DNA of 64,000 bases from Streptococcus gallolyticus subsp. gallolyticus DSM 16831 (GTDB lineage: Bacteria > Bacillota > Bacilli > Lactobacillales > Streptococcaceae). Positions within the stretch are counted from its first letter, which is position 1. Each line of letters begins with the position of its first letter. The translations under genes were made by a program, and so were the position numbers. The DNA lies in the NCBI RefSeq assembly GCF_002000985.1, contig NZ_CP018822.1, forward strand, positions 2,250,001 to 2,314,000, given 5' to 3'. Positions 1 through 64,000 of this stretch are shown here, piece after piece. The notes under the pieces are model-generated. The model saw only the letters and a program-made list of their open reading frames with translations. It was not told the DNA's origin and did not search any database.

Positions 1-270
1 CTTAACAGTAATAGGAAAATGATAGTCAACATGACTTTTTTGCTCAACATAAGCCACTTTCCCACGTAAACTATTAACTCTTTCGTGTGAAATAGTAATC
101 ATTCCTGTACAAGAAACCAACCCTAATAGTGCCTTCATAAAAGTTGATTTCCCTGCACCATTTGGTCCAATAACACCAATAATATTTCCTTCTTCTAAAG
201 TAATTGACACATTAGCTAAGGCTTCATAATCATTATTATAAATAACATTTAATCCTTGTATCTCTATCAT
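1..270 (-). CDS. Metal ABC transporter ATP-binding protein (partial, N-terminal part)
   Basis: This is the first ~90 residues of an ABC ATPase that energises uptake of Mn2+/Fe2+/Zn2+ by the substrate-binding lipoprotein encoded 42 bp upstream. The Walker A motif GPNGAGKST lies near residue 40, followed by the Q-loop region (AYVEQKS). It starts at ATG 268-270 behind a GAAAGGAGA ribosome binding site. The gene runs off the left edge, so signature motif and Walker B are not visible. Gene order lipoprotein then ATPase, presumably followed by a permease outside the window, is that of mts/sca/slo/psa-type operons, although the order varies between species. Confidence 0.85.
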   Translation of the reverse strand, partial: MIEIQGLNVIYNNDYEALANVSITLEEGNIIGVIGPNGAGKSTFMKALLGLVSCTGMITISHERVNSLRGKVAYVEQKSHVDYHFPITVK

Positions 271-312
271 TTGTCTCCTTTCATAGTTTCATCAACTTTA
301 TCATACATATCA

Positions 313-1239
313 TCACTGAGATAATCCTTCGGCTATCTTATCTAAATTCCACTTCATCATACTATAATAGCTGTCCCCTTCTTCACCTTTATTAGCAATA
401 GAATCCGTAAAAATTTTTGAATAGATACTAATTCCTGTTTCTTTAGAAATTGTTTTCATTGGACGGTCATCAACACTTGACTCCACAAATAATGCTGACG
501 GCGTTGGTCCTTCTTTTAATTTCCTAACTAAGCTAGTAGTCTGCTCAGGTGTTCCTTCTTCCTCAGTATTAATTTCCCAAATATAGGCTGATGGCACGCC
601 ATACGCTTTAGAAAAATATTTAAAACATCCTTCACTTGTAACAATTAATTTTTTATTTTCTGGGATTTTTGAAAATTTTTGCTTAGCTTCCTGATCTAAT
701 TTATCAAGTTTATTAATATAGCTAGTAAGATTTTTGGTATAAAATTCTTTATTTTTAGGATCTTTAGCTATCAATTGTTTCGCAATATTTTTTGCATAAA
801 TAATACCGTTTTCTAAGTTTAACCATGCATGTGGATCTTCTTTTCCTAAGTCATTCTTTCCCTCAAGATATATGACATCAATACCATCGCTTACCGCAAA
901 ATAGTCTTTATTAGCCTCTTTATGAGCATTTTTAACTAATTTGGTGAACCATGCATTTCCACCAGTCTCTAAATTGATACCGTTATAAAAAATAATATCT
1001 GAATTTGTTGTTTTTTTAACATCTTCAGGAAGTGGCTCATATTCATGTGGATCCTGACCAATAGGAACAATACTGTGTAAGTTTATTTTATCCTTACCAA
1101 TGTTTTGAGTAATATCAGATAATATAGAATTAGTCACAACAACATTTAACTTATTCTTTTCTGATGTCCTTGTAGTAGCACATGCTCCCAAAATACATAT
1201 TATTAGTAATAAACATATAAGTGATGTTATCTTTTTCAT
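313..1239 (-). CDS. mtsA: Metal-binding lipoprotein of Mn/Zn/Fe ABC transporter (MtsA/PsaA/ScaA/SloC family)
   Basis: 308 aa cluster A-1 solute-binding lipoprotein that captures divalent metal at the outer membrane face. A signal peptide ends in the lipobox LGAC (Cys20). The four metal ligands of the PsaA family are in place: His65, His137, Glu203 and Asp279, with spacings (72, 66, 76) almost identical to those of PsaA. It is the first gene of the transporter operon, preceded by a strong promoter whose start region carries a perfect dyad of the SloR/MtsR type, so repression by a DtxR-family regulator when metal is plentiful is expected. Which metal is preferred cannot be read from sequence. 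The symbol is one of several synonyms used in streptococci. Confidence 0.9.
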
Positions 1240-1270
1240 TATAGAACTCCCCGTAAAATATTTATTTTTA

Positions 1271-1292
1271 AAAATTAAGCACGCTTAATTTT
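1271..1292 (-). promoter_or_regulatory. SloR/MtsR-type metalloregulator operator
   Basis: Perfect 10-bp inverted repeat (AAAATTAAGC and its complement) around a 2-bp centre, containing AATTAA-N6-TTAATT. This matches the recognition element of DtxR-family Mn/Fe regulators of streptococci (SloR, MtsR, ScaR). It begins 7 bp downstream of the -10 box, covering the likely start site of the lipoprotein gene, which fits repression. Confidence 0.75.
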
Positions 1293-1298
1293 ATATTT

Positions 1299-1327
1299 AA
1301 TATAACTTAATTACGTTGCAGTGTCAA
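1299..1327 (-). promoter_or_regulatory. Promoter of metal transporter operon
   Basis: Minus-strand -35 TTGACA (1322-1327), 17-bp spacer, -10 TATATT (1299-1304), then the metalloregulator dyad and the ATG at 1239. Confidence 0.75.
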
Positions 1328-1364
1328 ATATTATTTAAAAATAAGTTGATCAAAATTTAGAACT

Positions 1365-1397
1365 TAAAAAAATGACTAGAACTTTCTAGTCATTTTT
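1365..1397 (-). terminator. Rho-independent terminator after mleP
   Basis: Stem AAAAATGACTAGAA with its complement around a 2-nt centre at 1368-1397, followed on the minus strand by a T-run. It lies 100 bp beyond the mleP stop codon. Confidence 0.75.
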
Positions 1398-1495
1398 CAA
1401 CTCACTACAGATAGCTTACATGGTTATTATATCATCTAAAAAATATTCAATCTTGCCAAAGAACAAGAATGAATATTTTTCCAGAAGTTGTTGAA

Positions 1496-2767
1496 TTAAT
1501 GTAAAAATTGGATAAGGATTCCTCCTAGGATGAGGACAATTGCGCCGCCTAGGCGGTTTGCCATTTGGGCAAAGGCAATCATTTCCATGCGGTCCGCCGC
1601 AGAAAGCACAGCGATATTTCCTGTGCCACCCATGGAATTGTTAATCATCCCAGCACCGATAGCTGTTTCGACTGGATACATACCGAGAACCTGTCCCAAA
1701 ATCCAGCTAGCAAGTCCCATTGACACAACAGATGTTAAACTGATAAGGACAAATTGCCATGTCATGGCTTGCGCTAATGAACTCAAATCAATCATTGAAA
1801 GCCCAATACCTGCCAAAACAGCGTGTGTCAAGTTAGTCATAATCACACGATTAAACATAACCACTGCTTCTTCTAATGGTTTTGGTACAATATCAAGCGC
1901 TTTGAGAACAAAGACAATAATAATCATAAAGGCATAGCTGTGCACTTTTGGAATAAAGGCATTTAAGATAACGCCGATAAGGAAAAGGGCAAAGGCAAGC
2001 ATCATTCCGACACCGATTTTTGTAGGGTCAAGCGGAGCTTCAGATTTTTTCAAATCGTCTTTGTCAACAGGGATGAGCACACCGTGCCCATTGAATTTGG
2101 TGTTAGCAAATCCACGCGCCAACACAATGGCACCGATAATGGCAAAAATATTTCCTAGCGTAGTTGCTGGGGCTAATTGTGACAAGATTGATGAGGCATC
2201 TGTGTGCAATCCAGCCGCATAGATTTTGGATAATGGCACAATTCCTGCACCCATTCCTCCTGCCATTTGGGCAAATGAAATGTACATGACAGAATGTCCA
2301 AAGCCTTGACCGAGCAAAGCCCCAACAGCACCAGTGGCAAAGAAACCGATAACCATTGATAAAAGAGCGACAGGAATGAATTTAGCAGAGGCTTTCACCA
2401 AAAGTTTGCGGTTCATTCCTAGAATTGAGCCACAAATAAGCGCTGCAATATAAAAATCTAGAAAGCCCCAATCACTCATAAAACTAGAAGTGGCTGAAAC
2501 AACTGATTTTGGAATCAATCCTGTTGAAGCTAAGATTGCGGCTAACAGCAGAGTAAAGACTGACCCACCACCAAGGTAAGTATTCCAAAATGGTAATCGT
2601 TCACCAAGGAAGTAGAAAAGATGTCCTAAAACGACCAACATGAAAGTAATTCCAACCATGTTGAGCGGTAGTTTTCCCATTGCAATAACAACAGCTAAAA
2701 TGATAACCAGAGCCGTATAAAGCGGAAGAGAAAGCCCCGCAATTTTGATATTAGATAACTTTTTCAT
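1496..2767 (-). CDS. mleP: 2-hydroxycarboxylate (malate) transporter, 2HCT family
   Basis: 423 aa polytopic membrane protein of the 2HCT family (MleP/CitP/MaeP), which exchanges malate for lactate or takes up malate with protons. The signature GGMGAGIVPLS around residue 170 and a second glycine-rich stretch near residue 375 (GAGMINNSMGGTGN) are the two family re-entrant loops. It follows the malolactic enzyme gene by 21 bp on the same strand and ends at a strong terminator, so the pair forms one operon. The context points to malate uptake for malolactic fermentation; citrate as substrate is less likely because no citrate lyase genes are present. Confidence 0.88.
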   Translation of the reverse strand: MKKLSNIKIAGLSLPLYTALVIILAVVIAMGKLPLNMVGITFMLVVLGHLFYFLGERLPFWNTYLGGGSVFTLLLAAILASTGLIPKSVVSATSSFMSDWGFLDFYIAALICGSILGMNRKLLVKASAKFIPVALLSMVIGFFATGAVGALLGQGFGHSVMYISFAQMAGGMGAGIVPLSKIYAAGLHTDASSILSQLAPATTLGNIFAIIGAIVLARGFANTKFNGHGVLIPVDKDDLKKSEAPLDPTKIGVGMMLAFALFLIGVILNAFIPKVHSYAFMIIIVFVLKALDIVPKPLEEAVVMFNRVIMTNLTHAVLAGIGLSMIDLSSLAQAMTWQFVLISLTSVVSMGLASWILGQVLGMYPVETAIGAGMINNSMGGTGNIAVLSAADRMEMIAFAQMANRLGGAIVLILGGILIQFLH

Positions 2768-2788
2768 ACGAATGGTTATCCTCCTAAA

Positions 2789-4411
2789 CTAATATTTTGG
2801 ATACCATTTAAGGTCGCGAACAGCTTTAGCCATGTCTTTTTCTTCAGCTTGAGCTAAGCCTTGTTCTTGAGCTTTTTTAGCAACAGCTTCCGCAACTTTG
2901 ATTGACACTTCAGCAACGTATTGGAATGGAGGAAGAACAGGTGCTCCTGGTTGACCTGGATCTACAAGACCACTAAGTGAGTGAGCTGCAGCACCAATCA
3001 TTTCATCTGTAAGAAGTGATGCTTCAGAAGCCAACATACCAAGACCAAGACCTGGATAGATTAGGGCATTGTTTGCTTGACCGATTTGGTAATCAACACC
3101 TTTGTAGCTTACTGTACCTGAAGGCACACCAGTCGCAACGAAGGCTTTACCGTCTGACCATTCAATAACTTGTTGGGCTGTTGCTTCTAATTTCTTAGTT
3201 GGGTTAGAAATTGGGAAGATAACTGGGCGTTCAGTGTTTTCGCACATTGCTTCAACGACTTCTTTAGTGAAAGCACCAGCGTCTGTTGATGTTCCGACCA
3301 AGATTGTTGGTTTAACAGCTTTGATAACGTCAAGAAGTTTAGTCATGTCACCGCAATTTGCAAAATCTTCACGTTTTTTAGCAAATGGTTTTTGGGCAGG
3401 TGTCAAATCTTCCATATCGTCGAAAAGGAGACCTTGTTTGTCAATCATGAAGAAATGTTTGTAAGCTTCTTCTGATGAAAGTCCTTCTGAAACCATTTCA
3501 GCATGAACACGGTCAGCAATACCAGCACCAGCAGAACCACCACCGTAGCAAAGGTAAACTTGGTCAGTTAATTTTTCACCTGTGATGTCCATGGCACCAA
3601 AGATACCACCAAGAACAACGATACCAGTTCCTTGAATGTCATCGTTAAATGTTGGAATTTCTTTTTTGTATTTGTTAAGAATGTTGGCAGCATTTGAACG
3701 ACCGAAATCTTCCCAGTGAAGGTACAATTTAGGGAACATATTTTCAGCAGTTTGAACGAATTTGTCGATAAATTCATAGTATTTATCACCAGTAACACGT
3801 TCGTGACGGTTACCAAGATACATTGGATTTTCCAAAAGTTCTTTACGGTTTGTACCAGCATCGATAACAAGTGGCATAACTGAAGCAGGGTCAATACCAG
3901 CAGCAGCTGTGTAAATCATCAATTTACCAACAGAAATATCCACACCTTGGACACCCCAGTCACCAATACCAAGAATTCCTTCGGCATCTGTCACAACGAT
4001 TAAACGAATGTCGCGGTCACCAGCAGCATTTTTTAGTGTTTCTTCGATGTTTTCTGGGTGATTAATATCAAGGTAAGCAGCGTATTGTGGGTCAACATAC
4101 AATTCACTATATTCTTCAATCGTTTCAGCGATAACTGGGTCATACACGATTGGGTTAAATTCAACGATGTGTTGGTTGAATAGGTAGTAGAAAAGCGTAC
4201 GGTTTGTGTTGAAAATTTCCATTAAGAAATGGCGTTTTTCAAGATTTGATGGTTTACGCAAGAAATGTTGATAAGCTTGTTCAGCTTGTTCTTCGATTGT
4301 TTGAACGTAAGGTGGTAGAATACCAAGCAATCCTAGTTCTTTACGTTCTTCCATGGTAAAAGCAGTACCCTTATTTAAGAATGGGTTATTTAAAATATCA
4401 TGTCCACGCAT
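2789..4411 (-). CDS. mleS: Malolactic enzyme
   Basis: 540 aa NAD/Mn-dependent enzyme converting L-malate to L-lactate and CO2 in one step, which consumes a proton and protects against acid. The sequence is strongly reminiscent of the lactococcal malolactic enzyme from the first residues ([18 protein letters not shown]) and has the NAD-binding GGGSAGAG stretch and the malic-type block THxD-like FNDDIQGTG. The start is placed at the ATG at 4411 because AGGAGG lies 7 bp upstream; an open frame extends 18 codons further without such a site. A malic enzyme (pyruvate-forming) is the alternative, but the length and the mleP/mleR neighbours favour MleS. Confidence 0.9.
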
Positions 4412-4437
4412 GACGTGTCCTCCTAAAAATGTATTAA

Positions 4438-4550
4438 ATAAGAAGAAATTTCTTATGCGGGTCATTATAAACTGTTCCAGTTCTTATAGTCAAACGCCAT
4501 AGTTTTGATAAATAATATTTATAATAAGTTTTAAAAGATTATGGTAAAAT
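4438..4550. promoter_or_regulatory. Divergent mleS/mleR control region with LysR-type box
   Basis: On the minus strand, -35 TTGACT (4488-4493), an 18-bp spacer and -10 TATAAT (4464-4469) drive mleS. A perfect 15-bp palindrome ATAAATAATATTTAT (4508-4522) with T-N11-A geometry lies about 58 bp upstream of the expected mleS start, where LysR activators usually bind. Further dyads are at 4470-4482 (AACTG-N3-CAGTT, in the spacer) and 4438-4456 (ATAAGAA-N4-TTTCTTAT). For mleR, an extended -10 (TGGTAAAAT) lies at 4542-4550. Binding by MleR is inference. Confidence 0.6.
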
Positions 4551-4567
4551 AAAGCAAGGAGGTCTGA

Positions 4568-5449
4568 ATGAATTTACGAGATTTAGAATATTTTTACCAA
4601 TTAGCAAAGCTAAAATCTTATACCGCTGCTGCACAATATTTTCAAGTTAGTCAACCGACAATTACTTATGCTATTAAACGACTTGAAAAAGAATTGGGCT
4701 GTGATTTGGTCATCAAAGACCCGTCACATCGCTCAGCAGCACTTACTTTGCAAGGTGATATTTTTCAAAGCCATGTTGAAGATGTTCTACTTCAAATAAA
4801 GACAGCGGTCAACGAGGTGCATCAGTCACTCAATCCTATAATGGCTGTTGGATTGCCACCGATTATCTGCAATTATTTGCTGACGGAACTCCTTCACAAA
4901 AATGAAAGTATCGCCCCATTTTCACAAGTTAAAGCTGTGCGTGGTGGCTCTAATAGTTTAATGATGAAATTGCTAGATGGACAATTGGATTTCAGTCTGT
5001 TGGGTTCGCTAGCGCCGCTCAAAAACGACCAGTTGATTATTCATCCGCTGTTTAAAAAAGATTTTTATGTCGTTCTCTCTCCAAAACACCCTTTGGCAAA
5101 CCAGAAAGAACTGTCTTTTCAGGATATTCTTTACGAAAAATTTATCTTGTTAGATGAGCATAATATCCACCTAACCGCATTTAATCAGCTCAATCATCGT
5201 TACCATGACCAAGCTTCAATTTTGTTTAAAATCGATGATGTTTCAGTAATTAAGCAAATGGTTGCGGAAAACATGGGCATTTCATTGCTGTCTGATATTG
5301 CGCTAACGTCAGGTTCTGACCAATTGGTCAAAGTGCCTCTGGCTGAGCAAGACCGTATCTCTTTCTACGTCAGCTATGCTCATTCACGACATGCTATCCT
5401 CTCAAAAGAAGCCAAAGATTTGGTCCGCCTAATCGAAAAAATTTCTTAG
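4568..5449 (+). CDS. mleR: LysR-family regulator of malolactic fermentation
   Basis: 293 aa LysR-type transcriptional regulator. The N-terminal helix-turn-helix (residues 1-60, MNLRDLEYFYQLAKLKSYTA...) is followed by a periplasmic-binding-like effector domain (about 90-290). It is divergently transcribed from mleS-mleP, the arrangement seen in Lactococcus lactis and S. mutans, where MleR activates the malolactic genes in response to malate. AAGGAGG lies 7 bp before the ATG. Function as a malate-responsive activator is inferred from family and position. Confidence 0.88.
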   Translation: MNLRDLEYFYQLAKLKSYTAAAQYFQVSQPTITYAIKRLEKELGCDLVIKDPSHRSAALTLQGDIFQSHVEDVLLQIKTAVNEVHQSLNPIMAVGLPPIICNYLLTELLHKNESIAPFSQVKAVRGGSNSLMMKLLDGQLDFSLLGSLAPLKNDQLIIHPLFKKDFYVVLSPKHPLANQKELSFQDILYEKFILLDEHNIHLTAFNQLNHRYHDQASILFKIDDVSVIKQMVAENMGISLLSDIALTSGSDQLVKVPLAEQDRISFYVSYAHSRHAILSKEAKDLVRLIEKIS

Positions 5450-5492
5450 TGGACTTTCCTTAGCAAAATGATAATAGCTTTATAAACACTAA

Positions 5493-5527
5493 CCCCTCCT
5501 TATGAATCCTATAAGGAGGGGGTTTTT
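5493..5527 (+). terminator. Rho-independent terminator after mleR
   Basis: GC-rich stem CCCCTCCTTAT / ATAAGGAGGGG with a 7-nt loop followed by TTTTT. It lies between convergent mleR and the esterase gene. Confidence 0.85.
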
Positions 5528-5530
5528 AGA

Positions 5531-6937
5531 TTAATTGGTTGCGTATTGGGCGTTTAGCCAGTCGAAAATATTGTTATAAGAAACGCCGTTGACTTGGGCT
5601 TGGGCGTCACCACCATTGGTTGGGTTTGTCGCAACCATGCCCGTTAAACCTGACCATGTAACGACATTCGTTGTATTTTGGACGCCTGTGGCTTGGTCAT
5701 GAAAGAGGTAAATCCAAGACCAGTGACCGTTGTATTCTTGGGCTAATTCTGTACCAACGACACTTTCGTAGTAGGTTAACCATTTGTTAGTAGCTCCGCC
5801 ATTGAGCAAAGCTTTATAATACGGCAAAGTATTGGTATCCACAGGAACGCTGGCGTCTGAACGCGCGGTGATGAACCACATTGGCTGGTCTTTTAAAGCT
5901 GTTAATGTGCTCTCATCTAGGCTATAAATTTCCTCACCGCTGTCAGCTATTGTCATTTGGTAAGAAAGCGGTGCAGCAATTGGTACCAAGGCAGCAAAGG
6001 TATTTGGATAAGTGAGCCCCATTTGAACGGACATGGCAGCTCCGTTTGAGCCTCCGATTAAATACACACGACTGCTATCAATATCTGGATGAGCAGCGAT
6101 ATACTGATTAATCGTATCCATTAGTTCTGCTTGATTTTGCCCCCACGCTGTCGGTGATTGTGGAACTAAAACATAAGCGCCACGTTGAGAACCTGTTCCT
6201 GTCGAGGTGAAATGATTTTGAATAGTGTCCTCGGTTAATAGATTGACTTCATTAGCTAAAAGTGGGAAATTAATATCCGTTCCTGCTTCACCAATGCCAT
6301 GTAGCCATACAATCAATGGATTCTTTTCACCACCTGCTGCTGACTCAGGTTGGTAGGCAACGTAGGATAAGCTATAACTGCCACGTTCCGTGAAACGATT
6401 AGCAGAAGGCGTGATTTTATTATTAATAGCCTCTTGTTCAGCATTCAATTGAGTGCTATTGTAACCATAAAGTGGGGTCACATTAAGCCCTTCGACTTTG
6501 ACCACATAACTACTCACCCACGTATTGCGATAAGTGCTTAAATCAAAACTAAACGGTGACGCACTTTGTGCTGGGTCATCATTATTATAGCTCACACTCA
6601 ATTCTAGTGTAATGTATTGGCTGGTGTTTCTACCGCCCCGTGACTGCACCGCATTGCCATTTGCATCAGACAAGTAGGCATTTGTGACTTGACGTGTTAT
6701 ACCTGCTGTTGTCACCGTTGCCGAACTAGCATCAACATTTCGCAAAGACGCATTCGTTTGCAATACGATTTTATCAACACCAGGACCAAACTCGTAGTTA
6801 TTAATCACAATGCTAGTATTCGTCACAGCGACATTGCTCTGCCGATTAGCATCGACAGCTTCAACTTTCTGGGCTGACAATAACAGTCCAAGTCCGAGAA
6901 AAGTTACTAAAATGGATTGTAAAACCTTTCGCATCAT
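5531..6937 (-). CDS. Secreted alpha/beta-hydrolase (esterase with N-terminal Ig-like domain)
   Basis: 468 aa exported protein. A signal peptide (about residues 1-27, hydrophobic core FLGLGLLLSA) is followed by a beta-rich region of ~130 residues that resembles the Ig-like N-terminal domain of EstA-type esterases. An alpha/beta-hydrolase domain follows, with the oxyanion strand motif WLHGIGEAG and the nucleophile elbow GGSNGA. Likely catalytic Asp and His lie in the C-terminal third (for example DASVP and YNGHWSW). Such enzymes cleave short-chain or feruloyl esters; the substrate is unknown. The start is the ATG preceded by AGGAGGTTTTTA; an upstream TTG would add 27 residues without a ribosome binding site. 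No LPXTG or other anchor is visible, so it is probably released. Confidence 0.75.
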   Translation of the reverse strand: MMRKVLQSILVTFLGLGLLLSAQKVEAVDANRQSNVAVTNTSIVINNYEFGPGVDKIVLQTNASLRNVDASSATVTTAGITRQVTNAYLSDANGNAVQSRGGRNTSQYITLELSVSYNNDDPAQSASPFSFDLSTYRNTWVSSYVVKVEGLNVTPLYGYNSTQLNAEQEAINNKITPSANRFTERGSYSLSYVAYQPESAAGGEKNPLIVWLHGIGEAGTDINFPLLANEVNLLTEDTIQNHFTSTGTGSQRGAYVLVPQSPTAWGQNQAELMDTINQYIAAHPDIDSSRVYLIGGSNGAAMSVQMGLTYPNTFAALVPIAAPLSYQMTIADSGEEIYSLDESTLTALKDQPMWFITARSDASVPVDTNTLPYYKALLNGGATNKWLTYYESVVGTELAQEYNGHWSWIYLFHDQATGVQNTTNVVTWSGLTGMVATNPTNGGDAQAQVNGVSYNNIFDWLNAQYATN

Positions 6938-7091
6938 TAAAAACCTCCTATTGTGATAGTCGGGAGATATTCTCCAAATATTAAGTGTTAAATGGCTATT
7001 TGAGCGTTTTAAATTCAAAATATCACAATGTTTCAGAAGGTAAAATGATTTTAGAAATTAAAAATAACAATCCAGAAAGCGAAATGATAAT

Positions 7092-7271
7092 TTAGTTATA
7101 GTTGTTTGCTATTTTTAAACGTTTGTAAGATAACATAATCTGCACGATAACAGAACTGATAAAAACGACTATTGCGATGACTAGAGTGCTTTTGACACCC
7201 CTATCTAAAATTAATAGCACAGCAAGTAACAAGTCGGCAATCCTAACATACGTCCCAATTTCTTTTAACAT
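7092..7271 (-). CDS. Small two-helix membrane protein, paralogue A
   Basis: 59 aa (starts MLKEIGTYVRIADLLL). Two hydrophobic segments (about residues 11-22 and 29-47) are separated by the polar turn DRGVKS. The start has an AAAGGAAATC ribosome binding site. It is clearly homologous to the protein at 12154-12330 (same KEIGTY, LDRGVKS and SYKRLK blocks), and the upstream DNA is also similar, including a TGTAAGCGTTTT element. The two copies flank the dlt operon in the same orientation. Function unknown; no family recognised. Confidence 0.7.
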   Translation of the reverse strand: MLKEIGTYVRIADLLLAVLLILDRGVKSTLVIAIVVFISSVIVQIMLSYKRLKIANNYN

Positions 7272-7313
7272 GATTTCCTTTCTTTGCGTTTCAATGTAAT
7301 TGATTTTTGGTCT

Positions 7314-7327
7314 ATAAAACGCTTACA
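7314..7327 (-). promoter_or_regulatory. Candidate cre (CcpA) site upstream of small membrane protein A
   Basis: On the minus strand this reads TGTAAGCGTTTTAT, matching 12 of 14 positions of the catabolite-responsive consensus TGTAAGCGTTTACA. The same element lies at the same place upstream of the paralogue at 12154-12330. Confidence 0.45.
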
Positions 7328-7400
7328 AGTATATTGTACTCCCAAAAGATACTATTTTCAGAAATTTGCAAATATGAAAATTTAACAACAGAAATATTAA

Positions 7401-7428
7401 AATTCCTTGCCGATTATGACAAGGAATT
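7401..7428 (-). terminator. Terminator-like hairpin after dltD
   Basis: Stem AATTCCTTG/CAAGGAATT just after the dltD stop, followed on the minus strand by an AT-rich but not pure T tract. It probably ends the dlt transcript. Confidence 0.6.
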
Positions 7429-7431
7429 CTT

Positions 7432-8706
7432 TTAAGATTTCGCATTAAACTGCTGAACAGAGCCGTCGTAGCTTGCCCAAGCTTTCGTTAAAAATTGGTC
7501 ATTTAAGTGATAACTTGGTGTGGCTTGTTTCTGACTTAGAAACGGATTAACAGCTTTGTCCATGGCTAACCAGCCAGTCCACCCCATGTGAATAGTATCT
7601 TGCATAAAGAAAGGTTTGTCGCCATCTTTTGAAAAATCAGCAATATTGGTAAAGCCTTGACTTTGCAATTGATACTTTATCTTAGCAACTGTTTTTTGGT
7701 ACATAGCTTGATTAAGACCAGTATAATTTGCCCATTTACTGTTGACTGGTGGGATAACAAAGAGAACATTGGTATTGTCCTGTGCAAATTGACTGAGCAC
7801 TAGTTGTAAATCATTGTATTCTGGAGAGTTTAAGTAATTAAATTTTGTTTGAGACTGTTTTAATCGTTTGAGTTGCGCTTTAAGACGTGTGTCAAAAAAA
7901 GTGTTGTCGATATCAAAGGTATTATTACTACTTCGTTTTTTTCCGTCAGCAATAGCTATGCCACCGAGTTTGCTGTAAGAAAAACAAGCTGGCAATTTCT
8001 TAGCTTGCGGTTTAATCTTGCTGTCGTAATTGTCAAACATAGGGATTTGGCTAAAAAGAGCATCTTCTTTCTGGAAAATCATCTGTTGCGTGTTGAGATT
8101 TTCATTGTCAGAGGCAGTCAATGATTTTCCTGCCGCAACATTTTCCATCATATCCTTAAAAGAAGAGTCAGGGTACATTTTCAAAAAGCGTTTAGCAGCG
8201 TAGCGGTCATAAACACTGCCTTTTTGATGTTTTAGGAAATCAATCGCTTGTCCGCTGCTAAAATATTCTTGAAAAGCGCTAGCGCTCGCTCCCTTAGATG
8301 TAAACCATTGTGGTGATATTACATAAACAGCTTGTTTATTTTTGAGTTCTTTATTAATCTGCTGAATACCAAAATAATGCGTTAGCGAAGCCGAGCCACG
8401 TTGTCCGAGTAAATAAGGCGTATAGTTGCGATGATATTTTTCTGCCAAGACAGACGGATGCATTTTATCAAAGCGCAACCATTCGCTAGAACCAAAAAAG
8501 GGAACAAAGCGGTGCTTAGCATCTGTTAAGGCACGTACCTTTTTATATTTACTCTTAAAACTCGTTTTGCTTAATGACACCGCATCTTTTTTCTCAGCTT
8601 TTAAATCATGCTTTTGATTAGCTGTTGGAACACAGATAAAAACCAAAAGAACAATCAGTACAGCACAGACAACTGGTCCTAAAATCTGCCAGAGGCGCTT
8701 AAGCAT
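7432..8706 (-). CDS. dltD: D-alanyl transfer protein DltD
   Basis: 424 aa, membrane-anchored by one N-terminal helix (residues ~7-27), with an SGNH-like extracellular domain. DltD works with DltB at the membrane to pass D-alanine onto lipoteichoic acid, lowering the negative charge of the wall and giving resistance to cationic peptides. The family motif FGSSEW (around residue 72) supplies the nucleophilic Ser; the [10 protein letters not shown] segment near residue 370 supplies the catalytic Asp/His block. It overlaps dltC by 8 bp, indicating translational coupling, and is the last gene of the operon. Confidence 0.95.
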
Positions 8707-8938
8707 GGCAAAGTTCCTCTATTCCTGCAATGATTTTATTGGCTGTGTTCCAGTCATTACGCCCAAATTCTGAAATCGGAATATCAATGTCAAAATGACT
8801 TTCCAATTCCACAATGAGTTCCACCGTTCCCATGCTATCTAGCACACCCGCATCAAATAAATCTTCATCCATCATGTCAGAAACATCTTCCATGAAAAGG
8901 TCATCAATAATCGCTAATACATCTGTTTTAATATCCAT
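8699..8938 (-). CDS. dltC: D-alanyl carrier protein DltC
   Basis: 79 aa acyl-carrier-type protein. The DSMGTVEL motif around residue 34 carries the serine that receives 4'-phosphopantetheine; D-alanine activated by DltA is attached there as a thioester. It is highly acidic, as usual for carrier proteins. It lies 30 bp after dltB with a GGAGT ribosome binding site. Confidence 0.97.
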
Positions 8939-8968
8939 GTGATAAACTCCTTTTAAATCTGAAACGGT

Positions 8969-10231
8969 TTATTTCCCAGCTGTTTTTGGAAACCACAACT
9001 GGTCTAAGAAACCTGAAAATAGTAAAAATGACAACATCACAACGTTAAATGTGATAAAAATACCAAGTGCCTGCGTCCATTTGTTATCTGGCAAAGGTGG
9101 CAAATCTTGCGCCTTACGCTCTCGATTAATCTTTTTCTTCTTTCGCACCCAAGCATCGTTAATCACAAGCCCAATACCATGAAAAAGACCGTAAGTGATA
9201 TAATACCAAGTCAATCCATGCCAGAAGCCCATGATTAGCATATTGACAATGTAGGCAACACTTGAGGTGACATTTCGATTTTTAAAAACTTTGTGTTTAA
9301 CTAAAACCTTGACCAAACGCATAAAAACAAAATCACGGAACCAAAATGACAAACTCATGTGCCAACGATTCCAGAATTCCTTTAAATCACGTGATTTAAA
9401 AGGTTGATTGAAGTTGACAGGGCTCTTAATGCCCATAAGATTAGAAATAGCAAGGGCAAACATGCTATAACCTGCAAAGTCAAAGAACAAATCAAACCCA
9501 TAAGCATACATGACGCCAAGCGTTGCAATGTTAAACACACCACCCATTTGCAGGGCACACTCTTTTAGCTGTGGCAATAGCAAGCTACCAAAAACATAAG
9601 CCAAAATGAATTTGTAAAGAAAACCAAGCATCAAGTAATGCACGCTTTCTTCTAACATATTCAGAAGCTCAGCTTTTTCAGGAATATTCTCGTAATCTTC
9701 ATTAAACCGTTTGAAACGGTCAATCGGACCACTTGAAAATGTCGGCATAAAAAGCAAGAAACGCAAGAATTCCCACATGGTAAATTCACTCAGCACGCCG
9801 TCTCGCATTTCCATAATCATACCAACCGCACGAAAAGTCAGGTAAGAAATTCCTAAAAAACCAAAAAGTGATTGGTGATTGTCAATGGTCATCAAGGGTG
9901 TCAGCTTGGTCCAAGCTAATGGCAAAATAGACAAAAACACCCAAAGATAGAAAATCCATTTATGATTATGACGTTTTCGGTAAATCTTGTAAGAAAAGAC
10001 GAGAATTACTTGCCAAACGACATAAGCTAACAACGACACAAGCTGATTAGCCGTTTTTCCTGTTAACATCAACATAATGAAAGCTAGGCTAACCAAGGCT
10101 TCATACAGCGGAAAGCGTTTTTTGAAAAATAATCCGATGAAAATGGGAAGCACAGCCACAATCAAATACAGAAAATACTGCGGATTGCCATAAGCTTCCA
10201 AATGCGGTAATTGCTGAAGAAACTCACTCAT
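8969..10231 (-). CDS. dltB: MBOAT acyltransferase DltB
   Basis: 420 aa multi-span membrane protein of the MBOAT family, forming the channel through which D-Ala from DltC reaches the outer surface. The conserved motif [17 protein letters not shown] (about residues 288-305) and a later invariant histidine ([11 protein letters not shown]) are the family active-site segments. Its start codon overlaps the dltA stop (ATGA), so the two are translationally coupled. Confidence 0.96.
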
Positions 10232-11766
10232 CGGCGATTTACCTCGTTCATCAAGCCTTTAATATCGATTTTCCCATTCGGTGTGAGTGGTAAACTGTCA
10301 CGATAGAGGAATTTAGACGGCATCATGTAATCCATCATGATGTCTTTGAGTTCTTCTTTGATTACCTTAGTAATGTCCAGTTGACGCTCAAATTGCTCTG
10401 CAACACCGTCTTTTAAAACAACGTAAGCCAGCAGATTTTGTACTTTGTGGTCTTTGTTGTAACGCGGGACAGCCACAGCCGACTTGATATAAGTTGATTT
10501 ATTCAGGTTTTGTGAGACTTCCTCAAGCTCGATGCGGTAACCGTTGAATTTTATTTGAAAATCCATGCGCCCACCGTAAAGAAGCATACCGTGGTCAGTC
10601 ATGATACCTAAGTCACCCGTGTGATAGGCTGGCAAACCATTGAATTCGAAGAAAGCAGCTTGCGTGCGTTCTGGATTATTGAGGTAACCTTTAGAAACAG
10701 CTGGACCTGACACGATGATTTCACCTTGTTCTCCATTTGGCAAAGGATTGCCATTTTCATCGATGACAAAAGTGGGAGAATCGGCTTTGGTGTAACCAAT
10801 TGGCAGACGCTTGCAAGTCGCTAACATCTCATCTGTGATAGCTACCGCAGAAAGAGCCACGGTCGCTTCCGTTGGACCATAAGCATTCACAATGCGAGCT
10901 TTTGGGAAACGACTGCGCAATTTTTGAGCGGTTTTCACCGTTAATTCTTCGCCGTCAAAATAAAAATGCGTCAAGTTAGGTAAGGTTTCATGATTAAAAT
11001 CATTTGATAACATTGCCATATCGACAAAAGAAGGTGTTGATGTCCAAACACCAATTGGCAATTGATTAATCGTCGTAAAAAGACGTTGAAAGTCTGTTGT
11101 CAACTCTTTTGGAAGCGCAAAAAGCGTGCCACCCAAGGCTAAAGTCGGCGCCCAGTACATGACCGACAAATCAAATGAATACGGTGGCTGCGCCAGCATT
11201 TGTGGGCGTTGCGGAACGGAAAAAGTCTCTGCTTCAATCATCCAATTGGTAAAACTAAGCAAATTATCATGCGAAATTTGCACGCCCTTTGGCTGACCCG
11301 TTGTGCCAGACGTGAAAATAATATAATAATTATCATCACCTTTGACAGAATGTGTGAGGTGATAATCTGATTGTTGAGCAAAAATAGTCTTGAGCTCTGC
11401 GGATTTAATGATAGGAATGTGTGTGATTTCCAAAGGAAAGTCACCAACGGCAATAATCAAACTTGGCTCTGCTATTGCCAAAATAGCTTCAATTCTCTCA
11501 AGGGCGGAGTGTTGGTCAACTGGAATATAAGCATGACCTGACTTTGTCAGCCCAACAAAACTGGCTAACATTTCATATTCTTGACCGCCAAAAACCAAAA
11601 CTGGCGACTTTTCCTCGATTTTCAAAAAATCAATGTAGGTTGCCAAGGCATCTGAATCAGCCTTTAAATCACCATAAGTGTGAACATCTCCTAGAATATT
11701 ATAGACAGGAAAATCAGCTTGCACCTGTGCAAAATGCTCAATTCTTTCAATCATATCGTGTAACAT
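10228..11766 (-). CDS. dltA: D-alanine--D-alanyl carrier protein ligase DltA
   Basis: 512 aa adenylate-forming enzyme that activates D-alanine with ATP and loads it on DltC. The AMP-binding motif [12 protein letters not shown] is near residue 150, the substrate core NAYGPTEAT near 295, and the [15 protein letters not shown] block near 390 contains the hinge Asp. The catalytic lysine in TPNGKID near residue 500 is present. The ATG at 11766 follows GAAAGGTAAG. It lies 14 bp after the small gene dltX and is the first large gene of the operon. Confidence 0.97.
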
Positions 11767-11780
11767 GAAAACTTACCTTT

Positions 11781-11903
11781 CTAAAATTCGTTGTAGATGA
11801 AGTTACCCTGACCACGCCCAAGATAACTGAAAAAATAGATTAATGCTAAAAAAATCAACACATAAAGTAATGTCTTTAGGACAAATTGACTTATTTCTTT
11901 CAT
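11781..11903 (-). CDS. dltX: DltX, teichoic acid D-alanylation microprotein
   Basis: 40 aa protein (MKEISQFVLK... ending GNFIYNEF) with one membrane helix (residues ~8-28). The C-terminal FxYxxF tail is the hallmark of DltX, a small partner required for D-alanylation that sits at the head of dlt operons in Gram-positives. The family C-terminus is thought to take part in D-Ala handover. GAGGAG lies 6 bp before the ATG. It opens the operon directly behind the promoter. Confidence 0.9.
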   Translation of the reverse strand: MKEISQFVLKTLLYVLIFLALIYFFSYLGRGQGNFIYNEF

Positions 11904-11925
11904 GACTTGCTCCTCATACTAAATC

Positions 11926-11992
11926 AGTATAATCAAATTCACTGGAGAAATCTTGGGCAAATTGTTGCAAAACTAGGGCAAATTTGTGGCAA
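11926..11992 (-). promoter_or_regulatory. dlt operon promoter with four phased TTGC repeats
   Basis: The minus-strand -10 TATACT (11926-11931) has only a weak -35 (AAGATT, 11949-11954). Immediately upstream, TTGC occurs four times (plus-strand GCAA at 11957, 11967, 11978 and 11989), spaced 10-11 bp apart, two of them within identical AATTTGCCC. One-turn spacing next to a poor -35 suggests an activator binding direct repeats, such as an OmpR-family response regulator. Which regulator binds is unknown. Confidence 0.55.
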
Positions 11993-12082
11993 TTCCTCTA
12001 AAGTTCAGTTTAACCAAATTTTCACCGCAAGCTCTTACAGAATTGTAAGAAAGAATTTTCAGCACTATGGATGATTTTTCGC

Positions 12083-12118
12083 AAAAACAAAAAAGCCTCG
12101 GACACACGTCTAAGACTT
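12083..12118 (-). terminator. Terminator of small membrane protein B gene
   Basis: Imperfect 11-bp stem (12093-12118, with wobble pairs) followed on the minus strand by TTTTTTGTTTTT. It separates the small gene from the dlt promoter. Confidence 0.7.
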
Positions 12119-12153
12119 AATCTATGTTTTTTACTCTACCTCTACAATAAATG

Positions 12154-12330
12154 TTACGGATGCGCTGTGAATTTTAAGCGTTTATAAGACATCATAAACT
12201 GCACAGCAGCAGAAATAATAAAAATAGCTATCGCAAGCACTAAAATGCTTTTAACACCTCTATCCAGTACCAACAAAATAGCAAGTAACAAATCAACTAT
12301 CCTAATATATGTCCCAATTTCTTTAAACAT
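12154..12330 (-). CDS. Small two-helix membrane protein, paralogue B
   Basis: 58 aa (starts MFKEIGTYIRIVDLLL), two predicted membrane segments with a DRGVKS turn, ending SYKRLKFTAHP. GGGAGG lies 5 bp upstream of the ATG. It is the paralogue of 7092-7271, about 60% identical by eye, and the upstream regions also match, so a unit with its promoter was duplicated. It has its own promoter (TATAAT at 12386-12391) and terminator and is therefore not part of the dlt transcript. Function unknown. Confidence 0.75.
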   Translation of the reverse strand: MFKEIGTYIRIVDLLLAILLVLDRGVKSILVLAIAIFIISAAVQFMMSYKRLKFTAHP

Positions 12331-12365
12331 CGCAACCTCCCAATTATGATGATTAATCGTTTGAT

Positions 12366-12391
12366 TTAAAACGCTTACAAACATTATTATA
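12366..12391 (-). promoter_or_regulatory. Promoter -10 and candidate cre site for small membrane protein B
   Basis: -10 TATAAT (12386-12391) is followed 6 bp later by TGTAAGCGTTTTAA (12366-12379), a near-consensus cre overlapping the expected start site. This is a repressing position for CcpA. Confidence 0.5.
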
Positions 12392-12567
12392 TCACTTTTT
12401 CTCATAATTACTAGCCATTTTCAAATATGAAAATAAAAAACTAGGGAAGAATTAATTTTAATAAATCTCTCCAAACCTTCAACCTTTTCTCAACTTTAGC
12501 AACAGTTCAAGTAAAGTCATTTCTTTATTGAGTTTTGCTAGCTTGTTTATAAAATAAGAAATTTAGT

Positions 12568-12990
12568 TTATTTTAAAGGTGACACATAATCGTCTGGTAA
12601 TTTACCCTGCCAATCAATCCATTGTTGTTCAGCAATTGGTATTAATCTTTCCAGTTCTTCGCGAGTAAATAGTTTTCTACTTTCTGGATTTGCAATCAAA
12701 GCAGCAGGTCCCTCTTCAATAAATTGTCCCTCACTAGCAATTTTTTTCTCCTCAGTTGGTGGCCAAGCATCGTTTTGAGCTTTATAGCGAAGTTCTTTTC
12801 CTGAGCATTTACCAGCTAGATAAACTTCAAAATCTTTGGCATTTATTTCAAAAATTCGACGAACAGAAGCAATGCCTAGTTCAAAGAAAGTATAGAAGTG
12901 TCCGTTATTCTCTCGAATGTAAAGTTCATCTGGTGTCTCTACTTCAGTAAAAGTTTCATATTCTTCCCATGTTATATTTGTAATTCCCAT
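12568..12990 (-). CDS. Putative immunity protein for orphan toxin fragment
   Basis: 140 aa soluble, acidic protein (starts MGITNITWEEYETF). No family recognised. Its ribosome binding site (GGAGAAAATTAAT) lies inside the last codons of a toxin-like C-terminal fragment, so the pair keeps the close toxin-immunity layout typical of polymorphic toxin cassettes. The position downstream of a complete LXG toxin and its own immunity gene supports a role as reserve or orphan immunity. The call is inference from context. Confidence 0.55.
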   Translation of the reverse strand: MGITNITWEEYETFTEVETPDELYIRENNGHFYTFFELGIASVRRIFEINAKDFEVYLAGKCSGKELRYKAQNDAWPPTEEKKIASEGQFIEEGPAALIANPESRKLFTREELERLIPIAEQQWIDWQGKLPDDYVSPLK

Positions 12991-12991
12991 A

Positions 12992-13249
12992 TTAATTTTC
13001 TCCTAACTGTCTGAATGTATAATCACCCCAAGGAATTTCATCTACAACCGCTTCTGGCATATCACCTGGATATGTTCAAGCTCCTGGACGCCACCAGCTA
13101 TTTGCTCCAGCTTCATTTCCGCTTGGTATAGATATTCCCTTTTGGGCCACAGTTTCTGATGAAGCTTCTAAACGATAGAGCGGTTGATTTCCAAGATAGC
13201 CATCATCAAAGCCTAAAAAGACAATTACAGAAAGAGATACAAAAGTAAC
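12992..13249 (-). pseudogene. Orphan C-terminal toxin fragment with in-frame stop
   Basis: Open frame of 86 codons after a TAA, interrupted by TGA at 13076-13078. The part from LGNQPLYRLEASSE through GNEAGANSWWRPG to the end (DEIPWGDYTFRQLGEN) reads as a conserved toxin tip; the stop falls between RPGA and TYPGDMPEAV. There is no start codon with a ribosome binding site and no LXG domain. It therefore looks like the remnant of a displaced toxin C-terminus, kept beside its immunity gene. The toxin fold is not recognised. Confidence 0.6.
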
Positions 13250-13255
13250 TTAAAA

Positions 13256-13975
13256 TCAATCTGGTAAAGTAACTTTCAAGCTCATATCAGTTGGTTGTAA
13301 AATCTTTTGAACTTGCCCTAAAAAAGCAAGACCATTGTCTGATGGAACATACTGAAAGGTGATATGGATGACCTTTTCTTTAAAATTATCGCCATGTTTT
13401 TCAACGTATTGTTTAGTTTCAAGATAGTAAATGTAATTATTGATTGTTTCTTGAAGTTTGAGAAGGTGGTCGTGTTCAGTATCTGAATTCCAGAGATTAT
13501 CATCAATTAATAATAGTTCTAAACTACCATCAACAACGCCCACAGTATCAATTGTGGTTGTATCAAAATATATATGATTTTCTCTAGGTCTGAACGTAAT
13601 TTGAGCATCCATCCCACGGGGATCAACTTCAGCAATAATTTGAAATTCTTTAAAATTATAAATTACACCCCACTGTTTTTCTTCTGTTGGCTTTCCAAAA
13701 TTATCAAGAAGCCATTTTTTATCTTCCTCATGCACTTCGTAGAAGTTAGGATTTCCTAGTCTACCATCTAGAGTTATGCTAGTTAATTTATCATTCTTAA
13801 ACCACATCCAAACTGTAAATAATCTATTTTTATATAAAATAGGTTGATTTGGCTCTAAGAGAATCATATTATCTGACTCAAAGTGTGTAATTTTGAAAAG
13901 GCTTCTTTTGTTTATAGGTATTTCTTCGTATGACATTCCTAAATTTACAATGATACCTTCAATCACTAAATCCAT
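13256..13975 (-). CDS. Putative immunity protein of the LXG toxin
   Basis: 239 aa, cytosolic, no signal peptide. The first ~130 residues are of unknown type; residues ~135-190 (VGVVDGSLELLLIDDN ... HDHLLKLQETINNYIYYLE) resemble the DUF6572 family found beside polymorphic toxins. It follows the LXG toxin by 18 bp with an AAAGGAAA ribosome binding site. The immunity role rests on position and this partial family resemblance. Confidence 0.6.
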   Translation of the reverse strand: MDLVIEGIIVNLGMSYEEIPINKRSLFKITHFESDNMILLEPNQPILYKNRLFTVWMWFKNDKLTSITLDGRLGNPNFYEVHEEDKKWLLDNFGKPTEEKQWGVIYNFKEFQIIAEVDPRGMDAQITFRPRENHIYFDTTTIDTVGVVDGSLELLLIDDNLWNSDTEHDHLLKLQETINNYIYYLETKQYVEKHGDNFKEKVIHITFQYVPSDNGLAFLGQVQKILQPTDMSLKVTLPD

Positions 13976-13993
13976 AGCTGTTTCCTTTCAGTT

Positions 13994-15946
13994 TTATTTT
14001 GACAATCCTTCTATCATTTTCTTGTAATCCTCTGCACTAATTTCAAAATTAGTTATTGGTAGAGATGTTCCTCGACTAAGCTTTCCAGCAGCTATCTGCT
14101 CTTGGAAATCTTTAATGAAATATTGAGAAGCTCCTCCATCTCCAAAGTGCGGATTAGCTAAGGTCTGTTCTCCAAATGCAGCATATAAATCATCTGATGT
14201 TACTGTATATTCTGTTACTAGTGGACGATATTCTGCAATATAAGGATTTCCTCTTTTATCATAATAAGGTTTAATTTGCAAACTTTCAGATAACTTTCTT
14301 GAGTCATAGCCGGATTGCTCGACTGTTTCTAAAGTTGTCGCATAGCCAGATTGCATTTTATTTGCGACCTCAAAATCTGACTCTAGGATATAAATTTTAT
14401 CTCCCTTATTAAAACGAATATCTACATATTCATCAATTCCAGGATATAATCCATTCCCCTGCCAGGATTGGGCTTTTAACGTTGGGGATAGCTCTCGATT
14501 ATTGAATGTTACGATTTCCTGTCCTAAAGTATTAAATTTTCCAGTATTTTGAACCTTGCCTGTAATATCTATCGTCTTTTGAGGCAATACATCAATCAAT
14601 GTTCTTTGTTTGATTTCAGTACCACTTGTAAAAGCACTTTTAACTTTATCAATAATCTCAACTCTCTTTTCAACTTCGCTGGTTTCTGCGAGTTTAGTGA
14701 GGGCGCTGGCTTCATCAACGTACTTGAGTTTACTAACTGAAGCGGGACCAACTAGTGTAGCCACATCAAAGACATAGCCACCTAAAGCATAGTCGTCACC
14801 TGTTTTAACAGCAGTAACAAAGTCCGTTCCAATCTTCCCAAGCTCCTTACCAACAGCACCCCAAGCCTCGGCGTCCAGAGCCAGCAAACTATCAGTAAAC
14901 TCACTAGCTGCAAGCAGATTATTGGTGGCGCCTGTTACGTCGTCTTTAATCCATTGGGGCGTTGTTTGGTTAAATAAAGTATTACCACCCCATTCGATCC
15001 CTTCGACAGCCAAGTGACTCAATTCGCCAATTCCAATAGCTAATTGGTCTACCGTTTCCGAGGCTTTAGAGATAAAGCCAAGGACGGACAAAGCTAGGGA
15101 TTTATCAACTGCCCCACCAAAGTAATCCCAATGGGTCTGCTCTAAGGTTTGTCGTGCTCCCTCAAAGAATTGAGCATCTTTGGCGGCTTGACTTTGTAAC
15201 CAAGCCTCAACAGGGTGTTGTTTGGCCCAAGCTGCCTGGGCTTCTTTGGCAGCTTCCTCTTTAGTCAGCTTTTCTTGCTCTTTTAGCTGTTTATTGACAG
15301 ACTTAATCCCTTTAGCAAAGCTAGCGTCATTGACAAAACTTAGGTACTGACTATCACTATAACTTAGGCTTGTTGTCTGACTGACTTGGTTGACCTTGCT
15401 GTCAATGGCGGTCAACAGGCTTTCAGAACTAAGCTCACTTCCAGCACTATTAAAGCTCGTCACCTTATCAATGGTATTGCTTAGGTATTGGCTAGCGGCA
15501 TCACTATCCGTGTCGTAGTTACTTTGTGGGCTAGGGAGCGAAATCAAATCACTAACACTGGCATAGATGTCGGCAATGGTTTCTTCTTGCTCCCCATGTT
15601 GATTTTTAAAGTTGCTTAGCTGGTCTTTGAGCTGATTAAGGTAATCCTCATCTAAAACCGCAGTTGTGGAGGTTTCACCAACACTTGCTTGAAATGCTGC
15701 GATTAACTGGTACATATCGCTAGCAAGGAGCTTGGTCGTATCCGCTAACCCAACGAGAATCGCCGCATCAACGTTGTTCAGTTGGTGGTAAATCGCTTGT
15801 CCTGTTTGACCAGTCAAAGCTTCAGAGGTGATAATCTTGTTAACACTCTTTTTGGCTGTTTCAAGCTGTTCTTCTAAGCGCTCCGCTTCTTGGCTTAACT
15901 TAGTAGCTGCTTTGGTCAACTCAGCTAACGAAACATGAAAGCCCAT
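13994..15946 (-). CDS. LXG-domain polymorphic toxin (type VII secretion effector)
   Basis: 650 aa. Residues 1-~200 form a helical LXG domain (starts MGFHVSLAELTKAA; LTGQTG near residue 43), the targeting region for the type VII secretion system. The middle (~250-450) is Ala/Gly-rich and helical. The variable toxin tip spans about 455-650 and contains the stretch ANPHFGDGGASQYF near residue 600; the enzymatic class is not recognised. The start codon overlaps the stop of the DUF4176 gene (TAATG). An immunity gene follows. Probable role: antagonism of competing bacteria. The secretion machinery itself (EssC etc.) is not in this window. Confidence 0.85.
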   Translation of the reverse strand: MGFHVSLAELTKAATKLSQEAERLEEQLETAKKSVNKIITSEALTGQTGQAIYHQLNNVDAAILVGLADTTKLLASDMYQLIAAFQASVGETSTTAVLDEDYLNQLKDQLSNFKNQHGEQEETIADIYASVSDLISLPSPQSNYDTDSDAASQYLSNTIDKVTSFNSAGSELSSESLLTAIDSKVNQVSQTTSLSYSDSQYLSFVNDASFAKGIKSVNKQLKEQEKLTKEEAAKEAQAAWAKQHPVEAWLQSQAAKDAQFFEGARQTLEQTHWDYFGGAVDKSLALSVLGFISKASETVDQLAIGIGELSHLAVEGIEWGGNTLFNQTTPQWIKDDVTGATNNLLAASEFTDSLLALDAEAWGAVGKELGKIGTDFVTAVKTGDDYALGGYVFDVATLVGPASVSKLKYVDEASALTKLAETSEVEKRVEIIDKVKSAFTSGTEIKQRTLIDVLPQKTIDITGKVQNTGKFNTLGQEIVTFNNRELSPTLKAQSWQGNGLYPGIDEYVDIRFNKGDKIYILESDFEVANKMQSGYATTLETVEQSGYDSRKLSESLQIKPYYDKRGNPYIAEYRPLVTEYTVTSDDLYAAFGEQTLANPHFGDGGASQYFIKDFQEQIAAGKLSRGTSLPITNFEISAEDYKKMIEGLSK

Positions 15947-16644
15947 TAATGACCTCCTTTGTTTTGCTCAAGAAAAAGAGTAGCCGCTTTTTGACTCATA
16001 AATGCTGTTGATAGTCGTTTTTCCTGAATCTGAGATTGTTTTAAGTGCTTGCTGAAAGAAGTTTCATAGCTATCTTGATAGCCACGAGCAATGATATTTT
16101 TTATCATCATGTTAGAGATAGTCATTGGTCTAACTGGCGGAAAAGAGCCAAGTGGCCACAATTGTGCTTGATAATCAACAACATAGTGTCCAATATTATC
16201 TGCGACGGGAAGTTTACGACCAGTAATGATAACTTTAGCACCAGGAGTATGTGAGAACATTTCTTTTAACTGTTCTGGAAAACGTCTTGTATCTAGTTCG
16301 ACGACACTACCCAAGGGCAAAACTTCACTATACACTAGGTCTATTAATCCAAGCAAAATCCGAAAATAATCTAATGTTAATCGGACTTCAAATTGATTTT
16401 CACGTGAAATTGTGACACTTTGTTTTATATAATCAAATTTTAGTTCTATTGGAGCTCCCAAAAAAGCTTGATAGGTATAACTTTCCCTATGCTGGCATAA
16501 AGCTAAATAACATTCTTTAAGAATTTCTAGACGTCCGCCGACATAAGTCCCAAATTGTATCAAATCATCCGTTACGACATCAGCAAGAACGTCATTTTCC
16601 GATAATAGTTCACAAAAAAGAGTATTCAAATCTTCATTCATCAT
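15946..16644 (-). CDS. DUF4176-domain LXG chaperone/adaptor
   Basis: 232 aa. Residues ~105-200 carry the DUF4176 pattern: LPLGSVVEL, a central VIITGRKLP, a VVDYQAQLWPLG block and a final ARGYQD. DUF4176 proteins bind LXG effectors and help their export. An N-terminal ~100-residue extension (starts MMNEDLNTLFCELL) makes it longer than minimal DUF4176 proteins, perhaps fixing specificity for this toxin. It overlaps the preceding gene by 4 bp (ATGA) and the toxin gene by 1 bp, so the cluster is translationally coupled. Confidence 0.75.
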   Translation of the reverse strand: MMNEDLNTLFCELLSENDVLADVVTDDLIQFGTYVGGRLEILKECYLALCQHRESYTYQAFLGAPIELKFDYIKQSVTISRENQFEVRLTLDYFRILLGLIDLVYSEVLPLGSVVELDTRRFPEQLKEMFSHTPGAKVIITGRKLPVADNIGHYVVDYQAQLWPLGSFPPVRPMTISNMMIKNIIARGYQDSYETSFSKHLKQSQIQEKRLSTAFMSQKAATLFLEQNKGGH

Positions 16645-16925
16645 TTAAACCTAACCGTATTCTTCTTAATCTGATCAGCAGCTTTATTGTCCTCTTTGAC
16701 AATCTTATCCGCTACTTTGTTCATTTTTTCAGCATTTTCAGCTGAATATTTTTTGAAATTTGCTAAGGTAGTATTGAGTTTATGTTCTAATTCCTCAATA
16801 TGTTGAAAACGTGATAATGTTGTTTTTTCAATAGAAATGATTTTTATCTTTTGAATACTGTCAATGCTACTGGCAGCAGAAGAAACAACTTTTTTCCATT
16901 TTTTTTCATTAAGACTGATTTTTGA
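16641..16925 (-). CDS. Small helical LXG partner protein 2 (WXG100-like)
   Basis: 94 aa, almost entirely helical and Lys-rich (starts MSKISLNEKKWKKV). It has the size and character of the DUF5344/DUF3130-type partners that pair with LXG domains to form the export signal. The ATG at 16925 is chosen because GAGGTGG precedes it; an upstream in-frame start adds 11 residues without such a site. It lies 11 bp after the first small partner gene. Family assignment is by length, helicity and position. Confidence 0.6.
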   Translation of the reverse strand, partial: SKISLNEKKWKKVVSSAASSIDSIQKIKIISIEKTTLSRFQHIEELEHKLNTTLANFKKYSAENAEKMNKVADKIVKEDNKAADQIKKNTVRFK

Positions 16926-16936
16926 CATAAACCACC

Positions 16937-17377
16937 TCAATAAATAGCCGCTAAACAATTACTAGCCGCTTGATTGAGGCTCGTAATTTGAGAACCTAGT
17001 AAATCTAATGACATCTGACGATTGGTTATTTCTTGCCCCAAAGTAGCTAAATTACTACTGTGGGTTTGAATGTCAGAAGTTGTATCGGAAATAATAGTTG
17101 TAATATTATTATCGAATCCCGTTTTAATAGTCCCTTTAAAATTGCTGGTGTCAAGATTATCTTGAAATGTCGATTTTAGGTTGGTCTTAACATCTTTATA
17201 GGAACTAATTGTTGTTTTTAGTGATGATCTAGCAGATTTTAATCGATCCAATTCTTCTTGTCGACTATTAAATGTTGATTGAAGTTGATTAGCTTGATTT
17301 TGATATTGAGTTGCTAATCTACGGTTTTTAGCATTACTCTCTTGGCGCTTTTTTTCTTGCGCAGATGATTTACTCAT
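16937..17377 (-). CDS. Small helical LXG partner protein 1 (DUF5082/YwqH-like)
   Basis: 146 aa, coiled-coil-rich (starts MSKSSAQEKKRQESN), resembling B. subtilis YwqH (DUF5082), the first gene of an LXG toxin operon. GGGGAGGAG precedes the ATG at 17377. It is the first gene of the five-gene operon partner1-partner2-DUF4176-toxin-immunity. Likely binds the LXG domain before secretion. Confidence 0.65.
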   Translation of the reverse strand: MSKSSAQEKKRQESNAKNRRLATQYQNQANQLQSTFNSRQEELDRLKSARSSLKTTISSYKDVKTNLKSTFQDNLDTSNFKGTIKTGFDNNITTIISDTTSDIQTHSSNLATLGQEITNRQMSLDLLGSQITSLNQAASNCLAAIY

Positions 17378-17409
17378 AAATCTCCTCCCCATCCCGTAAT
17401 TTAACACCA

Positions 17410-17418
17410 ATTATACCA
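17410..17418 (-). promoter_or_regulatory. Extended -10 promoter of LXG operon
   Basis: Minus strand TGGTATAAT (TG-N-TATAAT), 33 bp upstream of the first LXG partner gene; no good -35, as is usual for extended -10 promoters. Confidence 0.55.
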
Positions 17419-17470
17419 TAATTTCTCTTTTTCTTTTAATTTTTAGACAACTCTATCAAGAAAAATGCAC

Positions 17471-17504
17471 AAAAAATCTCTCTAGGATGACTCCCTAGAG
17501 AGAT
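17471..17504 (-). terminator. Terminator after csbD
   Basis: 11-bp perfect stem (ATCTCTCTAGG and its complement) with a 7-nt loop, followed on the minus strand by a run of T. Confidence 0.85.
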
Positions 17505-17512
17505 AGTCTTAT

Positions 17513-17722
17513 TTAGTTATCTTTATGAAGAGCTTTTTTGACACCTTCAACAGCACCTTCCGCGCTTTCTTTGACATCACTGGCTAATTCTTTTCCTTTG
17601 GCGATAGTCTTTTCGGCAAGACCTTCTGTTTCTAGTTTCTTATCACCTGTTACTTTTCCAAAACCTTCTTTAAGATTTCCTTTGATTTGGTCCAATTTTG
17701 CATCATATTTCTTTTCAGACAT
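17513..17722 (-). CDS. CsbD family stress protein
   Basis: 69 aa, Lys/Glu/Gly-rich, with the CsbD pattern [26 protein letters not shown]. CsbD-like proteins accumulate under general stress; their biochemical role is unknown. A single-gene unit with an AGGAGG ribosome binding site and its own terminator, between the LXG operon and the V-ATPase operon. Confidence 0.85.
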
Positions 17723-17807
17723 GTTTATTTCCTCCTGCCCTTAAATTACCTATAGTTTAGCACCTTACAGCTTATAAGTAAAAGAATTCGCTTACAAATT
17801 TAACCTA

Positions 17808-17836
17808 ACAAAAAAGCGTCTAAAAGACACTTTTTG
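17808..17836 (-). terminator. Terminator of V-ATPase operon
   Basis: Stem AAAAAGTGTCT/AGACGCTTTTT (one wobble) followed by T-rich sequence on the minus strand, just past the ntpD stop. Confidence 0.7.
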
Positions 17837-17838
17837 TT

Positions 17839-18462
17839 TTATTTTACTTTCATAATGCGAACTAGGTTGGCGCGCTCTGTTTCTTCGAGTTTTAGTTCGA
17901 TATAGTGAATGGTTTCTTCTAATTGTGGAATGGTTGAGTATTCCAAACCATTGACGCGACGGCGTGTTTTTTCAATTTCGTCAGCCATTAGTTGACAAGA
18001 TTTTTCGATTTCAGCCAGACGAAGCAATTTCTCTGTCAAGCCCTCAATGGCAACCAAGGTGTCGTCCATTTCACTATTAGAAGCTAGATAACTGTACACA
18101 ACGTCACCGTTATCATCACCATACGGATTTTCAATATGGCTGTGCATTTTGGGAACAGTAACGCTCATAACATTTTCTGTTTCAATAAACAGTTGAACCT
18201 CTTTTGTCGGAACTGAAAACATTTCTTCTACCATAAGTGTGTTTTCAAGAGATTTCGCCATGACAAAATCTTGCATATGACCGACCAGAGCCGCTTCTAC
18301 TTCTTTGCGCAATTCATTATTTTCACGAATGAGGTCAACAAAACGTCGCATTAATTCATCTCGTTTATCTTTGAGTAATTTGTGCCCACGAGTTGCGGTT
18401 TTTAAACGTTCCTTGAGGTTACTCAATTCCATTCGAGTGGGTTTTACATTTAAACGTGCCAT
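17839..18462 (-). CDS. ntpD: V-type ATPase subunit D
   Basis: 207 aa, long helical hairpin protein forming the central rotor shaft inside the A3B3 head of the V-type ATPase. It begins [20 protein letters not shown] and ends in a conserved helical segment. It is the last gene of the operon, 33 bp after ntpB; unlike Enterococcus hirae there are no ntpH or ntpJ genes after it. Confidence 0.93.
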
Positions 18463-18495
18463 AGAACCTACCTCCTTTACTAAATGTTTTAATGA

Positions 18496-19890
18496 TTACT
18501 TGTCATCTGTTTTAGTTTGCGGAAGGTATTGGTCAAGCATATCGTCTTTGATACGTTTGAGTTCGGTACGTGGGAGGATTGATAACAATTCCCAGCCTAA
18601 ATCAAGCGTTTCTTCGATGCTACGGTTTGTTTGGAAACCTTGATTAATGTATTCTTCTTCAAAACGTTTAGTGAATTCCACATAAAGTTTGTCGGTGTCA
18701 GACAAGGCTGATTCACCCAACACAACAGCCAATTCTGCCGCTTGTTTTCCTTGGGCGTAAGCAGCGAAAAGTTGGTTCATTGTTGCCGCATGGTCACCAC
18801 GTGTTTTACCTTCACCTGACCCTTTATCTTTCAAACGAGATAGTGATGGCAATACATTAATCGGTGGACGATAACCAGAATTATACAATTCATGTGATAA
18901 AATGATTTGTCCTTCGGTGATGTAACCTGTCAAGTCAGGAATTGGGTGCGTAATGTCATCTTCAGGCATGGTCAAAATAGGAATCTGTGTTACAGAACCT
19001 TTTTTACCAACCAAACGCCCCGCACGTTCATAAAGTGTTGACAAGTTTGTGTAAAGGTAACCAGGGTAACCACGGCGCCCAGGGACTTCACGACGTGCAG
19101 CCGACACTTCACGAAGCGCTTCACAGTAGTTGGTCATATCCGTCATGATAACCAACACGTGCATATCTTTTTCGTAAGCCAAATATTCAGCCGTTGTCAA
19201 AGCAATACGTGGTGTGGCAATACGTTCGATAGCAGGGTCATTTGCCAAATTGATAAAGAGAACAGAACGGTCAATCGCTCCCGTTTGACGTAAGTCATTC
19301 ATGAAAAATTCTGCTTCTTCAAAGGTAATCCCCATGGCTGCAAAAACAACCGCAAAATTTTCATCAGAATTTAATACCGTTGCTTGACGCGCAATTTGCG
19401 CTGCTAATTCATTGTGAGGAAGACCTGAACCTGAAAATACAGGTAATTTTTGCCCACGAACCAAGGTATTCAAATGGTCAATCGCTGAAATCCCTGTTTG
19501 AATAAATTCATCAGGATAATCACGCGCCACGGGATTGATTGCTTGACCGTCAATATCCAAATATTTTTCCGGAATCAAATCTGGTCCACCGTCAATTGGT
19601 TTTCCCATACCATTGAAAATACGTCCAACCATATCTTCTGATACTGGCAATTCCAAAGGATGTCCTGTAAAACGCACCTTCGCCTTTTCAAGATTGATAC
19701 CACTAGACCCTTCAAAAAGTTGAACCATGGCTTTATCTTCTTGAACTTCAAGCACTTGCCCTTGACGAACTTCACCATTATGAAGCTTGATTTCAACCAG
19801 TTCATTGTAGTGAACACCAGAAACTTGGTCAACAATCATCAGAGGTCCAACAACTTCTCTGACTGTTCGATATTCTTTAAGAACACTCAT
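18496..19890 (-). CDS. ntpB: V-type ATPase subunit B (non-catalytic)
   Basis: 464 aa. It is homologous to the catalytic subunit but has [16 protein letters not shown] instead of a working P-loop, as expected for the regulatory B subunit. The ATP synthase alpha/beta signature region ([12 protein letters not shown]) is present near residue 360. It starts one base after the ntpA stop, so translation is coupled. Together with NtpA it forms the A3B3 hexamer. Confidence 0.95.
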
Positions 19891-19891
19891 C

Positions 19892-21667
19892 TTAGATACC
19901 TCCTTTTGCTAACACTTGATGAATCGCTTCTTGTGCTTGTTCAGATAGCGCTTTGATTTGGTCAATATTTTCCTCGGCAATGTATTTACTACGCGCCATG
20001 CGGTCACGTACTTCAACAGTTCCGTCCATGATTTCAGTGAAATAAGCTCCTAGTTCAAGGGCTTTTTTAGCTTCATCCGCAAAATTCAAAATATTGTTAA
20101 GCATCGCTTCTTGTTTGGCAAATGAAGTGAAGGTATCAACTGAATCGAAGGCATTTTGTTGCAAATAATCCTCACGGATTTGTTTAGCAATTTCCATGGT
20201 CAAACGGTCTGTTTCAGAAAGTGAATCAATACCAACCAAGCGTACAATTTCTTCCAAACTAGACTCACGTTGCAAAATATTCATAGCTTGTGTCACCTTA
20301 GCAGCCCAATTTGTTTTTTGGACTTTATCAACGTACTTCCCAACTTCATCTTTATAAAGTGAATAGGATGTCAACCAGTTAATTGCTGGGAAATGACGAC
20401 GTTGGGCAAGCGGAGCATCCAAGCCCCAGAACACTTTAACAATACGTAGCGTATTTTGCGTAACAGGTTCTGAAATGTCTCCTCCTGGAGGTGATACAGC
20501 ACCAATGGCGGTAATTGTACCTTCGCGGCCTTCTTGACCAAGTACACGAGCACGACCAGCACGTTCATAATATTCAGCAATACGAGAACCTAGGTAAGCT
20601 GGGTAACCTTCGTCACCTGGCATTTCTTCCAAACGCCCTGACATTTCACGAAGCGCTTCTGCCCAACGAGATGTTGAATCTGCCATAATGGCGACAGAAT
20701 ACCCCATATCTCGGAAGTATTCAGCAATCGTAATCCCTGTGTAAATAGAAGCTTCACGCGCAGCCACGGGCATATTTGATGTATTGGCAATCAAGACTGT
20801 ACGTTGCATGATAGATTGACCAGTATTTGGGTCAATCAATTCTGGAAATTCATTCAAAACATCGGTCATTTCATTACCACGTTCACCACAACCAACGTAG
20901 ATAACAATATCCACATTCGCAAATTTGGCGATTTGGTGTTGAACAACCGTTTTACCAGCTCCGAAAGGTCCTGGTACGGCAGCAGCACCGCCTTTTGTCA
21001 CAGGAAAGAAAGTGTCAATAACGCGTTGACCTGTTACCAAAGGTTCCTCTGGAATCAAGCGTTGAGCAACAGGACGTCCTTTACGAACAGGCCATTTTTG
21101 CAACAGTGTTCCTTTAAAAATAGAACCGTCAGCTTGTTCAATTTCATAAACCGTTTCTTCAACGGTAAATTCACCTGCTGTGATAGAAATCAGTTTTCCT
21201 GAGACATTGTTTGGCACCATGATACGGTGTTCGACGACTGATGTTTCTTGAACAGTTCCCAAAATATCACCAGTGCTAACCTCTGCACCAATTTCCAAAC
21301 TTGGCACAAAGTCCCATTTTGCTTCACGGTCAAGACTTGGGAGCTCGACACCACGAATCAAGAAATCACTATTCGTTGCTGTTTTAAAACGGTCCAAAGG
21401 ACGTTGAATCCCGTCAAACATTTGAGAAATCAACCCTGGTCCCAATTCAACAGACAATGGATTTCCTGTCGTCACAACAGGTTCACCAGGACCAATTCCT
21501 GATGTTTCTTCATAAACTTGGATAGAAGCTTGGTCACGGCGCATTTCAATGATTTCGCCAATCAAGCCCAAGTCTCCAACACGACAAATGTCTTGAATAT
21601 TTGCCTCTTGCATTCCAGAAGCCACAACTAGCGGCCCTGAAACTTTTATAATTTTTCCTTGGCTCAA
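19892..21667 (-). CDS. ntpA: V-type ATPase subunit A (catalytic)
   Basis: 591 aa catalytic subunit that hydrolyses ATP to drive ion pumping. Walker A is GPFGAGKTV near residue 235, with the A-type insert region before it and the conserved [23 protein letters not shown] block near 330. It starts with ATG behind GGAGGAAAAATCTTGAGCC. It is separated from the upstream subunit genes by a 569-bp repeat-bearing gap, so A, B and D may be expressed at a different level from the rest. Confidence 0.96.
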
Positions 21668-21850
21668 GATTTTTCCTCCTGATTAAGATAAGCATTTCTT
21701 TTTGTTGTTCCCAACTGCTAATACTCTTCGAAAAGTAAAACAAAACCACACCTGAGAAAACAACAGATTTATGTCAAATGATTAATAAATTATCCACAGA
21801 TAGTTTCACAATCACAACGGACTCCCCAGCAGCCTAGATCGACACCCCAC

Positions 21851-21983
21851 AGAGGCTGAGACAAAAGTACTCAGCTTCTGTGTTTATATAATTATTATTT
21901 ACAAGGCGCAGTGGTTGAGATAACGAAATCGAATTTCTTCGAAATTACCGATTCGCTTTTTAATCTTTATTTGTCCCACTCCC
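21851..21983 (-). repeat. Hairpin-mosaic repeat, short copy A
   Basis: Read on the minus strand, this starts GGGAGTGGGACAAATAAA, continues through AAAAAGCGAATCGGTAATTTC and ends in a GCTGAG-N9-CTCAGC hairpin. Both ends match the repeats at 39568-39959 and 53552-54028, but about 250 bp of the middle is missing. It lies inside the ntp operon between ntpG and ntpA. Confidence 0.8.
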
Positions 21984-22236
21984 AATTAAACTGGTACAAC
22001 GGATTTTTTGGGGGTCGATAATAAGCCCCTAAAATCCTAGTAAGCGAACTAGGCAACTGCCACAGCAGTTGGCACCCACTTACTGTCAGCCAATAGTCAG
22101 ATAAACAAATTGTTACGACGCGAGAAGGAAAGTTCGTTTTTTAACTTTCCGACGAGCTAGTAAGGGGCTTAGGTTGGCGATATAACGCCAAGCGTGACAG
22201 CACTAAACATCTTTGATGTTAGTGGTGTCTAGCCCA
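21984..22236 (-). repeat. Palindrome-rich intergenic array between ntpG and ntpA
   Basis: No gene. A chain of inverted repeats: CACTAAACATC/GATGTTAGTG with a TTT centre (around 22199-22222), TTGGCG-N6-CGCCAA (~22173-22190), GGAAAGTT/AACTTTCC (~22127-22150), CAACTGC/GCAGTTG (~22051-22068), and an outer pair AAGCCCCT/AGGGGCTT (about 22024 and 22162) enclosing several of them. In the ntp transcript it would fold into a large branched structure. The sequences differ from copy B and C stems, but the style is the same. Confidence 0.65.
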
Positions 22237-22557
22237 TTACAAAATATTCTGTCCGACTGCTTTTTCCACGTTATCTTGAACACGTTGTAAGCCTAGCCCT
22301 GCTGAGCCTTTGTGCGTTGGGATAAGGATAACAGCTGGTGTCACTTGCGTGTCATAATAAGCAATAGTATCTGGAATTTCAGCTGCGATGTCTTCTGTTA
22401 GATAAACAATACCATAGTCATTCATTGCCAATTGACGCAGGGTATTGATAGCTTCCTGCGCATGATTGACTGGAAAAGTATTAAAACCAATCATACGAAA
22501 TGGCAGGATAGCATCACGATTTCCAACAACGCCAATTTTGTATTTTTTATTGTCCAT
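22237..22557 (-). CDS. ntpG: V-type ATPase subunit F (NtpG)
   Basis: 106 aa small central-stalk subunit (starts MDNKKYKIGVVGNRDAI) with the GFNTFPV and YGIVYLTEDIA segments of the family and the VILIPTHKGSAG block. In E. hirae nomenclature this is NtpG, equivalent to subunit F. The start at 22557 is chosen by homology and a GAAAGGA site upstream; it overlaps the end of ntpC by 11 bp. Confidence 0.9.
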   Translation of the reverse strand: MDNKKYKIGVVGNRDAILPFRMIGFNTFPVNHAQEAINTLRQLAMNDYGIVYLTEDIAAEIPDTIAYYDTQVTPAVILIPTHKGSAGLGLQRVQDNVEKAVGQNIL

Positions 22558-23557
22558 AGATTGGTCGCATCCTTTCTCTGACAACCTCTAGCGGCATTTC
22601 ATTACATAAGGCAGATAATAATAAGCGAAGATTTTTAACTTCAAATTCTCGTCCTAACAAGTATCTTGCCAAGACCAATGGACCTTGCACCTCATAGCGC
22701 GCTTGGTCAAGCAATTGAAATTGCATCACGTCGTAAAGGTACTCTAATTCGACAACTGAAATCGTTCCTTGACGCATTTTTTCTTCGTAATCCACCAGCG
22801 AAGTATCTAAAATACCTGGATTAACCTGATTAAACCATGAAATCAAGTCATTATTTTCAACCAAATCAATAAATTCATCAGCCGTAAAACTACCATTATC
22901 AGACAACAATTGAAGCATAAAACTACGCGGTTTCTTTTGACGTAAAGCCCGCTGAACCGTGGTAACATTATAAAAATCAATCATCAACGTTGCTGCCTGA
23001 CTAAAAGCTGGTATTTCAGACTGCTCTGCTATTTTTTGCAAATGGTTAAAGTAAGCCAAATCAGCTCCGATTTCCAGAACGCGAATATCCTTGTAATCTT
23101 CATATTCTGCCCAAATATCTCGAATCTCTGCCACCATAAAATCAGGGAAAAAATCGGATTTTAAAGCAGAAATCATATGTTGCAAAGCTTCTAAAGAATG
23201 TTCACCAATCGGAATAAGCAAATCTGACAAATCTTTTCCAGTTGCCTTAGCTTTCAGAAGAACCTTGACATTATGATAAACATAACGCAGTGAAAACATA
23301 TTGACAATCGTTTTTTCAGGCGCTTCTGCAAATGCCCATTTGTATTCTTGCGATAATTCTCGCATCAAACTCGCATCAATGGCCGTTAAATCGTCCAATT
23401 CTTCCACCGATAGGTGATAAGGCGTTGTCTGCAACAAAAGCGCGATGTCATCCTTGTTCCCCGCTTGAAGCATTTTTTGAAATGTATCCACGGTGATAAA
23501 ACTATTTTCTTTAACAGCAATCGTTGTGTTAATTTGAGAAAAGAGATTTGAATCCAT
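22547..23557 (-). CDS. ntpC: V-type ATPase subunit C (d-type)
   Basis: 336 aa helical protein linking the central stalk to the membrane rotor ring. The sequence is helix-rich with conserved arginines, as in NtpC of E. hirae. It lies between ntpE (14 bp upstream) and ntpG (overlapping), the canonical operon order. Confidence 0.9.
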   Translation of the reverse strand: MDSNLFSQINTTIAVKENSFITVDTFQKMLQAGNKDDIALLLQTTPYHLSVEELDDLTAIDASLMRELSQEYKWAFAEAPEKTIVNMFSLRYVYHNVKVLLKAKATGKDLSDLLIPIGEHSLEALQHMISALKSDFFPDFMVAEIRDIWAEYEDYKDIRVLEIGADLAYFNHLQKIAEQSEIPAFSQAATLMIDFYNVTTVQRALRQKKPRSFMLQLLSDNGSFTADEFIDLVENNDLISWFNQVNPGILDTSLVDYEEKMRQGTISVVELEYLYDVMQFQLLDQARYEVQGPLVLARYLLGREFEVKNLRLLLSALCNEMPLEVVRERMRPIYGQ

Positions 23558-23571
23558 ATAGAATACCTCCT

Positions 23572-24156
23572 CTAATTCTCTTTGAAAATATCGGCAGCGA
23601 TTCGAGAACTTTCTTCCTTGTAAATTGATTCAATCAAGTCAGCATACAAATACGTATCATCTACTTGTCCGATTGAAATGACTAAGCCAGCTTGACCAGC
23701 AATAACATCATTTTCAAAAGTTGCCTTTGGAAACTCACTCTGCAATTGCGTGATGTCAGTAGCGCTAAGCTTCTCAGCAGTCACCTGACCGAAAGTAACC
23801 ACTACTGCCTGACCAGAATATTTAGCCAAAATCTTGCGGATAAAAGCTAACTCATCTGTAACTGTCCATGCAAACATACTGTCTTTTGCCGCCGCAAACA
23901 GCTCTTTTAAGACTTTTTGCTTAGACACCAAAGTTGGTTGACGTTCTTGGTTACGAATTTGCTGCGCTTCAATTTGAAATTGTTGATTAATATCTTTGAG
24001 TTGACTTTGACGTTCTGCTTCTTTTTCACGCAATAAACGTGCTTTGTTTGCCTCAAATTCTGTTGTCAATTTATCTTCAGCAGCAGCCAAACGTAATTTG
24101 CCTTCTTGATGAGCCTGTTCAATAATTGATTGTTTTAGTGCATTTGTGTCACTCAC
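23572..24156 (-). CDS. ntpE: V-type ATPase subunit E (peripheral stalk)
   Basis: 194 aa. The long charged N-terminal helix (residues ~1-90, rich in Lys/Glu/Gln) forms the peripheral stalk coiled coil with the small ntpF product. A compact C-terminal domain (about 95-194) attaches to the A/B head. It sits between ntpK and ntpC. Confidence 0.9.
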   Translation of the reverse strand: MSDTNALKQSIIEQAHQEGKLRLAAAEDKLTTEFEANKARLLREKEAERQSQLKDINQQFQIEAQQIRNQERQPTLVSKQKVLKELFAAAKDSMFAWTVTDELAFIRKILAKYSGQAVVVTFGQVTAEKLSATDITQLQSEFPKATFENDVIAGQAGLVISIGQVDDTYLYADLIESIYKEESSRIAADIFKEN

Positions 24157-24226
24157 TTGAACACCTCTTTCTAAGATAATATCCTAACGGTTATATTAGG
24201 AAAATAGTCATTAAAATTGCTTCTCA

Positions 24227-26691
<2,465 letters not shown>

Positions 26692-26702
<11 letters not shown>

Positions 26703-27015
26703 ACTTTTCTACCACCCTGTCCACGATTTGCTGAACCAGACCGTCTTTTCTCGTCATCAAAACCGACCTGACATTGCTGTCATTTTTTGCAATGGTTGTC
26801 GTCAAGTTTTCTTTCAACTGAGTAGTTTTCTCCGCAAGTTCTTTTGAAAGCCCCTCAACTTCAATTTGAGTTTTCTGGTCACAATCCGTTTCGATACGTT
26901 CCAATTCTTGTGTAAATTGCGAACGTAATCCTTGAACCTTTGCATCATAAGCCGCCAAAACTTGCTTTGCTTCGGCTTCAATACCCTGCATTGTTTCTAA
27001 AATGGAATTTGCCAC
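26692..27015 (-). CDS. ntpF: V-type ATPase subunit G/H (peripheral stalk, NtpF)
   Basis: 107 aa coiled-coil protein (VANSILETMQGIEAEAKQVL...), partner of subunit E in the peripheral stalk. The start is the GTG at 27015, seven bases after GAGAGGAGG; reading further upstream would put the ribosome binding site inside the gene. It is the first gene of the ntpFIKECG-ABD operon. Confidence 0.82.
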
Positions 27016-27044
27016 CGTGACACCTCCTCTCAATAATTACCTTT

Positions 27045-27053
27045 ATTGTACCA
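27045..27053 (-). promoter_or_regulatory. Extended -10 promoter of V-ATPase operon
   Basis: Minus-strand TGGTACAAT, 30 bp before the ntpF GTG start. No clear -35. Confidence 0.5.
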
Positions 27054-27130
27054 AAATTAACACAAGAATATTAGCAAATGTTAAGTTTTTTTAGTCTTAT
27101 TCCATATTCGCATAGCTCTATTCCTAACAA

Positions 27131-27164
27131 AAAACCTATCACGTTACTAATCATGATAGGTTTT
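27131..27164. terminator. Isolated hairpin between rpmH and the ntp promoter
   Basis: Perfect 11-bp stem AAAACCTATCA/TGATAGGTTTT, A-rich before and T-rich after, usable as a terminator in either direction. The rest of 27165-27340 holds no convincing gene. Confidence 0.5.
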
Positions 27165-27343
27165 AATTGTCAAATATCAATTGCAAAAATTTTCAATTGC
27201 TAACAAAACAGAACTCAAATAAAACTCCGTTTTTAATAGCTGAAAACGATAGTCTTTTGTGCTGTATGCGCTTACAGAATATATTGCTTATTATATCATA
27301 TTTTTTCATGAATACCCAAAAAGTAAGACTGGATTTCAAGAAA

Positions 27344-27377
27344 ATAAAAAAAACCGTCAGACTCGAGCACTGACGGT
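27344..27377 (-). terminator. Terminator of rpmH
   Basis: Stem ACCGTCAG/CTGACGGT with a 9-nt loop and a long T-run on the minus strand, 20 bp after the rpmH stop. Confidence 0.9.
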
Positions 27378-27397
27378 GACTTTTTGTATTCTATCAA

Positions 27398-27532
27398 TTA
27401 AGCAGATAAAACTTTACGTCCTTTACGACGGCGAGCAGCAAGCACGCGACGTCCGTTTTTAGTTGACATACGGTGACGGAATCCGTGTTTACGTTGACGA
27501 CGGATTTTACTTGGTTGATAAGTACGTTTCAC
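27398..27532 (-). CDS. rpmH: 50S ribosomal protein L34
   Basis: 44 aa, very basic (starts [18 protein letters not shown], ends RKGRKVLSA), the full family length. It starts with GTG at 27532, preceded by a GAGGAGG site. It is monocistronic here, with its own terminator, and lies 5 kb from rnpA-yidC-jag; in many Firmicutes rpmH is directly adjacent to rnpA. Confidence 0.97.
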
Positions 27533-27701
27533 GATGAATACCTCCTCATAGATTTTCGTATTCGTTTAGCCGGCTATATTTGATCAGTTACTAAACATAC
27601 CATACTATTTTATAATAAGAATAGGAAGCTGTCAAGGACTACTTGGTTTTTATTTCAATGTCTCTCTTTTAAAAGATGACCCCAAAGAGCTTTTATAGTT
27701 T

Positions 27702-27731
27702 AAAAATACCCCAGCATATAACTGGAGCATT
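27702..27731 (-). terminator. Terminator of exported hypothetical protein gene
   Basis: Imperfect stem AATGCTCCAG/CTGGGGTATT followed by TTTTTAAAC on the minus strand, just after the stop at 27737. Confidence 0.65.
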
Positions 27732-27736
27732 CGTTA

Positions 27737-28138
27737 TCATTCTTCTAAAGCTTCGTACAAGGCTTCTTTTAGCTCTCCGACCGTTGTTGCTCTAGGGGAA
27801 TCTAAGCTTAGTTCTTCCACGACTTGACCGCTGTCAGTATCGTATGTCTTTAGAACCGCATGGTTATCAGTTAAAGAATAAAATAGACCACCTTCCTCAT
27901 CAGCGATGACTTTAGTATTTTCATCAATACTCCAGTTGTTAAACATCTCATCAACGTAATCTTTTGTGAAAAATTCTTCGCCCTCATAGCTGCTAAGAAT
28001 TTTATCAATAGTATAATTGCCAGTTTTATGCGATACCGTACTAGCATCAACATCAGAAGCCACTAAATAACCATTAGCCCCAAGCAATGAAAACAACAAA
28101 CCAAATGTGCAACCCACAACTACAATAAACTTTTTCAT
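27737..28138 (-). CDS. Exported hypothetical protein
   Basis: 133 aa with an N-terminal hydrophobic signal (residues ~4-27) and an acidic mature part (FYSLTDNHAVLKTYDTD, LGELKEAL-like C-terminus). No lipobox, LPXTG or recognised domain. It has its own terminator, between rpmH and the LytTR module. Function unknown. Confidence 0.65.
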   Translation of the reverse strand: MKKFIVVVGCTFGLLFSLLGANGYLVASDVDASTVSHKTGNYTIDKILSSYEGEEFFTKDYVDEMFNNWSIDENTKVIADEEGGLFYSLTDNHAVLKTYDTDSGQVVEELSLDSPRATTVGELKEALYEALEE

Positions 28139-28239
28139 AATGTTCCATCTCCTAAAACCATAAACGCTTAAAAATATATACTTTAAACAAGTATATCATT
28201 TGTACCACTATTTTCAAAATATTTTAATGTTAAATATAG

Positions 28240-28266
28240 CAAAAGAGAACAAATTTTTGTTCTCTT
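28240..28266 (-). terminator. Terminator after LytTR/DUF3021 module
   Basis: Perfect stem AAGAGAACAAA/TTTGTTCTCTT, 20 bp after the DUF3021 stop; the T-tract on the minus strand is short. Confidence 0.65.
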
Positions 28267-28284
28267 GAATTTTTTATAATTACT

Positions 28285-28671
28285 TTACCCATTCTTCTCA
28301 CGTAATCTTTGGTTAATATTTTTCACACGGTTATTGAAACTGATATAGATGACAAACCAGATGACTAGATAAGTAAGGGAAAATTCGCCTAAAAGATGCC
28401 ATGACCAGACAATGCCGTTAAGTTTCTCAAGCCAACTATATAGCCCATAAACCAAGCAAAAATGAATCAGAATTTCCCATGCGACAGGAATGGCTTCCAC
28501 TTCAAAAATCATACTAACCAAACCAATCAATCCACTAATGAACACCACATTTGCAATATGCTGAACCGTCTGCGTCTCAGCACCACTCTGCCACAAAAAG
28601 AACAAGTAAACCAAACTCCCAAAACCTACTCCCATTAAGAAATAGATAATCACTCGTTTAACATAATTCAT
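28285..28671 (-). CDS. DUF3021 family membrane protein
   Basis: 128 aa with four predicted membrane helices (starts MNYVKRVIIYFLMGVG). DUF3021 proteins are encoded next to LytTR regulators and probably act as their membrane antagonists, like HdrM/BrsM in S. mutans LytTR systems. The start at 28671 follows GAGGTGACATTG; it begins 10 bp beyond the LytTR stop. The antagonist role is inference from context. Confidence 0.75.
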   Translation of the reverse strand: MNYVKRVIIYFLMGVGFGSLVYLFFLWQSGAETQTVQHIANVVFISGLIGLVSMIFEVEAIPVAWEILIHFCLVYGLYSWLEKLNGIVWSWHLLGEFSLTYLVIWFVIYISFNNRVKNINQRLREKNG

Positions 28672-28681
28672 CAATGTCACC

Positions 28682-29152
28682 TCACAATTCCAAGCGTTTT
28701 TCCAACTCTGATAAATAACGCCGACTAACATCTGTTTTGATTTTTCCTGTCAATATCGCTAACATATTGCCTGAAAAGCTATTCTCAAGTGCTTTCAGAT
28801 GATTGATATTAATCAAAGCATGCTTAGAAACTTGGACAAAATCTGGGTTTGCTAAACGCTGGCGAAATTTATACAAGCGGTCGTTAGTCAACAATCGTCC
28901 CTGCGTCGTTTCCAAAATAAGGGCAGAGCCATCAACATCAACGAGAATCAAATCTGCCACACGCAACATTTCAATACGATCCACCGTTTTTATCGGCAAA
29001 ACTGTTGGCTCTTTTTGCTCAAATTGAGCAAGATAATCCAGAACTTTTTGTACGGAATTGTCAAGCTGACAGCTTTTTACTAAAACTTCAATAACATCTT
29101 TTGGTAACTGCTTATCTTCCTCAAACTGATAATGCACAACTCTCTCCCTCAT
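28682..29152 (-). CDS. LytTR-domain DNA-binding regulator
   Basis: 156 aa without receiver domain: a short N-terminal region (1-55), then a LytTR domain (about 58-150) with the typical LPIKTVDRIEMLRVADLILVDVDG start and FVQVSKHALININHLKAL core. LytTR proteins bind pairs of direct repeats. It is the third gene of the ABC ATPase-permease-LytTR-DUF3021 operon; a candidate operator with two 7-bp direct repeats 21 bp apart lies before the first gene, suggesting autoregulation. Confidence 0.85.
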   Translation of the reverse strand: MRERVVHYQFEEDKQLPKDVIEVLVKSCQLDNSVQKVLDYLAQFEQKEPTVLPIKTVDRIEMLRVADLILVDVDGSALILETTQGRLLTNDRLYKFRQRLANPDFVQVSKHALININHLKALENSFSGNMLAILTGKIKTDVSRRYLSELEKRLEL

Positions 29153-29159
29153 TTTCTAC

Positions 29160-29999
29160 TTATCCACTAATCACTGGACGTTTTTCCTTGACGATTAACA
29201 TCATTCCTAGAATGCCAAGGCTAATAACTAGCACACCGCTGATGATTAGCAATTCTTGATTGACCGTTGTTAATTCTTTTAATTTTAAGCCAATGCCTAA
29301 GTACACTTTTTCTGATTTTCCCAGATAATCTTGGTTAATCAACGTCTGACGATAAGCCGCAGCGACGTAGGCTGCTGGTGTTATTTTAACCACAATTTGT
29401 GCAATGTTCGGTAATGTTCCAAGTGGCATATAAACGCCCACAAGAAAACCTGAAACTGTCCCAACAATGGTTGATAAAGCCTCACTAGACTCTATCGATT
29501 TAAAAAATTGTAAAATCAGCAAAGCAAGACTTGCTCCGAGCAATGACCCTAAAACCATTATACTAAGTATTTGTGGTAAATGTGAACCAGAAAGGCTAAT
29601 ATTATCTTGCCAATGAAAGTAGAGTTTCATCACGACAAACATAAATGCTTGCATGGTAAAACCAATGACGCTCGCTGACATTAAATAACCTAGATAGACT
29701 TTAAAACGTGACGTATCAGTCAACAGAAAATCTTCTAGCTTGTGATTTTCTCGGTCATAAACTAAGCGAACAATTCCTGTCCAAGTAGTCGTAATGCTCG
29801 TTATCGCCAAGGTGCCACCAATCACCCAATTGTCTAAAATTTCTTCCAAATGTGGGGTTCCAGACCAAGAATCCTGCATATTTTTTTGCAAGAAAATAAT
29901 GTATAAACCAAAAGCAATCAAAGCTCCCAACAGTGAGAAAAAGACACTCATTTTATTGGAAAAATAAAGTTTCAAATTTCGTTTGGTCATCGCAACCAT
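29160..29999 (-). CDS. ABC transporter permease (ABC-2 type)
   Basis: 279 aa with six predicted membrane helices and an ABC-2 architecture (long cytoplasmic segment between helices 1 and 2). It partners the ATPase encoded directly upstream (ATG follows the ATPase stop without gap). The substrate is unknown; the LytTR/DUF3021 neighbours suggest a peptide, bacteriocin or drug efflux role. Confidence 0.8.
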   Translation of the reverse strand: MVAMTKRNLKLYFSNKMSVFFSLLGALIAFGLYIIFLQKNMQDSWSGTPHLEEILDNWVIGGTLAITSITTTWTGIVRLVYDRENHKLEDFLLTDTSRFKVYLGYLMSASVIGFTMQAFMFVVMKLYFHWQDNISLSGSHLPQILSIMVLGSLLGASLALLILQFFKSIESSEALSTIVGTVSGFLVGVYMPLGTLPNIAQIVVKITPAAYVAAAYRQTLINQDYLGKSEKVYLGIGLKLKELTTVNQELLIISGVLVISLGILGMMLIVKEKRPVISG

Positions 30000-30851
30000 T
30001 TACGCCATCTCCCTTCCCGTAATGCTTAAAAAGACATCGTTGATATTAGCCTTTTTGTAATCAAAATCCTCAATCACGGCTCGCTTGTCCGCCAAAATCG
30101 CAAGAGCTTCTGATACACTGTTAACCTCAATTTTCAAACAATCATCTGCTTGTAGATAATAATCAGTATCCTGAAAAGCTTTCACTTGCTGTGTTTTGAT
30201 TAATAAATGTGGCTGTGTATAAGTTTCTTTCAATTCCTTGGCTGACCCTTTTGCCAAAACCTTTCCATGGTCAATGATATAAGCCATATCCGCATTTTCA
30301 GCTTCTTCAAGGTAATGCGTTGTCAAAAAGATTGTTAAATTTTCTTCCGCTTGCAACTGGCGCAATAATTGCCAAATAGCTTCGCGTGTCTGAATATCAA
30401 GCCCTGTTGTTGGCTCGTCCAAGAAAAGCAAATTAGGCTTATTTAAAAGTGCACGAACAATATCAACGCGGCGACGTTGCCCACCTGACAAGGTTCCATA
30501 TGTCTGATTCAGAAAAGTATCAATCCCCGTCAAACGAATCAATTTACCCATCCACTCCTTATCACGGTTACGATAAAGTGCCGAACGACTCCTCAAATTA
30601 TCCAAAACAGTCAATTCAGCGTCCAAGACACTCTCTTGAAAAACCATTCCGATTTTCAAATCTGGCGCTAACTCAATCTCACCAGATGTCGGTACCAAAA
30701 GCCCCGTCAACATCCGCATTGTCGTAGATTTCCCAGCACCATTTGTGCCAATATAGGCTAATAACATTCCCTCTTCAACTTCCAAATTCAAATGGTCAAT
30801 CACCAATTGGTCACCAAATGTTTTCGTAAGATTCTTCGTTCTAATCAACAT
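30000..30851 (-). CDS. ABC transporter ATP-binding protein (drug/peptide efflux type)
   Basis: 283 aa. Walker A GTNGAGKST near residue 37, signature LSGGQRRR near 130, Walker B LLFLDEPTTGLD near 150, H-loop TTHYLEEAE near 185. The C-terminal ~70 residues form the extra domain common in multidrug ABC ATPases. The start at 30851 is chosen by GGGAGGGAAAGG upstream and family length. It is the first gene of the four-gene LytTR operon. Confidence 0.88.
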   Translation of the reverse strand: MLIRTKNLTKTFGDQLVIDHLNLEVEEGMLLAYIGTNGAGKSTTMRMLTGLLVPTSGEIELAPDLKIGMVFQESVLDAELTVLDNLRSRSALYRNRDKEWMGKLIRLTGIDTFLNQTYGTLSGGQRRRVDIVRALLNKPNLLFLDEPTTGLDIQTREAIWQLLRQLQAEENLTIFLTTHYLEEAENADMAYIIDHGKVLAKGSAKELKETYTQPHLLIKTQQVKAFQDTDYYLQADDCLKIEVNSVSEALAILADKRAVIEDFDYKKANINDVFLSITGREMA

Positions 30852-30875
30852 AACCTTTCCCTCCCTTTTGCAACC

Positions 30876-30943
30876 ATTATAGCAAAAAAGCCCCAACAAA
30901 AGAGGCATCTTACGGTAAGCGGCGAAAAAAAGCAACTAAGCGG
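30876..30943 (-). promoter_or_regulatory. Promoter with candidate LytTR operator
   Basis: -10 TATAAT at 30876-30881 (minus), weak -35. Upstream, CCGCTTA occurs twice in direct orientation (plus-strand TAAGCGG at 30916-30922 and 30937-30943), start to start 21 bp, two helical turns, the spacing used by LytTR dimers. Binding by the LytTR protein of this operon is inference. Confidence 0.55.
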
Positions 30944-30967
30944 TAAAAAAAGAGCCTTAACGGCTCT
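30944..30967 (-). terminator. Terminator of rnpA-yidC-jag operon
   Basis: Stem AGAGCC/GGCTCT with a short loop and a T-run on the minus strand, seven bases after the jag stop. Confidence 0.85.
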
Positions 30968-30973
30968 GGAAAT

Positions 30974-31972
30974 TTATTGAACAGCTGTCACAACAACGTA
31001 GCGATTTGGATCGTTACCTTCTGAATAACTATCCACACCATCAATGCTTGTGATTGTTTTGTGAACAATTTTTCGCTCGCTATTGCTCATTGGGTCCATG
31101 ACATAATCTTTACCAGTTTCGAGAACACGATTGGCTGCTTTGCGAGTAAATTCAATCAATGTCTCTGTGCGGTGTTCCACATAATCATGAACATTCAAAA
31201 TGACAGAAAAATTCTTTGAATAACGGTCATGTAAGAAATTTTGTGAAAGTAATTGAAGAGATTTCAAAACTTTTCCGTGATAACCAATGACACGACCAGC
31301 TTCTGGAGTTTCAATTTGCAAATTGATTTGACGGCGATTGTGGCTAGTTTCAACCGTTGCATCAATGTCCATTTCATAGATGATTTTTTTGACATATTCT
31401 GCAACTTCTTCCGTAGCTTTTTCGATGTCTTTACTCAATTCACGTTGAGCTGGAAATTCACTAGCAACAAATTCTTCAAAAGATTGCTCAGTTTTAGCCA
31501 CTTCTGGGCTTTCGTCAACCTGAACATCTTCTTCAACTGGTTCTTCAGCCTTTTCAAGCGCTTCTAAAACCTCTGTATGCCCAGCTTCTTCAAGAATGGT
31601 TTGCGTTTTTTTCTTGTGCATGACAATATCTTCTTTAACTGAATCGTCAATGACTTCGCCACGCTCTTCCATTTTCTTAATAATGCTGGCAACTTTTCGA
31701 AGTTCCATTGTATCTTCAAATTTTGATGACACAGGTTCATTTTTTTGATTAACTTCCTCTGGCACACCCTTAACCACTTTTTGGTTAGCTCGGTGAGCCG
31801 TCACTTCATTAATCCCTTCGATATCAACCTGAGCAGGCTTTTTACCAAAACCTAAGAACCCTTTTTTTTCACGAGAAACCACTTTAATGTGGGCTTTAAG
31901 GCGTGACAAATGCAACTCCTTCAAGCCTTTTTCAATAGCATCTTCAACAGTTCTACCTGTGAATATTACCAT
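30974..31972 (-). CDS. jag: RNA-binding protein Jag/KhpB
   Basis: 332 aa: an N-terminal Jag_N domain (1-~52, with KKGFLGFGKKPAQVDI), a long acidic linker (~60-180), a KH domain with the GRVIGYHGKVLKSLQ loop (~215-260) and a C-terminal R3H domain (~265-325, RKAANRVLETGKD). KhpB pairs with KhpA in streptococci to bind small RNAs and influence cell division. It follows yidC by 12 bp. Confidence 0.93.
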   Translation of the reverse strand: MVIFTGRTVEDAIEKGLKELHLSRLKAHIKVVSREKKGFLGFGKKPAQVDIEGINEVTAHRANQKVVKGVPEEVNQKNEPVSSKFEDTMELRKVASIIKKMEERGEVIDDSVKEDIVMHKKKTQTILEEAGHTEVLEALEKAEEPVEEDVQVDESPEVAKTEQSFEEFVASEFPAQRELSKDIEKATEEVAEYVKKIIYEMDIDATVETSHNRRQINLQIETPEAGRVIGYHGKVLKSLQLLSQNFLHDRYSKNFSVILNVHDYVEHRTETLIEFTRKAANRVLETGKDYVMDPMSNSERKIVHKTITSIDGVDSYSEGNDPNRYVVVTAVQ

Positions 31973-31984
31973 ACTTTCTTCCTC

Positions 31985-32800
31985 TTACTTTCTTCTCTTT
32001 TGCGCTTTCTTCTTAGCACGACGAATCTTAGCCGCACGTTCTTTTTCAGCTTGTTCCTCTTCCAATCGTTTGGCAATGATTTTGAAAGGATTATTCAACA
32101 AAAGAATTTGGAATACCTGAAAAGCATAAGAAACTGACCAATAAAGCACAACCCCTGAAGCCAATCTGAAACTCATAAAGAAAATCATAATTGGCATCAC
32201 ATAAGTCATCACCGTCATGGCAATATTTTTCTCACGCGCTGCTTTGTTTGTTAACCAAGATGAAAGGAATGTGAACAAAGCGGCTAAAACAGGCAAAATA
32301 AAATATGGGTCTGGTTTTGATAATTCAATCCATAAAAATGTACCTGTTTTCAAAAAGGCAACACGTGTTAAGGCTTGATACAAAGCCATCAAAATCGGCA
32401 ATTGAACGACTAGTGGGAGCATCGTCGCATATGGATTAACACCGTATTCCTTGTAAAGCGCTTGGCTTTCCTCTGTCAACTTCATGCGGCTGTCTGTATC
32501 ACGACCAGGATACTTTTCTTGCAACTTTTTAAGCTCTGGCTGCAAGTCTTGCATTTTTTGCCCTGATTTGATTTGCATATTGTAAAGTGGCATCATGATT
32601 GCTCGAATGATAATGGTAAAGAGAACAATCCCAACTCCGATTCGACCATTAATCGATAGCCACTGAATAGCTTTGGCAAAGAAATAAACAATTTGATCCC
32701 AGCCATTAGTTGATGAAGCGGTTACTTCGCTGCGACCACAAGCAGCCAAAAGTATTAAAGTAAGACTACTTAATCCTAATAATTTAATCTTTCTTTTCAC
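31985..32800 (-). CDS. yidC: Membrane protein insertase YidC1
   Basis: 271 aa lipoprotein insertase. Lipobox LLAACG (Cys21), then five membrane helices with the hydrophilic-groove arginine in [15 protein letters not shown]. The C-terminus is very basic ([11 protein letters not shown]), as in ribosome-interacting streptococcal YidC. It overlaps rnpA by 17 bp. Position behind rnpA marks it as YidC1 rather than YidC2. Confidence 0.94.
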
Positions 32801-33143
32801 TATTTAGACCTTCCTGATATAAATTGGCAAGTTTTAAAACATGGAGTAAATTTTTCTTCACTTCATGATAATCAAGTTCCTCGACACCCTTACGAGCAAT
32901 GATAACAAAATCATGATGTCGTAAATTTGGTGACAATTCCATGACAACATGTCGAATTTTTCGCTTGATGCTATTTCGGGTAACAGCATTACCAAGTTTT
33001 TTGCTTACAGAAAGCCCTACACGATAGTGGCCTTGATTTTTTTCTAATTGATAGACGACAAATTTTCGATTGGCAACACTTGTTCCCTTGCTAAAAATTG
33101 CCTGAAAATCTTTGTCACTTTTGACACGATAGGTTTTCTTCAA
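32784..33143 (-). CDS. rnpA: Ribonuclease P protein component
   Basis: 119 aa basic protein that assists RNase P RNA in maturing tRNA 5' ends. Family pattern: [19 protein letters not shown] at the start and the RNR-like block [17 protein letters not shown]. Preceded by an extended -10 TGGTATAAT (33171-33179). First gene of rnpA-yidC-jag. Confidence 0.96.
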
Positions 33144-33170
33144 CGTACGACTCCATTCTAAATTATTTTT

Positions 33171-33179
33171 ATTATACCA
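33171..33179 (-). promoter_or_regulatory. Extended -10 promoter of rnpA
   Basis: Minus strand TGGTATAAT 28 bp before the rnpA start. Confidence 0.6.
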
Positions 33180-33185
33180 TAAAAA

Positions 33186-33220
33186 TTTAAAAAGCCCTAA
33201 CCTCTAAGGATTTTGGGCTT
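33186..33220 (-). terminator. Terminator of argH
   Basis: Stem AAGCCC/GGGCTT with an inner CCT/AGG pair, followed by TTTTTAAATTTTT on the minus strand. Confidence 0.8.
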
Positions 33221-33271
33221 AATATCTTTAAATATTTTATTGGAAAATGCTTTAGGAAGTAGAAAAAATTG

Positions 33272-34666
33272 TTAATGGGTCGCTTTTAGACTGTTTTTGG
33301 CTTCTTTAATTTGCCATTTGACTTGGTCAAATCCAGTCCCACCAAGAGAATGGCGACGCTCAACAGCGGTGTGTGATTTAAGAGTTTCATAAATGTCCTC
33401 ATCAATCAAATCAGAAATTTCTTGGTAACGTTCAAACGGCACGTCTTGCAAATAATAGCCAGCTTTAGTACATTCTAATACTAATTTACCAACGATTTCA
33501 TGAGCTTGACGGAACGGAAGCCCTTTACTTGCGAGATAATCAGCCAATTCAGTTGCATTTGAAAAATCTTTTTCAGTTGATTCAGCCATATGCTCTTTAT
33601 TGACCGTCATGGTTTTAAGCATACCAGCCAAAATATCAATAGCCACCGTAATGGTTTCAACCGTATCAAACATGCCTTCTTTATCTTCTTGCAAATCTTT
33701 ATTGTAAGCCAAAGGCAAAGACTTCATAACCGTCAAAAGCCCAAAAAGATTACCGTAAACACGACCAGATTTTCCGCGAATCAATTCTGCCATATCAGGA
33801 TTTTTCTTTTGCGGCATGATTGATGAACCTGTTGAGAACGTATCTGAAAGCGTCACAAACTTAAATTCATTTGAGCACCAGCTGATGATTTCTTCACAAA
33901 TACGGCTCATATGCATCATCAAAATAGAACTATTTGCCAAAAATTCCAAGATAAAATCACGGTCAGACACTGCATCAAGTGAATTGCTGTAAGGTTTGGC
34001 AAAGCCCATAAGCTCCGCTGTCATCTCACGGTCAATTGGAAAAGTTGTTCCAGCAAGAGCAGCCGCACCAAGCGGTGATATATCCGTATGTTTCACATTA
34101 AATTCAAAACGTTCACTATCACGCGTAAACATATTATAATACGCCATTAAGTGATGCCCAAATGAAATCGGCTGTGCGTGTTGCAAATGTGTATAACCTG
34201 GCATGATAGTATAGACATGCTCATCAGCCAAGTCCGCCAACGTTTGACGCAAATTGCCAAGCTTTTCAATCACTTCATCAAGCTTAGCTTTTAAGTACAA
34301 GTGCATATCAGTTGCCACTTGGTCATTACGTGAACGCGCCGTATGCAATTTTCCAGCCACAGGACCGATTTTAGCAGTCAAGAGACTTTCCATATTCATG
34401 TGAATATCTTCGTTTGACACATCAAATTCAATTTTTCCAGCCCTGTATTCTGCAAGCAATTCTTCAAGACCTTCTTTGATTTGCGCAGCTTCGTCTTTTG
34501 CAATAATGCCTGTTTCACCAAGCATGGTCACGTGAGCAATTGAGCCTTTCAAATCAAATTCTGCCATTTTTTGGTCAAAAGAAATCGATGCCCCAAATTC
34601 TTCAACCCATTTTTCAAGACCAGCTTCAAAACGCCCGCCCCATAATTTATGATTTTCTGTTGCCAT
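33272..34666 (-). CDS. argH: Argininosuccinate lyase
   Basis: 464 aa. Last step of arginine synthesis, splitting argininosuccinate into arginine and fumarate. The fumarase/ASL signature [12 protein letters not shown] lies near residue 280, and TARSRNDQV near 110. The start is the ATG at 34666 ([13 protein letters not shown]) by homology; its ribosome binding site is poor (no AGGAGG within 12 bp), which may matter given the long structured region upstream. It follows argG on the same strand after 572 bp. Confidence 0.95.
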
Positions 34667-34699
34667 AACAATGATACAATGAACCACCAAAACACGTGG

Positions 34700-34990
34700 C
34701 GTTCAAAGCCTTTCTCTTTTCTTATTTGTTTAATTAATAAATAAGTCCAAGGAGCGACCTAGGACTTATAGGGTGTTGCCTCACGGGGCGTTGGTCTTAA
34801 ATGATTCTCACAGGATATCATTATTTAAGCTCGATGCCACTCTCTGTTGACATTAACGAGATAGGTAAGTTATAAGAAAAGAGTCTCAGATGGGGCTCCC
34901 TGTCCCCTTTTATCTGAAGCTTGGTGGAAATTTTCGGTACTAATCATCGTCATCATGGCTTGCCGTACCCTAAGTACTGCCTGCGCCATT
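34700..34990 (-). promoter_or_regulatory. Structured leader-like region before argH (T-box-like stem I, unproven)
   Basis: No gene. The minus strand carries GATGACGATGATTAGTA (around 34940) and, ~110 nt later, CAGAGAGTGG, spaced as in the first stem of T-box leaders. It also has a CAGAT..GGGG / CCCC..ATCTG hairpin (~34884-34913), a CTTAAAT/ATTTAAG hairpin with an 11-nt loop region (~34795-34830), and a strong ATAAGTCC/GGACTTAT hairpin (34740-34770) shortly before argH. The canonical T-box AGGGTGGNACCGCG could not be found. It may be a degenerate T-box or another cis-acting RNA. Confidence 0.35.
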
Positions 34991-35215
34991 CTTCCTTGAT
35001 TAGCTTTAAAAATTTCTCACCAATTCTTTTTCTTACTTATTAAGACTTTTTTTCCACGGCTCAATTCCTTGATTGACATCAAAATTATCACCTTAGAAAC
35101 CACCTTTTCTTCTTGATTAGCTTTGAAAATTCCTCACCAATTCTTTTCTTACTTATTAAGACTTTTTTTCTACGGCTTAATTCCTTGATTGACATCAAAG
35201 TTACGCCTTAGAAAC
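34991..35215. repeat. Tandem duplication of a ~108-bp unit between argG and argH
   Basis: Two copies (34991-35100 and 35109-35215), about 90% identical by eye, each running from CTTGATTAGCTTT through TTACTTATTAAGACTTTTTTT to CTTAGAAAC, separated by 8 bp. No coding content. Confidence 0.85.
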
Positions 35216-35238
35216 TATTTTATTTATTTTTCTGTTAA

Positions 35239-36429
35239 TTATTTATTGTTTACTTGTGAATTAACTTGGGTTGGTAGTCCCCAAAGTTTGATGAAGCCTA
35301 CGGCTGCGTCTTGGTCAAAGCTGTCAGCTGATGTGTAAGTTGCCAAGTTTTCGTCGTAAAGTGAGTTTGGTGATTTACGAGCCACAACTTGAGCATGACC
35401 TTTGTAAAGTTTAACTTTAGCAGTACCGTTAACCACTTTTTGTGTTTCTTTGATGTAAGCAATGATAGCTTCTGTCGCAGGGCTAAACCACAAAGCATTG
35501 TAGATAAGGTTTGACAATTCATTTTCAAGAATTGGTTTGAAATGAGAAACTTCACGTACCAATGTGATGTCTTCGATTTCTTTGTGAGCTGTCAAAAGTG
35601 TGATAGCACCTGGGCATTCGTAAATTTCACGTGATTTGATGCCAACCAAACGGTTTTCAACATGGTCAATACGTCCAACACCGTGTTTACCAGCGATTGT
35701 GTTTAATTTTTGGATAAGGTCTGCCAATTTTAGCTCTTCGCCGTTAAGTGCAACTGGTTTTCCTTCTTTAAATTCAATATCAACAAATTCTGGTGTATCT
35801 GGAGCTTCTTCTGGAGAAGTTGTGATACCAAAAGCATCCTCTGGTGCTTGATTCCATGGATTTTCAAGGACACCACATTCATTAGCACGCCCCCAAAGGT
35901 TTTGGTCAACTGAATATGGATTGTCAAGGTCAGCAGGAACTGGCACACCGTTTGCTTTAGCGTATTCAATTTCTTCTTCACGAGACCATTTCCATTCACG
36001 AACTGGAGCAATAACTTTCAAGTTTGGATCAAGCGCAGCGATTGCCACTTCAAAACGAACTTGGTCATTACCTTTACCAGTACATCCGTGAGCAATAGTA
36101 GTCGCACCAGTTTTATGAGCAATTTCAACCAATTTTTTAGAAATGACTGGACGGCTAAGCGCTGATACCAATGGGTATTTTTGTTCGTAGTAAGCGTGAG
36201 CTTGAAGTGCTGGAAGCACATATTCCTCAGCAAATTCATCTTTAACGTCAAGGACGTAAGATTCAACCGCACCGACTTTAAGAGCTTTATCATGAATAAA
36301 ATCAAGGTCTTTACCTTCGCCGACGTCCATACAAACAGCAACAACATCATAATCTTTCATGAGCCAAGTAATGGCAACTGAAGTATCAAGACCACCCGAG
36401 TAAGCAAGGATAACTTTTTCTTTTGACAT
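35239..36429 (-). CDS. argG: Argininosuccinate synthase
   Basis: 396 aa. Joins citrulline and aspartate with ATP. The N-terminal PP-loop [10 protein letters not shown] binds ATP (residues 8-17); [13 protein letters not shown] near 115 is the citrulline/aspartate region. The start at 36429 ([13 protein letters not shown]) fits the family; the extra 20 upstream codons run into the promoter. A consensus promoter lies about 50 bp upstream. Confidence 0.96.
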
Positions 36430-36474
36430 AGGAATACTCTCTTTTCTTATTTTTGTGTTTTTATCAACTTTATG

Positions 36475-36509
36475 TGTATAATTATACATATCAAAAACAA
36501 TCCTGTCAA
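36475..36509 (-). promoter_or_regulatory. argG promoter with palindromic ARG-box-like operator
   Basis: Minus strand TTGACA (36504-36509), 17-bp spacer, TATAAT (36481-36486). A perfect 14-bp palindrome TGTATAATTATACA (36475-36488) covers the -10. A similar AT-rich dyad (TATACAGTATATATACAG, 36566-36583) lies upstream. Both fit ArgR/AhrC-type operators; binding is inferred. Confidence 0.65.
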
Positions 36510-36602
36510 CACTTTTTTGAATATTTTTTCAAAAAAAAGCGAAATTTTTACGATTTTATAACAAATATACAGTATATATACAGAAAATGAGCGATTTTAT
36601 GC

Positions 36603-36629
36603 AAAAAAATAACCATCCATAAGTGGATG
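36603..36629 (-). terminator. Terminator-like hairpin of MFS gene
   Basis: Short stem CATCCA/TGGATG with a run of T on the minus strand after it. Confidence 0.55.
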
Positions 36630-36664
36630 ATTTTTCCTAAATATCACGATTACTACATTACCAT

Positions 36665-37846
36665 TTATTTAATTAGCTTACTTCTATTGATAAAAACGAG
36701 TATGCTTTCTAAAATCAAACAAACTATAGCTAACCAAAAACCCGTTAGCACTCCGAAATAATCGGTTATTAAGCCTATTAAAAATACAAAGCATGAAAAA
36801 GCAAGCGTAGAAATGACCTCAAAAACAGAATAAACATTTACTAAGTTATAATCATCAACAGACTCCTGAAGCATAACACTTTCGGAAATTTCTTTGAGTT
36901 GCGACAAGAAACCTGTTAATGCAGAAAAAATCAGAAAGTAATTCGCTTTTGGAACTTGAATAATGCAAAGTGTTACGATAGCCATAGCAAGTAAAGAAAA
37001 AAACATACTTTGCCATTTATAGTTGAGAATTTTTTCAGATAAACGAAAAACGAGAAATCCTCCTAATAAAATCCCCAAAGAATAAGCTGAGTTCGCATAG
37101 CCCCAATAACTTTCTGTTTGATGCAAAATATCAGTCACAAAAACCAAAATAACTGATGATACCCATATGGTATTCGCTAAAATTTCTAAAAGATTTGCTT
37201 GTACTAAAAACCTTAATTGCGGGTGCTTAATGACTAAAAACCAACCTTTTGTTAGGGTTTCAAAGCTTGTTTCAGATTCTACTTTTTCTATGTCAACTAA
37301 CAGCAAAAAACACATCACGATTGTGGAAATAATAAACATTACCAGAATAATTATCATACTAGTGCGCAAGCCCATTATCGCAAATAAAAGCCCACCCAGC
37401 CCCCAGCCAACTAATTGAATACTCTCATCACTCATGGATAGAGCAGCATTTGCTTTTCCTAAATCAGTCGCATATTGTGGAATAATAGCATGAGAAACTG
37501 GTGCCGCAAATCCATCTAATAACGAAATCAAAATGATAAAAACATAGAGAAATAGGAGAGAAACATTTCCAAAACGATAAAATAAAAGCACTAAAAGCAG
37601 AAAAATAACCGTTTTACCACCTTGTGTTAACAAAAGTACCTTATTTAGAGCAATCTTCCGTGTAACTAACGGCACTAGAAAACTAGCCACAAAAGATGAT
37701 AGACCAATCAAGATAGGTGCCATTGAAGTTGCTAATATCGACCCTGATAAAACAAATATATTTGCAATGATAACCACTCTAAAGAAAACATCTGCCAAAT
37801 TTGCCACAGATTGTGAAACCAATAATCTCCAAAACGCTTTAGTCAC
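36665..37846 (-). CDS. MFS transporter (EntS/macrolide-efflux-like)
   Basis: 393 aa with 12 predicted membrane helices. It has the general character of streptococcal MFS exporters related to Mef and EntS (starts MTKAFWRLLVSQSVANLADVF). It resembles the pair at 45306-47753 in size and type. Single-gene unit between argG and a small membrane protein. Substrate unknown. Confidence 0.75.
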   Translation of the reverse strand: MTKAFWRLLVSQSVANLADVFFRVVIIANIFVLSGSILATSMAPILIGLSSFVASFLVPLVTRKIALNKVLLLTQGGKTVIFLLLVLLFYRFGNVSLLFLYVFIILISLLDGFAAPVSHAIIPQYATDLGKANAALSMSDESIQLVGWGLGGLLFAIMGLRTSMIIILVMFIISTIVMCFLLLVDIEKVESETSFETLTKGWFLVIKHPQLRFLVQANLLEILANTIWVSSVILVFVTDILHQTESYWGYANSAYSLGILLGGFLVFRLSEKILNYKWQSMFFSLLAMAIVTLCIIQVPKANYFLIFSALTGFLSQLKEISESVMLQESVDDYNLVNVYSVFEVISTLAFSCFVFLIGLITDYFGVLTGFWLAIVCLILESILVFINRSKLIK

Positions 37847-37918
37847 TTAAAACTCCCAATTTATCTTTTTCAAAAAGCCATCCATATATCATGAACAGCT
37901 TCTAATCAACCCTTTACT

Positions 37919-38098
37919 TTAAATATCATCTTTTTTGATTTCTCCAATAAAATAAGCGGCAAACCAAAGTGAAATCATCAATAAAATATTATAAATGATG
38001 TACAACCAATCAATAACACTCGGCAAGAGCAACAAGCAGAGATGATAAGCAATTACTGGCGCAAAAATAAATAATATAATTCTAAGCATTTCCATCAT
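37919..38098 (-). CDS. Small hydrophobic protein (two-helix)
   Basis: 59 aa (starts MMEMLRIILFIFAPVIAY, ends EIKKDDI), two strongly hydrophobic segments. The ribosome binding site (GTGGGATGATTA) is weak and no homologue is recognised, so it may be a small membrane peptide or chance. It lies between two MFS genes in the same orientation. Confidence 0.4.
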   Translation of the reverse strand: MMEMLRIILFIFAPVIAYHLCLLLLPSVIDWLYIIYNILLMISLWFAAYFIGEIKKDDI

Positions 38099-38209
38099 TA
38101 ATCATCCCACTTTCCAATATCGTTTCCGCCTATTTGGCGATCATTAGTAAACTAATCGTATCAATTTTTATTTAGAAATTCAATTAAAAGTATATATTTT
38201 CTAAAAATT

Positions 38210-38244
38210 TTAATAAAATCTCCTCAGTATAGCCTACTGGGGAG
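38210..38244 (-). terminator. Terminator of CynX-type MFS gene
   Basis: Stem CTCCCCAGTA/TACTGAGGAG (one mismatch) followed by ATTTTATTAAAATTTTT on the minus strand. Confidence 0.75.
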
Positions 38245-38258
38245 AAGTTTTTCATCTA

Positions 38259-39425
38259 TTATAGTATTTTTTCAAAACGTTCGGTGTAGAACAAAGCCAC
38301 TGCCATGATAATCGTACAGATGAATAGGCAAAGGGCTGCTACTTTCCATGAACCAAAGAGATCAAAGCTATAACCAAACAGTGTTGGTCCAAAGGCTGCT
38401 AGGAAGTAACCTCCTGATTGTACCATACCAGATAATTGAGCGGTTTGGCTTGGCGTATGAGATTTCATTGAGAAAGCGACAAGCAGATATGGGAAAAGGG
38501 CGCTAACAGCAATTCCGATTAAAACATTAACAAGCAACCAATAGACAAAGTTGCTTGATTGGAATAACAGCATACCAGTTCCGATGATACCACAAGCAGA
38601 AACAATCGCTAACATGATTTTACGATTCTTAGACGATAAATTAGTGGCTAAAGTTGGAATTGTCAATGAAAATGGCAAACTAATCAATGAATAAATAGAA
38701 GCCAAGATACCTGCTGCTTCGCTTGATACACCAGCTTGACTTGCCATTGTTGGTAACCAAGTCATTCCTGTGTAAAAAAGAAGAGATTGCAAACCACCAA
38801 AAACAAGCAATGCCAGCGCACGCTTATTTTTCCAAAGCGACCCAACGTGTGCTTCTTCATCCTTTTCAGTCACATGATTGTGGAATGTATTTGGAAACCA
38901 GACCACCAAAGCAAGCAAAATCAAGAAACTAAGAAGTAAAATCAAGCCTTTCCATGATGTCATCTTGACAATTGGCACAGCCACAGATGAAGCGACCGAA
39001 GAAGCTAAGCCCATAGCTGTCGTATAAACAGTCGTCAAAAGCCCAATACGCAACGGTTGATTAGCCAAGATAACGCTTGGTAGTAAAACGTTCATCATGG
39101 CAATACTAACCCCAATAATCATAGTACCGAGATAAAGACTTGGTAAATTAATCACGCGCATACTTGAGCCGATAAACATGGCAATCAAAACCATGGTGAA
39201 TAATTTTTCAAGCCCAAATTTATCTGCCAAGCGCGGTGCCAAAGACGAACAAAAAGCAAACATAATCAACGGAATACTCGTTAGAATCCCTAGTGAATTG
39301 ACCGAAACGCCCAAACCGTCCGCAACATAGCTCAAAACCGTTGGTATCGTTGTAAATGGAATCCGCAAAACAGCTCCCACTAAGATGATACCAGGAACAA
39401 AAAAGCTCGAATAATCTTTTTTCAT
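38259..39425 (-). CDS. MFS transporter, CynX/NimT-like
   Basis: 388 aa, 12 membrane helices, with the family start (PGIILVGAVLRIPFTTIPTVL) resembling CynX (cyanate) and NimT (2-nitroimidazole) transporters. Own promoter region upstream and terminator downstream. The substrate cannot be told. Confidence 0.8.
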   Translation of the reverse strand: MKKDYSSFFVPGIILVGAVLRIPFTTIPTVLSYVADGLGVSVNSLGILTSIPLIMFAFCSSLAPRLADKFGLEKLFTMVLIAMFIGSSMRVINLPSLYLGTMIIGVSIAMMNVLLPSVILANQPLRIGLLTTVYTTAMGLASSVASSVAVPIVKMTSWKGLILLLSFLILLALVVWFPNTFHNHVTEKDEEAHVGSLWKNKRALALLVFGGLQSLLFYTGMTWLPTMASQAGVSSEAAGILASIYSLISLPFSLTIPTLATNLSSKNRKIMLAIVSACGIIGTGMLLFQSSNFVYWLLVNVLIGIAVSALFPYLLVAFSMKSHTPSQTAQLSGMVQSGGYFLAAFGPTLFGYSFDLFGSWKVAALCLFICTIIMAVALFYTERFEKIL

Positions 39426-39567
39426 GTAACCCCTCTTAACTTAGAAATAAACAAATTCAGTGCCTATTATAACAAGAACGACACACGTTTAGAATAGACA
39501 TTATCAAAGAAAACGTTTTTTACAACAAATTTAAATATTTCTCAAAATTCATTATTTTAAGCAAAAA

Positions 39568-39959
39568 GGGAGTGGGACAAATAAAGTCTCCAGTGGAGAC
39601 TTTATTCATGAGCATAAAAACTAAAAAGCGAATCGGTAATTTCGAAGAAATTCGATTTCTCAGCAAGTCTTAATTTCTTGTTGCTGACCTAAAACAGTTC
39701 ACTGAACTGTTTTTGACACTTACTTCGTAAGTTTTATTTCCCGATTATAAAGGTTCCCCGAACCTTTATAACCCATCCCCGCATGGCTCAAAAGGTTTGG
39801 GGAACCTTTTGAGGTTGGAAATGAAGTCAAGCGCAGCTTGATGTCAAAAGGGTTGTAAAAGCTGATTTATCAGCGCATTAGAATCCACTCAACTACTGCG
39901 TCTTGCAAATAATAACTATATAAACAAAGAAGCTGGGTACTTTTGACCCAGACTCTTTT
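39568..39959. repeat. Hairpin-mosaic repeat, full copy B
   Basis: ~390-bp non-coding element made of successive hairpins: AAAGTCTCC/GGAGACTTT, AAAACAGTTC/GAACTGTTTT, ACTTAC/GTAAGT, AAAGGTTC/GAACCTTT, CAAAAGGTT/AACCTTTTG, GTCAAGC/GCTTGA, GCTGAT/ATCAGC, and finally CTGGGT/ACCCAG. The last one, read on the minus strand with its T-rich flank, probably terminates gltX. It is homologous to 53552-54028, and its two ends match 21851-21983. Confidence 0.85.
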
Positions 39960-39965
39960 ATTATA

Positions 39966-41423
39966 TTATTTCAAGCTGTTAAGCATATTTTCGATGTGTT
40001 CAATTGATTTTTCACGACCAAGAAGGTAGATAGTATCTGGAAGTTCTGGACCGTGCATTTCACCTGAAACAGCGATACGAATTGGCATAAAGAGGTTTTT
40101 ACCTTTGATACCAGTTTCTTTTTGAACAGCTTTGATTTGTGGGAAGATATTTTCTGATTTGAAATCTTCGTCACTCATCGCTTCAAGTTTAGCTTTGAAA
40201 GCTTCAAGAACTGTTGGAACGGTTTCACCAGCCATGAATTCTTTTTCAGCATCTGTCAATTCTGGGAAATCTTCGAAGAACAAGTCAGTCAATGGAATGA
40301 TTTCGTCAACAGATTTCATTTGTGGTTTATAAAGTTCAACCAATTTTTCTGCTTTATCAGTCAAACGACCAGCTTCTTCCAAGAATGGTTTCGCCATTGC
40401 AAAGATTGTATCAAAATCAGCATTCTTGATGTATTCGTTGCTCATCCAGTCCATTTTCTTTTGGTCAAAGGCAGCTGGAGATTTGCTCAAACGATTTTCA
40501 TCAAAGAGTTTGATTAATTCTTCACGTGAGAAGATTTCGTCTTCACCACCAGGATTCCAACCAAGAAGAGCGATAAAGTTAAAGACTGCTTCTGGCATGT
40601 AACCTTTTTTACGGTAGTCTTCGATAAATTGAAGGGTATTTGTATCACGTTTTGACAATTTTTTACCAGTTTCAGAGTTGATAATCAATGTCATGTGACC
40701 GAATTCTGGTGCTTCCCAACCAAGTGCTTCGTAAACCATCAATTGTTTTGGTGTGTTTGCAATATGGTCATCCCCACGGATAACATGAGAAATTTCCATC
40801 AAATGGTCATCAATAACAACGGCGAAGTTGTATGTTGGGTAACCATCTTTTTTCTGGATAACCCAGTCACCACCGATGTTGCCACCTTCAAATTCGATGT
40901 CGCCTTTAACGATATCATGCCATTTGTAAATGCCTGATTCGTTAACAGCCAAACGAACAGTTGGAACGATTCCTTTAGCTTCACGTTCTGCGATATAAGC
41001 AGCTTTTTCGTCTTCTGACATACCAAGGAATTCGTTGATATAACGAGGTGTTTCACCAGCAGCTTCTTGGCGTTCACGTTCTGCCGCTAATTCTTCTTCA
41101 GTAACGTATGATTTGTAAGCTTTACCTTCTGCCAACAATTGGTCAATGTATTTTTGGTAAATGTCCAAACGTTCTGATTGGCGATATTTTTCATGAGTTT
41201 GTGGGCTTTCGTCCCAATCCATTCCCAACCATTTAAGGTTTTCCAATTGTGAACGTTCACCGTCTTCGACATGACGTTTACGGTCAGTATCTTCGATACG
41301 GATAACAAAATCACCACCATGGTGACGAGCATAAAGATAATTAAAGAGCGCAGTACGCGCATTTCCGATGTGTAAAAGTCCTGTTGGACTTGGTGCATAA
41401 CGCACGCGAATTTTCTTAGGCAT
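39966..41423 (-). CDS. gltX: Glutamyl-tRNA synthetase
   Basis: 485 aa class I aminoacyl-tRNA synthetase. HIGH motif as [14 protein letters not shown] (residue ~12), KMSKS motif as GKKLSKRDT (~255). Like other streptococcal GltX it probably charges both tRNA-Glu and tRNA-Gln. Start ATG at 41423 behind AGGAGACGAAA; the upstream in-frame extension lacks a site. It is a single-gene unit. Confidence 0.97.
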
Positions 41424-41482
41424 TTTCGTCTCCTGTTGAATTTCAATCATTTCTATTATAGCACAATATTTATCCTTGGAAC

Positions 41483-41509
41483 AAAAAATCAGCTGAAAAC
41501 AGCTGATTT
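41483..41509 (-). terminator. Terminator of the LURP-one-like gene
   Basis: Perfect 10-bp stem AAATCAGCTG/CAGCTGATTT with a 4-nt loop and a T-run on the minus strand. Confidence 0.85.
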
Positions 41510-41528
41510 CCTACGTATTTTTCAATAT

Positions 41529-41590
41529 TTGATTTCCAGCAAGTTTTGATTTCTTGTTGTTAACCTAAAACGGTCTATTTCCAGACCATT
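41529..41590. repeat. Hairpin-mosaic repeat, fragment D
   Basis: About 60 bp matching the internal part of copies B and C (AGCAAG..TTTGATTTCTTGTTG..ACCTAAAACGG), including the AACGGTCT/AGACC hairpin. It lies between gltX and the LURP-one-like gene. Confidence 0.65.
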
Positions 41591-41607
41591 ACTTTCCAAC
41601 TCCATAA

Positions 41608-42102
41608 TCAGCTTGAGGCAGAGCTACTTGATGATTCGATTGCTTTGACGTAGTCGATAGCAATCACTAGCGAAATCACTAAATCAGCAAGACTGTCATC
41701 GTAAATATCAACATGGTAAGTCGAGGCTATCTTGAACCATTCTTGATGAATACTTGCCACTTCACGCCCTTGGTCAAGCAGACTAAAATTCATATTCCAA
41801 ATGTCTCCAGCCACTTCCAAACCAAAATCAGAAATATCATATTTAGCTTTGAGCAATGAAAAACGTTGTTGAATCGTAATCTGTTTGCCGTCCGCAAAAG
41901 TCACCGTAAACCGTTGAAAAGGAAAGCTAAAATGATGTTTGATATGACTAACAAACTGCCCTTGACTGTCAGAAATCGTGAATTCCTTTAAAAACTTTAA
42001 AAATGATCCTTGTACGTGATAGGCAAGTTGACCAGTTTCATCTTTAATATCAAATTTGCCAGCTAATGACCAAAGTTTTTGTTTAATCTCAAAACTTCTC
42101 AT
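41608..42102 (-). CDS. LURP-one-related (LOR) family protein
   Basis: 164 aa, beta-rich (starts MRSFEIKQKLWSLAGKFDIKDE), with the repeating strand pattern and KQKLW start of LOR/YxjI proteins, a tubby-like barrel fold. The role in bacteria is unknown. The ATG at 42102 is preceded by GAGGTG; a GTG three codons earlier overlaps that site and is unlikely. The C-terminus is a short Ser-rich tail (SSSSSASS). Confidence 0.75.
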   Translation of the reverse strand: MRSFEIKQKLWSLAGKFDIKDETGQLAYHVQGSFLKFLKEFTISDSQGQFVSHIKHHFSFPFQRFTVTFADGKQITIQQRFSLLKAKYDISDFGLEVAGDIWNMNFSLLDQGREVASIHQEWFKIASTYHVDIYDDSLADLVISLVIAIDYVKAIESSSSSASS

Positions 42103-42204
42103 CTTGTACACCTCAATATTTTCATTTTATTTGTACCAATATGCTAATACAAAAATTATATTACTTCCTCAAAAAGCTGTCAACAAAAATCCGAAAATTC
42201 ATCT

Positions 42205-42699
42205 TTATTTGATTTCTCTCATGCGTCCTGTGTCCACATCATAAACAGCTCCCGAAATCACAACATCCTCTGGGATTAAGGGAGAATTTCGCAAAATAGC
42301 AATGTCCTCACGCACACTTTCTTCCACATCAGAAAACGGTAAAAAATCTTTATCATGGACATCAACACCCAAATCACGCTCTAACTGCGCTGCAAAAGCT
42401 TCATTTGTAAAACTTTGTGCCCCACAATCTGTGTGATGAAGAACTACAATTTCACGTGTCCCCAATTGTTGCTGAGAAATCACCAAAGAACGGATAATAT
42501 CATCAGTCACACGACCGCCAGCATTTCGCAAAATATGAGCATCACCAAGCGCTAACCCCAAAGCCTGTGCCACATGTAAACGAGAATCCATACAAGTCAC
42601 AATAGCAACATGCGTTTTGGGCTTCTGTGGCAAATGCTCTGTACCATGTAAATCAGCATAAGCTTGGTTAGTTTTCAAAAAATTTTCAAAATAAGACAT
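42205..42699 (-). CDS. Beta-class carbonic anhydrase
   Basis: 164 aa Zn enzyme interconverting CO2 and bicarbonate. Zn ligands and catalytic dyad are visible: CMDSR (Cys, Asp, Arg, residue ~37) and HHTDC (His, Cys, ~93). The small size matches the type II-like beta class of streptococci. The AAGGAGG site fixes the ATG at 42699. It supplies bicarbonate for carboxylation reactions, useful during growth in air. Confidence 0.92.
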   Translation of the reverse strand: MSYFENFLKTNQAYADLHGTEHLPQKPKTHVAIVTCMDSRLHVAQALGLALGDAHILRNAGGRVTDDIIRSLVISQQQLGTREIVVLHHTDCGAQSFTNEAFAAQLERDLGVDVHDKDFLPFSDVEESVREDIAILRNSPLIPEDVVISGAVYDVDTGRMREIK

Positions 42700-42797
42700 C
42701 AAAAGTCCTCCTTGACTACGTGACTAATAAAGTTTTTCTTATATTATCATTTTTCATACCTCTTGTCGCCTAAAATGACTTTAAATGAGGAAATAAA

Positions 42798-42828
42798 AAA
42801 AGCGGAAATACTCTCCCACTTTTTACGC
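42798..42828 (-). terminator. Terminator of radA
   Basis: Stem AAAAAGTGG/CCGCTTTTT (one wobble) with T-run on the minus strand; it overlaps the last codons of radA. Confidence 0.7.
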
Positions 42829-44184
42829 AAAAACTTTTTTGAGGACTTCGCCCACAGTTGTCACACCAATGACTTGAATATTGTCTGGAATATCAATACC
42901 TGACAGGGAGTTTTTAGGAGCATAAACTTTGGTAAAACCAAGTTTTGCTGCTTCGTTGATACGTTGCTCAATACGTGTCACACGACGAATTTCGCCTGTC
43001 AAACCAATTTCACCGATGAAGGCTTCCTGTGGATTTGTTGGCTTTTCTTTATAGCTTGACGCAATGGCTACCGCTACTGCCAAATCAATCGCTGGCTCAT
43101 CAAGTTTAACACCACCAGCCGATTTCAAATAAGCATCTTGATTTTGCAATAAAAGTCCACAACGTTTTTCAAGCACCGCCATAATAAGGCTAACACGGTT
43201 AAAATCCAGTCCTGTCGTGGTGCGTTTAGCATTTCCAAAGACTGTCGGCGTTACCAAAGCTTGGACTTCCGCCAAAATTGGACGGCTACCTTCCATGGTA
43301 ACCACGATAGCTGACCCCGTTGCACCGTCCAAACGTTCTTCTAAGAAAACTTGGCTCGGATTAAGCACTTCAACAAGACCACCAGATTGCATTTCAAAAA
43401 TGCCGATTTCGTTAGTTGAACCAAAACGATTTTTCACAGCACGTAAAATACGGAAGGTGTGATGACGTTCCCCTTCAAAATAAAGCACCGTATCCACCAT
43501 ATGCTCAAGCATGCGCGGTCCTGCAAGCTGCCCTTCCTTAGTCACGTGACCAACGATAAAGGTTGCAATATTATTTGTCTTAGCCAGTTGCATCAACTCT
43601 GCAGTCACTTCACGTACTTGTGATACCGACCCTTGAACCCCAGAAATATCAGGGCTCATAATGGTCTGAATCGAGTCAATAATCAAGAAATCAGGCTGAA
43701 TTTGCTCAATCTGTGCGCGAATGGCTTGCATATTCGTTTCAGCATAAAGGTAAAATTCATTGTCAATGTCGCCGAGACGCTCACTACGTAGTTTAATCTG
43801 CTCTGCTGATTCTTCCCCAGAAACGTAAAGAACCGTTCCCTTATCTGCAAGTTGAATAGATACCTGCAAAAGAAGCGTTGATTTTCCGATACCTGGGTCA
43901 CCACCGATAAGCACCAAACTACCTGGCACCACACCGCCACCAAGCACGCGGTTAAATTCATCCATGCCAGTCTTCGTGCGTGAATAATGAATCGAGCTAA
44001 CATCCTTTAACTTAGTCGGTTTACTCTTTTCACCCGTCAAACTAACACGCGCATTTTTGACTTCTTGCACCTCAACTTCTTCAACAAAAGACGTCCAAGA
44101 CGAACAATTCGGACAACGGCCCAAATATTTCGGAGAATGATAGCCACACTCCTGACAAATAAATGTTGTTTTTTTCTTAGCGAT
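42823..44184 (-). CDS. radA: DNA repair/recombination protein RadA (apparent ATC start)
   Basis: 453 aa from ATC at 44184. An N-terminal C4 zinc finger (CQEC...CPNC), a RecA-like ATPase core with Walker [11 protein letters not shown] (~100), the RadA-specific KNRFGS motif (~255) and a C-terminal Lon-like domain. RadA is a hexameric helicase that extends D-loops in recombination and transformation. The frame is closed by TAA only three codons upstream of the ATC, and there is no ATG, GTG or TTG before the zinc finger. GGAGG lies 9 bp before ATC GCT AAG. The nearest conventional start (TTG at 44124) would delete half of the finger. Confidence 0.9.
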
Positions 44185-44201
44185 AGCCCATTACCTCCTA
44201 C

Positions 44202-44735
44202 TTATAAATCTACTGTTATTATTTCACCATAAGCAATTTCTTTCTGAGAAACAAATTGGCGCATTAGCACACCGTGGGTCACAATAATAACCGTGTCATA
44301 TCTACGATATTTTTCCAAAGCGGCTAGAAAACGTTGCTTAACTTGTTCTGCTGTCTCATATCGATAACAAGAATTTTCTTCTAATTTTCCATTATTTTCC
44401 CCAAAAATCCGATAAGCTTTTGCAACAGCTTCTCCTGTGTAATTCAAATTATCTAAATCAGGTCGCCACTCATGAAAGAAAGGCTCGACTAAAAGATCCA
44501 AGCCAGTTTCACGTGCGATATAAGTTGCTGTTTCAAGTGCGCGAGTTATCGAGGATGAGATAATGACATCAGCAGATTGAAATACCTCTTTTTTAGCAAC
44601 CTCTCGTGCTAAATGCCGACCATGTTCGGTCAACGGTGCTAAATCACGTCCAAAACCACTATATTTTTCAGGGTTCTCACACCTATCTAACATGGAATAG
44701 TCTGGTTCAGAATGTCGAACAAATATTATTCTCAT
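44202..44735 (-). CDS. Histidine phosphatase family protein
   Basis: 177 aa with the phosphoglycerate-mutase-like RHSEPDY motif (His at residue 8 forms the phosphohistidine) and a second conserved His in VTHGVLMR near residue 155. Substrate unknown. It lies between dut and radA on the same strand; the dut-(phosphatase)-radA order recurs in streptococci. Confidence 0.85.
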   Translation of the reverse strand: MRIIFVRHSEPDYSMLDRCENPEKYSGFGRDLAPLTEHGRHLAREVAKKEVFQSADVIISSSITRALETATYIARETGLDLLVEPFFHEWRPDLDNLNYTGEAVAKAYRIFGENNGKLEENSCYRYETAEQVKQRFLAALEKYRRYDTVIIVTHGVLMRQFVSQKEIAYGEIITVDL

Positions 44736-44765
44736 AAAAATCTCCTATCAACTCGCAAATATCAC

Positions 44766-45212
44766 TTATTTCCCTGTTGAACCAAAGCCGCCTGTACGAA
44801 CGCCGTCTGCTTCGTCACCGTCAGCAACCAAGAAAGGCATGAAAACACCTTGAACAATGCGTTCGCCAGCTTCGACCACAACAGTCTCATTAGTGATATT
44901 TTTCATTTGTGCGAAAATGTGACCTTCATTAGCAGGATTGCCATAATAATCACCGTCAATGACACCTACCGAGTTAATCAAAACCAAGCCTTTTTTACGC
45001 GGATTTGAAGAACGGTCAAAAAGATAAAGCACCTCACCAGCTTGCATGTAAGCTTTGACACCAGTTGGCACTAATTTAATCTCACCAGCTGCAATTTCTG
45101 TTGTTTCCGCAGCTTTCAAATCATAACCTGCAGCGTGTGCTGTTTCTCGCTTTGGTAGCAATGTTTCATCAGTAAATTGTGAAACCAATTCAAATCCTCT
45201 AATTTTACTCAT
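44766..45212 (-). CDS. dut: Deoxyuridine 5'-triphosphate nucleotidohydrolase
   Basis: 148 aa trimeric dUTPase. Motifs in order: AAGYDLKAAE (1), FDRSSNPRKKG (2), GVIDGDYYGN (3), ERIVQGVF (4) and GGFGSTGK (5). It removes dUTP and supplies dUMP. GGAGACAAA before the ATG. Probably co-transcribed with the phosphatase and radA. Confidence 0.94.
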   Translation of the reverse strand: MSKIRGFELVSQFTDETLLPKRETAHAAGYDLKAAETTEIAAGEIKLVPTGVKAYMQAGEVLYLFDRSSNPRKKGLVLINSVGVIDGDYYGNPANEGHIFAQMKNITNETVVVEAGERIVQGVFMPFLVADGDEADGVRTGGFGSTGK

Positions 45213-45272
45213 TTTGTCTCCTTTTTTCTGTATTAAATCATCTTCATATTATAACATAAAAGCTATTCATCA

Positions 45273-45307
45273 AAAAAACTTTCCTTGCTTGGAAACAAAG
45301 AAAGTTT
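45273..45307 (-). terminator. Terminator of MFS pair
   Basis: Stem AAACTTTC/GAAAGTTT with an inner CTT..AAG region, then a T-run on the minus strand; it overlaps the stop codon of the gene at 45306. Confidence 0.75.
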
Positions 45308-46535
45308 ACTTATTACTATTTTTCCTTACACTATTTAATTCCGTAAATGGTAGGGCAAAAAATAGCAAAACCAATATTATTGCTAAAACAGCACTACCGT
45401 CAAAAAAGATTGTTGTCAAATGGCAGAGCTTTTCAACAATAGCAAAGCAAGCTGTTAGACTAAGTGTTAAAACAACCGAACTTGTCCGTAACAACGATAA
45501 TGATTTTCTTTGATGATTATCTGGAGTAACAAGCATTCTTTCTGCTGAAAGCAACCCAAAACACGGTAAACCTGTTCCAAAAATAGCTCCTATCGCTAAA
45601 CCAAACAATAGGAAATGCTCAACAGTTTGTGCATGACCAACAAGATAGGTAAAATACCCACTACAAGCAATTAAGAGCATTGAAAGAACTTTTCTTACCG
45701 ATACCTTAGCTAAATAAAGAATCTTATTAAGCACCGCACCACCTGCTACACTAAGCAGAATTCCGATACCAATGATATGAATATGAGTAAATCCCTTATC
45801 AATCTGTCCAATTCTAAAAATCAAAAGGCTCATGACAATCTGATTTTTCACCATGAAGAGAAGATTGGCAAGGTAAAGACCTACTTGTTTTAGCCTTACA
45901 ATCACTTGCAATAATTCTCTTAAGGCCAAAATAAAGCTTTCTTGTGTTTCAGAAAGAGGCTGTTTTTCCTTTGTTTCCTTTGGCAAATGAAAAATAAATA
46001 TAGCACTAAAAAGGTAACAAATGCTAACGATAATAAAATAAGTGTTAATTTTGAGAAAAGAAATTGTCAAAAAGACAAAAAGATAGCCAACAATAGCAAA
46101 GGCTGAATCAACAATATTAATGCTCTGTAAAACCGAAACGGATTTTTCTTTAGTTGTGATAAGGCTGAGATAAACAGGTCTTGAAATCTCATCTAACTCC
46201 GAAACAACTATCGAAATCATGTCAATAATGACTATTGAAATCAGAAATAACGGAATTGAAACTTCAAAAAGAAAAATAGGAATGATAAATAGCGGTATCA
46301 AAACCAAGTCTGATAACAAAATCAACTTCCACGGCGATTTCTTATCAACAATATAACCTGTAAAAAATGCCATAAGCATGCTTAATGTCACGCTGATATT
46401 GCTAACTAAACTATTTAAAAATTGACTATCAACATAACGCTGAACAATAAATGATAGCGTTAACCCATAAACGCTACTAGCTACAATCCCAGCAGCTTCA
46501 GATAATAGAAAAAACGATGACCTAAATTTTTTCAT
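45306..46535 (-). CDS. MFS transporter, second of tandem pair
   Basis: 409 aa, 12 membrane helices (starts MKKFRSSFFLLSEAAGIVASSV). Good AGGAGAGG ribosome binding site. It follows the related gene at 46551-47753 by 15 bp, so the two form an operon. A possible heterodimeric or paired exporter; substrate unknown. The middle cytoplasmic loop (KETKEKQPLSETQE) is typical of the fold. Confidence 0.75.
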   Translation of the reverse strand: MKKFRSSFFLLSEAAGIVASSVYGLTLSFIVQRYVDSQFLNSLVSNISVTLSMLMAFFTGYIVDKKSPWKLILLSDLVLIPLFIIPIFLFEVSIPLFLISIVIIDMISIVVSELDEISRPVYLSLITTKEKSVSVLQSINIVDSAFAIVGYLFVFLTISFLKINTYFIIVSICYLFSAIFIFHLPKETKEKQPLSETQESFILALRELLQVIVRLKQVGLYLANLLFMVKNQIVMSLLIFRIGQIDKGFTHIHIIGIGILLSVAGGAVLNKILYLAKVSVRKVLSMLLIACSGYFTYLVGHAQTVEHFLLFGLAIGAIFGTGLPCFGLLSAERMLVTPDNHQRKSLSLLRTSSVVLTLSLTACFAIVEKLCHLTTIFFDGSAVLAIILVLLFFALPFTELNSVRKNSNK

Positions 46536-46550
46536 AACCTCTCCTAAAAC

Positions 46551-47753
46551 CTACGATAATTCACCCTTCACCAAAACGCCACTTTTTATCAATAAATAAA
46601 CACCGATACCGAATGTCATTATATTAATCGAAATTCCTAAAACCGTTATATTTTGATAAAAACTTGGAATTAACAAAAATAAAATACCAAAGATAGCGTA
46701 TAAACTAGAACTAGCAGTGTAAATTAAAGCAACTTTATTATTGTCATATTCCGCATAAATCATTTTTTCAAATATATTTCCAGATACTCCAATCACAACA
46801 AATGCGATAAAAAATAGCAGTAATTTCACCAATGGATAAGGAATAATGAATACAAATAACAAGCACAGTCCAGATATGGTATAGTCAATGCAGAAAAAAT
46901 GTCTAGGACGTATTCTGATACGTGGTGCTAAAAGTGCTCCAAGCAAATCTGCTCCACGTTGCACAGCAAGCACAACACCTAAATACCCAATAGGAATTTT
47001 CTCCTGCAGTAAATATAAAGGAACAAGAGTCAACAGTAAATCCGTACCCCCACTCAAAAAAGCCTCGATGAAAATAATAAGCGAAGCAAATTTTGACTCT
47101 CTAAACGCCTCTACCGATTCTAATAGACGAAGTTTTTCTTTCTCATGCTCCTTAGAAAATTGACTTGTCGCCCTAGTGTCAAGTTTAACTCGAAACATAA
47201 AATAGATAGCTCCTATAAAAAATGGAATACTAAGTTGCAAAAGGACTAGATACGAAATAAAAGCCAACAAAGAGGAAGCTATGAAATTACTAATAATATC
47301 TAGCACATTTGACGTTTTGTATTGAATATCAACAGATTTATCAATCAGCTCGCTATCATTATCCAAAGTTGCAGGAGTAATTTTCATTTGCATGGTATTT
47401 AATAACGTTGTCAGCAAATTAAAAATGAAATTCAAACTATACATCCAAAGAACAGCAAATTGATAGTTAAGACACAAAATAATTCCCACAATTACAACTA
47501 ATTGCGATATTTGGAAAATCATTAACCATTTTTTGTCATTCTTTATGCGATTTAAAAAAGGACCATAGAAAATCGAGGTCACATTAGGAAGCAGACCAAG
47601 TAAAGTAAATAAAGACAATTTCGCAGCGTCTATTTGATATACCTGTACCAAACCAATAGAAAGAGCAATCAAATAAAAACTATCCGCTATATTTCTCGTT
47701 GAACGACTTAAAATTAAATGATAAAAATTACTCGTAAATGTTTTAATTTTCAT
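46551..47753 (-). CDS. MFS transporter, first of tandem pair
   Basis: 400 aa, 12 membrane helices (starts MKIKTFTSNFYHLILSRSTRNIADS). Similar in type to the genes at 45306-46535 and 36665-37846, but distinct at sequence level. The tandem layout, with its partner 15 bp downstream, suggests the two proteins act together. Substrate unknown. Confidence 0.72.
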   Translation of the reverse strand: MKIKTFTSNFYHLILSRSTRNIADSFYLIALSIGLVQVYQIDAAKLSLFTLLGLLPNVTSIFYGPFLNRIKNDKKWLMIFQISQLVVIVGIILCLNYQFAVLWMYSLNFIFNLLTTLLNTMQMKITPATLDNDSELIDKSVDIQYKTSNVLDIISNFIASSLLAFISYLVLLQLSIPFFIGAIYFMFRVKLDTRATSQFSKEHEKEKLRLLESVEAFRESKFASLIIFIEAFLSGGTDLLLTLVPLYLLQEKIPIGYLGVVLAVQRGADLLGALLAPRIRIRPRHFFCIDYTISGLCLLFVFIIPYPLVKLLLFFIAFVVIGVSGNIFEKMIYAEYDNNKVALIYTASSSLYAIFGILFLLIPSFYQNITVLGISINIMTFGIGVYLLIKSGVLVKGELS

Positions 47754-47873
47754 ACCGATTTATTCCCCAATCTCCAAATCTATCTTCCCTCTTCTTAATT
47801 ACCCCCTATTTTATCACGGTTTAACATAGTTTTGAAATATAAATATATACTTTTTAAAATTATTTATCGGCAA

Positions 47874-47911
47874 CAAAAAAGCAGGACTAGCTTGAAACTA
47901 ATTCTGCTTTT
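47874..47911 (-). terminator. Terminator of queH
   Basis: Stem AAAAGCAG/CTGCTTTT with an inner CTAG/CTAA pair, followed by TTTTTTG on the minus strand. Confidence 0.85.
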
Positions 47912-47917
47912 CTTGTA

Positions 47918-48685
47918 TTAAATTTCTTTTCCTTCGAAGGTAAAGCGGATGTGTGGGAATTCTTTTTCGCCGTCTTTTCCGACCATAAATTCTTTGGCTT
48001 CTTTTTTGATTTGGGTGAAGTCAATGCCCTGCATTTTAGCGGCAAAAACACAGCCACAATAACATTGACGATAGATGTCATATTCCTCGCACATTTCTAC
48101 TGAACGGCGGTAGCCATTATTTTTCTTGAAATCGCTTGGTAGGTACTTGGTTGCATAAACTTTTTGGACTTCGATTCCCACGCTATTAATAACCTGTGAA
48201 TTTTTGTGCGGACTAATGGTCAAGGCACTGGCAAAATAATCAAAGCCAAGCTCAACAGCCATCTTTGCTGCCTTATCTAAACGGTAATCAAAGCAAACAC
48301 GGCAACGCTCGCCACCCTCAGGTTCCTCCTCAAAACCATGAACTTTTTGAAAATACTCCGACGGGTCGTAAGGCGCTTCAATAAATTGAACGTTATTGCC
48401 TGTTTTTTCATTAAAATCCGATACAAATTTTTGAACGACATAAGCTCTGCGGTAATATTCTTCCTTGGGATGAATGTTTGAATTGGCAAAATAAACCGTC
48501 AAATCAGCATATTGCGTCAAATATTCCAAGGTATAAGTTGAACAAGGTGCGCAGCAAACATGAACAAGAATACGTGGTCGAATCTCTTCTTGCATCCACC
48601 GTTTTGCCATTTGTTGCATGACACGGTCATAGTTGATTTTCTGATTGGGATTCATTTTGGATAAAATCTCTTCTAAATCAATCAC
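47918..48685 (-). CDS. queH: Epoxyqueuosine reductase QueH
   Basis: 255 aa (formerly DUF208). It catalyses the last step of queuosine synthesis in tRNA, replacing QueG. Conserved cysteines for the Fe-S and metal sites: VHVCCAPC (~44), GERCRVCFDYRL (~130) and QCYCGCVFA (~208). The tgt gene for queuine insertion lies at 59130-60272 in this window, consistent with queuosine modification here. Confidence 0.92.
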   Translation of the reverse strand: MIDLEEILSKMNPNQKINYDRVMQQMAKRWMQEEIRPRILVHVCCAPCSTYTLEYLTQYADLTVYFANSNIHPKEEYYRRAYVVQKFVSDFNEKTGNNVQFIEAPYDPSEYFQKVHGFEEEPEGGERCRVCFDYRLDKAAKMAVELGFDYFASALTISPHKNSQVINSVGIEVQKVYATKYLPSDFKKNNGYRRSVEMCEEYDIYRQCYCGCVFAAKMQGIDFTQIKKEAKEFMVGKDGEKEFPHIRFTFEGKEI

Positions 48686-48834
48686 AACTTATTTCTTCCT
48701 TTCCTAGTAACGTCATTTCATTATACCACAAGTTATTTTTCAAAAACATCATCTAAACACCGTGAAATTTCCCCTTATCACAAATAATTCTCTGATTACC
48801 TTTCCAATAAACAAAGACAAACAAGGGGCTCTTG

Positions 48835-48843
48835 TGATATAAT
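48835..48843 (+). promoter_or_regulatory. Extended -10 promoter of gpsA
   Basis: TGATATAAT (TG-N-TATAAT) 38 bp upstream of the gpsA ATG. Confidence 0.6.
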
Positions 48844-48881
48844 GGGAAATGAAATCTTGCTCGTTTGAGAGAGGAGAAAAA

Positions 48882-49898
48882 ATGACAAGACAAAAAGTTG
48901 CTGTCTTAGGGCCTGGTTCATGGGGAACGGCTCTTGCGCAAGTATTAAATGACAACGGACATGACGTTTGTCTTTGGGGAAATATCCCAGACCAAATTGA
49001 AGAATTAAATACAAAACACACAAACACTCGCTACTTCAAAGATATTACAATCTCTGAAAATATCAAAGCGACACTCGATTTAAAAGAAGCACTCACAGAC
49101 GTTGATGCTATTTTATTTGTTGTACCGACCAAGGTAACACGCTTGGTCGCAAAACAAGTAGCTGAAACACTTGACCACAAAGCTGTTATCATGCACGCTT
49201 CTAAAGGACTTGAACCTGGCACACACGAACGTCTTTCTACTATTTTAGAAGAAGAAATTCCTGCTGAATTGCGTTCTGAAATCGTTGTTGTCTCTGGACC
49301 AAGCCACGCTGAGGAAACAATTGTTCGCGATATTACATTGATTACAGCTGCTTCAAAAGACCACGAATCTGCTAAATACGTTCAAGAACTCTTTAGCAAC
49401 AATTATTTCCGACTTTACACTAATACTGATGTTGTCGGTGTTGAAACAGCTGGTGCCCTTAAAAATATCATTGCTGTTGGTGCTGGTGCCCTCCACGGTC
49501 TTGGATACGGTGATAATGCCAAGGCGGCTGTTATCACACGTGGACTTGCTGAAATCACTCGTCTTGGGGTTAAAATGGGAGCTAATCCACTAACTTATAG
49601 CGGACTTTCTGGTGTCGGTGACCTTATCGTGACAGGAACATCTGTTCATTCTCGTAACTGGCGAGCTGGCGACGCACTTGGACGTGGTGAAAAACTCGAA
49701 GATATCGAAAAAAATATGGGTATGGTTATTGAGGGTATTTCAACCACTAAAGTTGCTTATGAACTTGCTAAAGAATTAGATGTTTACATGCCAATCACTA
49801 GCGCTATCTACAAAGTCATCTATGAAGGTGGCGACGTCCGTGAAAGTATCTTAGGTATGATGTCAAATGATTTCCGTTCTGAAAATGAATGGCACTAA
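48882..49898 (+). CDS. gpsA: Glycerol-3-phosphate dehydrogenase [NAD(P)+]
   Basis: 338 aa. Makes sn-glycerol 3-phosphate from dihydroxyacetone phosphate for phospholipid and teichoic acid synthesis. N-terminal Rossmann motif [10 protein letters not shown]; catalytic lysine region [26 protein letters not shown] near 200. The start at 48882 is set by GAGAGGAG; the longer frame starts upstream of this site. It is followed by galU 59 bp downstream on the same strand, probably one transcript. Confidence 0.96.
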
Positions 49899-49957
49899 TA
49901 TTAGAATTGTAGTATAATTTAGTCCAGTATAGTTAATTTATGAAAAGGAGTTCTCAT

Positions 49958-50872
49958 ATGAGAAAAGTTAGAAAAGCCGTCATTCCCGCTGCTGGTCTTG
50001 GAACACGCTTCTTGCCAGCAACTAAAGCACTCGCTAAAGAGATGCTTCCAATTGTTGATAAACCAACCATTCAATTTATCGTCGAAGAAGCCTTGAAATC
50101 AGGTATCGAAGACATTTTGGTTGTTACTGGGAAATCAAAACGTTCAATCGAAGACCACTTCGATTCAAATTTTGAGTTAGAATACAATTTGGAACATAAA
50201 GGGAAAACTGACCTTCTCAAACTTGTGAATGATACAACAGCTATCAATCTTCACTTTATCCGTCAAAGCCATCCACGCGGATTGGGAGACGCTGTTCTGC
50301 AAGCCAAAGCTTTTGTTGGTAATGAACCTTTCGTTGTTATGCTTGGTGACGACCTTATGGACATCAATAACGATAAAGCTGTACCATTGACAAAACAACT
50401 GATCAACGACTACGAAACCACACACGCATCAACTATCGCCGTTATGCCCGTACCACACGAAGAAGTATCATCTTACGGTGTTATTGCTCCTCAAGGCGAA
50501 GGCATTGACGGACTTTATAGCGTTGAAACATTTGTTGAAAAACCAGCCCCTGAAGATGCACCGAGTGACCTTGCAATCATCGGTCGTTATCTTCTTACTC
50601 CAGAAATCTTCAATATCCTTGAAACACAAGAACCTGGAGCTGGTAATGAAATTCAATTGACAGACGCTATCGATACCCTTAACAAAACACAACGTGTTTT
50701 TGCGCGCCAATTTAACGGTGACCGCTATGATGTCGGTGACAAATTTGGCTTTATGAAAACTTCTATTGACTATGCCCTTCAACACCCTCAAATCAAAGAT
50801 AGCATGAAACAATATCTTATCGATTTAGGTAAAGAATTAGAAGCTGATTCAAAAAAAGAAGAAACTAAATAA
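49958..50872 (+). CDS. galU: UTP--glucose-1-phosphate uridylyltransferase
   Basis: 304 aa. Makes UDP-glucose for capsule, glycolipids and galactose metabolism. Nucleotide-binding signature [22 protein letters not shown] at the N-terminus and the VEKP block near 168. AAGGAG precedes the ATG at 49958. Downstream of gpsA, as in S. pyogenes and S. pneumoniae. Confidence 0.96.
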
Positions 50873-50887
50873 TACTTATAAGATAAA

Positions 50888-50919
50888 CCCCTTAGAAAAT
50901 TTCTAAGGGGCTTATTTTT
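50888..50919. terminator. Bidirectional terminator between galU and rhomboid gene
   Basis: 11-bp perfect stem CCCCTTAGAAA/TTTCTAAGGGG followed by CTTATTTTTA; it serves galU and perhaps the convergent rhomboid gene. Confidence 0.8.
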
Positions 50920-51589
50920 ATCTCAACGCAGCTAAAATCAAAATAAGATTTAAAATAACATACGCACCTGCAGCAAGCCAACGTTGCCAAGGTTTAAACA
51001 TATCTTTTTCTACAATTGTTGGCAAGAAGATAGCACATAAAATACCACCAACAAGACCGCCAATATGTCCGATAATCCCAACACCTGGGGTAAATAAATT
51101 AAAAAGTAAATTAATCAAAATCAACAACTGGTAATTGCGTCCCAATTCTTTCAAAAAAGGATTTCTACCAAAATAGCCAACTACCATAATAGCTGCAAAG
51201 ACACCAAATAGCGATGTTGAAGCACCTGCCGCAATCACATTTGGCGTAAAGAAAAGGGTAAAGGCATTTCCAACCACTCCTGATAACACATAAAGCGCCA
51301 AAAATTTATGATGCCCCCAAATCTTCTCTGCAATTTGCCCAACAAAATAAAGCGTTAAGGCATTAAAGAAAAAATGTTCCCAACCAATATGCACAAAAAT
51401 CGGTGTCACTAAGCGCCACAATTGTGTCGGAACTAGGCTAACATAAGCACCATACATGCCACCAAAATTAAGAATCGCTTGCCCAGAGGTCGCATTACCA
51501 AAATAAACAATCTGCATTGCCAAAAAGACAAGTGTTGTTAAAACCAGTAAAAATATCGTTATTGGATTTCTTTTAATTTCATTTTTCAT
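50918..51589 (-). CDS. Rhomboid family intramembrane serine protease
   Basis: 223 aa, six membrane helices. Catalytic Ser in GASTSLFG (~119) and His in GHIGGLVGG (~172); the conserved HIGWEHFFFNALTLYFVG segment marks helix 2. It cleaves membrane proteins; substrates unknown. Its start overlaps the stop of the cyclo-ligase gene (4 bp), a pairing also seen in other streptococci. Confidence 0.9.
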   Translation of the reverse strand: MKNEIKRNPITIFLLVLTTLVFLAMQIVYFGNATSGQAILNFGGMYGAYVSLVPTQLWRLVTPIFVHIGWEHFFFNALTLYFVGQIAEKIWGHHKFLALYVLSGVVGNAFTLFFTPNVIAAGASTSLFGVFAAIMVVGYFGRNPFLKELGRNYQLLILINLLFNLFTPGVGIIGHIGGLVGGILCAIFLPTIVEKDMFKPWQRWLAAGAYVILNLILILAALR

Positions 51590-52113
51590 CTACTAAAAAC
51601 CTCCTTCACAGCCATATCATGACAATCTGCCTGAAACTCTACTTTCTGAAACTCATAAATTGTGCTAACAGTATGTCCGTCATAATCAGCTAAATAACGG
51701 TCATAGTAACCGCCGCCATATCCGATACGAAAACCAGCTGGATTGAATCCTACGCCTGGGACATGAATGACATCAATTTGCGACTTATCCACAGCATTAG
51801 CTACCGCTGGCTCCCACAGACCAAACCTTGTTTTCACCAAATTATCCTTATCGTAAGGGCAAAAAATCATTTTTCCTTTGGAATAAGTCTTGGGAACAAG
51901 AATTTTTTTCCCATCTTTTTGGGCTTGATTGATTAACAATTGCGTATCGTATTCAAAATCAAAAGCTAAATACGTTGCGATTGTTTGCGCATTTTGATAA
52001 GCTGCTGACGCGACTAAATCTTCTAACAAAGCCTTATCTTTAGCGGCTTTCTCCGCCTTGTCATACTCTTTTAACTGAGTCAGAATAGCTACTCTTAACT
52101 GTGATTTTTCCAT
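51586..52113 (-). CDS. 5-formyltetrahydrofolate cyclo-ligase
   Basis: 175 aa. Converts 5-formyl-THF to 5,10-methenyl-THF with ATP. Signature PGVGFNPAGFRIGYGGGYYDRYL near residue 125. The start at 52113 (MEKSQLRVAIL) fits homologues; no Shine-Dalgarno is visible in front of it, so initiation may be unusual or a shorter leader is used. It is divergent from the CiaR-type promoter at 52169. Confidence 0.9.
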   Translation of the reverse strand: MEKSQLRVAILTQLKEYDKAEKAAKDKALLEDLVASAAYQNAQTIATYLAFDFEYDTQLLINQAQKDGKKILVPKTYSKGKMIFCPYDKDNLVKTRFGLWEPAVANAVDKSQIDVIHVPGVGFNPAGFRIGYGGGYYDRYLADYDGHTVSTIYEFQKVEFQADCHDMAVKEVFSR

Positions 52114-52168
52114 GCTATTATGATAACACAAAACTGGTTTTTTACTTAGCAAAAATCTTAAAATTTAC

Positions 52169-52201
52169 TTTAAGGTTTCTTTAAGGTTTCTCCGATATAC
52201 T
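52169..52201 (+). promoter_or_regulatory. CiaR-dependent promoter
   Basis: Exact CiaR box TTTAAG-N5-TTTAAG (52169-52185) followed after 10 bp by -10 TATACT (52196-52201). This is the architecture of csRNA promoters described in S. pneumoniae and relatives. Confidence 0.9.
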
Positions 52202-52207
52202 ATAAAC

Positions 52208-52345
52208 ATCCTAAATAGCGGTTCTCCCAAACCGCTGGGAATAGGCTCTTTTGGGAGTTATTCCCTTTTCATAAATCTCCTGGACATGGTTGAGAAATCA
52301 TGTCCTTCCCTTTTTAAGCCGCTAACTCCCAATAGCGGCTTTTTT
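52208..52345 (+). ncRNA. CiaR-dependent small RNA (csRNA)
   Basis: About 138 nt from the start expected 7 nt after the -10. Four hairpins: AGCGGTT/AACCGCT with a CTCCC loop (~52217-52236), GGGAATA/TATTCCC (52238-52265), GGACATG/CATGTCC (~52281-52304) and the terminator. Three single-stranded pyrimidine patches (CTCCC, ATCTCC, ACTCCC) could pair with Shine-Dalgarno sequences, as known csRNAs do (e.g. on comC). No open reading frame with a ribosome binding site inside. Targets are not predicted here. Confidence 0.85.
52316..52345 (+). terminator. Terminator of csRNA
   Basis: Stem AAGCCGCTA/TAGCGGCTT, 8-nt loop containing ACTCCC, then TTTTTT. Confidence 0.9.
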
Positions 52346-52354
52346 GCTGCCTAA

Positions 52355-52388
52355 AAAAGAACTTGAGTCTTAATTCTCAAGTTCTTTT
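52355..52388 (-). terminator. Terminator of dapL
   Basis: Perfect 13-bp stem AAAAGAACTTGAG/CTCAAGTTCTTTT with T-run on the minus strand. Confidence 0.88.
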
Positions 52389-52396
52389 AGTTATTA

Positions 52397-53527
52397 CTAT
52401 TTTGCTTTTTCTTTGAGAAAAGCTGAAATCTCACTAACCGCAAATGGTAAAGCAGCTTCATTTGGGCTCATCTGTGGGTGATGAAGCGCATAAGGCGTAT
52501 CAACGCCAAGCCAAAACATCACACCAGGGATTTTATTTAAAAGATAACCAAAATCTTCTCCAGTCATCGCAGGCGGGCAATCAATCAAATTAACAGCCTC
52601 TCGATTTCGGAAAAACGCCATTAAATCTTGTGCCAACTCTGGATTATTCTCCACAGGCAAATAGCCACCTTGTTTCAAATTGACATCAACTTCCATGTCA
52701 AAGCTGGCAGCAACGCCTTTGGCAATTTCCGTTAAACGTCTTTGAATATGCAAGCTCATATCCTGCGTCAATGTTCGAATGGTACCATGCAAACGCGCTG
52801 TCTCAGCAATGACATTGTTAGTTGTTCCAGCATGGAAAGAACCAAAAGTCACCACACCACCTTGAATTGGGTCAACATTACGGCTAACAATTGTCTGTAC
52901 TTGCGTGACAAAATACGAAGCAGCAACCAAAGCATCATTTGCTTCATGTGGAAAAGCAGCATGTCCTCCTTTTCCTTTAAAAGTGACCAACACTTCGCAA
53001 GTTCCTGCAAACAATGTTGAGGTATTAGTCGCAATATCACCAACCTTGAAATCAGGGCGAACATGAAGCCCATAAAATTCATCTGGTTTCCAATCGCCAA
53101 AGGCATTATCTTGATACATGAGCATGCCGCCAGCTTCATTTTCCTCTGCTGGTTGGAAAAGAAAGAGTACATTATTTTTTGGCTGCACTTGCACCAATTC
53201 ATTAAGTAAACCAAGCGCAACGGTCATGTGCATGTCATGCCCGCAAGCGTGCATACGCCCCTCATGCTGGCTAGCAAACGGCAACCCAGTTTCTTCTACA
53301 ATAGGCAAAGCGTCAATATCTGTTCGCCAACCAATCGTCTTTTCAGGAGCTGAGCCATTTAAAAAGACAAGGATCCCAGTTCGCCAAGTACGTTGCTCTA
53401 CAAAATCTTTTCCAGCCGTAATTTCTGCAATACGCTCCAAAAGATAAGCTTGTGTTTTAAATTCTTCCAAACCAATTTCAGGAATCTGGTGCAAATCACG
53501 GCGGATATTAACTAAATCTAAAGTCAT
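52397..53527 (-). CDS. dapL: N-acetyldiaminopimelate deacetylase
   Basis: 376 aa M20-type amidohydrolase of the acetylase branch of diaminopimelate/lysine synthesis. Metal ligands in HACGHDMH (~96) and further Glu/His in [10 protein letters not shown] (~129) and HVRPD (~156). It starts at ATG 53527 behind AAAGGA. The DapH acetyltransferase is encoded upstream on the same strand but separated by a ~500-bp repeat. Confidence 0.9.
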
Positions 53528-53551
53528 ATTTTTTCCTTTATTTTTTAAAAG

Positions 53552-54028
53552 GGAGTGGAACAAATAAAATCTCCAGTGGAGATTTTATTCATGAGCCTAG
53601 AAATTAAAAAGCGAATCGGTAATTTCAAAGAAATTCGATTTCTCAGCAAATCTTAATTTCTTGTTGCTGACCTAAAACGGTCTATCCCCAGACCGTTTTT
53701 GACACTTACTCCGTAAGTTTTATTCCCCGATTAAAAAGGTTCACCGAACCTTTTTAACTCACCCCCGCATGGCTCGAAAGATTTGGGGAATCTTTCGAGG
53801 TGGGAAATAGAGTCAAGTGAAGCTTGACATCAAAAAGGTTGTAAAAGCTGATTCATCAGCGTATTAGAACCCACTCAGCAGTGATTGATTGGCACTGAAG
53901 TGCCTAATCAATTGTGCATGGGAAACTCTAAGTTGACTAAAGTCAACAGAGTTTCTCCAAACTACTGCGCCTTGCTTACTACAACTACATAAGTAATGAA
54001 GCTGAGCATCTTTTATCTCAACTTCCTT
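53552..54028. repeat. Hairpin-mosaic repeat, long copy C
   Basis: ~475 bp homologous to 39568-39959. Several stems are changed pairwise: AAAATCTCC/GGAGATTTT, AAAACGGTCT/AGACCGTTTT, CGAAAGATT/AATCTTTCG. Two extra hairpins are inserted at ~53884-53913 (ATTGATTGGCACT / AGTGCCTAATCAAT) and ~53922-53955 (GAAACTCT..GTTGACT / AGTCAAC..AGAGTTTC). No coding content. It lies between dapH and dapL. Confidence 0.85.
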
Positions 54029-54030
54029 TA

Positions 54031-54729
54031 TTACAAATTACGCAAAGCGTCTTCGAGTGCTGTTTTTTGTTGTGTTTTGGCATCAATTTCTTTAATGACA
54101 CGCGCTGGAACACCTGCTACAACAACATTTTCAGGGACATCTTTGGTAACAATAGCTCCCGCAGCAACAACAGAACCATTACCGACTTGAACCCCTTCGA
54201 TAACGACCGCATTAGCACCGACAAGAACGTTGTCTCCGATACGAACTGGATCAGCTGAAGCTGGTTCAATTACACCTGCAAGAACGGCACCTGCACCGAT
54301 ATGGCTATTTTTACCAACAATGGCACGACCACCAAGAACAGCACCCATGTCAATCATTGTTCCTGCACCGATTTCAGCACCGATATTAATCACAGCTCCC
54401 ATCATAACAACCGCATTGTCTTCGATTGTCACTTGGTCACGAATGATAGCCCCTGGTTCGATACGAGCGTTAATATGGCGTTTATCAAGCAATGGCACAG
54501 CTGAATTACGACCATCTTGTTCAACAACATAATCTTTATTTTCAGTCAAGTTTGCCAAAAGTGGCTCAATGTCTTTCCAATCACCAAAAAGCACATTACC
54601 AAGCTTAATGACACTTTCTGGAACAGCTGCTGCTAATTCACCTTCAAATGTCACTTTAACATTTGTTTTTTTCTCCGCATTTCCGATAAATGCGATAATT
54701 TCTTGAGCAGTCATTTTTTGTGCAGTCAT
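54031..54729 (-). CDS. dapH: 2,3,4,5-tetrahydropyridine-2,6-dicarboxylate N-acetyltransferase
   Basis: 232 aa left-handed beta-helix enzyme using acetyl-CoA. Hexapeptide repeats dominate residues ~90-215 ([45 protein letters not shown]). It feeds the acetylated route of diaminopimelate synthesis with DapL. The start at 54729 ([11 protein letters not shown]) is chosen by homology; the ribosome binding site is weak. A leader of about 165 nt precedes it. Confidence 0.92.
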
Positions 54730-54907
54730 ATTTAAGATACCCAGAGCGTTGAAGCGGCTCACAGAGCCTTTCAATCGAGAAAAGTAAAGCAGAATATCTA
54801 CTACTAACCAGTTTTCCCTTTTAGCTCAGATACAGTTATTCAAAACTCCCCTTGCTAAACACTCAAATCCTTCTAATTCAAATTTTATTATATAATTTAC
54901 TATTATA
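54730..54907 (-). promoter_or_regulatory. dapH promoter and leader
   Basis: -10 TATAAT at 54902-54907 (minus strand, after TTGT), poor -35. The leader of about 165 nt contains a GGCTC/GAGCC hairpin (~54752-54770) near the start codon. No lysine-riboswitch core recognised. Confidence 0.45.
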
Positions 54908-54972
54908 ACAAATATTCAGAAAATTTGGAAAGAAATTTGGTTATTTATTCACCTCGAATAATTTTTTCACGC

Positions 54973-55000
54973 AAAAAAGCTCCCTTACGGAAGCTTTTTT
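54973..55000 (-). terminator. Terminator of pgi
   Basis: 12-bp stem AAAAAAGCTTCC/GGGAGCTTTTTT (one mismatch) with T-run, just after the pgi stop. Confidence 0.9.
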
Positions 55001-55018
55001 ATCTATGTTAATGATGAA

Positions 55019-56368
55019 TTAAAGACGTGCGTTCAATTCTGCTGACAAGTCTTCAAATCCTGGTTTACCAAGAAGAGCAAACATGTTTTTCTTGTATGCT
55101 TCTACACCTGGTTGGTTGAATGGGTTAACAGCGTTAAGGTAACCTGAAAGACCGATAGCCAACTCGAAGAAGTAGATTGTGTAACCAAGAGTGAATTCAT
55201 CTTGTTGAGGAAGTGTCAAGAACATGTTAGGAACACCACCGTCAGTGTGAGCAAGAAGAACACCGTCAGTTGCTTTTTTGTTTACGAAGTCAACGTCTTT
55301 ACCTTGAAGGTATCCAAGACCGTCAAGGTCTTCTGACAATTCAGGGATAACAACGTTTTTACGTGGTTTGTCAATACGAACAACTGTTTCGAAGATGTTA
55401 CGGTAACCTTCTTGGATGAATTGACCAAGTGAGTGAAGGTCAGTTGAGAAGTTAGCAGATGTTGGGTAGATACCTTTTTGGTGTTTACCTTCTGATTCAC
55501 CAGCCAATTGTTTCCACCATTCACCGAAGTATTGAAGTGATGGTTCGTAGTTAGCCAAGATTTCAGTGATGTAACCTTTACGGTAAAGAATGTTACGAAT
55601 AGCAGCGTATTGATAAGCGATGTTTTCTGAAATTTCAGCAGAAGTCAATTCTTGACGTGCAGCGTTAGCACCAGTCATAAGAGCTTCGATGTCGATACCA
55701 GCGGCAGCGATTGGAAGAAGACCTACGGCAGTCAATACTGAGAAACGTCCACCAACGTTATCTGGAACAACAAATGTTTCCCAATCGTTAGCAACAGCTT
55801 CAACTTTAACAGCACCTTTAGCTTTATCAGTTGTAGCGTAGATACGTTTGTTAGCTTCTTCTTGACCGTATTTTTCAATCAAAAGTTCTTTGAATACACG
55901 GAAAGCGATAGCTGGTTCAGTTGTTGTACCAGATTTAGAGATAACGTTTACTGAGAAATCTTTATCTTTAACGTATTCAACAAGGTCTGCAAGGTAAGTT
56001 GAAGAAATTGAGTTACCAGCGTAAAGGATTTGTGGACCTTTACGGTCTGCAGATGCTTGTAGGTTATAGAAGTGGTTGCTCAAGAAGTCGATAGCCGCAC
56101 GAGCTCCAAGGTAAGAACCACCGATACCGATAACAACAAGAACTTCGCTGTCTGATTGGATTTTAGCAGCAGCTTTTTGGATACGCGCAAATTCTTCTTT
56201 GTCGTAGTTTTCAGGAAGGTCTAACCAACCAAGGAAGTCAGAACCTGGACCTGTACCTTTACGCAAGTATTCGTCAGCAGCGTTGACTTGCGGTTGCATG
56301 AAGTCGATTTCTTCTTGTTCGACGAATTGACCCAAAAGTTTTGAATAATCAAATTTAATATGTGTCAT
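55019..56368 (-). CDS. pgi: Glucose-6-phosphate isomerase
   Basis: 449 aa. Interconverts glucose 6-phosphate and fructose 6-phosphate. Signatures: [11 protein letters not shown] (~80), [10 protein letters not shown] (~138), and the C-terminal block with [22 protein letters not shown] precedes the ATG at 56368. Monocistronic, with a good promoter and terminator. Codon use is that of a highly expressed gene. Confidence 0.97.
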
Positions 56369-56402
56369 TACAATACTCCTCAAAAAATTAAATTTCTCTT
56401 CT

Positions 56403-56472
56403 ATATTACTCTTTTATGCATGATTTTTCAATGATTTTTACTAAATTATCTCATTTAAATAAAGCGTTTACC
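56403..56472 (-). promoter_or_regulatory. pgi promoter with upstream candidate cre
   Basis: Minus strand -35 TTGAAA (56426-56431), 17-bp spacer, -10 TAATAT (56403-56408). A cre-like ATAAAGCGTTTACC (56459-56472, plus strand) is centred about 37 bp upstream of the -35, a position compatible with CcpA activation of a glycolytic gene. Confidence 0.5.
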
Positions 56473-56646
56473 AAGTTGCTGAAAACTTTCATGAAACAAC
56501 CATTTTGTGATGAAAATTTCACAGATTTTTACAGTTATAGCCACGTCACAACACAGATGACACTTGATTTATCTAAACGATTAAACACGATTAAAATATT
56601 TTAATTCCTGCCCCTATTTCGCCCCTTTTAGTCTCTTAAATAAAAA

Positions 56647-56679
56647 ATAATCCTCTGAAACGATTGATTTCAAAGGGTT
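56647..56679 (-). terminator. Terminator downstream of SRP RNA
   Basis: Stem AACCCTTTGAAA/TTTCAGAGGATT with wobble pairs followed by ATTTTTTATTT on the minus strand. Confidence 0.7.
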
Positions 56680-56693
56680 TTAGTTTTATATAC

Positions 56694-56772
56694 AAAAAGA
56701 GCACACACCTACAATCGCTTAGGGCTGCTGGATTCCTCCCCTGACCCACTTCACGCGCAGATGTTGCTCCGA
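56694..56772 (-). ncRNA. ffs: Signal recognition particle RNA (4.5S/scRNA, small bacterial type)
   Basis: The minus strand contains the SRP domain IV core GTCAGG..GGAA..CAGCAGCC (bulge and tetraloop hairpin) with flanking arms that pair (GGAGCA at the 5' end with TGCTC at the 3' end, ACATC with GGTGT). TATAAT at 56778-56783 is a few bases upstream and a T-run follows the 3' stem. Ends are approximate. It lies directly after tadA, a common streptococcal position. Confidence 0.92.
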
Positions 56773-56806
56773 GGAATATTATATCATAATTTCTAGATTA
56801 TGCAAA

Positions 56807-57313
56807 CTAAGACTGTTCTTTGGCAGCTTGCTTAGCTGCTTTTTTCTTTTCACGGTTTTTACGGAAAAAATCTTGCATGATAGCTGCACATTCGGTCTCT
56901 AAAATCCCAGTCTCCACTTCCACTCGATGATTGAGACGAACGTCCGTCAGAATATCATAAAGACTGCCTGCACCGCCAAATTTTTGATTGGCAGCCCCAT
57001 AAATCACTTGCGGAATGCGGGCAAGCCCAATAGCTCCGCTACACATCACGCAAGGCTCAATGGTCACAAATAGGGTGCTATCTAGCAAACGCCAACTACC
57101 TTCGTTTTCATTGGCATCATCAATCGCCATGATTTCAGCATGCAAAATGGCTTTCTGACGTTCTTCACGCGCATTGTGTCCACGTCCAATGATAACACCG
57201 TTTTTCACGATAACACAGCCAATTGGGATTTCCTCTTTTGCTAGCGACTTTTGCGCTTCCTTGAGCGCTTCTCGCATGAAATATTCCTTTTCTTCTTGTG
57301 TAAATTCAGCCAT
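56807..57313 (-). CDS. tadA: tRNA-specific adenosine deaminase TadA
   Basis: 168 aa. Converts A34 to inosine in tRNA-Arg(ACG). Zn/catalytic motifs HAEIMAI (His, Glu; ~53) and PCVMCSGA (~84). Its start codon overlaps the stop of the upstream MBL-fold gene, so they are co-translated. The C-terminal tail is Lys/Ala-rich. Confidence 0.94.
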   Translation of the reverse strand: MAEFTQEEKEYFMREALKEAQKSLAKEEIPIGCVIVKNGVIIGRGHNAREERQKAILHAEIMAIDDANENEGSWRLLDSTLFVTIEPCVMCSGAIGLARIPQVIYGAANQKFGGAGSLYDILTDVRLNHRVEVETGILETECAAIMQDFFRKNREKKKAAKQAAKEQS

Positions 57314-58089
57314 TATAGCTCACCAAGTTGCCATGATTTGTGTGGCTCAGCTAAATCAACAGGAACACCGTCAGCATAATTTTCTGCTTCTTCTTTAAGC
57401 ACTTGAAGGTGATTTTCGGCATCAATGCCTTGTGGTGGAACTGGTGGCGTATGCGTCAAGACAAGGGATGTCACACCTGCAGCCTTGGCAATTTGCCCTG
57501 CTTCTTTGGTTGTCAAATGCGCTGGATGATTTTCATTTCCCGCATAAAGGTAAACATCTGCCAAAAAGAGGTCAGCGCCTGCAGCAAATTTATCCAAACC
57601 TTCAAAATAGCCTGTATCACCAGTGAAAACAAGTGTTTGCCCTGTTGCACGTTCGACAATACGAAAAGCATAGCAAGGAACAGGGTGGACGGTTTTGATA
57701 AAGGTAATGTCGAATGGACCGATCTTCTCAACGCCGTTGACATCATAAGCTTTCCCTTGAGAAACACCGTCTAAAGTCAGTTTAGCAAATTCTTGCTCAT
57801 CTTCGGTGTGTCCGTAGATTGGCAAAATTTTAGGCTCCCAGAGATGTTTGGGATATAGTTGGAAATAATGGCGTAGCACGCCTAAATCAGCAACATGGTC
57901 AGGATGATAATGCGAAATAATCACCGCATCCAAGTCAAGTGGGCTGATTTCTTTTTCTAATTCTGTGACAGCACGGCTTCCGCAATCCATAAGCAATTGA
58001 AAACCGTCCTCACTCGTAACGAGATAAGAGGTCGTTCCGCCGTCTTTATATGGGTAAGCTCCCCAGCAACCAAGTGTTGTGAGTTTCAT
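57313..58089 (-). CDS. MBL-fold metallo-hydrolase (RNase Z-like)
   Basis: 258 aa beta-lactamase-fold protein with HYHPDHVADL (metal site, ~57), FTGDTGYFEG (~155) and a final conserved His in VLTHTPP. Related to the YhfI/ElaC-like group of unknown substrate. Overlaps tadA by one base. It is not RNase Z itself, because the exosite region is absent. Confidence 0.82.
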   Translation of the reverse strand: MKLTTLGCWGAYPYKDGGTTSYLVTSEDGFQLLMDCGSRAVTELEKEISPLDLDAVIISHYHPDHVADLGVLRHYFQLYPKHLWEPKILPIYGHTEDEQEFAKLTLDGVSQGKAYDVNGVEKIGPFDITFIKTVHPVPCYAFRIVERATGQTLVFTGDTGYFEGLDKFAAGADLFLADVYLYAGNENHPAHLTTKEAGQIAKAAGVTSLVLTHTPPVPPQGIDAENHLQVLKEEAENYADGVPVDLAEPHKSWQLGEL

Positions 58090-58148
58090 CGTAGAATCCT
58101 CCTCTAGTAATGCTTACTCACATTATAACATTTTTTGAAAACTATCTC

Positions 58149-58679
58149 TTACGACACCATCAGTCTATCTTTAAATTTATAGGCTACAACACTAGCAATA
58201 ATTGCCTTAATCGTATCTCCTGGGATAAATACAAGATTTGATAAAAGAGAAGTCAACAAAGGTGTGTGTATATAAACAGATAGATAAATTGCTCCCACCA
58301 CATCAACAAATAAAACACCGCCTAGTAAAATTGCAATTAAATTATTAATAAAAGATGATGTCTTAAAAATTTTCAAAATCACATTGATTAGAATTGGCAC
58401 AAAAAACCAAGCAACCACATAACCAGCCGTTGGTCCAGCAAAAACAGCAAACAAGGTACTACCAGAAAAAGCTGGAATAAACATCCCCAAAAGGAAAAAC
58501 AGAAGAATCGACAAGCACCCTTTTTTCCAACCTAAGAGCACACCTGCTAACATGATTCCCAAATTTTGCAAAACAATTGGAACAGGGATAAAACCCAGTG
58601 GAATGGCTGGAATAAAACCTAAAATGACAAGAATAGTTGTCATCATTGCAATATAAAGTAAATCTCTCACGTTTTTCAT
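58149..58679 (-). CDS. bioY: Biotin transporter BioY
   Basis: 176 aa S component of an ECF-type biotin uptake system, five or six membrane helices. The pattern GFIPVPIVLQNLGIMLAG and GPTAGYVVAWF is the BioY signature. It follows the zinc-finger gene by 3 bp. The energising EcfAAT module is elsewhere; no biotin synthesis genes seen. Confidence 0.9.
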   Translation of the reverse strand: MKNVRDLLYIAMMTTILVILGFIPAIPLGFIPVPIVLQNLGIMLAGVLLGWKKGCLSILLFFLLGMFIPAFSGSTLFAVFAGPTAGYVVAWFFVPILINVILKIFKTSSFINNLIAILLGGVLFVDVVGAIYLSVYIHTPLLTSLLSNLVFIPGDTIKAIIASVVAYKFKDRLMVS

Positions 58680-58682
58680 AAA

Positions 58683-58985
58683 TTACTCCTTAAAATAAAT
58701 GGTTTCGTGTAAGCGACAGTTCGGATTAAAGTCATGATAACAATATGGACAAGCCCCTTTTTTATACTCCGCATAAGTTAAAAAATGGCGGCAATTACCA
58801 CAAAGAACAGGTGAGGCAGCTTTTACCGAAACTGATTCAAAAGGGTGATTTCGTAGCTGATTATGACATTGATAGCAAGCAAAATAATCTTGGCACTTAC
58901 CACATTTGAGAGCAACAATGTCCTGTTTTGTATGATAATGTTTGCATCTTCCTTTACTATCAAGATTAATTCCATAAATTATCAT
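58683..58985 (-). CDS. CHY zinc finger protein
   Basis: 100 aa with Cys/His pairs spaced as in CHY-type zinc fingers (CKHYHTKQDIVALKC, CYQCHNQLRNH, CGNC, CPYCYHDFN). Function in bacteria is unknown. The ATG at 58985 is 9 bp after AGGAGG; an ATG two codons earlier is too close to it. Translationally linked to bioY. Confidence 0.8.
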   Translation of the reverse strand: MIIYGINLDSKGRCKHYHTKQDIVALKCGKCQDYFACYQCHNQLRNHPFESVSVKAASPVLCGNCRHFLTYAEYKKGACPYCYHDFNPNCRLHETIYFKE

Positions 58986-59092
58986 AATCATCAACCTCCT
59001 AACAAAGTTTACTACTTTATTTATTTTTAGTCAACTCATTTATTTTTATTGGTTAACTCTTTTTTGAAATCTTCTCACTGATAAAGCGCAAA

Positions 59093-59120
59093 AAGTCTGG
59101 AGCAGCTTTGCCCCAGACTT
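59093..59120 (-). terminator. Terminator of tgt
   Basis: Stem AAGTCTGG/CCAGACTT with inner GC pairs and a T-run on the minus strand, just after the tgt stop. Confidence 0.85.
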
Positions 59121-59129
59121 GGTATGATA

Positions 59130-60281
<1,152 letters not shown>

Positions 60282-60541
60282 CTAGCTACCACAAAAAACA
60301 GTTGTGGGCATTTTTAATATTGTCATGATTAAACAGTAATCAGACTGAGAATTTGAGACTGAAAAGCTCATTAATCTCTTGCCTTGTATTATAAAAAATA
60401 CAAAGCACAACCTTTACGATTTTACCAAAAATCACATCTTTTGTCATGTCTCTCTGATTTAGTGTGCTATCTCTAATACAATATGATATAATTGAAAACG
60501 TGGAAGTAATTATTTTTTAAGGGATATAAAGGAGGTCCATT

Positions 60542-61300
60542 ATGAAAGCTTCAGAAACACGTCGAAAAGCTAGAGAATTTCTTAAAACACTCTCTGGTAA
60601 ATATCAACTATTTATTGTTTCTATTGTTTTAGCGATTCTTACCGTTTCAGTTTCTTATCGTCAAGCGATTTTTACAACAAGCAACGGTACTGAATTTAGC
60701 ATCACAGAATCAGTTCCAAGTATCATTGGAATTCTGTCTGCACTATTTCTTGCGTCAGCAAGTTATGCTGTACTTGACGTGATTCGTCTCAAACGTGACC
60801 ACGTCGAAGTAGGAGACAACATGATTGTCTTTTCAAACGAATTATTTGGGAAATACGTTTTGACAGCTCTTTTAAAATGGCTATTTCTCTTCTTATGGTC
60901 TTTGATTGCTGGTGTCGGAATATTCATTTTCGCTATCGGAATTACTTACGCAGCTATAGATGATTCTGCTGCGGGGTGGGTTATTGTGATTATTGGTTTG
61001 ATTGCGATGATTGCAGGATTTGTACTTGCTATTATGAAAAACTATTCATACAGCATGACAACCTACATCCTTTATGATGATGTCCAAAACGGCACTTATG
61101 AAGGTCCTCGTAGCATTATTGATAAGAGTACAAAACTAATGAAAGGAAACAGATGGCGTTTCTTCTGCCTACAATTTAGCTTCATTGGTTGGCATATTTT
61201 AACAGTATTCACTTGTGGTTTGCTTTACTTCTACACACTACCATATACCACAACAGCTAACCTCTTCTTCTACGAAGATTTACTAGAAAATGCTGAATAA
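60542..61300 (+). CDS. DUF975 family membrane protein
   Basis: 252 aa, six predicted membrane helices; the C-terminal RFFCLQFSFIGWHILTVFTCGLLYFYTLPYTTTANLFFYEDL is the DUF975 hallmark. Function unknown. AAAGGAGGTCC precedes the ATG; the gene is flanked by a terminator and transcribed divergently from tgt. Confidence 0.85.
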   Translation: MKASETRRKAREFLKTLSGKYQLFIVSIVLAILTVSVSYRQAIFTTSNGTEFSITESVPSIIGILSALFLASASYAVLDVIRLKRDHVEVGDNMIVFSNELFGKYVLTALLKWLFLFLWSLIAGVGIFIFAIGITYAAIDDSAAGWVIVIIGLIAMIAGFVLAIMKNYSYSMTTYILYDDVQNGTYEGPRSIIDKSTKLMKGNRWRFFCLQFSFIGWHILTVFTCGLLYFYTLPYTTTANLFFYEDLLENAE

Positions 61301-61307
61301 TATAACA

Positions 61308-61338
61308 AATCACCCTAGCCTTGCTAAGGTGATTTTTT
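61308..61338 (+). terminator. Terminator of DUF975 gene
   Basis: Stem AATCACC..AGC/GCT..GGTGATT then TTTTTTT. Confidence 0.85.
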
Positions 61339-61375
61339 TATGTTCAGGTTTATGACCAAAGTCCAACTTGAACCT

Positions 61376-61873
61376 TTACTTATCCTCGTGATAGGTCATA
61401 AAAGATTCGCCTGCTGCTTTTAGTTTTTCTTGGCATTTTGGGCAAATACCATAAGCTGTCAGTTGAATTTTTGTGATTTGATAACCTGTTTGTTCATAAG
61501 CTTCTTTGCCAATATCAATGGCATCAACATCCATAAAATCAGCAATTTCACCACAGTTTTTACAAACAATGTTAATGTGCTGATGTCCCATAAAATCATA
61601 GTAAGTTGTGGTGTCGTTTGTTACTTTTAACTCGGCAACAAATCCTTCATCAACCAATACTTTCATATTGTTATAAACCGTTGCTAAACTCATATTAGGG
61701 TGTTCTGGCAATAGGTCTCTATAAATTTTATCGGCACTAGGGTGCTCATGACTATTTATAATATAAGCAATAATGGCTTTACGAGTCTCCGTTATACGGA
61801 TGTGTTTCTTTTTGAGATGCTCAATGACATTCTCATAGGCATCCAAAGGACGGTGGTGAGTGTGAACATCCAT
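61376..61873 (-). CDS. perR: Peroxide-responsive Fur-family repressor PerR
   Basis: 165 aa. Winged helix (1-~90, with SLATVYNNMKVLVDEGFV) and dimerisation domain with two Zn CxxC pairs (CKNCGEI, CPKCQEK). HQHINIVC supplies regulatory metal His ligands. The long N-terminus with HTHH is typical of streptococcal PerR. It senses H2O2 by oxidation of Fe-bound histidines. Distinguished from Fur/Zur by its resemblance to S. pyogenes PerR, the sole Fur protein usual in this genus. Confidence 0.9.
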   Translation of the reverse strand: MDVHTHHRPLDAYENVIEHLKKKHIRITETRKAIIAYIINSHEHPSADKIYRDLLPEHPNMSLATVYNNMKVLVDEGFVAELKVTNDTTTYYDFMGHQHINIVCKNCGEIADFMDVDAIDIGKEAYEQTGYQITKIQLTAYGICPKCQEKLKAAGESFMTYHEDK

Positions 61874-62067
61874 TATAGCTCTCCTTATCTAATTTACTAA
61901 GTTAATTATAACATAGTTTAAAAAAGTACATGTCAAGACACGCTCACCTATTTTATTACAAAAATCAGACAATTTCAAGTTACTGAGAGATTTTTTAGTA
62001 AAAAATTGATGAAATCGGATTTTTGAAATGTTACTTTTGGATTTTTGTAAATATCGACATAAATTTC

Positions 62068-62116
62068 TTGACTATTTCTCAGGTTTAGTCTTATAATATA
62101 TTTGTCGTTAACGACA
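62068..62116 (+). promoter_or_regulatory. padC promoter with PadR operator
   Basis: -35 TTGACT (62068-62073), 18-bp spacer, -10 TATAAT (62092-62097). A perfect 14-bp palindrome TGTCGTTAACGACA (62103-62116) covers the start site. A half-site CGACATAAA recurs upstream at 62055-62063. PadR-family repressors bind such ATGT/ACAT-ended dyads; the inducer would be a phenolic acid. Confidence 0.75.
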
Positions 62117-62142
62117 TAAAATAATCAAAAGGAGATCAACAG

Positions 62143-62679
62143 ATGACAAAAACATTTAAAACTTTGGACGATTTTTTAGGAACTCACTTTATTTACACTT
62201 ACGATAATGGTTGGGAATACGAATGGTATGCTAAAAATGACCACACTGTTGATTATCGTATTCATGGCGGTATGGTTGCTGGGCGTTGGGTCAAAGACCA
62301 AGAAGCTAATATCGTTATGCTCACAGAAGGTGTTTATAAAGTTGCTTGGACAGAACCAACTGGTACTGACGTTGCCCTTGATTTCGTGCCTAATGAGAAA
62401 AAATTGAACGGTACGATTTTCTTTCCTGCTTGGGTTCATGAACATCCTGAAATTACGGTTTGCTTCCAAAATGAACACATTGATTTAATGGAAGAATCTC
62501 GCGAAAAATACGCTACTTATCCAAAATTAGTCGTTCCTGAATTTGCTCACATTACCTATATGGGTGATGCGGGGCAAAATAACGAAGATGTCATCTCTGA
62601 AGCACCATACGAAGGCTTACCAGACGACATTCGTAATGGGAAATACTTTGATGATAATTACAAACGTTTGAAAAAATAA
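62143..62679 (+). CDS. padC: Phenolic acid decarboxylase
   Basis: 178 aa beta-barrel enzyme decarboxylating ferulic, p-coumaric and caffeic acids to vinyl derivatives. Family blocks: [31 protein letters not shown], and [22 protein letters not shown]. It detoxifies plant phenolics, matching a gut or rumen plant-feed niche. AAAGGAG precedes the ATG. The repressor gene padR follows 64 bp downstream. Confidence 0.95.
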
Positions 62680-62743
62680 TTATCTAATCTGGCGAATTCT
62701 TGCTATACTAGTTATAAACAACTATTCATTACAAGGAGGTCTT

Positions 62744-63298
62744 ATGCCTAAAGAACGTCTCTTACCCTATATCATTTTGGGGATTGTCAAACATTCTTCA
62801 CCGATTACTGGGCAGGCTATTACGAAACAATTTGACAATGAGATTGGCGAATTTTGGCGTGCTTCTCATAGTCAGATTTACCCTGAATTAAAACGTATGT
62901 CCAATGACAATTGGCTCAAACAAACGACCTCTGAAGATAATGCTAAAGAAAAATATTACCAATTAACGAGTGAGGGGGAAGCAATTCTTTCTAACTGGTT
63001 AGAGGAGACGGTCGAGGAAGCGCCTATTCAAAAGGACCTTTTCTCTTTAAAAATGTTCTTTATCCACGACCAAGCTAATCCACGGATTTTGTCCTTATTA
63101 GAGGAAGAACGTCAGATTTTGCTAGAACAGCTGGCGCATTTTAAAATGCGAGAAAAATTACTTTTTTCAAGCTCAAAAGATATTAATCGCGCCTACGGTC
63201 ACTACCTTATCCTAAGCCGCGCCATTTCGCGTGTTAGCAGTCAATTGAGCTGGATTGAGGACACTATCCAGCAATGGCAGAAACATCATAAAAACTGA
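62744..63298 (+). CDS. padR: PadR family repressor of phenolic acid decarboxylase
   Basis: 184 aa: N-terminal winged helix (MPKERLLPYIILGIVKHSSPITGQAI..., ending ~85) and a C-terminal helical dimerisation part. Position next to padC and the padC operator dyad mark it as the cognate repressor. AAGGAGG precedes the ATG; a TATACT element at 62704 may give it its own promoter. Confidence 0.92.
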   Translation: MPKERLLPYIILGIVKHSSPITGQAITKQFDNEIGEFWRASHSQIYPELKRMSNDNWLKQTTSEDNAKEKYYQLTSEGEAILSNWLEETVEEAPIQKDLFSLKMFFIHDQANPRILSLLEEERQILLEQLAHFKMREKLLFSSSKDINRAYGHYLILSRAISRVSSQLSWIEDTIQQWQKHHKN

Positions 63299-63329
63299 GA
63301 GTCCGCAAAAAGCGACTCTCAGTTTTTTT
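63295..63329 (+). terminator. Terminator of padR
   Basis: Stem CTGAGAGTC/GACTCTCAG with a 10-nt loop, then TTTTTTT. Confidence 0.88.
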
Positions 63330-63335
63330 GTTAGC

Positions 63336-63758
63336 TTACAAGCCTTGATATTCAATCTTGATGCATTTGTTCATGACAATTTTATCACGTCCTGCAGCTT
63401 GTAAAATATCAGCAGCTTCTTGACTTTCTAGACCAAGTTGCGCCCAGAAAATGTCGGCATCTGTTTCAATGAAATCTTTGGCAACTTCTGGTAGAAATTC
63501 ACTTCGTCTGAAAACATCAACAATGTCAATGTGGACAGGAACATCTTGAAGTCTAGCATAAGCTGTCTCGTTTAAAATTTTCTGTCCTGCTAATCTTGGA
63601 TTGACAGGAATAATCGTATAGCCAGCTTCTTGCATGATTTTTGAAACACCATAAGCTGGACTATTTTCACGATGTGATAAACCAACAACAGCAATGGTTT
63701 TGGCATTTTTTAAATAATCAGCAATCACATCTTGACTAGGATTTTGAAATGTTGTCAT
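63336..63758 (-). CDS. CoA-binding domain protein (YccU family)
   Basis: 140 aa Rossmann-fold protein. GLSHRENSPAYGVSKIMQEAGY is the CoA-binding loop region; the final block DIFWAQLGLES is typical. Function unknown (CoA-regulated or -binding). Preceded by AGGAGGCAGCC. Confidence 0.85.
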   Translation of the reverse strand: MTTFQNPSQDVIADYLKNAKTIAVVGLSHRENSPAYGVSKIMQEAGYTIIPVNPRLAGQKILNETAYARLQDVPVHIDIVDVFRRSEFLPEVAKDFIETDADIFWAQLGLESQEAADILQAAGRDKIVMNKCIKIEYQGL

Positions 63759-63825
63759 CTGGCTGCCTCCTAAAAATTAATTAAACAATATTTGTTTAAA
63801 TGCCAATATTGTATCTAAAAAAATA

Positions 63826-64000
63826 TTACTGTAAATTTTTAAGTTTTTCTTTGGATAATGGTTTAACTGCAACAGATTTTGCATCTACCATGAAGATACC
63901 ATCGGTCAATGATGCTAAAAATTCCTCATAACCAATATCTGCAAGTTTTTTTCCTTTAGCATCCATGATAAACAAACGTGGAGTTAACATTTTCTTACCT
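63826..64000 (-). CDS. Partial gene, C-terminus (unknown)
   Basis: The last 57 codons of a gene entering from the right edge (...MLTPRLFIMDAKGKKLADIGYEEF... ending KEKLKNLQ). No family recognised. Confidence 0.5.
   Translation of the reverse strand, partial: GKKMLTPRLFIMDAKGKKLADIGYEEFLASLTDGIFMVDAKSVAVKPLSKEKLKNLQ

What the first reader, a model, noticed from the sequence alone, without database searches (positions are those of the whole stretch)
39568..39959. Hairpin-mosaic intergenic repeat family with compensatory base changes
Copies B (39568-39959) and C (53552-54028) are alignable over ~390 bp and consist almost wholly of consecutive hairpins. Stems differ while pairing is kept: AAAGTCTCC/GGAGACTTT versus AAAATCTCC/GGAGATTTT; AAAACAGTTC/GAACTGTTTT versus AAAACGGTCT/AGACCGTTTT; CAAAAGGTT/AACCTTTTG versus CGAAAGATT/AATCTTTCG; the end hairpin CTGGGT/ACCCAG versus GCTGAG/CTCAGC in copy A. 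Paired substitutions in several stems point to selection on a folded RNA or cruciform, not on DNA sequence. Family identity could not be checked; similar 'GGGAGTGGGAC' elements may be known in streptococci.
Basis: partly seen in the sequence, partly recalled or inferred. Interest (0 to 1): 0.8.

Follow-up and report, generated by a model that had tools for sequence, protein, structure and literature searches.

The report
Repeats that replace gene-end terminators
The region holds a long member of a widespread family of hairpin-rich, non-coding DNA repeats of streptococci and staphylococci whose stems change in matched pairs, and whose copies in streptococci tend to stand where a gene's small stop-signal hairpin stands in related strains, which suggests an unusual way for a repeat to spread.

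Summary
Copies B (39568-39959) and C (53551-54027) are real, fold far better than shuffled sequence (z -7.7, -9.8), and belong to a modular repeat family at about 25 places in this chromosome. Its core is a 176-bp short form. The short form matches 153 of 197 Streptococcus genomes; a covariance model finds it in 51 of 398 Bacilli genomes, in 2 of 145 genera (Streptococcus and, by inference, Staphylococcus). Paired changes are strong: 43 of 47 pairs, 0 of 500 shuffles, 0 of 200 tree simulations. But young copies inside one genome decay without favouring pairing, so structure seems kept in the lineages that spread, not in every copy. The surprise is placement: at 20 of 21 sites where a relative lacks the element, the relative has a terminator-like hairpin there; at 16 the element stands in that hairpin's place to within a few bases, with no target duplication of 5 bases or more where tested. 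The long forms are BOX-like (boxB-like module); S. aureus copies share the STAR 'start signature'. Best reading: a BOX/STAR-type mobile repeat that spreads by replacing terminator hairpins. How it swaps is unknown.

The parts
39568..39955 (+). Element copy B (long form), just downstream of the glutamate--tRNA ligase gene, ends GGGAGTGGGAC ... GACCCAGACTC
   Evidence: in relative G162 the flanks meet at a 22-nt hairpin instead
39580..39606 (+). First inserted hairpin module of B (ATAAAGTCTCCAGTGGAGACTTTAT), lying at the place of the short form's internal loop
   Evidence: position read by eye
39630..39658 (+). Tip of core hairpin H1 in B (GAATCGG..CGATTT)
   Evidence: core model
39691..39713 (+). 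Hairpin cassette AAAACAGTTCACTGAACTGTTTT (a different cassette in copy C)
39745..39771 (+). Potential hairpin TTATAAAGGTTCCCCGAACCTTTATAA
   Evidence: sequence; in the minimum-energy fold of B it pairs with the next module instead, in C it folds locally
39786..39849 (+). boxB-like module GCTCAAA-loop-TTTGAGGTTGGAAAT-hairpin-TCAAAA
   Evidence: side by side with BOX-type modules in named S. mitis, S. infantis and S. peroris loci
39850..39886 (+). Inner part of core hairpin H2 in B
39933..39951 (.). Tail hairpin, terminator-like on both strands
53551..54027 (+). Element copy C (long form), between a tetrahydrodipicolinate N-acetyltransferase gene and an amidohydrolase gene, both read on the minus strand
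53772..53835 (+). boxB-like module of C (paralogue of the one in B; reads GCTCGAAAG, so the pattern does not list it)
   Evidence: read by eye
53884..53958 (+). Two further hairpins found in C and in L002, L003, L005 but not in B
21851..21983 (-). Copy A, a shortened or decayed copy; also present in relative G111
41527..41590 (+). Remnant of the family upstream of the glutamate--tRNA ligase gene
39966..41450 (-). Glutamate--tRNA ligase gene; copy B (with its T-tract) ends 6 bp from its stop codon
54031..54774 (-). Tetrahydrodipicolinate N-acetyltransferase gene; copy C ends about 4 bp from its stop codon

Best explanation
B and C are long, module-expanded members of a non-coding mobile repeat family of the BOX/STAR kind. 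The core is three hairpins between ends that read AAAAGAGAGTGGGACA... and ...TGTCCCAGCCTCTTTT. In streptococci the family spreads by taking the place of intrinsic-terminator hairpins, so that the small hairpin is lost while the flanking A- and T-tracts mostly stay. The ends then serve as outward-facing terminators for the genes on either side. After arrival the middle changes by tandem gain and loss of boxB-like modules and by exchange of cassettes between copies. Shown here: the family, its structure with covariation, its presence in two genera of the sample, its position next to stop codons in two streptococcal genomes, hairpin-for-element differences at orthologous sites, and short versus long forms at one site. 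Inferred: that the ends terminate transcription, that the fold is kept because it is needed for spreading, and that replacement is a single event. Unknown: the enzyme or repair path that makes the swap.
For: Replacement: of 19 own-genome sites tested against relatives, 8 are empty in a relative (7 with 92-100% identical flanks in G162, L012 at 78-79%), 8 shared, 3 not comparable; all 8 empty sites hold a hairpin. Of 17 sites filled in other genomes (taken on from 21 queried), 10 have an empty relative with a hairpin, 1 an empty relative without (L142), 1 is complex (L186), 1 shared, 4 not comparable. Copy C and the gltX 3' end in S. cristatus add two. In a uniform re-check the hairpin centre lies within 3.5 nt of the gap centre at 13 sites and 5 nt off at copy C; no direct repeat of 5 bases or more flanks the element at any of the 18 sites with valid borders. 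Polarity: at several sites three or more relatives share the small hairpin. Placement: 67 full copies (of 77 hits) in 1.2 Mb of genome G125, none inside a gene model; stop codon 23.5 bp away at the median (52 of 88 within 30), start side 130 bp (n 46); convergent gaps 23 of 67 versus 63 of 616 element-free gaps (p 8e-7), divergent 2 of 67 versus 84 of 616 (p 0.01). A-tract before and T-tract after the ends. Covariation. Unpaired bases conserved while stems vary. Short and long forms at one orthologous site. In about 98 kb of aligned stretches with G162, none of 6 diverged windows was a terminator-for-terminator swap without the family.
Against: L142 shows no hairpin in its relative. At L239, L240 and L242 the element's ends resemble the arms of the small hairpin, so insertion into its loop, arms kept, is not excluded there. 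15 of 22 comparisons fold as well as or better than 95% of random windows; the other 7 do not. Duplications shorter than 5 bases would be missed. Copies in the second genus do not hug stop codons: stop-side median 171 bp (17 distances, 15 loci). The scan finds a terminator-like site at the tail of B but at neither end of C. No transcript data. Gene models are long-ORF heuristics. The control for terminator turnover without the family is small. No mobilising enzyme found: Y1 transposases, the REP-type candidate, are absent from this genome and 9 of 11 other element-bearing streptococci tested.
Confidence: 0.6

Rival explanations
1. A host-beneficial structured RNA (3' UTR regulator, RNase III target or sRNA), kept at each locus by selection on the folded transcript.
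For: Covariation with conserved bulges; more G.T than A.C between subfamilies (52 versus 22, p 0.0006) and between orthologues (22 versus 10, p 0.05); orthologous stems differ less than unpaired bases (3.1% versus 5.5%, p 0.004).
Against: Young copies decay without regard to pairing. The orthologue difference fades to p 0.09 without one doubtful pair. G.T is only 2.0% of cells (52 of 2565) against 19 of 204 in a small, rough tRNA control. Orientation to co-directional neighbours is even, 21 versus 21. Presence differs between close relatives.
Confidence: 0.12
2. The paired changes are mutational: hairpin arms are copied from each other by template switching or palindrome correction, without selection.
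For: Between subfamilies two-sided changes are many (520 cells) and wobble intermediates rare.
Against: In 67 young copies there were 115 one-sided changes in the core stems and no two-sided Watson-Crick change, so arm copying is not frequent on that time scale. The conserved bulged A's and the internal loop survive, although arm copying would tend to erase them (inference).
Confidence: 0.15
3. A classical MITE, mobilised in trans by an IS transposase, that inserts with target duplication near gene ends, where insertions do least harm.
For: Terminal inverted repeats (AAAAGAGAGTGGGACA / TGTCCCAGCCTCTTTT); pneumococcal BOX and RUP are described as having TIR and TSD (PMC3049150, passage); [quoted passage not shown]
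Against: A hairpin stands at the empty site in 20 of 21 cases; no duplication of 5 bases or more at 18 sites (shorter ones untested). Tolerance alone does not explain coincidence with a hairpin.
Confidence: 0.17
4. Terminator hairpins in general are exchanged through their A- and T-tracts (microhomology template switching or gap repair), and this family is only the most visible passenger.
For: Copies are bracketed by an A-tract and a T-tract, as terminators are; site L014 has different small hairpins in G162, G146 and G084.
Against: No family-free hairpin swap in the one region scanned (about 98 kb), but the power is low. Site L176 has no T-tract.
Confidence: 0.3

Closest known systems
BOX elements of S. 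pneumoniae / S. mitis (boxA-boxB-boxC)
   Same: Modular, intergenic, hairpin-rich, variable number of a central module; a boxB-like module GCTCAAA..TTTGAGGTTG + hairpin in B, L003 and L032, set beside BOX-type modules in named S. mitis, S. sp. M334, S. infantis and S. peroris loci; enriched between convergent genes.
   Different: Ends read differently; a hairpin is replaced where TSD is described for BOX; the short form is found across the genus, whereas the 2011 survey found BOX, RUP and SPRITE almost absent outside S. pneumoniae and S. mitis, with BOX-type elements in S. suis (PMC3049150, section 7).
S. suis BOX-type family bounded by boxE (about 115 nt) and boxF (about 133 nt)
   Same: Sizes and order (5' module, boxB, 3' module) fit the forms seen in L033, L035, L058 and the minimal form in L205.
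   Different: The text read gives no sequences, so identity is an inference.
STAR loci of S. aureus
   Same: 'Start signature' GTGGGACAGAAATGAT (PMC3532100, passage) is found in the 5' arm of H1 in the S. aureus copies L203 and L204.
   Different: STAR loci carry conserved motifs with 40-44 bp spacers; whether they are forms of this element was not tested.
Rfam RF02894 (S35, Staphylococcus sRNA 35)
   Same: Sub-threshold matches: E 5.7e-6 in L007, 1.6e-4 twice in L041, 4 sites in the own genome.
   Different: 29.8 to 41.4 bits against a gathering score of 69; not a member by Rfam's cut-off.
REP/BIME elements with RAYT (Y1) transposases
   Same: Imperfect palindromes with conserved unpaired bases, extragenic (recalled).
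   Different: No Y1 transposase found in the own genome or in G125.

Membership tests
BOX (S. pneumoniae type) | Modular array with variable number of boxB | tested here: met
   One module in B and in C, two in tandem in L003 and L005 (read by eye)
BOX (S. pneumoniae type) | boxB sequence signature | tested here: met
   Pattern match in L001 (B), L003, L032 and in S. mitis L098, M334 L102, S. infantis L087, L095, L101, S. peroris L104; not in C, which reads GCTCGAAAG; the pattern was recalled, not taken from a call
BOX (S. pneumoniae type) | boxA and boxC end modules | not tested
   The ends read GGGAGTGGGAC / GTCCCAGCCTC; no boxA or boxC model was at hand to score them
BOX (S. pneumoniae type) | Target-site duplication on insertion | tested here: inconclusive
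   No direct repeat of 5 bases or more at 18 sites with valid borders; shorter ones untested
S. suis boxE-boxB-boxF | boxE and boxF sequences | not testable with these tools
MITE | Terminal inverted repeats | tested here: met
MITE | TIR shared with a resident IS | not tested
   No IS ends compared
STAR (S. aureus) | Start signature | tested here: met
STAR (S. aureus) | Conserved STAR motifs with 40-44 bp spacers | not tested
   Motif sequence not taken from any call; L203 and L204 only read in part
Structured RNA | Covariation beyond relatedness | tested here: met
Structured RNA | Transcribed and folded | not testable with these tools
   No transcript data
Intrinsic terminator | Hairpin followed by T-tract at each end | tested here: inconclusive
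   Tracts at the ends of G125 copies and terminator-like sites at B's tail; not at C's ends

The most novel reading that the evidence does not exclude
A class of mobile DNA that spreads by substitution instead of insertion: it swaps a host's intrinsic-terminator hairpin for itself, hairpin for hairpin, and so keeps gene ends working while it multiplies. BOX-type repeats of streptococci and STAR loci of staphylococci would be descendants of one such lineage.
Probability: 0.4. Interest if true: 0.92.

Novelty: new variant of a known kind. Interest (0 to 1): 0.74.

Why it matters
How BOX, STAR and similar repeats multiply is, as far as I know, an open question. Replacement of terminator hairpins, if it holds on larger sets, gives a concrete and testable mode of spread, would explain why such repeats sit at gene ends and rarely do harm, and would join repeat families of two genera that have been described apart. 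It also shows that matched stem changes in a repeat family need not mean that each copy is a working RNA.

Tried and rejected
Rfam at gathering threshold gave only the SRP RNA in the window. RNAalifold on the first 55-row alignment gave a confused structure: hairpin tips were misaligned and one row (L211) was the wrong way round. It was replaced by a gapless 14-row alignment with a hand-written structure, which an unconstrained fold of the G125 consensus then largely reproduced. Alignment A3 is fitted to the model, so the unfitted A2 counts and a tree-based simulation were added; both agree, except that A2's number of pair types does not exceed shuffles (497 of 500 reach it).

Frequent arm copying as the cause of paired changes was set aside on the young copies. 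A resident Y1/RAYT transposase was set aside as a general mobiliser: 2 of 12 element-bearing streptococci have a match, against 5 of 8 streptococci without a match to the short form.

Rows dropped: 13 of 110 weak model matches for the G.T/A.C, conserved-base and tree counts, then near-identical rows; L211; two polymorphic columns; own site L009 (its flanks are repeats) and 4 of 21 sites of other genomes (L141, L173, L241, L243; no good counterpart). In one search I set wrong element borders for L180, L176 and L184, so those rows are void. In one search anchors or lengths were set by hand at L140, L184, L239, L240 and L242. Four of the 26 orthologue groups carry all 12 two-sided Watson-Crick differences; some look like replacement by another copy.

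Literature: no paper found that describes terminator replacement by such repeats; searches (open-licence papers only). Seen: PMC3049150 abstract, section 4 parts 1 and 2, section 7, and passages; PMC3532100, PMC9093591, PMC2267715, PMC2828477 passages and abstract starts; the rest as search listings.

Full report
WHAT IS THERE. The window is bases 2250001-2314000 of a 2.49 Mb Streptococcus chromosome; its glutamate--tRNA ligase protein is 99% identical to that of S. gallolyticus BI02 and 98% to that of S. equinus Sb04. Copy B lies between the glutamate--tRNA ligase gene and a CynX-like transporter gene (below that family's cut-off), copy C between a tetrahydrodipicolinate N-acetyltransferase gene and an amidohydrolase gene. 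Both copies fold far better than shuffled sequence, B on both strands and C on the one folded. A blast of B against its own genome gives 45 matches (40 of 48 candidates scored), which I group into 25 places. Two shorter pieces lie in the window besides: copy A (21851-21983) and 41527-41590.

THE CORE. The long copies are expansions of a short form of about 176 bp (L007, L008, L014, L016). It has hairpin H1 (GGGAGTGGGACA..TCGTCCCACCCCC), hairpin H2 (GCACAGTTGAGTAGGG..CCCACTCAACCACTGCG) and a tail hairpin. The short form matches 153 of 197 Streptococcus genomes. A covariance model of H1 and H2 built from 14 gapless streptococcal copies finds matches in 51 of 398 Bacilli genomes, in 2 of 145 genera, under filters that lose some weak matches: 25 streptococci and 26 genomes of one other genus. 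That genus is taken to be Staphylococcus because two named S. aureus-derived records carry the same element (L203, L204) and match the model at 89.6 and 86.6 bits. Both records are filed as phages; one has fluoride transporter and glyoxal reductase genes next to the copy, so these are probably chromosomal copies (inference).

PAIRED CHANGES. On 104 distinct rows, 96.1% of cells pair, 43 of 47 pairs have two-sided changes and 520 cells are two-sided (shuffles 117.6, sd 13.8; 0 of 500 reach it), and sliding the partners collapses the signal. That alignment is fitted to the model. The unfitted 14-row alignment has 10 pairs and 33 cells with two-sided changes (shuffles 10.6 cells; 0 of 500), although its number of pair types is no higher than in shuffles. 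A simulation along a tree with the same substitutions per branch gave 24 pairs and 75 cells at the mean against 36 and 342 observed, 0 of 200 as high (68 rows). Copies recombine, so the tree is only approximate. Among the conserved positions are unpaired ones: a bulged A in H1 (55 of 57 rows), the 1x3 internal loop (A 54, G 55, T 55 of 57; its last base varies), and a bulged A in H2 (55 of 57). Differences between streptococcal and S. aureus copies include TTGAGT/ACTCAA versus TTGACT/AGTCAA and GCTGAT/ATCAGC versus GCTTGT/ACAAGC.

WHICH STRAND AND WHICH LEVEL. A fold on one RNA strand should tolerate G.T and not A.C. Between subfamilies G.T exceeds A.C, 52 to 22 (p 0.0006), but G.T is only 52 of 2565 cells; in acceptor and T stems of 17 tRNAs from the loci at hand it was 19 of 204, with no A.C (a small and rough control with 19 unexplained mismatches). 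Among 67 full copies of one genome (G125) the bias is gone (37 to 40 in the core), stems change as fast as unpaired bases (1.96% versus 2.35% with two polymorphic columns left out, p 0.34; 4.4% with them in), and no two-sided Watson-Crick change was seen. Between orthologous copies (26 groups, one pair each) stems change less than unpaired bases (3.1% versus 5.5%, p 0.004), but only p 0.09 without one doubtful pair; G.T is 22 and A.C 10; 12 two-sided Watson-Crick differences fall in four groups. My reading is that the structure is kept in the lineages that multiply, and single copies mostly drift. A fold that must form on both strands would also explain why both wobble types are rare; this is inference.

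PLACEMENT. In 1.2 Mb of G125 none of 67 full copies lies inside a gene model. The nearest stop codon is 23.5 bp away at the median (52 of 88 within 30 bp), the nearest start 130 bp. Convergent gaps are favoured (23 of 67 versus 63 of 616 element-free gaps of 40 bp or more, p 8e-7), divergent ones avoided (2 of 67 versus 84 of 616, p 0.01). The element's ends are bracketed by an A-tract and a T-tract. In the own genome 11 of 18 listed copies lie 0 to 11 bp from a stop codon. In the second genus this is not so: stop-side median 171 bp (17 distances, 15 loci).

REPLACEMENT. Orthologous sites without the element were sought for 19 own-genome sites, 17 sites of other genomes, copy C and the gltX 3' end in S. 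cristatus. Twenty-one sites have a relative that lacks the element and can be aligned, not counting the complex site L186. At 20 of them the relative has a hairpin at that place, as a rule with a following T-tract; L142 is the exception. At 16 the gap coincides with the hairpin to within a few bases: 13 with the hairpin centre within 3.5 nt of the gap centre and copy C 5 nt off in a uniform re-check, L180 and L176 by the edges. At L012, L140, L184 and L238 one edge is loose or the relative is diverged. At L176 the hairpin is weak; at L239, L240 and L242 the element's ends resemble the small hairpin's arms, so insertion into its loop is not excluded there. Examples: copy B, AAAAG|CCCAAGGTTTACATCTCGGG|CTTTT in G162 against AAAAG|GGAGTGG...CCCAGACT|CTTTT here; S. 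cristatus, AAGAT|AAACCAGCTTTCGAGCTGG|TTTTTGC in L107 against AAGAT|GAGAGTGG...CAGCC|TTTTGC in L082. No direct repeat of 5 bases or more flanks the element at the 18 sites with valid borders. 15 of 22 comparisons (copy C entered twice) fold as well as or better than 95% of random windows. At several sites three or more relatives share the small hairpin (L189, L174, L240; gltX in S. cristatus, S. sinensis and S. gordonii), so the hairpin is the older state there. In about 98 kb of aligned stretches between the own genome and G162, a scan for short diverged windows gave six, none a hairpin swap outside this family; that control is small.

THE MOSAIC. At copy C's site the own genome and G111 have long forms, G146 and G020 short forms, and G162 a short form with one extra hairpin; the tail is nearly the same in G000, G111, G162 and G146 and differs in G020. 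Read by eye, the extra hairpin enters at the conserved internal loop of H1, and the long insert at the other side of the same loop. boxB-like modules occur once in B and in C, twice in tandem in L003 and L005, and as a mismatched chimera in L002. So part of the B-versus-C difference is exchange or loss of paralogous modules, not point compensation.

WHAT IT IS. The long forms have a BOX-type layout and a boxB-like module, and fit the S. suis boxE-boxB-boxF family in order and size, but no boxE or boxF sequence was at hand. The S. aureus copies contain the STAR start signature. Rfam's S35 is hit below threshold. I place it as a new variant of the BOX/STAR kind, with hairpin replacement as the feature not described in the papers seen. 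The mechanism of the swap is open: template switching or gap repair between A- and T-tract brackets, or an unknown hairpin-cutting enzyme; a resident Y1 transposase is unlikely.

LIMITS.

Noticed in passing
L053 (unnamed Streptococcus genome G013): Tandem array of a hairpin unit ATGGTCCGGGGGACCATTTTTTCATGAGCTTGAAAACGAAGAAGCGAATC, whose second half resembles the CATGAGCCTAGAAATTAAAAAGCGAATC stretch of copy C: one module amplified on its own.
   Followed up: no
L486, L487 (G060, G146), orthologous to the site of L140: The same gene-end site carries a decayed family copy in two relatives, in L487 (and probably L486) starting from the tail end, that is in the opposite orientation.
   Followed up: no
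L203, 560-866: Tandem hairpin repeats (GGAGCGAAGATCCAACTGTAAACC...) next to the S. aureus copy.
   Followed up: no
window 56690-56775, minus strand: Bacterial small SRP RNA gene (Rfam RF00169, 57.4 bits).
   Followed up: no
L014 site in G162, G146, G084 (L417, L419, L420): Each relative has a different small terminator hairpin at the same place, so terminators may turn over fast here even without the element.
   Followed up: partly
L336 and L332 (second genus): Copies with very similar flanks (99.4% and 91.0%) differ by three two-sided stem changes, which looks like replacement by another copy.
   Followed up: no
short form, 5' arm, H1 3' arm and tail: GTGGGAC can pair with either of two GTCCCA(C/G) stretches, the H1 partner or the tail, so the ends have two exclusive folds.
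   Followed up: no
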